This document shows positions 1-22,572 of a stretch of 22,572 nucleotides of DNA, one piece after another. Each line of letters starts with the position of its first letter. Position 1 is the stretch's first letter. This DNA is from a virus. The notes beneath the pieces were generated by a model, which saw nothing but the letters and a program-made list of their open reading frames with translations, was not told the origin of the DNA and made no database searches. Position numbers and translations under genes: made by a program. The stretch lies in the IMG/VR virus record IMGVR_UViG_3300006735_000291, positions 1 through 22,572 of that record; one strand, given 5' to 3'.

Positions 1-138
1 AGTGGTAATAGCTTCAGTACCTATACCGAGAGCTTCACCAATTAATTCTAAGTTGGTATTTGTAGAAGTACCCCAAGTTCCGCTTTCATCACCTGTAGCG
101 ATTTCTTTGAGTCTTAAATTATTGTCATAAGTTGCCAT
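1..138 (-). CDS. Tail fibre/tail protein, N-terminal fragment (runs off the window)
   Basis: This is the first 46 residues of a gene that continues beyond base 1. It starts with MATYDNNLRLKEIATGDESG and continues through GTWGTSTNTNLELIGEALG. The start is an ATG at 138 with an AGGA-type ribosome-binding site about 8 bases upstream. I recall this GTWG-x-STN-x-N opening as common at the start of marine phage tail or fibre proteins, where it probably forms the attachment end. It is the most downstream gene of the structural cluster, which fits a tail role. Only the N-terminus is visible, so receptor-binding or enzymatic domains cannot be judged. Confidence 0.7.
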   Translation of the reverse strand, partial: MATYDNNLRLKEIATGDESGTWGTSTNTNLELIGEALGIGTEAITT

Positions 139-189
139 AATTTTTTCCTATATTCTATATATTAAACCATAAAACCTGCAGTGTATACC

Positions 190-828
190 CTATGCTGCAA
201 CATTTCTCCAATTAGGTGTTTGCTCATCCTTAACAGGTGACCAAATATTAAGTGTGCTAAGAACACCTGTAGCGGATACGCCTGTTATTGTAACATTAGC
301 TTTGCAAATAAAACTTGGATTTCCAACTGATCCTAACGCCTGATTTACAAGCCCACCAACATTAAACCTATTATCAGTTTTAGTGGTTGCAGTACCAAGG
401 GCTGATGTTCCAGCTTGTCCTGTTGGAGTTTGCTTGGCTTTAGCCACGGTAGTAAGTGATCCTACTCCACCTGTGGCTTCTAAGCCTGATGGACTAACAT
501 TAGCCTCTGCATCAGTTGTAGCTGTTCCTAAAGCAGAAGTTCCTGCTAAACCTGAAACATTTAAAGTATTGTTTGAAACTGTAGTTGCTGTACCTAAAGC
601 AGATACACCTGCGAATCCATTAACTCCAATCTTACCACCTGCTTCTACTGCTACACCACCATTAGTAGCTGTAGCACTTAAACCTGTAAGAGTAATTGTT
701 GCTTCTGCATCAGGTGTTACTGTACCTAATGCTGATGTGGCAGATAAACCACTAAGTGTAACTGGTATGGCTTCGCCCCATGTGAGTTGACCCCACGTGC
801 CTCGACCCCAACCGTTAACGATAGCCAT
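190..828 (-). CDS. Structural protein made of eight 22-residue repeats
   Basis: This is a 212-residue protein. After a Trp/Gly-rich opening (GWGRGTWGQLTWGEAIPV) it is almost entirely a tandem repeat. Units begin at G27, G49, G71, G93, G115, G137, G159 and G183, a strict 22-residue period except for the last step of 24. The consensus is G-(L/F/Q)-(S/A)-(A/G)-T-S-A-L-G-T-(A/V)-T-T followed by a variable half. The repeats are rich in Thr, Ser, Ala and Val with regular Gly, which suggests a beta-rich fibrous or solenoid fold (inference). It lies between a 142-residue structural protein and a tail protein, so a virion surface or tail role is likely. No enzyme motif is visible. The short C-terminal tail (residues 195-212) is not repetitive. 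Confidence 0.75.
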   Translation of the reverse strand: MAIVNGWGRGTWGQLTWGEAIPVTLSGLSATSALGTVTPDAEATITLTGLSATATNGGVAVEAGGKIGVNGFAGVSALGTATTVSNNTLNVSGLAGTSALGTATTDAEANVSPSGLEATGGVGSLTTVAKAKQTPTGQAGTSALGTATTKTDNRFNVGGLVNQALGSVGNPSFICKANVTITGVSATGVLSTLNIWSPVKDEQTPNWRNVAA

Positions 829-834
829 TTAAGG

Positions 835-1263
835 CTAGGCTATTCTAATAATAGCAGTTGATGCAGCTGCAGCAGGAAAAACAATAGTGAAATCTCCTGC
901 AGTAGAAGTTTTATCTCCACCAAAATCAATAGTAGCTACTGATCTATCAGCATTTGTGTCATTATATATCAAACAACCTCTAGCAGTAACAGTAGCTGTG
1001 CCAAAAGTTAAATCAGAAAAGTCAGTGAAACCTGTGGTTCCTGAACTTGTTGGATTTATATTGGTTAAAGCTGAACCACCTGCAGTATAATTTGTTCCTG
1101 ATGATTCTTGACTTGTACTATAAGCTGTAGTAGTAGCACCCATTGTTGCTGAACTAGTGTATAAAGCTAATTTAAATGAATTACCACCAGACGCTAAAAA
1201 ATTATGTTTAGCTTCTAATAGTTCTTTCTTAAAACTAGTTGTTAATGTAGATGTAATTGCCAT
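835..1263 (-). CDS. Conserved phage structural protein (tail region, unknown role)
   Basis: This is a 142-residue Ser/Thr/Ala/Gly-rich protein with a charged, probably helical N-terminus (about residues 10-22, including KKELLEAKHNF) followed by beta-rich sequence. The composition and the position between the adaptor genes and the tail gene suggest a virion component. I recall similar sequences in marine phages but with no established function. The start at 1263 has GGAAC about 8 bases upstream. The gene follows the 96-residue gene after one base, so the two are probably translationally coupled. No catalytic motif is visible. A tail-completion or decoration role is only a guess. Confidence 0.65.
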   Translation of the reverse strand: MAITSTLTTSFKKELLEAKHNFLASGGNSFKLALYTSSATMGATTTAYSTSQESSGTNYTAGGSALTNINPTSSGTTGFTDFSDLTFGTATVTARGCLIYNDTNADRSVATIDFGGDKTSTAGDFTIVFPAAAASTAIIRIA

Positions 1264-1264
1264 T

Positions 1265-1555
1265 TTAAAGTTCCTTTAATATTTTAGCTAAGTCTTCATG
1301 ACCTTGGGCATTTAGTAGATTTCGCATTGTACAGCGTTCACTATTAATTGCCTCTTTTATATGGTAAAGTATTGCAGAATAAATAGCTAGTCTAAAAGCT
1401 TCAGCTTGTTGTCGTATGTGTCCATCAGCATTTTCTGATATACCACAAATTCTAGCTGTACATCTTTCTGCCCAAAACTCTGGTGGATGTCCTCTGTTTT
1501 CTGAGGTGACTACACCTATTTCACCTAATTTAAGTTCTGTGTCTACTTCTATCAT
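1265..1555 (-). CDS. Small conserved phage protein of unknown function
   Basis: This is a 96-residue soluble protein. The central part contains HPPEFWAERC followed by an Arg/Glu/Ala-rich stretch (ENADGHIRQQAEAFRLAI) that is probably helical, and the C-terminus is also helical. Four cysteines occur (C33, C37 and two later), but they form no clear CXXC metal site. The gene starts directly after the stop of the Rossmann-type gene at 1556 and is packed against the next gene, so it belongs to the same late transcript. I recognise the HPPEFWAER stretch as recurring in phage genomes next to neck genes, without a known role. Confidence 0.65.
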   Translation of the reverse strand: MIEVDTELKLGEIGVVTSENRGHPPEFWAERCTARICGISENADGHIRQQAEAFRLAIYSAILYHIKEAINSERCTMRNLLNAQGHEDLAKILKEL

Positions 1556-2290
1556 TTAATACCTCTTAGCTTCGGGTGGTGTTTCCATCACACTTCTAAC
1601 CTCTGTGATGTTTTTTAATTGTTCTTCATGCATCATTTCATTGTATTCAGAAAGTTTAACTTGGTGGTAAGTTTTGTTATCATCAAGAATTATAATATCA
1701 GGATCTTCAAGTCTATGGTATCCATAAACTCTTTTTTCTATAGGACAATCTGTGTCTAATAAACCTGATCTAGCTGCGACATTTACAGTCATTCCTCTTT
1801 CTATACATTTAGCTAACCAAAACTCACAACATGCTTTTCCTGCCTCAGCAAAGTGTAGATTACCTCTATAGCTAAAATCTATACCAAACAAGTTGATACT
1901 GCCAACTTTGTTGTATAAAGCAAAAGCAAAAGCAAAAGGCACAGTGTTATTTAAGTACGCACAATCTGCGTCTTGTACAACTTCTTGTAAAGGGTAGAGT
2001 ACTGCAGAAGGGCATCTTTCATCTAGTTCGCATGTGTATACAGGTATGTCAGCTACAGGTAGCCATCTTCTCATGATATCTGTTTGACTTCCTGCATCGT
2101 CGGTGTCCATAAACCTACTAACTGGATCAAGCATAAATACTCTGTCGCATTTAGTGATAGCTCCCATACAATTTATCCCCCAGACTTCGTCATAGGTTTT
2201 TGAATGTATTAAACTAAGGTGAAAGTCTAGCTGACTCGCGCCCATAGCAACAATGGCAATATTCTTGCCTTCGAGTTTTTCTATCCTCAT
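1556..2290 (-). CDS. Rossmann-like MptE/sialyltransferase-type protein
   Basis: This is a 244-residue protein. The N-terminus reads KNIAIVAMGASQLDF (residues 9-23), a beta strand followed by a Gly-rich turn. VWGINCMGAITKCDRVFMLD follows at residues 36-55, and SINLFGIDFSYRGN at 131-144. The pattern strand-GxG/S turn, 'W-I-N', 'D-R-V-F-M-x-D' and 'hhLFGhDF-x-Y' resembles the fold shared by MptE-like (DUF115) proteins and GT42 sialyltransferases. That assignment rests on pattern memory, not a search. A glycan- or nucleotide-linked enzyme would be unusual amid neck and tail genes and could modify the virion or the host surface. The start overlaps the upstream stop as ATGA. The C-terminal 50 residues are charged. 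Confidence 0.55.
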   Translation of the reverse strand: MRIEKLEGKNIAIVAMGASQLDFHLSLIHSKTYDEVWGINCMGAITKCDRVFMLDPVSRFMDTDDAGSQTDIMRRWLPVADIPVYTCELDERCPSAVLYPLQEVVQDADCAYLNNTVPFAFAFALYNKVGSINLFGIDFSYRGNLHFAEAGKACCEFWLAKCIERGMTVNVAARSGLLDTDCPIEKRVYGYHRLEDPDIIILDDNKTYHQVKLSEYNEMMHEEQLKNITEVRSVMETPPEAKRY

Positions 2291-2937
2291 GCCTGTGGTT
2301 GTCTCCGTATCTCGTCATACCTGTACTGATCTCTAGTCGATTTAGCTTCACCAAGATTTTTTAATCCTAGTAAAGCATCCTGAAACTTAGATTCATATAC
2401 TGGTATTGCTTCATAATTTTTGAGATACGTGCATGCTTCAACTAAACTGCCATAAAGTATTGCGTTAGGAGCATTTTCAGAGAGCCATGTTGTTTCACTT
2501 CCTGTAGTGGAAGTGAGTGATGCTGGTCTGTAGTAGTAGTGCAGTTCAACCTCGTAGGCTAAATCTGAAGTGGGTGCGACTATAAATGTATTATCGTCAA
2601 ACTCTGCATAATATTTAGGTAGTCCTGTTGTGGATGCATTGGGAGTATAATCCCTAATGAAAGAAACTTGTTTTAATAAAAGGTAGTTGTAATTACTTGC
2701 ACTGTCAATAACAGCAAGGCTAAATGGTGCTAAATAATCAGTAGGGCATTCTAAATAAGTCCCAGAAGCTGTAAGATTACCTACTTGATTTTTCCTAAAA
2801 TTGTCTAATTGAACATTTTTAAATATTCGTTCTTCTGCGGTTGTTATGAAAGTAGTTAGGTTGGATACAGAACTGGTCTCTGTACTGTCTAGATAGTCTT
2901 GTATTGCTGTTTTTAATGTTGTGTTTGTAAAACTCAT
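2287..2937 (-). CDS. Head-tail adaptor (SU10-type adaptor/neck protein)
   Basis: This is a 216-residue protein. Its helical N-terminus reads TLKTAIQDYLDST, then AEERIFKNVQLDNFRKN; a beta-rich centre follows and then a helical C-terminus ('ILYGSLVEACTYLKNYE', 'YRYDEIRRQ'). The order helical start, beta sandwich with an 'LPKYYAEFDDNTFIVAPTSD' core, then helices is what I associate with phage adaptor proteins that ring the portal and connect it to the tail. The start codon overlaps the stop of the cupredoxin-bearing gene (ATGA), and the stop overlaps the start of the next gene, indicating coupled translation. With the gp4-like protein at 3674-4354 it gives two candidate ring proteins for the neck. 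Confidence 0.7.
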   Translation of the reverse strand: MSFTNTTLKTAIQDYLDSTETSSVSNLTTFITTAEERIFKNVQLDNFRKNQVGNLTASGTYLECPTDYLAPFSLAVIDSASNYNYLLLKQVSFIRDYTPNASTTGLPKYYAEFDDNTFIVAPTSDLAYEVELHYYYRPASLTSTTGSETTWLSENAPNAILYGSLVEACTYLKNYEAIPVYESKFQDALLGLKNLGEAKSTRDQYRYDEIRRQPQA

Positions 2938-3674
2938 GTCGTATAAATTATACCTCCCATCCCACTATGATTAGTGCAATAATAATATAAAGTTGGGGCA
3001 CCAGATGCAACTTCTATTTGAGTATAAGCTCCTGAACTTCCAGGTGTTCCACTTGTTGTGACACCAGTTGTATATTCAGATCCACCTCCATGTGTACCAT
3101 TTGACGTAGTTGATAACCTCAAAGGATGCCCACTATTAGTACTGTCTGATTGATCAAATTTATAAGTTTGTCCTTCTGTTACTGTTAGTGCTGCTGCTCT
3201 TGAACCGTCGATATAAAAATAGTTTGACCCTAGATAGTTAGCTACTGTAACGGTGTAAGTTGTTGTTGATGGACTTGGGCTCGGACTTGGGCTCGGACTA
3301 GGACTAGGACTAGCTGCCACACCTGATATAGTTATTTCACCTACACTTCCATTTGATGGAGGAACAAGATACATAGAACCTATCGTATCATTATTCACAG
3401 CATACATAATCGGAGCACTAATACCTGCCGAATTCACAGGGTTACTTATTCTAACTTGACCTAAATTTATTGTTGACTTAACATCTGGTCTAGGGTTGTA
3501 AAGTGCTTCTGGGTCTACAGTTTTTCTAGTTGTAATAAGTTGTGGGTGTTTGGGGTCATACATATCTGGTCCAACTAATAAACCATTCCATGTTTTTTTC
3601 ATGTCGTTTAACTTATATCTAAAACCACTTATGTCACAGATACCATAAGCGTTTTTACCACTAGAGTATGCCAT
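2934..3674 (-). CDS. Neck/virion protein with C-terminal cupredoxin-like domain on a Ser-Pro linker
   Basis: This is a 246-residue two-domain protein. Residues 1-120 are a phage structural domain (GFRYKLNDMKKTWNGLLVGP, then DPKHPQ), a type I recall from marine phage neck regions. Residues 122-136 are an unbroken alternating Ser-Pro linker. Residues 138-246 look like a cupredoxin beta-sandwich: TYTVTVANYLG, then GQTYKFDQSD, SGHPLRLS and YYYCTNHSGMGG. H183, C233, H236 and M239 match the order of type 1 copper ligands (His...Cys-x2-His-x2-Met). Copper binding is inferred from this spacing; the domain could instead be a cupredoxin-fold adhesion module. The start overlaps the upstream stop as TAATG. 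Confidence 0.72.
   Translation of the reverse strand: MAYSSGKNAYGICDISGFRYKLNDMKKTWNGLLVGPDMYDPKHPQLITTRKTVDPEALYNPRPDVKSTINLGQVRISNPVNSAGISAPIMYAVNNDTIGSMYLVPPSNGSVGEITISGVAASPSPSPSPSPSPSPSTTTYTVTVANYLGSNYFYIDGSRAAALTVTEGQTYKFDQSDSTNSGHPLRLSTTSNGTHGGGSEYTTGVTTSGTPGSSGAYTQIEVASGAPTLYYYCTNHSGMGGIIYTT
3271..3313 (-). repeat. In-frame 12/6-bp tandem repeat encoding the Ser-Pro linker
   Basis: On the plus strand there are two copies of GGACTTGGGCTC (3271-3282, 3283-3294) followed by three copies of GGACTA (3295-3312). On the coding strand these give alternating Ser and Pro codons. Every unit is a multiple of 3, so copy-number change by slippage would lengthen or shorten the linker without a frameshift. 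Confidence 0.9.
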
Positions 3675-4354
3675 TAATAACTTATCCTCGGTGTAAGATG
3701 TATACTAGCTCTGTCTCTATCTTCATCAGCAGCTCTGTTAAAACTCTCTTCATAGTCTACTTTTAATAGACCAGCTTTCTGTGGGTTTCTTTTTAAACAA
3801 AGTTGATATGCTAAACCTAGTGTCATACATTGTATAAAACGACTAGGTACTTCTTGATCTTGTGCTGAAGCTGTTACATCGTCTATCCTTTGTATTCGGT
3901 AACTTATAAATTTGTATGTGGTTGTGTTATCTGGTGTAGGGTAAAGATACAAGATTGGTGTTTCTTTTCTATCTACAAAATATTGAGAAGGTCTTCCTGT
4001 AATTGTTTTGTCAGGTAAGTTTAAATACTCTGATCTACTTATCCTGTCTATAGAAATATCACTATACGAAGAACTGGTAGTACTGTCAAACACTCTAACA
4101 ACTGCTTCAAGTACATCTACATCATACGAGTTTAGTGTATATGTTGATGTACCTGAAGTTAAGTCTAGTGTGACTTGTTCTACTGTCCACAGATTAATAC
4201 CTCTGTTTGCCCAATCCGAAAACATTATGTTGAGAGATCTTCGTGCAGTTGCAGCATCGTAACCTGTGCGCATCTCAAGACCTGCTAATTCGTAAGCCTC
4301 TTCTATTACCTCAGCTGTGTTAAGGCTAAAGACCTTAGAATCAGAAGTAGCCAT
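3674..4354 (-). CDS. P22 gp4-like tail accessory/portal-ring connector protein
   Basis: This is a 226-residue protein starting TAEVIEEAYELAGLE, then AATARRSLNIMFSDWANRGI and a hydrophobic LWTVEQVTLDL. The helical opening with 'A-Y-x-x-A-G', 'A-R-x-x-L-N-x-M-x-x-x-W' and 'G-I-N-L-W' is the pattern I associate with P22 gp4-type proteins, which form the first ring below the portal and stabilise packaged DNA. P22 gp4 is shorter, so this one carries extra sequence. The beta-rich middle (IDRISRSEYLNLPD, then PILYLYPTPDN) ends in a helical C-terminus. The ribosome-binding site at the 4354 start is weak. The stop overlaps the following start. Confidence 0.7.
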   Translation of the reverse strand: MATSDSKVFSLNTAEVIEEAYELAGLEMRTGYDAATARRSLNIMFSDWANRGINLWTVEQVTLDLTSGTSTYTLNSYDVDVLEAVVRVFDSTTSSSYSDISIDRISRSEYLNLPDKTITGRPSQYFVDRKETPILYLYPTPDNTTTYKFISYRIQRIDDVTASAQDQEVPSRFIQCMTLGLAYQLCLKRNPQKAGLLKVDYEESFNRAADEDRDRASIHLTPRISY

Positions 4355-4358
4355 TTAT

Positions 4359-4763
4359 CTAAAACTCTTTAAATAAAGTTAGTACAATAACATACGAATC
4401 ACCACTTGAGTGACCTGTAGTTGTTAATAGTATATCTCCTGTTTTTCCACTACCTGCGGTGTTTCTGATTCCACCGAACTCTGAAAAATCTTCATCAGTT
4501 GTGTAGTCTGCATTAAGATCCCAACAGATAGTATTAGTAGTAGCATCCCACAAAAGTTTGATACTCATACCAAAAGTTGAATAAACGATTTTAGCTAACC
4601 TAACTCCTGTACATGCTTTACCGTCACTAGTTCTAGTTGCTAAACCACTTACATCAACTTTATTTACTGCTGCCTCACCTGAACCATCGGATGTGTTGGT
4701 CAGCTGAATAACAACTGACCTATCACTATCTGACAGAGTGGTTGAAGTTACTGCGTCTGCCAT
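4359..4763 (-). CDS. Phage structural protein, unknown (neck/head region)
   Basis: This is a 134-residue protein, beta-rich and acidic, with TLSDSDRSVVIQLTNTSDGS near the start and KIVYSTFGMSIKLLWD in the middle. It ends with a hydrophobic strand (DSYVIVLTLFKEF). No enzyme motif or membrane segment is visible. It has a good ribosome-binding site (AGGAG, 6-7 bases before the ATG) and follows the 168-residue structural gene by 14 bases. Its place between capsid and connector genes suggests a head-completion or decoration protein (inference). I recall similar proteins in marine phages but no assigned role. Confidence 0.6.
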   Translation of the reverse strand: MADAVTSTTLSDSDRSVVIQLTNTSDGSGEAAVNKVDVSGLATRTSDGKACTGVRLAKIVYSTFGMSIKLLWDATTNTICWDLNADYTTDEDFSEFGGIRNTAGSGKTGDILLTTTGHSSGDSYVIVLTLFKEF

Positions 4764-4777
4764 ATTAAACTCCTATA

Positions 4778-5284
4778 TTACGCGTCAGCGAATGGTGTAA
4801 CTAAAGTTCCTGACCCTAAAATAATTCCTTCTACTGCGTATTTAGCACTTGCCATAGCAGTAACTTTAACAATACTACCTACAAGTCCACCTTTAGTGGT
4901 TCCATTCATAGTGATAACATCGTTAGATGCACCAGAAATGAAAGTTTTACCTGTTGCGTCTGTTACACCAGTGTAAAGTCCACCTACAAACTTATCTGTA
5001 CCATCTGTTAAAATGTCCATATCAGTTGCTGCAGTTTCTACTACAAAAAAGAATGATGCACCTAAATTATTTGTTTGATTAGGGTCATCGTCTCTTCCTG
5101 GAGCAGTAGCAACGATAGTAGGTAAAGTAAATTTACCATCTGCGTCGTTAGTTGTTAAAATTTTACCTGCGTGGGCATCCACTGTTAAAGATGTGTCTGC
5201 AGTTAAACTAACAACATTAGCATTACCTGATGAAATAAATCCTGATAATGATCTTACAGGACCTGAAAAGGTTGATTTTGCCAT
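4778..5284 (-). CDS. Phage structural protein, probably virion decoration or stopper
   Basis: This is a 168-residue protein starting MAKSTFSGPVRSLSGF, rich in Thr, Gly, Ala and Val, with many short beta-like segments and no cysteine. Its composition is that of a virion surface protein. The ribosome-binding site is strong (AGGAGG, 6 bases before the ATG). The gene is the first one after the terminator that closes the capsid gene. Its roughly 150-base leader contains an inverted repeat (5305-5346), so its expression may be set separately from that of the capsid gene. The role is not known to me from sequence. Confidence 0.6.
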   Translation of the reverse strand: MAKSTFSGPVRSLSGFISSGNANVVSLTADTSLTVDAHAGKILTTNDADGKFTLPTIVATAPGRDDDPNQTNNLGASFFFVVETAATDMDILTDGTDKFVGGLYTGVTDATGKTFISGASNDVITMNGTTKGGLVGSIVKVTAMASAKYAVEGIILGSGTLVTPFADA

Positions 5285-5304
5285 AATTTCCTCCTGGGAA
5301 AAAA

Positions 5305-5346
5305 GTTCTACTGTCTTGGCTTGTCTGCTAGGTCAGTCTGTAGAAC
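5305..5346 (-). promoter_or_regulatory. Inverted repeat in the leader of the 168-residue structural gene
   Basis: GTTCTAC at 5305-5311 pairs with GTAGAAC at 5340-5346 (7 bp, 28-base loop). It sits just upstream of the AGGAGG site of the gene starting at 5284. It may fold in the leader RNA. No clear promoter is seen between it and the terminator at 5388-5421. Confidence 0.4.
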
Positions 5347-5387
5347 AAAATTAATAAATCCTAGACCCTTAGTCTATATCAATTCTG

Positions 5388-5421
5388 CAAAAAAAGAAAG
5401 GGGAGCATATAGCTCCCCTTT
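5388..5421 (-). terminator. Rho-independent terminator after the major capsid gene
   Basis: A 10-bp perfect stem (AAAGGGGAGC at 5397-5406 and GCTCCCCTTT at 5412-5421) has a 5-base loop. On the minus strand it is followed by TTCTTTTTTTGC. It lies 18 bases past the capsid stop. A terminator here would let the capsid gene be expressed more strongly than the downstream neck genes. Confidence 0.88.
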
Positions 5422-5438
5422 ACAAAGAAATGGATTAT

Positions 5439-6347
5439 TTACGCTCCAGGGGATCCGTAAATACCACGCCAGTCACTAAAGCCGAAAGAATATCTTTCTC
5501 TAGCTTTGTAACGCATGTTTCCAGTCTCGAAGTCACCTTCCATACCAGTTGACATTGGACTTCTAACGAAATGCTTTAATCCATTTGGTGCGTCTGTCTT
5601 AATGAAAAACGCATCAGTGTCGGTTAAGAAGTGGTTTACCACATAACCGTCAGGAAGCATGCTCATATTTCTAAGAGCATTAATATCGTTATCAGATGTG
5701 CCTACTCTGTTAGGAGTGTTTATCAATCTGTCAGCAACAAACTGAAGTGCTGGTGGAACGATTAACTTTCTAGCCTGAACATTAGTTTTTAAACCACGCT
5801 CATCCTTAAATGCAGAGATATCTATCATTGCATTCTCTAGAGAAGTTTCATTCAAATCAGCAGCAGTACTTGGCTCATTCGCTTGATCGCCTGCCGTTAA
5901 GGTAGGGTGATCAGTTGTCATGAGAGGTTTTCCATCTCCTCCTGGGAAGGAAGTAGAGAAACCGTTATTAAGTACATTCGCAGCTTTTACTTGCTTAGTT
6001 TGACTCATTGAACGAGCCAATGCTTTAGTATATCTAGCAGATATACTATCGTACAGATTGTCTTCTATAGCTTCTTCTGTTAAAGCGAAAGCCAATGCTA
6101 CAGTCTCGTGTGAGTACCTAGCAGTGAAAGTTTCTTGCGCATAGTCATAGCTGACTGCTGCACCCTCACCTTTCACTGGTGCTTCACCAAAGCCTGAAAG
6201 CATAACTTCCTCTTCAAACGCTCTGTCTGAATTCTCTGTATCAAAGATTTCAGTATGCTCGTTTTCGTATCTGCTATACTCAAGACCAAAAAGTGCGTTC
6301 AATCCTGGTTCTAGTTCTTGGACTAGTTGTGCTCTGTTAATTGCCAT
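5439..6347 (-). CDS. Major capsid protein
   Basis: This is a 302-residue protein, the expected size for a marine podovirus-type major head protein with an HK97-like fold. The N-terminal part includes ALFGLEYSRYENEHTEIF and AFEEEVMLSGFGEAP. The middle has a helix-rich segment (YDSISARYTKALARSMSQTK, about residues 99-118) as in the capsid spine helix. A DHPTLTAGDQ loop and the C-terminal FSDWRGIYGSPG follow. The family resembles Mu gpT-like major head subunits by pattern memory. The AAGGTG ribosome-binding site is well placed. The position after the scaffold and decoration genes and before a strong terminator supports the call. Confidence 0.85.
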   Translation of the reverse strand: MAINRAQLVQELEPGLNALFGLEYSRYENEHTEIFDTENSDRAFEEEVMLSGFGEAPVKGEGAAVSYDYAQETFTARYSHETVALAFALTEEAIEDNLYDSISARYTKALARSMSQTKQVKAANVLNNGFSTSFPGGDGKPLMTTDHPTLTAGDQANEPSTAADLNETSLENAMIDISAFKDERGLKTNVQARKLIVPPALQFVADRLINTPNRVGTSDNDINALRNMSMLPDGYVVNHFLTDTDAFFIKTDAPNGLKHFVRSPMSTGMEGDFETGNMRYKARERYSFGFSDWRGIYGSPGA

Positions 6348-6360
6348 TATTAATCACCTT

Positions 6361-6900
6361 TTAGCTATTGCCGAACACAGAAGCTGGGAATGTCACATAC
6401 ACTCTAGCATATTGTCCAATAGAGTTTGATGGCTTATCTGGGAAGCCTACTACTGTCGCAATACCACTAGAAGTTGTAGTTGTCACACCTTCTTTTGATC
6501 GACCTGTTGAAGAATCACCTGCAGTTGTCGAAATCGTATTAGTTGTTCCGATAGATGCTTGAGTAGGAGTACCAGTAGACTGAGCCTCGTAAACAATATC
6601 TGGATCAACATAAACATACGCTTTCGCATTTGCAGAACCTAAAGTAGCAGTATCAGCAGTCCACACCTTAGAAAAGATGATTTCTCCTGTTGTTGCTGTA
6701 TATTCTACACCTGCAAATACACCTAATGGAGTACCTGTCGCAGTACCTTGAATAACCAATCCACTTGAGAGATTTACTACATCACCCGAAAAAATCGAAG
6801 CATTAGTAGCACTTGCTATTGCAAACTCAGCTGGTCTGATTGTTCCACCAGACATATGATATGCAGGAGTAAAACCGTCTGGGTCATTTACATTTGCCAT
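6361..6900 (-). CDS. Head decoration-type protein
   Basis: This is a 179-residue Thr/Ser/Gly/Ala-rich, beta-type protein starting MANVNDPDGFTPAYHMSGG. It has GVFAGVEYTATTGEIIFSK in the middle and a C-terminal YARVYVTFPASVFGNS. It lies immediately before the capsid gene, the usual place for a capsid decoration or stabilising protein (as with lambda gpD), and the opening resembles proteins I recall beside marine phage capsid genes. The ribosome-binding site is weak (TAGGT). No catalytic residues are evident. Confidence 0.65.
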   Translation of the reverse strand: MANVNDPDGFTPAYHMSGGTIRPAEFAIASATNASIFSGDVVNLSSGLVIQGTATGTPLGVFAGVEYTATTGEIIFSKVWTADTATLGSANAKAYVYVDPDIVYEAQSTGTPTQASIGTTNTISTTAGDSSTGRSKEGVTTTTSSGIATVVGFPDKPSNSIGQYARVYVTFPASVFGNS

Positions 6901-6944
6901 GTTATTTTACCTATAAAATATGTTGTTAAAAATCTTAGTTTTAC

Positions 6945-7436
6945 CTAAGAACCTTTTCCGAAAGTCACTTTACTTTGCCTATTAGGTCTACTAATTGGCA
7001 TAGAAGGATCGCTTTCTCTCATCAAATCTGTGTCAACAGCACGCATCGCGTCTGCGGTAAGACCATCGAAATAATCTTTCCGTTCATTTACTGTTTCCTC
7101 AGGAATCCTTGCCAGGATTAACCCACCTACTCCGATAACACCTGCATGTCTTCCGTCTAGTATCGTTGGAGCTTCGAAATCTGGATACTCTTCAGCACGA
7201 ACAGGCTCAAAGCCTTCACGTAAACGCTTAGACATATTAGTCTTATCGTCCTGACCTAGTATAGATTCTCTAATCCATCGATGCTTAAAACCAGAAGGGG
7301 CTGGAGGTGCATCTAATGCAGAAGGTTGTTTCCATGGTGTTCTGCGAGATGTTTTATCTCGAGATTGAGCAGATCTAGGAGACCGATCTGTACCAACAGA
7401 TTGCTCTACTTCGTTAGTTGTATTCTTTTCTGTCAT
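6945..7436 (-). CDS. Conserved head-cluster protein of unknown function
   Basis: This is a 163-residue, highly charged protein. The N-terminal third is Arg/Ser/Thr-rich and probably disordered. The rest is more ordered, with GFKHRWIRESILGQDDKTNM, then REGFEPVRAEEYPDF and GGLILARIPEETVNERKDY. I recall the 'KHRW-R...EPV-A-EYP' pattern from marine podovirus head operons, with no firm role. It lies between the scaffold-like gene and the decoration gene and has AGGAG 6 bases upstream. A minor capsid or assembly role is inferred from context only. Confidence 0.65.
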   Translation of the reverse strand: MTEKNTTNEVEQSVGTDRSPRSAQSRDKTSRRTPWKQPSALDAPPAPSGFKHRWIRESILGQDDKTNMSKRLREGFEPVRAEEYPDFEAPTILDGRHAGVIGVGGLILARIPEETVNERKDYFDGLTADAMRAVDTDLMRESDPSMPISRPNRQSKVTFGKGS

Positions 7437-7445
7437 AATTTACTC

Positions 7446-8354
7446 CTATGTTTTAACATACTTTGCATACTCTTCAAGAGGCACACCTAGTTTTTTCGCT
7501 ATTGCTACTTGACTCTGTGTGAGTTTTATCTTATTACTGCGTGCCTTATTAGTTCTTGCTTGTCTTGTAGGACTAGCGACTCTCTGCACGGGAGAGTCTG
7601 AAACTTGTTCATTGGAATCAGTATAGTTCCTATTTCCAAAATTGGAAAGTCTGTTGTCCAATTCTTTATAATAGTCATCCGTTGCTCCATCGTAACCTTC
7701 ATCCATTAATTCACGATGGATACCAAAAGCTGCAAAAGTTAGAGCTTGGTCTTGTCCAAACCAAGAATTATTTTTTGCCCATTCTTGTGCCTTTGGATCA
7801 GGTTCAGGTGGGGCAGCAGGTGTAGGTGGGATTACTGTTTCATTTACAGGAACCTCTTCACCATTCTCAACTGCTTGTTTTCTTTTTTCAGAAACACGAC
7901 GCAAACTTTCAGACTCTACAGAAAGACGAGAAAGTTTCTCATTGGCTGCAATCATTTGATCTGCATCACCTCTTTCGTATGCATCTTTATACTCAGCTTT
8001 AGCAGTTTCTAGTTCTGTTTTAACTCTGCTGTCATACTCAGTAAACATTGCATTGTTAGCAGTGTCTGCTTTTTTCTTAAGTTTAGCGTTCTCGTCTTGA
8101 ACTTTTTTAGCCCAAGTAAGTGCTTCTTCGTTTTGTCTCTCAGTTTCCCTGAGCTTATATGTTAGTTTGTTGATTCTTTTCTGAACTGAGTCACTATACT
8201 CTTCTTGTTCAGATTTTTCATCGGAAGCTTCTACAGTTTCCTTTTCTTCAACAACACTTAAACCGTCTTTTTCTTCTTTCTCTTCAACAGGAAGTTCAAC
8301 TTCTACTGAACCTTCCTCTTCTTTTTCTATGGCAAGATTTTCTTCTTGTTGCAT
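7446..8354 (-). CDS. Scaffolding-like protein (acidic coiled coil)
   Basis: This is a protein of about 302 residues whose N-terminal 60 residues are very rich in Glu. A long coiled-coil region follows (KRINKLTYKLRETERQNEEA through the TAKAEYKDAYERGD segment). A proline-rich linker (IPPTPAAPPEPDPKAQEW) leads to a C-terminal basic segment. An acidic coiled-coil protein just upstream of the capsid gene is the classic profile of a phage scaffold. The frame opens at an ATG at 8366, but the strong GGAGG site lies just after that codon and correctly precedes the ATG at 8354, so I chose 8354. Confidence 0.75.
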   Translation of the reverse strand: MQQEENLAIEKEEEGSVEVELPVEEKEEKDGLSVVEEKETVEASDEKSEQEEYSDSVQKRINKLTYKLRETERQNEEALTWAKKVQDENAKLKKKADTANNAMFTEYDSRVKTELETAKAEYKDAYERGDADQMIAANEKLSRLSVESESLRRVSEKRKQAVENGEEVPVNETVIPPTPAAPPEPDPKAQEWAKNNSWFGQDQALTFAAFGIHRELMDEGYDGATDDYYKELDNRLSNFGNRNYTDSNEQVSDSPVQRVASPTRQARTNKARSNKIKLTQSQVAIAKKLGVPLEEYAKYVKT

Positions 8355-8371
8355 GGTTTCCTCCATGGTGG

Positions 8372-8806
8372 TTAATAATCGACTGCTTCTGGGTCAGGTA
8401 TTCTGGCTAGAATCTCATCGTCATTTAATAGACGAAGTTCTCCTCCGTCTATTTTAAATCTAGCTCCAGCATATCTGCCGAAAAGCACCCATTCGCCTTT
8501 CTCACACCAAGCACCTTCAGGAAACTTTACAGGATCCTTATAGGCATCTGGTCCGAGAGAGATAACATATCCTACAACTGAGGATACTGTGTCTTGTTCT
8601 ATAGTGTTTTTAACTAATTGTATTCCACCATCTGTTACTGCTGATCTACCTCTAGGCAGTATAAGTACTCTATACCCTGTAGGTTGTGGTAGAACATCAA
8701 CTTGTGAAGCTACTTCTTCTACAGTTTTTGCTTTTGGTACTTCTTGTTCTAATTTTTTATCAAAGTTTAGAACTTGGTCTGGTATGCTACTTTTCTTAGT
8801 CGTCAA
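8372..8806 (-). CDS. Phage GroES-like (Cpn10) co-chaperonin
   Basis: This is a 144-residue protein. Residues 1-40 are a charged extension. The Cpn10 core starts at about 42: PTGYRVLILPRG, then a mobile-loop-like segment with GGIQL (residues 60-64, against GGIVL in E. coli GroES), then VVGYVISLGPDAYKD, GEWVLFGRYAGARFKIDG and ELRLLNDDEILARI. The segment order matches GroES. Such proteins cap the host GroEL ring to help fold the capsid protein, as T4 gp31 does. The start is TTG with GGAG seven bases upstream, overlapping the previous stop by 11 bases. It sits directly before the scaffold gene, in line with a capsid-folding role. Confidence 0.85.
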   Translation of the reverse strand: MTTKKSSIPDQVLNFDKKLEQEVPKAKTVEEVASQVDVLPQPTGYRVLILPRGRSAVTDGGIQLVKNTIEQDTVSSVVGYVISLGPDAYKDPVKFPEGAWCEKGEWVLFGRYAGARFKIDGGELRLLNDDEILARIPDPEAVDY

Positions 8807-8996
8807 TTTCTTTCTCCATGTTTTTACGCAGGTCTATTATTTCTTGTTCGGCAGAGCGAAGACCTGATATCTCTCCGACGACGCGTTGGTATTGCTCGTA
8901 ATTAGCAACACTCCCTGAGGATAGAGTTTCTTCTAAACTGGAAATACGATCTCTGTACTTCTTGAGTAGATACTCAACAACTTTTATATAATCCAT
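8796..8996 (-). CDS. Small coiled-coil protein
   Basis: This is a 66-residue, very charged, helical protein (VEYLLKKYRDRISSLEETL, then a linker, then ISGLRSAEQEIIDLRKNMEK), probably two coiled-coil helices. Its start overlaps the upstream stop as TAATG and its end overlaps the GroES-like start. It lies between the portal-side small proteins and the co-chaperonin, so it is part of the head operon. No function is recognised; an assembly helper is possible. Confidence 0.65.
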   Translation of the reverse strand: MDYIKVVEYLLKKYRDRISSLEETLSSGSVANYEQYQRVVGEISGLRSAEQEIIDLRKNMEKEIDD

Positions 8997-9259
8997 TAAT
9001 CAGAACTGTGGAAATTTAAACCTTTTGTGGCTGCTCCTGTTCCTCTAGTTTTAACAATCCTTTTACCTGAAGGCATCCCACCGTCACCCATCTTTTCTTC
9101 TTTGTAAGAACCACCGTCACCCATCTCTGAGTACATACCACCACCTTTCATTTTTCTAAGTTTTGCGAAATCTTCACCTTCTAAAACTTGAGGGTCACCA
9201 GCCATTGCTGCTATCTTCTTTTGTTTTTTAGAATATTTTCCGTATTTACCTTTTGGCAT
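8996..9259 (-). CDS. Small basic Gly/Met-rich protein
   Basis: This is an 87-residue protein. Its Lys-rich N-terminus (MPKGKYGKYSKKQKKIA) is followed by a Gly/Met/Lys-rich part with MKGGGMYSEMGDGG and the tail KTRGTGAATKGLNFHSS. I recall the RGTGAATKG tail and GGGMY repeats from small proteins beside marine phage portal genes; the function is unknown. Low complexity and positive charge suggest a DNA-associated or internal virion protein (inference). AGGAG lies 7-8 bases before the start. Confidence 0.65.
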   Translation of the reverse strand: MPKGKYGKYSKKQKKIAAMAGDPQVLEGEDFAKLRKMKGGGMYSEMGDGGSYKEEKMGDGGMPSGKRIVKTRGTGAATKGLNFHSSD

Positions 9260-9268
9260 AGTTTTCTC

Positions 9269-9589
9269 CTATTTAAGTTGTGTTGGTTTTCTGCGTTTGT
9301 TATCGACTGCACCGCAACCTTTACTTTGTACAGCTAAACCTCCGTCTTGCATTTTCAGCATTGTACCTCCTGGCATTCCGTTTTTTAATCCGCCACCAGC
9401 CATGTTGTATATACCACCATTTTTCATCTCAGCAGTTTTTGCTGCGTCTTTAAAGTCTTGTGCGGAAGGAGCACCTTTAGCACCTTTGGCTCTAGACTTT
9501 CTGCCTTCAGCTTTCTTTTTATTAATGTTGTAGTAGAGACCTTTCTTAACAGTTCTACCGTCTTTAGTTACATGTGTATCTTTACCCAT
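9269..9589 (-). CDS. Small basic Gly-rich protein, relative in style of its neighbour
   Basis: This is a 106-residue Lys/Gly-rich protein opening MGKDTHVTKDGRTVKKGLYY and ending with Gly/Met segments (NGGIYNMAGGGLKNGMPGG) and a basic C-terminus (DNKRRKPTQLK). It shares the GGG/GGM style of the 87-residue neighbour, so the two may be related internal or head-assembly proteins. The start overlaps the portal stop as TAATG, giving translational coupling. No enzymatic motif is present. Confidence 0.65.
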   Translation of the reverse strand: MGKDTHVTKDGRTVKKGLYYNINKKKAEGRKSRAKGAKGAPSAQDFKDAAKTAEMKNGGIYNMAGGGLKNGMPGGTMLKMQDGGLAVQSKGCGAVDNKRRKPTQLK

Positions 9590-12027
9590 TATTCACTTGC
9601 CTCCTCAGCATCTTTAACTTGTTTTAATATTTCACCATAAGATTTTTGTGCTTTTAACTCTGCGTCAACTGCATCTTTTTCTCTTGCAGCTGCAATTTTC
9701 TGTTGAGCTATGTCTTCGTTTTTATCTGCTTTAGCTAACGCAACTTGTGCGTCCATCTCTGCCTTAGTTAGTTCTGTTTGTGCACGAAGTTGATCAGCTG
9801 TTTGTTTTCTTTGTATTTCCATACCTTGTAGTTCTAGTTGTTTGTTAGCTAGATCTATTTCTGGTTGTTGCTGTGCGATTCTTTGTGCTTCTATTAAGGC
9901 TTGTTCCTGTCCAGTAATTTCTTGTGTAGCTTGTGCTGCCATCATAGCAATCTGGTTCTGTACTTCCATCGGCACAGGTTGTCCTTCTGGTGGAAGTTCT
10001 ATACCTTGTTGTGCTAGCAGTTCTTGTACTTGTAGTCTGTATTTGAGAGCTTGATGTTCTTGTATATGTGCTTGTAGTGCAGCAACAGCAGCAGGGTTCT
10101 GTTGCACTGCTGGGTTTTGCATAAATGCCATATGTGCTTGTATGTGTGCGTCGTGGTTTTGTTCTATAAATGCTTTCAAAGGCATGCCCATCATAGCATC
10201 TTGGTTTTCTTGTATTGGATCTTTAGGTTGTGCTTCATCGAGAGGCATTAAAATTTCATCAATGTTTTGTACACCTAAAGCTGAATACATTTTATAGTAA
10301 GCCTCTCTCATGTCGTGTAGCTGTGGTGCACTTTGAGCTAGTTGTAACTGTGTTTGTGCTAAAACAACTCTTTGGCTCATGCTAAATATATTCGGGTCAC
10401 TTACAGGTATGATGTCTACTTGTCCGTCAAAATCTTTTGCGTATATGGTACGAGAACCACCAACAACATCGTATGGGTATTCTGCGGGAAGAGATTCCGA
10501 GAAAACTCTAGCAAGAATTTTAAACTCCATCTTCTGTGCAAAATGTAAACGCTTGTGTATAGCCGACATGATTTTACTGCCACGCTCTAGCATCGCAATC
10601 GTTGTACCAACAGGAGCTTCTTGTCCCATGTCACCAATCTTCATGTCTGCGATATTAGCAAAACGCTGACCACTCTCAACAATCACACCTAGTAATTGTG
10701 CAAGCACACCACTTGGTTCTTTATAAGGTAGTGGCATAAGTGCGTCTCTTATAGTTCCACCTGGAACATCGACATCACGCCATTCTCCTGGTTCTATAGG
10801 AGTATCATCGTCACGGATTCGCATACCTCTAGCCTTAAATCCAGCAGGTAAGTTGCTTAAAGTACCTGCGTCAACAAGCTGTCTTAGTATAGCAGTTGCT
10901 GACTTACTTAGTCCTCCAATCATGTGGATGAGTCCAAAACCGTAAAAACCGAGTCCTGGAAGGAATTTATAGTGAACAAAGTACTCTATTTTCTTCTTCA
11001 AAGGGTCATCTGGATTGAAGTTTCTACGAATAGAAAGGACTTGGTTACTCTCTTTTATGATCGTTATGATATAAGGTAGAGCAATTCCAGTCTCTTCACC
11101 GTCAATAGTGTCCTCAAAACCCTCTAGATTTACATCAACATGCATCTCGAGGACGGTAAATGTCTCAGGACTAGCTGGTTTAGAGACTCCAGTTATGTCA
11201 TCTATCTTTTCTTTGACTCCTGCGAAGTCTTCAGCTGAACCAACACTTGGTTGCCCAATCTCTATATCCCTATATACACCTGCTTGTTGCATTTTTAGGA
11301 TATGGTTTTCCGACATTTGTATAACATGGGTAGCTCTAGGGCAGTCTAATAGGTCTGTAGTGGCATAAGAAACAATAAAGTCTTCCGCCATGATGAAATT
11401 ACTAACTGCTCTAGCCTTAGAGGGATCATAATAAACTTTTTTAAACGCAGAACCAGACAACGGTAGATAGAAAAGTAGTTGATCTAGTTCTGGATCGTAC
11501 TCTTCCATGTTGTAAGTTATCTGATAGTTCATAAACTCTTTGACTCTTTGGCATTGTGCTTCTTTTTCTGCGTCAGCAACACCTAGAATCTGTGATTTTA
11601 CAGGTCCATCGGCAGGTAACAGTTCTCTATAGGCTTGTGCTTGAAACTGTGCTACAGATTCGGAAAGTAGAGGGTGATGTACACCACTAGCTCCTGCGAA
11701 AGGTTCAGTTCTATCTTCAGTTTTTATACCTAGTAAGTCTAGACCTTTAGTAAATGTTTCTAACCATTCACGTCTTGACTCTTCGTCTTCTTCAAAGTCT
11801 GAGATTAGATTTATAGAAAGTGTGTTAAGGTCGGTTTCGTTTATAACTTCTGCTAAATTCTGATTGAAGTCTTCAAGAGGGTCAGGAACTATGTCAATCA
11901 TAGATTCCTCTTCTTCACCTTCGATCACAATGTTTTCAGGCAGGATGTCTTCCATTTGTTCAGGCACTTCTACTTCTGTGCCCTCACCTTGTAGCATGGA
12001 ATCTAAAATTGTTTTTTCTACTGCCAT
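9589..12027 (-). CDS. P22-type portal protein
   Basis: This is an 812-residue protein, larger than most portals but close to P22-type portals (about 725). It has an acidic N-terminus, then EESRREWLETFTKGLDLLGI, a conserved GASGVHHPLLSESVAQFQAQ segment, YKFLPGLGFYGFGLIHMIGG, and GTTIAMLERGSKIMSAIHKR in the core. The last roughly 190 residues are Gln/Ala-rich helix, resembling the barrel that P22-type portals extend into the head. It directly follows the terminase large subunit, the usual order. It forms the dodecameric channel through which DNA is packaged. The start has only a weak ribosome-binding site, 30 bases after the terminase stop. Confidence 0.85.
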   Translation of the reverse strand: MAVEKTILDSMLQGEGTEVEVPEQMEDILPENIVIEGEEEESMIDIVPDPLEDFNQNLAEVINETDLNTLSINLISDFEEDEESRREWLETFTKGLDLLGIKTEDRTEPFAGASGVHHPLLSESVAQFQAQAYRELLPADGPVKSQILGVADAEKEAQCQRVKEFMNYQITYNMEEYDPELDQLLFYLPLSGSAFKKVYYDPSKARAVSNFIMAEDFIVSYATTDLLDCPRATHVIQMSENHILKMQQAGVYRDIEIGQPSVGSAEDFAGVKEKIDDITGVSKPASPETFTVLEMHVDVNLEGFEDTIDGEETGIALPYIITIIKESNQVLSIRRNFNPDDPLKKKIEYFVHYKFLPGLGFYGFGLIHMIGGLSKSATAILRQLVDAGTLSNLPAGFKARGMRIRDDDTPIEPGEWRDVDVPGGTIRDALMPLPYKEPSGVLAQLLGVIVESGQRFANIADMKIGDMGQEAPVGTTIAMLERGSKIMSAIHKRLHFAQKMEFKILARVFSESLPAEYPYDVVGGSRTIYAKDFDGQVDIIPVSDPNIFSMSQRVVLAQTQLQLAQSAPQLHDMREAYYKMYSALGVQNIDEILMPLDEAQPKDPIQENQDAMMGMPLKAFIEQNHDAHIQAHMAFMQNPAVQQNPAAVAALQAHIQEHQALKYRLQVQELLAQQGIELPPEGQPVPMEVQNQIAMMAAQATQEITGQEQALIEAQRIAQQQPEIDLANKQLELQGMEIQRKQTADQLRAQTELTKAEMDAQVALAKADKNEDIAQQKIAAAREKDAVDAELKAQKSYGEILKQVKDAEEASE

Positions 12028-12057
12028 TATATTTTCAAATCATACGGTATAAAGTCA

Positions 12058-13566
12058 TCAATAGTAAACTCGTTTTCTACGATAGGTCGGTTCTTCCTCG
12101 TAGTCTGAATCTAGCCTCACGAATCCACCTTGCCTAAATCTCATCAGTGCTTGAGTTGTACTGTCGACTAAATCGTCATGTTCACCGTTAGGAAAATCAG
12201 AAACTTCGTCCATTAATTGTTCCGCCCAGTTGTTTTCTGGCACCCAAACATAGCCACCACTAAACAATGGAGTACATGCATTCAATCTAGCAATCTTATC
12301 TTGCCCACGACTTGGCGTAAATGTTTGTACAGGGATACCAATAGCTCTGAGTTCTTGGGTAAGAGGCATACCTGATGCCTTGCCTTCGATAATGACACTT
12401 TCGGGATCCCAATCTTTGTATTGTTGTAACGCTTTCGCTTTGAGTTCAGGGAAAGAAAGCCTCTCGCGAACTGAGTTCAAAAGTATGATATGTGCTTCTT
12501 TGCCTGTGTACTGTTCTTCACCTATCATCCCTTCAGGATAGAAGACACCCCATGTAGTTATCGCAGAAAAGTCGGCTCTTTCAGTTTTCAAAAAAGCCGT
12601 GTCGTAACTTTGTATTACATATTCGACATTCGGAGCGTGGTCACGATCCCAAATTTTAAACCACTCTCGATTAATAATACTTGCCCCTTCGCCTGTTGGA
12701 TTTTGCATGTATTCTGCTGCCCACTTACTCGGAGAGATAGATGCCTTAATCTTTTCTAGTTCGGGAAGTGGCCAATATCCTGGCCAAAGAGATTTACCTG
12801 AAGGCAGAATGGCAGGGAGTTCAATAATCTCCCACTGATCGGTCTCGTCAGATTCCATCATCTTTTTCACAACACGACCAGTCAAATCTTTTTTAGACCA
12901 CCGTGTCATAACCATAACGATTGCACCTCCAGGCTGTAACCTTTGCCGAGGTCCTGTCATGTACCACTCATACGCATCGTCAAGTGCGTTAGCACTCATG
13001 GCATCTTGTTCCGAGTGTGGGTCGTCAATAATAAACAGATCCGCACCCCGACCAGCCAATGCACCTCCGACACCAGAGGCAAAGTACTCACCGTTCATTG
13101 TTCCGTCTTTCGTTCTTGTTTCCCATCGACCTGCTGCTTTACTTTCAGGATTCAGTTCGACATTCGGGAAAATTTCTTGATACTCTTTGCTGTCGACAAG
13201 GTCACGAATCTTACGACCAAACCTAACTGCCAAGTCTGCGGTGTGTGTTGCCTGGATAATCTTGAGTCCTGGTCTTTTGCCAACGAGGTACGCTGGGAAC
13301 ATGTAAGAGGCAAACTCACTTTTGGTGTGACGTGGTGGCATATTAATGATTAACCGTTTAAGTTCGCCAGAGGCAATACGGTCAAACGCCCTCGCCATGA
13401 TGCGATGATGCTCACCTTCTATAAAGTCCGACCACATGGTTTTGACAAAAGGTAAAAAATTAGTTTGTATTGTTTCTTTTTTCTGGAGCTCCGCCAATCG
13501 TTCCGATAGTTCGAGGTGCTCGGTCAAGAGTTCTTCGGGAATATGCTTTAGGCTATCGTCATTCAT
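12058..13566 (-). CDS. terL: Terminase large subunit
   Basis: This is a 502-residue DNA packaging motor with ATPase and nuclease domains. The Walker A-like loop is MPPRHTKSE (residues 76-84). Walker B is LFIIDDP (177-183, D181/D182), with an AGRGAD lead-in. A coupling motif VMVMTRW follows at 217-223. The C-terminal RNase H-like nuclease shows SYDTAF (D322), VIIEGKASG (E394) and GEHDDLVDS (D464/D465), the usual acidic triad. Length and motif spacing are typical. The ribosome-binding site is poor, and it follows the small subunit by 135 bases. It cuts concatemeric DNA and pumps it through the portal. Confidence 0.93.
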   Translation of the reverse strand: MNDDSLKHIPEELLTEHLELSERLAELQKKETIQTNFLPFVKTMWSDFIEGEHHRIMARAFDRIASGELKRLIINMPPRHTKSEFASYMFPAYLVGKRPGLKIIQATHTADLAVRFGRKIRDLVDSKEYQEIFPNVELNPESKAAGRWETRTKDGTMNGEYFASGVGGALAGRGADLFIIDDPHSEQDAMSANALDDAYEWYMTGPRQRLQPGGAIVMVMTRWSKKDLTGRVVKKMMESDETDQWEIIELPAILPSGKSLWPGYWPLPELEKIKASISPSKWAAEYMQNPTGEGASIINREWFKIWDRDHAPNVEYVIQSYDTAFLKTERADFSAITTWGVFYPEGMIGEEQYTGKEAHIILLNSVRERLSFPELKAKALQQYKDWDPESVIIEGKASGMPLTQELRAIGIPVQTFTPSRGQDKIARLNACTPLFSGGYVWVPENNWAEQLMDEVSDFPNGEHDDLVDSTTQALMRFRQGGFVRLDSDYEEEPTYRRKRVYY

Positions 13567-13701
13567 TTAAATTTTTGTTGCAAAATTTTTTGTGGAACAA
13601 GGACTGGGAACCAACGCGAAGTTTTTATATAAAGGTCATACATGCAGGGGGGGTCACGATGCTCTGAGTCAATATACCTTGAGTTCTCCAGGAAAAGAAT
13701 C
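13567..13701 (-). other. Spacer between the terminase genes
   Basis: This is 135 bases with no convincing gene. It holds a run of seven C on the minus strand (plus-strand G7 near 13646-13653) and an AT-rich end before the large subunit start. A possible 26-codon frame at 13643 that would overlap the terL start has no ribosome-binding site. A packaging (cos or pac) site is sometimes found near terminase genes, but no feature here proves one. Confidence 0.4.
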
Positions 13702-14211
13702 CTAGTCATTTGACTCTTGTTGTTCTGGAACTTCATCATCAACCTTCTCGCCTTGTACAGTGTAAGGAGTCGATGGTAGAATGCCTCCTGACTGTTCGTG
13801 AAGTTCTTTAATACGCTCGATAATCTGCAACTTTGTCATGTCCGATGTCTTATTGACTGTTAACTCCTTGCGATCGACATATAATCCTGCTGCTTTGCCT
13901 CGATTTATTTCAGCAGTTACAGCTGCACCAAATGCATTGTTCGAGACTGCTTGGTCTCTCAGTTTTTCCAAGTTCTCGAGGTGATTGACCAATGTTAATG
14001 TGGCTTTCGCAGCACCTCTGTTCTGCAACTCTTGAATCCTGCGTTGTACTAAGGGTTCGTTGTTCGCCAAGAAGGCTCCAGCTCTAGATGCATTCTTGTG
14101 TGAATAACCAGCAAGGACGGCAGCCTCCTTTAAGCTAGTTCCCGATGCAACTGCTTGGGCAAACTTTTCCTGTTTCGGTGTCAACTTCTTTTCCTTGGGT
14201 CTATGTTCCAC
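13702..14211 (-). CDS. terS: Terminase small subunit
   Basis: This is a protein of about 169 residues. Near the N-terminus it has LTPKQEKFAQAVASGTSLKE, then AAVLAGYSHKNAS, a helix-turn-helix typical of small terminase subunits (Terminase_2-like), and later helical segments (LENLEKLRDQAVSNNAFGAA). It recognises the packaging start and recruits the large subunit, whose gene follows. The frame opens upstream at a TTG at 14247, but GGAGG lies four bases before a GTG at 14211, so I prefer that start (V13 of the longer frame). A promoter-like sequence lies about 60 bases upstream. Confidence 0.82.
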   Translation of the reverse strand: MEHRPKEKKLTPKQEKFAQAVASGTSLKEAAVLAGYSHKNASRAGAFLANNEPLVQRRIQELQNRGAAKATLTLVNHLENLEKLRDQAVSNNAFGAAVTAEINRGKAAGLYVDRKELTVNKTSDMTKLQIIERIKELHEQSGGILPSTPYTVQGEKVDDEVPEQQESND

Positions 14212-14268
14212 AGTTCCTCCGTCATGCACTGCTCTATATAAGGTCAATGGAGAGCGTGTTTTCCATAT

Positions 14269-14296
14269 TCTATACCTAAACTCTTGCTATCGTAAA
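14269..14296 (-). promoter_or_regulatory. Possible promoter for the terminase/head operon
   Basis: On the minus strand, TTTACG, a 16-base spacer and TATAGA (or TAGAAT with an 18-base spacer) lie 58 bases before the chosen terS start. It resembles the repeated TTTACT...TAGAAT promoters further up but lacks their CCTTTACTT context. It would be a sensible entry point for the head genes. It is assigned by sequence only. Confidence 0.45.
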
Positions 14297-14480
14297 GGTT
14301 TCCCATATATAGTCCATATTACTCATCACATCTAATAACCTTCTAATAACCTTGTCTAATACGCTGTATTCTCTTCTACAAGAGTCTTTTGGCAAGATCC
14401 TATTAGACTATTACCCAATATGAAACTTTTCGTGAACACACTTCAACAAATCCACTCCTCATGAATAAGCCAATAACCAA
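14297..14480. other. Intergenic region, rest of the 14212-14533 gene-free stretch
   Basis: There is no gene here. Short direct repeats are present on the plus strand: CTAATAACCTT twice near 14332-14353, and CCAATATGAAA twice (about 14416 and 14477). The latter copy runs into the terminator at 14481. I see no other regulatory element that I can support. The repeats may be operators or chance in AT-rich DNA. Confidence 0.4.
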
Positions 14481-14507
14481 TATGAAAATGGCTCCGAGTG
14501 GAGCCAT
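14481..14507 (-). terminator. Terminator with the shared ATGGCTCC stem, copy 1
   Basis: The perfect 8-bp stem is ATGGCTCC (14488-14495), loop GAGT, then GGAGCCAT (14500-14507). It is followed on the minus strand by TTTTCAT. It ends the 91-residue gene. The stem is the same as at 15193 and 15809, and the T run is the weakest of the three. Confidence 0.75.
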
Positions 14508-14533
14508 CTATTGAGGAAGATACTTATTACTAT

Positions 14534-14809
14534 TTATAGAACTACATGAAACTTTTGTGGGCAGTCTAGATACTCTTCAAGCTCAATCCTTGTGAGATCA
14601 GCAATCCAATGCTTTAGATTTCTACACGAGCAATAATCCCAAAAGCCATCAACAAAATTATCGGCTCTGAAACCCTCGAGGCAAAACTCTTGGTCGTCGT
14701 CGTGCCAATAGATTGTTATATTGCTGTCAGTAAAACAAACCACTTCGTCTGCATTTTTCTTTTTGACTATTAGTTCGCTGACTGCGTTAATTAAATCTCT
14801 CTTTTTCAT
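14534..14809 (-). CDS. Hypothetical small acidic protein, cassette gene
   Basis: This is a 91-residue protein, not recognised. It has a Lys-rich start (MKKRDLINAVSELIVKKKNA), then VVCFTDSNITIYWHDDDQEF and an aromatic-rich GFWDYCSCRNLKHWIADLT. Cysteines occur at five positions, including CSC, but in no clear zinc pattern. It has the shared AAGAAAGGAGATAAAT leader. There is no separate promoter of the repeated type, so it is probably read from the promoter at 15132 through the weak hairpin at 14851. A terminator follows its stop. Confidence 0.65.
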   Translation of the reverse strand: MKKRDLINAVSELIVKKKNADEVVCFTDSNITIYWHDDDQEFCLEGFRADNFVDGFWDYCSCRNLKHWIADLTRIELEEYLDCPQKFHVVL

Positions 14810-14850
14810 ATTTATCTCCTTTCTTAAATATTGATTAGTTATACCACGAA

Positions 14851-14871
14851 AGCCGAGTATAAGACTCGGCT
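14851..14871 (-). terminator. Short hairpin after the 70-residue gene
   Basis: AGCCGAGT (14851-14858) pairs perfectly with ACTCGGCT (14864-14871) across a 5-base loop. On the minus strand it is followed by TTTCGTGG, a poor T run. It lies 17 bases past the stop of the gene at 14888. It probably attenuates rather than fully stops transcription, letting some reach the 91-residue gene. Confidence 0.5.
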
Positions 14872-14887
14872 AGTGGGGTGGGGAAAT

Positions 14888-15100
14888 TTAGACGACCATA
14901 AACCCTCTGTTAACTACATCTAAGATAGTGCGATTGGCTCTCATTATCCAATCTAGTTGGAAAAGTGGAGTCACTCTATCGGTGCCAGGAACACCAACTA
15001 TAATAGGGTGGCATCCTTCTAGACCAAACTTAGCAACAGCTTTATTAAGGTTCTCTATAGAAGCGTAGCTTCTTAGGTTTTCGTCGATTACTTTGTACAT
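14888..15100 (-). CDS. Hypothetical small protein, cassette gene
   Basis: This is a 70-residue protein, not recognised: MYKVIDENLRSYASIENLNK, then KFGLEGCHPIIVGVPGTDRV and QLDWIMRANRTILDVVNRG. It is soluble, with mixed alpha/beta character. It has its own promoter (15132-15159) and a strong AAGAAAGGAG site 9 bases from the ATG. A hairpin follows the stop. Such single-gene early cassettes often encode host-takeover proteins, but nothing in this sequence shows that directly. Confidence 0.65.
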   Translation of the reverse strand: MYKVIDENLRSYASIENLNKAVAKFGLEGCHPIIVGVPGTDRVTPLFQLDWIMRANRTILDVVNRGFMVV

Positions 15101-15131
15101 ATTTATCTCCTTTCTTATTTATGTACAATTC

Positions 15132-15159
15132 ATTCTAGGTCATTCTGCATAAAAGTAAA
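15132..15159 (-). promoter_or_regulatory. Repeated phage promoter, copy A
   Basis: TTTACT (-35, plus 15154-15159), a 16-base spacer and TAGAAT (-10, plus 15132-15137), in the CCTTTACTT context. It lies 32 bases before the 70-residue gene start, with the AAGAAAGGAG leader between. It is one of five such copies. Confidence 0.82.
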
Positions 15160-15192
15160 GGAGTTTAGTAAAAATAAATGACTTTTTTCTCG

Positions 15193-15223
15193 AGCAAAAA
15201 AATGGCTCCCAGAGGAGCCATTT
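15193..15223 (-). terminator. Terminator with the shared ATGGCTCC stem, copy 2
   Basis: The perfect 10-bp stem is AAATGGCTCC (15200-15209), loop CAGA, then GGAGCCATTT (15214-15223). A run of T follows on the minus strand. It lies 16 bases past the stop of the 138-residue gene. Confidence 0.92.
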
Positions 15224-15238
15224 ATTAGTGGGTAAACT

Positions 15239-15655
15239 TTAGCCTACATAGACCAAAGTAAAACCGTACTCGCTAGTGCTGTATCTAATATTGATACCAG
15301 TGCCGTGCTCACTAGTGTTTTTTGCCTCGCCTTTTTCTGCGAAACCTTGCTGTTTTAAAGCAGAAAAGTCATCGGCAGATTTACAAGTTTCTAGGAAGTT
15401 TTTCCAAGGAAGAGGTACTGAACCAGCAGCACTAGACATATAATAAGTGTCGCCGTAAGTATCGTCCTCAAAAGCACCACTTTCACCAACTTCTGTTCTT
15501 TGTTGGTGCCAGACAGCAGTACGCACATTTAGAATCACTTTACCGTATTTGGCAGGATTATTTTTTAAACCTTGTACTAATTTTCTAGCCTGAGTGCCAG
15601 ATAGGTAGTAGTCAAAGTTCTCTTCTTTGTAGTTTTCGTCGTTAAATTTAGTCAT
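15239..15655 (-). CDS. Hypothetical protein, cassette gene
   Basis: This is a 138-residue soluble protein, not recognised. It starts MTKFNDENYKEENFDYYLSG, then TQARKLVQGLKNNPAKYGKV, a likely helix. A Tyr/Asp/Gly-rich middle follows (FEDDTYGDTYYMSSA), and the C-terminus is a beta-type GFTLVYVG. The gene is a complete unit: its own promoter (15689-15716), the AAGAAAGGAG leader and its own terminator (15193-15223). There is no membrane segment or signal peptide. The acidic composition is typical of small early phage proteins (inference only). Confidence 0.65.
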   Translation of the reverse strand: MTKFNDENYKEENFDYYLSGTQARKLVQGLKNNPAKYGKVILNVRTAVWHQQRTEVGESGAFEDDTYGDTYYMSSAAGSVPLPWKNFLETCKSADDFSALKQQGFAEKGEAKNTSEHGTGINIRYSTSEYGFTLVYVG

Positions 15656-15688
15656 TATTTTCTCCTTTCTTAATTAACTATGAGAATC

Positions 15689-15716
15689 ATTCTACGCGAT
15701 TCTACAACAAAGTAAA
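15689..15716 (-). promoter_or_regulatory. Repeated phage promoter, copy B
   Basis: TTTACT (plus 15711-15716), a 16-base spacer and TAGAAT (plus 15689-15694), in the CCTTTACTT context. It drives the 138-residue gene, whose leader holds AAGAAAGGAG. The upstream flank is identical to that of copy C over 44 bases. Confidence 0.85.
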
Positions 15717-15742
15717 GGAGTTTTATTAAAAAAGATGAATTA
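15699..15742 (-). repeat. 44-bp direct repeat carrying promoter upstream flank (copy 1 of 2)
   Basis: Bases 15699-15742 are identical to 16199-16242. The repeat includes the -35 region and upstream flank of promoters B and C. It ends exactly at a TAA read on the minus strand: at 16240-16242 this TAA is the stop of the cytidylyltransferase-like gene, and at 15740-15742 it closes the short open frame described next. This points to block duplication of a promoter module. Confidence 0.9.
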
Positions 15743-15859
15743 TTTTTTAAGCACTTTCGATAAGTCCACTCTCCAGTTAGACTCGTCGAGAAACTGTGTG
15801 TGCCACAGGCAAAAAAATGGCTCCCGAAGGAGCCATTTATTGTAAACAAATTTAGTCAC
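15740..15859 (-). other. Short open frame upstream of promoter B, possible gene remnant
   Basis: A 39-codon open frame runs from a GTG at 15859, overlapping the upstream stop, across the terminator stem, to TAA at 15740. The part after the terminator reads WHTQFLDESNWRVDLSKVLK, which looks like a real protein C-terminus. The terminator inside the frame and the lack of a ribosome-binding site make expression unlikely. I infer a gene tail left behind when cassettes were swapped. It could also be chance. Confidence 0.35.
15809..15838 (-). terminator. Terminator with the shared ATGGCTCC stem, copy 3
   Basis: The perfect 10-bp stem is AAATGGCTCC (15815-15824), loop CGAA, then GGAGCCATTT (15829-15838). 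It is followed on the minus strand by TTTTTTTGCC. It lies 14 bases past the stop of the gene ending at 15852. The stem is identical to copy 2; only the loop differs. Confidence 0.92.
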
Positions 15860-16154
15860 ATTTTTGTGAGGCAGCAAGGACAGAGAAGAATATTACTTCT
15901 CTGTCTTTTTGCGTTTGTTTATTAAGTTGATACAACAAGCTATTAAGGTCTGGTGTAAACAAAAGAAACTCCCTATCACTTTCGCCAACCCAACCAGCTT
16001 TAATAAGTCGGTTGACTTTGTAATGCTCTTGCTTTAGTTTAAGTGCTTTTTTGGCAAGGACTTTTTGATAAAGATCCTTGAAATAAGGTTTTTGTACAGT
16101 AGCCTCAAAGCCTTCTCTATACTCTCTTATTTTTTCTCTAGTTAATTCATTCAT
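15852..16154 (-). CDS. Hypothetical basic helical protein, cassette gene
   Basis: This is a 100-residue protein, MNELTREKIREYREGFEATV, then VLAKKALKLKQEHYKVNRLI and a C-terminus ending SVLAASQKCD. It is basic and largely helical, and not recognised. The longer frame could start at 16190, but that codon lies on the promoter -10 box. The ATG at 16154 follows AAGAAAGGAGATAACT at the right distance, so 16154 is the start. It has its own promoter (copy C) and terminator (copy 3), a complete one-gene unit. Confidence 0.72.
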   Translation of the reverse strand: MNELTREKIREYREGFEATVQKPYFKDLYQKVLAKKALKLKQEHYKVNRLIKAGWVGESDREFLLFTPDLNSLLYQLNKQTQKDREVIFFSVLAASQKCD

Positions 16155-16188
16155 AGTTATCTCCTTTCTTTTTATTAACATAAGACTC

Positions 16189-16216
16189 ATTCTAGGTCAT
16201 TCTACAACAAAGTAAA
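16189..16216 (-). promoter_or_regulatory. Repeated phage promoter, copy C
   Basis: TTTACT (plus 16211-16216), a 16-base spacer and TAGAAT (plus 16189-16194), in the CCTTTACTT context. It lies 24 bases past the stop of the cytidylyltransferase-like gene and drives the 100-residue gene. Confidence 0.85.
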
Positions 16217-16242
16217 GGAGTTTTATTAAAAAAGATGAATTA
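16199..16242 (-). repeat. 44-bp direct repeat (copy 2 of 2)
   Basis: This is identical to 15699-15742. It begins inside the promoter C spacer and ends exactly with the TAA stop codon of the cytidylyltransferase-like gene, so promoter and stop codon are one unit. Confidence 0.9.
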
Positions 16243-16635
16243 ATTTTTAGACCGTTCCCGAAGTTCACTACTAGAGAATTTGTGACTGCGTTTATTAAAG
16301 TAACATTTGTCAAGAGTCTCGTCACGACCAGTAAATTGTTTATGCCTATATTCCTCACCGATAATACGCACATCCCATCGGAGTCCATGTAGAATATCCA
16401 TAACATCTTTTTCAGATTCGTACACCAATACTTCGTCGGCATGTACACAAGCCTTAACTTGTATCTGTCGCTCTACCAAACTTTGAACAGGCGAGTTTTT
16501 ATACTCTCGGTCAACACTGGGGTCGCGTTGAATACAAACCAACAGGTGATCGCACACAGTTTTACTTTCTTCTAACATTAACACATGCCCTGCATGAAAT
16601 AAGTCAAAAGTGCCGAATGTTATCCCCCTAATCAT
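16240..16635 (-). CDS. Cytidylyltransferase-like nucleotidyltransferase (TagD-type fold)
   Basis: This is a 131-residue protein of the HxGH nucleotidyltransferase superfamily. GITFGTFDLFHAGHV (residues 4-18) contains the signature H14-A-G-H17, and the C-terminal KFSSSELRER (119-128) corresponds to the RTxxISSTxLxxR motif, with R117 and R126/R128 as candidates for phosphate contact. The middle VRIIGEEYRHKQFTGRDE (89-106) fits the nucleotide-binding loop. The length and motif order match glycerol-3-phosphate cytidylyltransferases. It would join CTP (or ATP) to a phosphorylated small molecule; the substrate cannot be read. It is the last gene of the overlapping operon, with its start overlapping the upstream stop by 8 bases. 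Confidence 0.8.
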   Translation of the reverse strand: MIRGITFGTFDLFHAGHVLMLEESKTVCDHLLVCIQRDPSVDREYKNSPVQSLVERQIQVKACVHADEVLVYESEKDVMDILHGLRWDVRIIGEEYRHKQFTGRDETLDKCYFNKRSHKFSSSELRERSKN

Positions 16636-16888
16636 TTTTGCTAGGTGGTAAAGTTATTAAACAACTTATGTCGTTGTTTTCTAAAAGCCTAGCGAGAGCC
16701 TCTTTTACATGCCCAAGTTCTAGTCGACCGTTTAATTCTTGCGACGGCATCTTAAATGCAATCTTAATCGTCGCGATAGGATAGTCTTGCGATTCGTCAC
16801 CGTGAGATATTCTATAACCTACACCCCAATCGTCAACAGATTCCCAATGTGGGATGTCCTCAACACTCATTTTTTTAAATTCACTCAT
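16628..16888 (-). CDS. Hypothetical protein in the small-gene operon
   Basis: This is an 86-residue acidic protein, not recognised: MSEFKKMSVEDIPHWESVDD, then GYRISHGDESQDYPIATIKI and a helical LGHVKEALARLLENN. Its start overlaps the previous stop (ATGA) and its end overlaps the cytidylyltransferase-like start, so translation is coupled. No catalytic motif is apparent. Confidence 0.65.
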   Translation of the reverse strand: MSEFKKMSVEDIPHWESVDDWGVGYRISHGDESQDYPIATIKIAFKMPSQELNGRLELGHVKEALARLLENNDISCLITLPPSKND

Positions 16889-17031
16889 TTTTCTAGTTTC
16901 TCCAGTTTCTTGATTCTTTTATCGATGTATTCCATCATTTCTTCGGCAACAGTCATTTCTATTTCGTTGTCTTCATCTAGTTCGACTTTTTTAAATTCTT
17001 TTACAATTATTCTTAGCTGTTGTAGGTTCAT
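16885..17031 (-). CDS. Very small acidic coiled-coil peptide (48 aa)
   Basis: This is a 48-residue peptide: MNLQQLRIIVKEFKKVELDE, then DNEIEMTVAEEMMEYIDKRI and KKLEKLEK. It is highly charged and almost surely helical, with a C-terminal coiled coil. The stop TGA overlaps the ATG of the 86-residue gene. The ribosome-binding site is poor and there are 29 bases between it and the gene before. The clean open frame, biased composition and exact overlap make it a likely real gene in the operon. Its role is unknown. Confidence 0.6.
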   Translation of the reverse strand: MNLQQLRIIVKEFKKVELDEDNEIEMTVAEEMMEYIDKRIKKLEKLEK

Positions 17032-17060
17032 CTTAGACAGTCGAACTTTTAGATCTAAGA

Positions 17061-17162
17061 TCATTCGAAATATTTGCTTGCAAACAAAACATACAGAACC
17101 AATGCTACCAACACATTAAGAATTACAAATACGAAGAGTCCACATAAAATAAACTCTAGCAC
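17061..17162 (-). CDS. Single-pass membrane peptide (33 aa, GTG start)
   Basis: This is a 33-residue peptide almost entirely hydrophobic: MLEFILCGLFVFVILNVLVA, then LVLYVLFASKYFE. One membrane helix of about 24 residues is followed by a short charged tail. The GTG at 17162 overlaps the stop of the 55-residue gene, which suggests coupling, though the ribosome-binding site is weak (GAG, 10 bases upstream). A tiny membrane peptide in a phage early operon could be a holin-like or host-membrane protein (inference). Chance hydrophobic translation of AT-rich DNA is the main alternative. Confidence 0.5.
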   Translation of the reverse strand: MLEFILCGLFVFVILNVLVALVLYVLFASKYFE

Positions 17163-17323
17163 TTTACAAACTCTACAAGAGTCATTTTTTCTAGTTCAGG
17201 GTGGTCTTTAATAGCCACCCATTTATCTCGATACAATACGACAAGCCTTTTTTCTCCATCTACTTCGGCATGCTTTACTTTGCCACGCAGAGGTCCGAGG
17301 AAGATCAATTTACCTTTAGCCAT
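17156..17323 (-). CDS. Small basic protein (55 aa)
   Basis: This is a 55-residue protein: MAKGKLIFLGPLRGKVKHAE, then VDGEKRLVVLYRDKWVAIKD and HPELEKMTLVEFVKC. It has two short beta strands, a basic patch and a helical end; the beta part suggests a small barrel (inference). The start lies inside the 3' end of the previous gene (8-base overlap). It is a complete frame between two overlapping neighbours, so it is most likely translated. It is not recognised. Confidence 0.62.
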   Translation of the reverse strand: MAKGKLIFLGPLRGKVKHAEVDGEKRLVVLYRDKWVAIKDHPELEKMTLVEFVKC

Positions 17324-17552
17324 TATTCTTCCCCCTAAATTTGCGAGATTTAAATTTATCTTGAGCCTTAGAAGAAAAATGTCTCCTACCGTCTAATCCC
17401 CATTTAAGAGAAATCATTCTAGACATGGTGTGACTAAGAATATCAGGCGAAGGTGAGCCAGACTTTTTATACATTTCATAGAACTTTTGTAAAGAGTCAT
17501 ATGGCAGTTTGTCTAGCCGATCTTTCAGTTTATCTGCATCTACACTAGGCAT
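17316..17552 (-). CDS. Hypothetical basic protein in the small-gene operon
   Basis: This is a 78-residue protein starting MPSVDADKLKDRLDKLPYDS, then LQKFYEMYKKSGSPSP and a very basic C-terminus (KAQDKFKSRKFRGKNNG). A helical N-terminus and a basic tail could bind nucleic acid (inference). Its start overlaps the preceding stop (TAATG-type) and its end overlaps the next gene. Confidence 0.65.
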   Translation of the reverse strand: MPSVDADKLKDRLDKLPYDSLQKFYEMYKKSGSPSPDILSHTMSRMISLKWGLDGRRHFSSKAQDKFKSRKFRGKNNG

Positions 17553-17707
17553 TACGCCACCTTCTCAACACAAGAAAACCTATAAGCTAATTCTTCACAT
17601 CTTTTTATAATGGCTTTCTTTTCTGATTTAGACAGTTCCTGTCCAGCAGTCCTAACAAGTTCACGATGCATAAACTCATTGAAATAATATTTAGTTAGTG
17701 TGTCCAT
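17552..17707 (-). CDS. Small helical protein (51 aa)
   Basis: This is a 51-residue protein: MDTLTKYYFNEFMHRELVRT, then AGQELSKSEKKAIIKRCEEL and AYRFSCVEKVA. It is helical and charged, with two cysteines. It starts at the TAATG overlap with the 127-residue gene and ends at the start of the 78-residue gene, with no spare bases on either side, which strongly supports a real gene. Its function is unknown. Confidence 0.65.
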   Translation of the reverse strand: MDTLTKYYFNEFMHRELVRTAGQELSKSEKKAIIKRCEELAYRFSCVEKVA

Positions 17708-18090
17708 TACGCCACCCCTTTGGATGACGCAATGTTTATGTAACCCCAGCGTTTGTAATAGTTAAGATCGCCTTCGCAAATGCCAAGTTCTTTCTTAAGT
17801 ATAGCAACCGTGCGACCAGAAGAGCCAATGCCCTCGATAACTTGGTTGATATTTACAGACCGAGGAGTTCTCGCACCAATGACATAGTCAGCAGATTGGC
17901 TAACTATATCTGTTGGTGAGATGCCATAAGTTTTGGCAGTCTTTACTCGGCTCTTTGGGGTTTTACGGTTAACATGCTCTTTAAGTAATTGTAGAGCACT
18001 TTCCGCAGTAGTATCACCTTTGACTTTCTTGGTTAGTGTTTTAAACACAGTAGACAAGTTTTTGTCGTAGGGGTTAAGGGTATCGTTCAT
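17707..18090 (-). CDS. Hypothetical basic protein, first gene of the small-gene operon
   Basis: This is a 127-residue Lys/Ser/Thr-rich protein. The N-terminal half is helical (LSTVFKTLTKKVKGDTTAES, then ALQLLKEHV). The C-terminal half (INQVIEGIGSSGRTVAILKK, then ELGICEGDLNYYKRWGYI) is probably mixed and could include a winged-helix-like DNA-binding segment, but this is a guess. It has the repeated promoter (18124-18151) and the AAGAAAGGAG leader, and its stop overlaps the next start. It leads the operon and may act early. Confidence 0.65.
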   Translation of the reverse strand: MNDTLNPYDKNLSTVFKTLTKKVKGDTTAESALQLLKEHVNRKTPKSRVKTAKTYGISPTDIVSQSADYVIGARTPRSVNINQVIEGIGSSGRTVAILKKELGICEGDLNYYKRWGYINIASSKGVA

Positions 18091-18123
18091 ATTTTTCTCC
18101 TTTCTTATTAAACAATACCAATC

Positions 18124-18151
18124 ATTCTATATCATTGTGCAAGAAAGTAAA
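18124..18151 (-). promoter_or_regulatory. Repeated phage promoter, copy D
   Basis: TTTACT (plus 18146-18151), a 16-base spacer and TAGAAT (plus 18124-18129), in the CCTTTACTT context. It drives the eight-gene operon ending at 16240. It faces the plus-strand oxygenase gene, whose own promoter must share the 97-base gap. A TATAGT at 18171-18176 is a possible -10 for that gene, without a good -35. Confidence 0.82.
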
Positions 18152-18187
18152 GGGGTATACCTAAATTAATTATAGTAAAATTTCCAC

Positions 18188-18874
18188 ATGGTTGACATTA
18201 ATAGGTTGTTTAACTATTCCCCAAAAAATATTGCTCCTGAGCTCTTAGAAGCCACCGACGGTTATGTCCTTGTTCCCGAAGATTCGTTTATGCCAACAGA
18301 AGAAATCTCTAAAAAAGTTTTAGATTTCGTCGACGAGCCAGCACCAGATATTTTTAGTTTTCCTTTTCTTACTCCTGAATATTGCGCAGAGTTGATACAG
18401 CTGTGCGAAGATATTGGTCAATTTAAACATCGTCCTGGTGACGCGTATCCTGCACCAGAAATGGATCTAAAAGATATTTCTCCTTATGTCAACACATCCC
18501 ACATACAATTTATAGAAAAACATATTGTACCCATCACCACGAGTCTGTGGCATTTTCCTGTTGTTTGGTTGTCTTCTGCATTCGTTGTGAAACACAGCAT
18601 GACAGGACAAACAGGCAACCCTGGATGGCATCATGATGGGTTAGCTGATGTTACACTTTCTGTGCAACTTAACGATGATTTTGATGAAGGTGGTGTGTTT
18701 TTTGAAAGACAAAAGTTTGCTGCTGGTCGACTACCTGTCGGACACGCAATATTGTTTCCTTCTAAAGTGTCACACAGACACACAGCGTTGAACATCACAA
18801 GAGGCACGAGGTATTCGTTAACATATTGGATGAGTGGAGATATTCCAGAAAATTTATCAGCTAGATCAACATAG
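18188..18874 (+). CDS. 2-oxoglutarate/Fe(II)-dependent oxygenase
   Basis: This is a 228-residue protein and the only plus-strand gene in the window. The iron site is H148-x-D150 (GWHHDGLADVTLSVQL), and the third ligand is H198 in SHRHTALNITRG. R208 in GTRYSLTYW is the usual 2-oxoglutarate-binding arginine, ten residues after the His, as in prolyl 4-hydroxylase-type enzymes. GGVFFERQ and GHAILFPSKV match the strands between the motifs. It would hydroxylate a protein, nucleic acid or small molecule; the substrate is unknown. There is no ribosome-binding site before the ATG. Opposite orientation suggests an independently acquired auxiliary gene. A large hairpin follows the stop. Confidence 0.88.
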   Translation: MVDINRLFNYSPKNIAPELLEATDGYVLVPEDSFMPTEEISKKVLDFVDEPAPDIFSFPFLTPEYCAELIQLCEDIGQFKHRPGDAYPAPEMDLKDISPYVNTSHIQFIEKHIVPITTSLWHFPVVWLSSAFVVKHSMTGQTGNPGWHHDGLADVTLSVQLNDDFDEGGVFFERQKFAAGRLPVGHAILFPSKVSHRHTALNITRGTRYSLTYWMSGDIPENLSARST

Positions 18875-18875
18875 A

Positions 18876-18950
18876 GCCTAGTGTGAGAATAAAGTGTATA
18901 TTTATGGAGTTAATCAGGAGGCACTCTATTCTCGAAAACTGCCACTAGGC
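18876..18950. other. Long two-part stem-loop between convergent genes
   Basis: GCCTAGTG (18876-18883) pairs with CACTAGGC (18943-18950), and GAGAATAAAGTG (18885-18896) pairs with CACTCTATTCTC (18922-18933), with one A-C mismatch. On the minus strand that pair becomes a G-U, so that strand's RNA pairs fully. The loop is 25 bases and the bulge 9. The span is 75 bases, like a tRNA, but no D arm, T-loop or anticodon arm fits. There is no T run on either side. It may be a bidirectional transcription boundary or a structured RNA. Confidence 0.6.
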
Positions 18951-18975
18951 AAACAGCCTTTAACATTCCCCCTAA

Positions 18976-19152
18976 CTAATTTGTAGTTCTAACAACACGA
19001 CCACTAGCGTAAGTGACCTCAGTATAGTCTTGTACTTCTTTGTTACCTTTCCATCGTTGACTATAGTATTGTGTAATTTGTTTGTCTAAACTTTCTAGAC
19101 TTAATTCTTCTTTGCGTTTTTCTTTCGCTTTTATGTCCTCTGGGTATGCCAT
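18976..19152 (-). CDS. Small basic protein (58 aa)
   Basis: This is a 58-residue protein: MAYPEDIKAKEKRKEELSLE, then SLDKQITQYYSQRWKGNKEV and a beta-like end ASGRVVRTTN. The N-terminal half is a charged helix. Its start lies inside the previous gene (22-base overlap), so it is probably coupled to it. It is the last gene of the operon before the large hairpin. It is not recognised. Confidence 0.6.
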   Translation of the reverse strand: MAYPEDIKAKEKRKEELSLESLDKQITQYYSQRWKGNKEVQDYTEVTYASGRVVRTTN

Positions 19153-19322
19153 ACAGATTCTCCTTGTTGCTCACATATTGTGATTGATTTAACTTCACCC
19201 ACAGCAAACAGTTTAGTGTTACTAATTGCTTGTTTTGCTGTTCTCTCGTCTGATGCATAGATACTTGGACCTTGTGTAATCTCACCGAGATAACTTTCTA
19301 TTTCGCTAGTGTATAACTTCAT
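19131..19322 (-). CDS. Hypothetical protein (63 aa)
   Basis: This is a 63-residue protein starting MKLYTSEIESYLGEITQGPS, then IYASDERTAKQAISNTKLFA and a C-terminal VKSITICEQQGESVWHTQ. The frame is open to 19358, but AAGGAG lies 9 bases before the ATG at 19322, so I use that start. It overlaps the lipoprotein stop by 4 bases. Its function is unknown. Confidence 0.65.
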   Translation of the reverse strand: MKLYTSEIESYLGEITQGPSIYASDERTAKQAISNTKLFAVGEVKSITICEQQGESVWHTQRT

Positions 19323-19537
19323 TCGTCCCACTCCTTCTCGTCCATACATGCTGACCATTCGTCTCGCTTTATTTCCTCGGGATAATTAGTGTAGAAAAGT
19401 TCTCTACATTTTTCAAACTGTGCTCGCCATTGATTGGGGTCATATTTATCGTTCCACTCTTTCTTTTCAGTTTCTAGTATAGGTGTTGAACATGTTGTGA
19501 GCAAAACTAATAAAGGTGCACCGAGAAGCTTAATCAC
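19319..19537 (-). CDS. Small lipoprotein (possible outer-membrane protein)
   Basis: With a GTG start at 19537 this is a 72-residue lipoprotein. The N-terminus MIKLLGAPLLVLLTTCSTP has a Lys, a short hydrophobic core and an LTTC lipobox (Cys16), a textbook type II signal. The mature part is charged (EWNDKYDPNQWRAQFEKCRE, then EEIKRDEWSACMDEKEWDE). The frame is open back to a GTG at 19651, but that would put 53 residues before the Cys, which is unusual. GAGGAG lies upstream of the GTG at 19537 but very close to it, so the start is not certain. Phage lipoproteins can be outer spanins or superinfection-exclusion proteins; the sequence does not choose between them. Confidence 0.6.
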   Translation of the reverse strand: MIKLLGAPLLVLLTTCSTPILETEKKEWNDKYDPNQWRAQFEKCRELFYTNYPEEIKRDEWSACMDEKEWDE

Positions 19538-19549
19538 ACTCCTCGGTGC
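19518..19549 (-). promoter_or_regulatory. Hairpin at the lipoprotein start
   Basis: GCACCGAG (19518-19525) pairs perfectly with CTCGGTGC (19542-19549). On the minus strand the 16-base loop holds the GTG at 19537, and the GAGGAG site is split between stem and loop. It could limit translation of the lipoprotein. It is also part of the coding region if the longer start is used. Confidence 0.5.
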
Positions 19550-19603
19550 GATTTTGACAAGTTTAGTTTGAAATGAATCTATCAAAGGAGTCAACCTAAA
19601 CTT

Positions 19604-19630
19604 CGTGTGAAGGGAGATATACCTCACACG
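19604..19630. other. Short inverted repeat after the 71-residue gene
   Basis: CGTGTGA (19604-19610) pairs perfectly with TCACACG (19624-19630) around a 13-base loop. On the minus strand it lies 13 bases past the stop at 19644, between the 71-residue gene and the lipoprotein. There is no T run, so termination is doubtful. It may stabilise or process the transcript. Confidence 0.45.
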
Positions 19631-19643
19631 CATCAAAAACTGT

Positions 19644-19859
19644 TTAGCCACGAGGTTTATTCGTAGCTGTAGTCTCTACTACATTCATATATGAAGTACG
19701 ACCATAATTACTAACAAAGCCAATATGCATATCGTTAGTATCTTTTAAAAGCCAACCACCCATACGCTCACTAGAATGTTCCTCGCTAGGTTGTCTAGTA
19801 AATCCTTGAGGTTTAGTTTCCTCGAAAACTTTTAAAACTCTTGTAAAACTATCTGACAT
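19644..19859 (-). CDS. Hypothetical protein (71 aa)
   Basis: This is a 71-residue protein, not recognised: MSDSFTRVLKVFEETKPQGF, then HSSERMGGWLLKDTNDMHIG and FVSNYGRTSYMNVVETT. It is mixed alpha/beta and soluble. It has its own repeated promoter (19886-19914) and the AAGAAAGGAG leader. It could be the first gene of a unit running through the lipoprotein to 18976. Confidence 0.65.
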   Translation of the reverse strand: MSDSFTRVLKVFEETKPQGFTRQPSEEHSSERMGGWLLKDTNDMHIGFVSNYGRTSYMNVVETTATNKPRG

Positions 19860-19878
19860 AAAATTCTCCTTTCTTTAT

Positions 19879-20013
19879 TTATTTCAGTCTATTCTTCTTT
19901 TTCTCAGAAGTAAAGGACTTTTTATCTTTTTTCTTCCCGAATATCTTATCGTAATTATTTCGGTATTCTTCTGAGTACACTCCTGGTCTTGGTTTGTCAC
20001 CTTTGCCTGCCAT
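19879..20013 (-). CDS. Small basic phage protein, MAGKGDKPRP type (44 aa)
   Basis: This is a 44-residue protein: MAGKGDKPRPGVYSEEYRNN, then YDKIFGKKKDKKSFTSEKKK and NRLK. I recall the M-A-G-K-G-D-(K/R)-P-R-P opening followed by 'YDKIFGKKK' from many marine phages, with no known function. AGGAGG sits 5 bases before the ATG. The last 12 codons overlap the promoter at 19886-19914. Its stop lies 20 bases before the next gene's start. Confidence 0.75.
   Translation of the reverse strand: MAGKGDKPRPGVYSEEYRNNYDKIFGKKKDKKSFTSEKKKNRLK
19886..19914 (-). promoter_or_regulatory. Repeated phage promoter, copy E (divergent version)
   Basis: TTTACT (plus 19909-19914), a 17-base spacer and TAGACT (plus 19886-19891). 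The CCTTTACTT context is kept, but the -10 and spacer differ from the other four copies. It lies inside the 3' end of the 44-residue gene and drives the 71-residue gene. Confidence 0.65.
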
Positions 20014-20014
20014 A

Positions 20015-20440
20015 CTATCCTCCTACTAAATATTTATTTAATCTATCCCAGTCATAGGGTTTAGTTAATTTTAATTCTGGCTTTAGTCTTAGACCTTCGT
20101 CTACAATTTCTCTAGCCTTATCCCCTCTATACAAAAATATTTCTGCGTCAGGAGTGCGAACTAAAACAAAACAACGACCACCAGTCTTAGAGCGTTTAAT
20201 CAACCAGCCTACTTGCTCAGGACGAAGTCCTATCTTTTTACCAGCGTTGACTACTTTTAACTCTACCCAAAACTCAACACCATCACAACAAGCGTTGAAG
20301 TCGGGGATACCTCTACCTGTACCCCCAGTCTCAATGCGTTGGATATGCATTCCTGTTAAATTTTTACTAACAGTGCTCCAAAAAGCACTTTCTTTCAAAA
20401 GTTTCTTTTTATAGTTTTTACACCTTTGTCTTTTAGCCAA
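20015..20440 (-). CDS. PD-(D/E)XK nuclease, VRR-NUC/resolvase-like
   Basis: This is a protein of up to 141 residues. The core GRGIPDFNACCDGVEFWVEL, then KVVNAGKKIGLRPEQVGWL gives D47, E60-x-K62 and Q76, the order of a PD-(D/E)XK active site as in VRR-NUC and Holliday-resolvase-like nucleases. CFVLVRT and IFLYRGD follow as further core strands. It would cut branched or replication DNA, which suits its place beside the polymerase. The open frame begins at a TTG overlapping the helix-turn-helix gene by 46 bases; the next internal ATG (residue 31) would leave the core intact, so the start is uncertain. Confidence 0.75.
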   Translation of the reverse strand: MAKRQRCKNYKKKLLKESAFWSTVSKNLTGMHIQRIETGGTGRGIPDFNACCDGVEFWVELKVVNAGKKIGLRPEQVGWLIKRSKTGGRCFVLVRTPDAEIFLYRGDKAREIVDEGLRLKPELKLTKPYDWDRLNKYLVGG

Positions 20441-20664
20441 TCCGTGTAATCACTGTGATCGATCATATCCTTTTCAATTTTATGAGCGACATAATAGTCA
20501 CCATCACCAAGTTTACATCGTCTAATAATTTGATGTACTCTTTGTTTTGTCAGACCGTACTCGTCCCCAATCTGTTCCATCGTCTTACCTTTCTTGTACG
20601 CATCCCACATATTTCTATTCCTGTCCAAAAAACTTTGGGCAGACCTTTCATCTATTCCTTGCAT
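20395..20664 (-). CDS. Small helix-turn-helix DNA-binding protein (sigma region 4-like)
   Basis: This is an 89-residue protein. AYKKGKTMEQIGDEYGLTKQ (residues 22-41) followed by RVHQIIRRC is a helix-turn-helix like that of sigma factor region 4.2 ('T-x-E-Q-I-x-x-x-x-G-L-T-x-x-R-V-x-Q-I'). A charged N-terminus and a basic tail complete it. There is no sigma region 2, so it is a regulator rather than a sigma factor. The start overlaps the polymerase stop as TAATG. It might act on the repeated promoters; that is inference. Confidence 0.75.
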   Translation of the reverse strand: MQGIDERSAQSFLDRNRNMWDAYKKGKTMEQIGDEYGLTKQRVHQIIRRCKLGDGDYYVAHKIEKDMIDHSDYTDWLKDKGVKTIKRNF

Positions 20665-22541
20665 TAATTGCTCCAGTATTTGTTGTGGTCAACCATAGCT
20701 GTTCCCCAAGTATCGCCAATCTCAGCATCTACTTTAGAAGGAACATTAAGGTCAACGCATGTTTCCATTATTTCCACAATTTTTCTGCTTTCTTCTTTAT
20801 TTTTAACCGATATGTCTAACTCGTCATGTACTTGTATATGGGGGACGATACCCTCTTTCCATAAATCAAGCATCGCTTGTTTAGTCATATCTGCTGCACT
20901 ACCTTGAATCAAGCGATTAAACGCACGATATGTAAACGCACGACGAATATTTTGCCCATATTCTTCAATCGCTTTATCCATTGGCAATGGTTGTGTTTTC
21001 TCGTTTCTCGCTTCATACATGTCAAAACGACATTTCCTACCCAACAGTGTAGTTATTTCACCTACATTCTCTGCTCTACGAGAGCAAGAGAGGGTAAGTT
21101 CTTTAATGAAGGGTACTTTTGAGTGATAATTGTTAAATAATGCCTCAGCCTCTAGTTCGTTAATACCTAGTGCTTGAATTAATTTATTTTTACCCATACC
21201 ATAACTGAGCGACAGGTTTATAACTTTTGCATCTTTTCTAGCAATACCTGCCATGTCAGCAACGATTTGATGGAAGTCAGCATCTTCGTGTCGATATGCA
21301 GAAACAGCCTCATCAGATCCAGGCAGGTTCATTTTAGATGCATAATGTACAGTTAGTCTAGGTTCTTGCTGTGAATAATCGTATGCACCCCAGACATGGT
21401 CTTCTTCTGGTAAAAACAAACCACGCACCAGTGGACCAAGTATTGGGTCACGAGCTGGAACTTGTTGTAAATTAGGTGTACTATAACTGAATCTACCACT
21501 AACCGTACCACCTGAATCACCACGCAAAGGATGCATTTGCCCATGTATTCTACCGTTGTGTGAGTGTTCTAGAATCATGTTTTCTATAAATGCACTTCGT
21601 ATTTTTTGCAATTTACGAGCCTCAACTACAAGTTTAGGGAGTCCATGGTCTAATCCTTCTAGCCATTTACCTGTAAAGCTAGGAGCGTTTGTTTTTTGCG
21701 TTCTAGGGTAAGTTAAACCTGCTTTGTCAAACGCTTTAGCTACGCTTGCAGATGCCCATACATCTACATCAACACCATACTTATATTTGATTTGTTTTAT
21801 GCAATCTTTTTCTTGTTGTTTTAATTTAGCTACAGTTTCTTCGGCTTTATTGACATCAACACGGACACCTCGCCATCGCATCTCGACTAAAAGAGGAATT
21901 AACGACGATTCTAACTCATAAATAGGCTCTAATTTCTGTATTTCGAGTAATTTTTTGAGTTTATCCCATAATTTTAGCGTCAACACAGCGTCTTGCTCGG
22001 CATATTCCCCTACAAATTTTGCAGGGAGCTTGTACATCTCAGCTTTTGGGTCAACACCATGAGATTTAGCTGCCTCTGTGAGTAATGTTTCATCTTTTAT
22101 TTCTTTACAGTAGTCTAAACCCAAAGAATTAAGAGAGTATTGCCTACGGTTTTCATCTATTAAAGGTGCTGCGATGACAGTGTCTTGGATTTTACCGTTA
22201 AGAGTTACACCTTCTCTTCGCAACCAGCCAACATCGTAAAGTGCGTTGTGAAATATTTTGTCACAGTTAGTAGACAAGGATTTATTAAGCCATCTAAAAA
22301 CAAAACCAGCATCTAGATTACCACCACCTTCGTGTCGTATAGGTAAATACCCACTCCATCCATCAGTTGCGATAGCTATGCCTGTCACATGTCCATCACC
22401 AGTTGCCCAGCCTGGACCAGAAACCCTTAGATTAGGATCCTTAGTTTCTAAATCTACAGCTATGCGAGACGCAGAAGAAAGATCAGGTAGAATATCGGGA
22501 GCAACCCAGTCAGATCTGGGTGGAAACATAGGATTCTGCAT
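20664..22541 (-). CDS. polA: Family A DNA polymerase with 3'-5' exonuclease
   Basis: This is a 625-residue replicative polymerase. The exonuclease domain shows IAVDLETKDP (D30, E32), HNALYDVGWL (N99, D103) and YAEQD (Y180, D184). The polymerase domain shows VSGRFSYSTPNLQQVP (348-362), motif A YDYSQQEPRLT (D388, E393), motif B RKDAKVINLSLSYG (R435, K439, L443, Y447) and motif C QVHDELD (H572, D573, E574). There is no 5'-3' nuclease domain, as is usual for phage polymerases. L443 aligns with F762 of E. coli Pol I. Motif A has Gln and Pro where Pol I has Ile and Leu. It overlaps the gene before it as TAATG. Confidence 0.95.
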   Translation of the reverse strand: MQNPMFPPRSDWVAPDILPDLSSASRIAVDLETKDPNLRVSGPGWATGDGHVTGIAIATDGWSGYLPIRHEGGGNLDAGFVFRWLNKSLSTNCDKIFHNALYDVGWLRREGVTLNGKIQDTVIAAPLIDENRRQYSLNSLGLDYCKEIKDETLLTEAAKSHGVDPKAEMYKLPAKFVGEYAEQDAVLTLKLWDKLKKLLEIQKLEPIYELESSLIPLLVEMRWRGVRVDVNKAEETVAKLKQQEKDCIKQIKYKYGVDVDVWASASVAKAFDKAGLTYPRTQKTNAPSFTGKWLEGLDHGLPKLVVEARKLQKIRSAFIENMILEHSHNGRIHGQMHPLRGDSGGTVSGRFSYSTPNLQQVPARDPILGPLVRGLFLPEEDHVWGAYDYSQQEPRLTVHYASKMNLPGSDEAVSAYRHEDADFHQIVADMAGIARKDAKVINLSLSYGMGKNKLIQALGINELEAEALFNNYHSKVPFIKELTLSCSRRAENVGEITTLLGRKCRFDMYEARNEKTQPLPMDKAIEEYGQNIRRAFTYRAFNRLIQGSAADMTKQAMLDLWKEGIVPHIQVHDELDISVKNKEESRKIVEIMETCVDLNVPSKVDAEIGDTWGTAMVDHNKYWSN

Positions 22542-22572
22542 TATTCAGTAGCTCCATATGATTGAACTAAAT
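22541..22572 (-). CDS. C-terminal end of an unknown upstream gene
   Basis: Only the last nine residues are visible (LVQSYGATE, then TAA). The stop overlaps the polymerase ATG as TAATG, the same junction used between other genes here, so this frame is preferred over the other open one. The product cannot be identified. Confidence 0.5.
   Translation of the reverse strand, partial: LVQSYGATE

Follow-up and report, generated by a model that had tools for sequence, protein, structure and literature searches.

Small phage genes that share repeated expression signals have been described before, and the closest described system is found in T4-type phages. The PeSLs of these phages (Arbiol 2010, Comeau 2014) combine a promoter and a stem-loop between small variable genes, and they are reported to mediate gene shuffling (PMC4503421). 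In the haloarchaeal virus HGTV-1, a conserved promoter-like box and an inverted repeat precede most open reading frames of one genome arm, and an aid to shuffling was proposed there by analogy with PeSLs (PMC3950731). Cluster K mycobacteriophages possess the SAS, one short sequence that includes the ribosome-binding site and stands before many unrelated small genes; some SAS have an extended upstream element, the ESAS, which is a 17-bp imperfect inverted repeat (PMC3203893). The morons of lambdoid phages, finally, are open reading frames with their own promoter and terminator that are absent from close relatives (PMC1524935).

Here we describe an array of small genes in a 22,572-base virus fragment from IMG/VR, the whole of which is referred to as the window. 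Among these precedents the T4 PeSL is the nearest, and the array stands beside it as a separate case, carried by HTVC023P-type marine podoviruses; as the genome is not T4-type, the array is not a PeSL by membership. Judged by sequence, it shares with them an early sigma-70-like promoter beside a stem-loop, the order here being terminator hairpin, promoter, leader. It further resembles them in that genes are shuffled among relatives and that breaks fall at the elements. It differs from them in its HTVC023P-type podovirus context, in its sequences, in units that are mostly single genes, in a long shared leader that forms part of the unit, and in the existence of a second, promoter-less hairpin spacer. 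This suggests that short-tailed phages have evolved the PeSL strategy anew. HGTV-1 differs in that it is a virus of archaea and its signal is of the TATA-box type, and the swaps reported here are shown by comparing relatives. As with the SAS, the array leader is common to unrelated small genes, but it reads AAGAAAGGAG where the SAS/ESAS consensus is GGGATAGGAGCCC. What lies upstream of it is a directly repeated sigma-70-like promoter, so that the array does not belong to that class. Like morons, the genes g100 and g138 possess both a promoter and a terminator, while g70 has a promoter and g91 a terminator; the deviant base composition of morons is not found, the G+C content being 34.7-40.4% versus 39.2% for the window. 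Unlike morons, the array units share their parts and are traded between phages.

Layout of the array and its repeated parts

The named phages nearest to the window in TerL, portal and PolA are HTVC027P, 023Pt_psg01, HTVC023P and DSL-LC04, and by these sequences the window appears closest to HTVC023P-type marine podoviruses and allied phages. Members of this lineage have a PolA at least 45% similar to that of cultured members, and the GroES co-chaperonin is among their core genes (PMC9599517). The window PolA shows 48.6-51.8% identity, and a Cpn10 domain at 8372-8806 marks a GroES-like gene, the other core genes lying outside the fragment. None of the four named phages contains the array repeats, and therefore not all of the HTVC023P-type lineage has the system; in a word search of the main paper on this lineage, neither promoters nor terminators nor cassettes were found to be mentioned. 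A search for the host by TerL in genome contigs gave no close match, and Rfam and tRNA scans of the sequence were empty.

The array lies on the minus strand between the DNA polymerase and the small terminase (TerS), and this order of replication genes, array and small terminase is fixed. Listed in the direction of the genes, its parts are:

19857..19875, minus strand: sixth, weaker leader, before the 71-aa gene
19644..19859, minus strand: 71-aa gene, behind the sixth leader
18124..18151, minus strand: fourth promoter, exact TTTACT-N16-TAGAAT, before the 127-aa gene
18088..18106, minus strand: leader of the 127-aa gene
17707..18090, minus strand: 127-aa gene, behind the fourth promoter and its leader
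16189..16216, minus strand: promoter of g100, exact TTTACT-N16-TAGAAT
16152..16170, minus strand: leader of g100, AAGAAAGGAG..ATG
15852..16154, minus strand: g100, 100-aa ORFan in the first slot
15815..15838, minus strand: terminator after g100, with a C(UUCG)G loop
15689..15716, minus strand: promoter of g138, exact TTTACT-N16-TAGAAT
15653..15671, minus strand: leader of g138
15239..15655, minus strand: g138, 138-aa ORFan and most widespread array gene (16 members)
15200..15223, minus strand: terminator after g138
15132..15159, minus strand: promoter of g70, exact TTTACT-N16-TAGAAT
15098..15116, minus strand: leader of g70
14888..15100, minus strand: g70, 70-aa ORFan
14839..14884, minus strand: second spacer type between g70 and g91, a hairpin with outer CCAC/GTGG pairing and invariant TTTCGTGGTATAA, no promoter
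14807..14825, minus strand: leader of g91
14534..14809, minus strand: g91, 91-aa ORFan in the last slot
14488..14507, minus strand: terminator after g91, fixed next to TerS

A preliminary description of this DNA had reported a TTTACT-N16-TAGAAT promoter on three of the four genes g100, g138, g70 and g91, one leader common to all four, and three hairpin terminators with a common stem. All of these are present as it reported them, and the array proved to be longer than it had recognized, with the extra promoter and leader at 18088-18151 and the weaker sixth leader farther out. The leader AAGAAAGGAG..ATG occurs six times against 0.16 expected, four of the copies preceding the four array genes, and just upstream of the sixth copy there is a promoter-like TCCTTTACTTC, which yet lies within a short open reading frame. 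The terminator pattern ATGGCTCC-N4-GGAGCCAT occurs three times (starts at 14488, 15202 and 15817) against 0.04 expected, far beyond chance, and all three terminators fold well below shuffled sequences (z -3.1 to -4.7). Their stems are clade-specific among the relatives, with ATGGCTCC in most groups and ATGGCACC or ATGGGATC in another. The g100 frame itself holds a further strong hairpin in its 3' end, at 15876-15908, which is terminator-like on the plus strand.

The two-hexamer promoter pattern, when two mismatches are allowed, is not rare by itself (9 found versus 5.3 expected). Its four exact copies, however, are embedded in repeats of 70 nt that are 63-91% identical. When upstream sequences were picked by gene and not by motif, TCCTTTACTTT was found to precede most array genes in all groups. 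A wider tally was seeded with this core, so that its constancy there is by construction; 16-18 nt past the core it is followed by TAGAAT, CATCAT or similar (TATAAT in distant relatives). The array promoters are sigma-70-like in form, with a strongly conserved -35 block; they and the terminators are putative signals, recognized by sequence.

Identity between copies in the same genome reaches 91% over 70 nt, which could also mean that the promoter-leader or hairpin repeats are small mobile elements spreading within the genome. Such spreading would fit the finding that in L098, a 61-kb relative, at 2230-3102, the same promoter and leader precede a solitary gene for a SprT-like metalloprotease, which lies amid structural genes and on the opposite strand. 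The copies are, however, in the correct order and strand for expression; the promoter sites lead into a leader and a start codon in 16/16 cases in the window's group (36/37 in the next group), and neither target duplication nor transposase was seen. We regard mobility of the repeats as very improbable. In favour of an array of transcription units, 6/7 and 5/6 core copies in two contigs of 61-62 kb lie inside the array and all of these point along the genes, the outlier of L098 being the SprT-like gene site, and the reversed core pattern gave no match in either contig.

The slot of g91 is built differently, as it lacks a promoter and the hairpin spacer at 14839-14884 takes its place. In some slots this spacer replaces terminator and promoter, which is found in the window's group only. 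The invariant TTTCGTGGTATAA follows three unrelated hairpin stems and is seen in the window and in L003, L007, L029, L031, L033 and L036; the spacer was considered as a candidate attenuator, processing site or extended -10. The latter was weighed for the GTGGTATAA element, but in L003 the leader follows it so closely that a transcript starting at GTGGTATAA would lack the leader. As no promoter accompanies the hairpin in front of g91, transcription of this gene must come from farther upstream, and g70 and g91 probably share a transcript. Together with the common direction of all genes, the promoter-less hairpin would suit a plain operon of fixed order, in which internal promoters and attenuators set dosage and the likeness of the parts reflects shared regulation only. 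Against this stands the variation of gene content and order in almost every relative, which makes such an operon the least probable of the accounts considered; as a full account it is refuted by the gene swaps described below.

Exchange of genes between related phages

Relatives were fetched from IMG/VR via TerL, and their upstream genes were clustered and mapped; most of them are fragments. PolA, an oxygenase-like gene, TerS, TerL and often a cytidylyltransferase-like gene form constant flanks, while almost every relative has a different set of small genes between them. Across 25 loci, the genes directly behind an exact leader or a promoter belong to 33 families. The oxygenase-like gene, of the 2OG-Fe(II) type (18188-18874), is the only sizeable plus-strand gene of the region, and its position is conserved in the relatives with readable sequence there. 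The preliminary description had proposed to compare the locus across relatives and had held that the same four genes in fixed order would speak against its reading. Gene-by-gene differences were found between phages with 98-99% identical terminase, and no relative with a readable array has these four genes.

Four kinds of change could be shown: single genes are gained or lost, swapped for other genes, replaced by another allele or found in another slot, and the switches lie within the shared parts or at them. The closest pair is the window and L003 (TerL 98.9% nucleotide identity), in which homology ends at the g91 leader and restarts exactly at the terminator; in place of g91, L003 has a 284-aa gene that fits exactly between leader and terminator. 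L003 and L007 both lack the g100 unit. In each, the left side of the single promoter agrees with the window's copy at g100 and the right side with that at g138, so that the gain or loss of g100 is a switch inside the shared promoter block. The g70 of L007 is L036-like (98.1% nucleotide identity, with TerL at 89%) between window-like flanks; the replaced allele begins and ends with a switch, at the promoter/leader on one side and the hairpin on the other. In L029, a more distant phage whose TerL and TerS are 89% and 82% like those of the window, g100 occupies another slot, next to TerS, with 97.6% identity and homology from leader to terminator. Likewise, the family c13 is 94% identical in phages with a TerL identity of 78.6%, where it stands behind different promoter spacers. 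These near-identical wild genomes let one follow, base by base, how single accessory genes can pass between members of a marine phage lineage with their expression intact.

From these observations we think it likely that the array consists of small, mostly one-gene transcription units, the gene bodies of which are exchanged between related phages via the shared parts. Each unit would begin with a sigma-70-like promoter, or in some slots with the hairpin spacer, followed by the common AAGAAAGGAG leader, and most units would close with a terminator of the common stem. Recombination between related phages would then exchange the gene bodies, with the near-identical promoter, leader and hairpin copies supplying the homology that flanks an unrelated gene. 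With homology on both sides, the resident promoter could take over the incoming gene, and the expression signals would be kept.

The repeats may guide recombination instead of merely surviving it. The latter would be expected from ordinary phage mosaicism, in which recombination occurs anywhere, selection keeps the joins at gene edges, and the common promoter, leader and hairpin persist since no gene can do without signals for its expression. Breaks at gene boundaries that lack an element are indeed common (32/68), and between the window and L003 a gene beside the cytidylyltransferase-like gene came or went with no element involved. Breaks are more frequent at boundaries that have a promoter or terminator (57/78; Fisher p 0.002), a comparison that is confounded by length, as the element-bearing intervals are three times longer. 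Similarly, among the 82 distinct block ends 55% fall no farther than 20 nt from an element, versus 18% of random positions, although these ends are not independent and the alignments run through the repeats, which pulls ends towards them. Mosaicism is also spoken against by the fact that near-identical genomes switch inside the shared promoter block and at leader and hairpin, and we consider it a rather unlikely explanation. As breaks also occur at element-free boundaries, the elements are favoured but not sole points of exchange. The earlier idea of interchangeable units into which genes can be slotted is thus strongly supported by the four kinds of change and by the breaks at elements, and is to be qualified by the element-free breaks and by the predicted nature of the promoter and terminator activity.

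Array proteins and a candidate regulator

The array proteins are under purifying selection, as dN/dS is 0.05-0.33 for most families (0.46-0.64 for c10). For the four genes of the window, the values against relatives are 0.05-0.30 (g100 0.28 vs L031, g138 0.21-0.30, g70 0.15-0.20, g91 0.05 vs L007), and they look real on this basis. Pfam gave no family above cut-off for them, PADLOC gave no model, and no match to PHROGs was better than E 0.03; tblastn found nothing in 50,697 phage records, and the sole result of these searches for any array gene was DUF6011/phrog_4046 for the 284-aa gene of the relatives. The one usable protein model, that of g138 (pLDDT 76), had no fold match, and the model of g70 was poor (pLDDT 60). 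The suggestion of host-takeover or defence roles in the preliminary description thus found no support in families or in the g138 fold. Many array proteins are small and acidic, traits that say nothing about function; they may act on the host early in infection. The marker TCCTTTACTTT ... AAGAAAGGAG retrieves dozens of such unknown small phage genes, which form a ready screening list for effects on the host or its defences.

A possible regulator of the promoters is encoded beside PolA:

20395..20664, minus strand: g89, 89-aa sigma-70 region-4-like protein, candidate promoter regulator

This stand-alone gene lies directly downstream of PolA and is conserved in one clade of relatives; its sigma-70 region-4 domain scores above the Pfam cut-off, and the helix-turn-helix is among its most conserved parts. 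Phages with g89 mostly have CTTTACTT..leader sites (18/22 carriers versus 0/16 non-carriers), but the strong carriers of these sites all belong to one PolA clade, so that the association counts as one evolutionary event and is only suggestive of a regulatory role. In the subclade of L158, L162 and L163, g89 is present and such sites are few or none, and in some relatives the core varies to TCGCTTTACTTT or GTGCTTTACTTT. It is conceivable, though we hold it to be doubtful, that the clade has a self-contained plug-in expression platform in which g89 reads the -35 block TCCTTTACTTT and the same parts serve regulation and gene exchange; any gene recombined under the block would then be switched on with the whole array.

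More distant g89-bearing relatives (L177, L156, L159 and L160) have repeated promoters with the TCGCTTTACTTT or GTGCTTTACTTT core and TTAGAAAGGAG leaders; the core GTGCTTTACTTT resembles the T4 MotA box, with a different spacing to the -10. Before TerS, at 14267-14296, the window has a promoter-like TTTACG-N18-TAGAAT, and the sequence CTTTAC(G/C)ATAGCA found there is conserved in most relatives and may be a late promoter.
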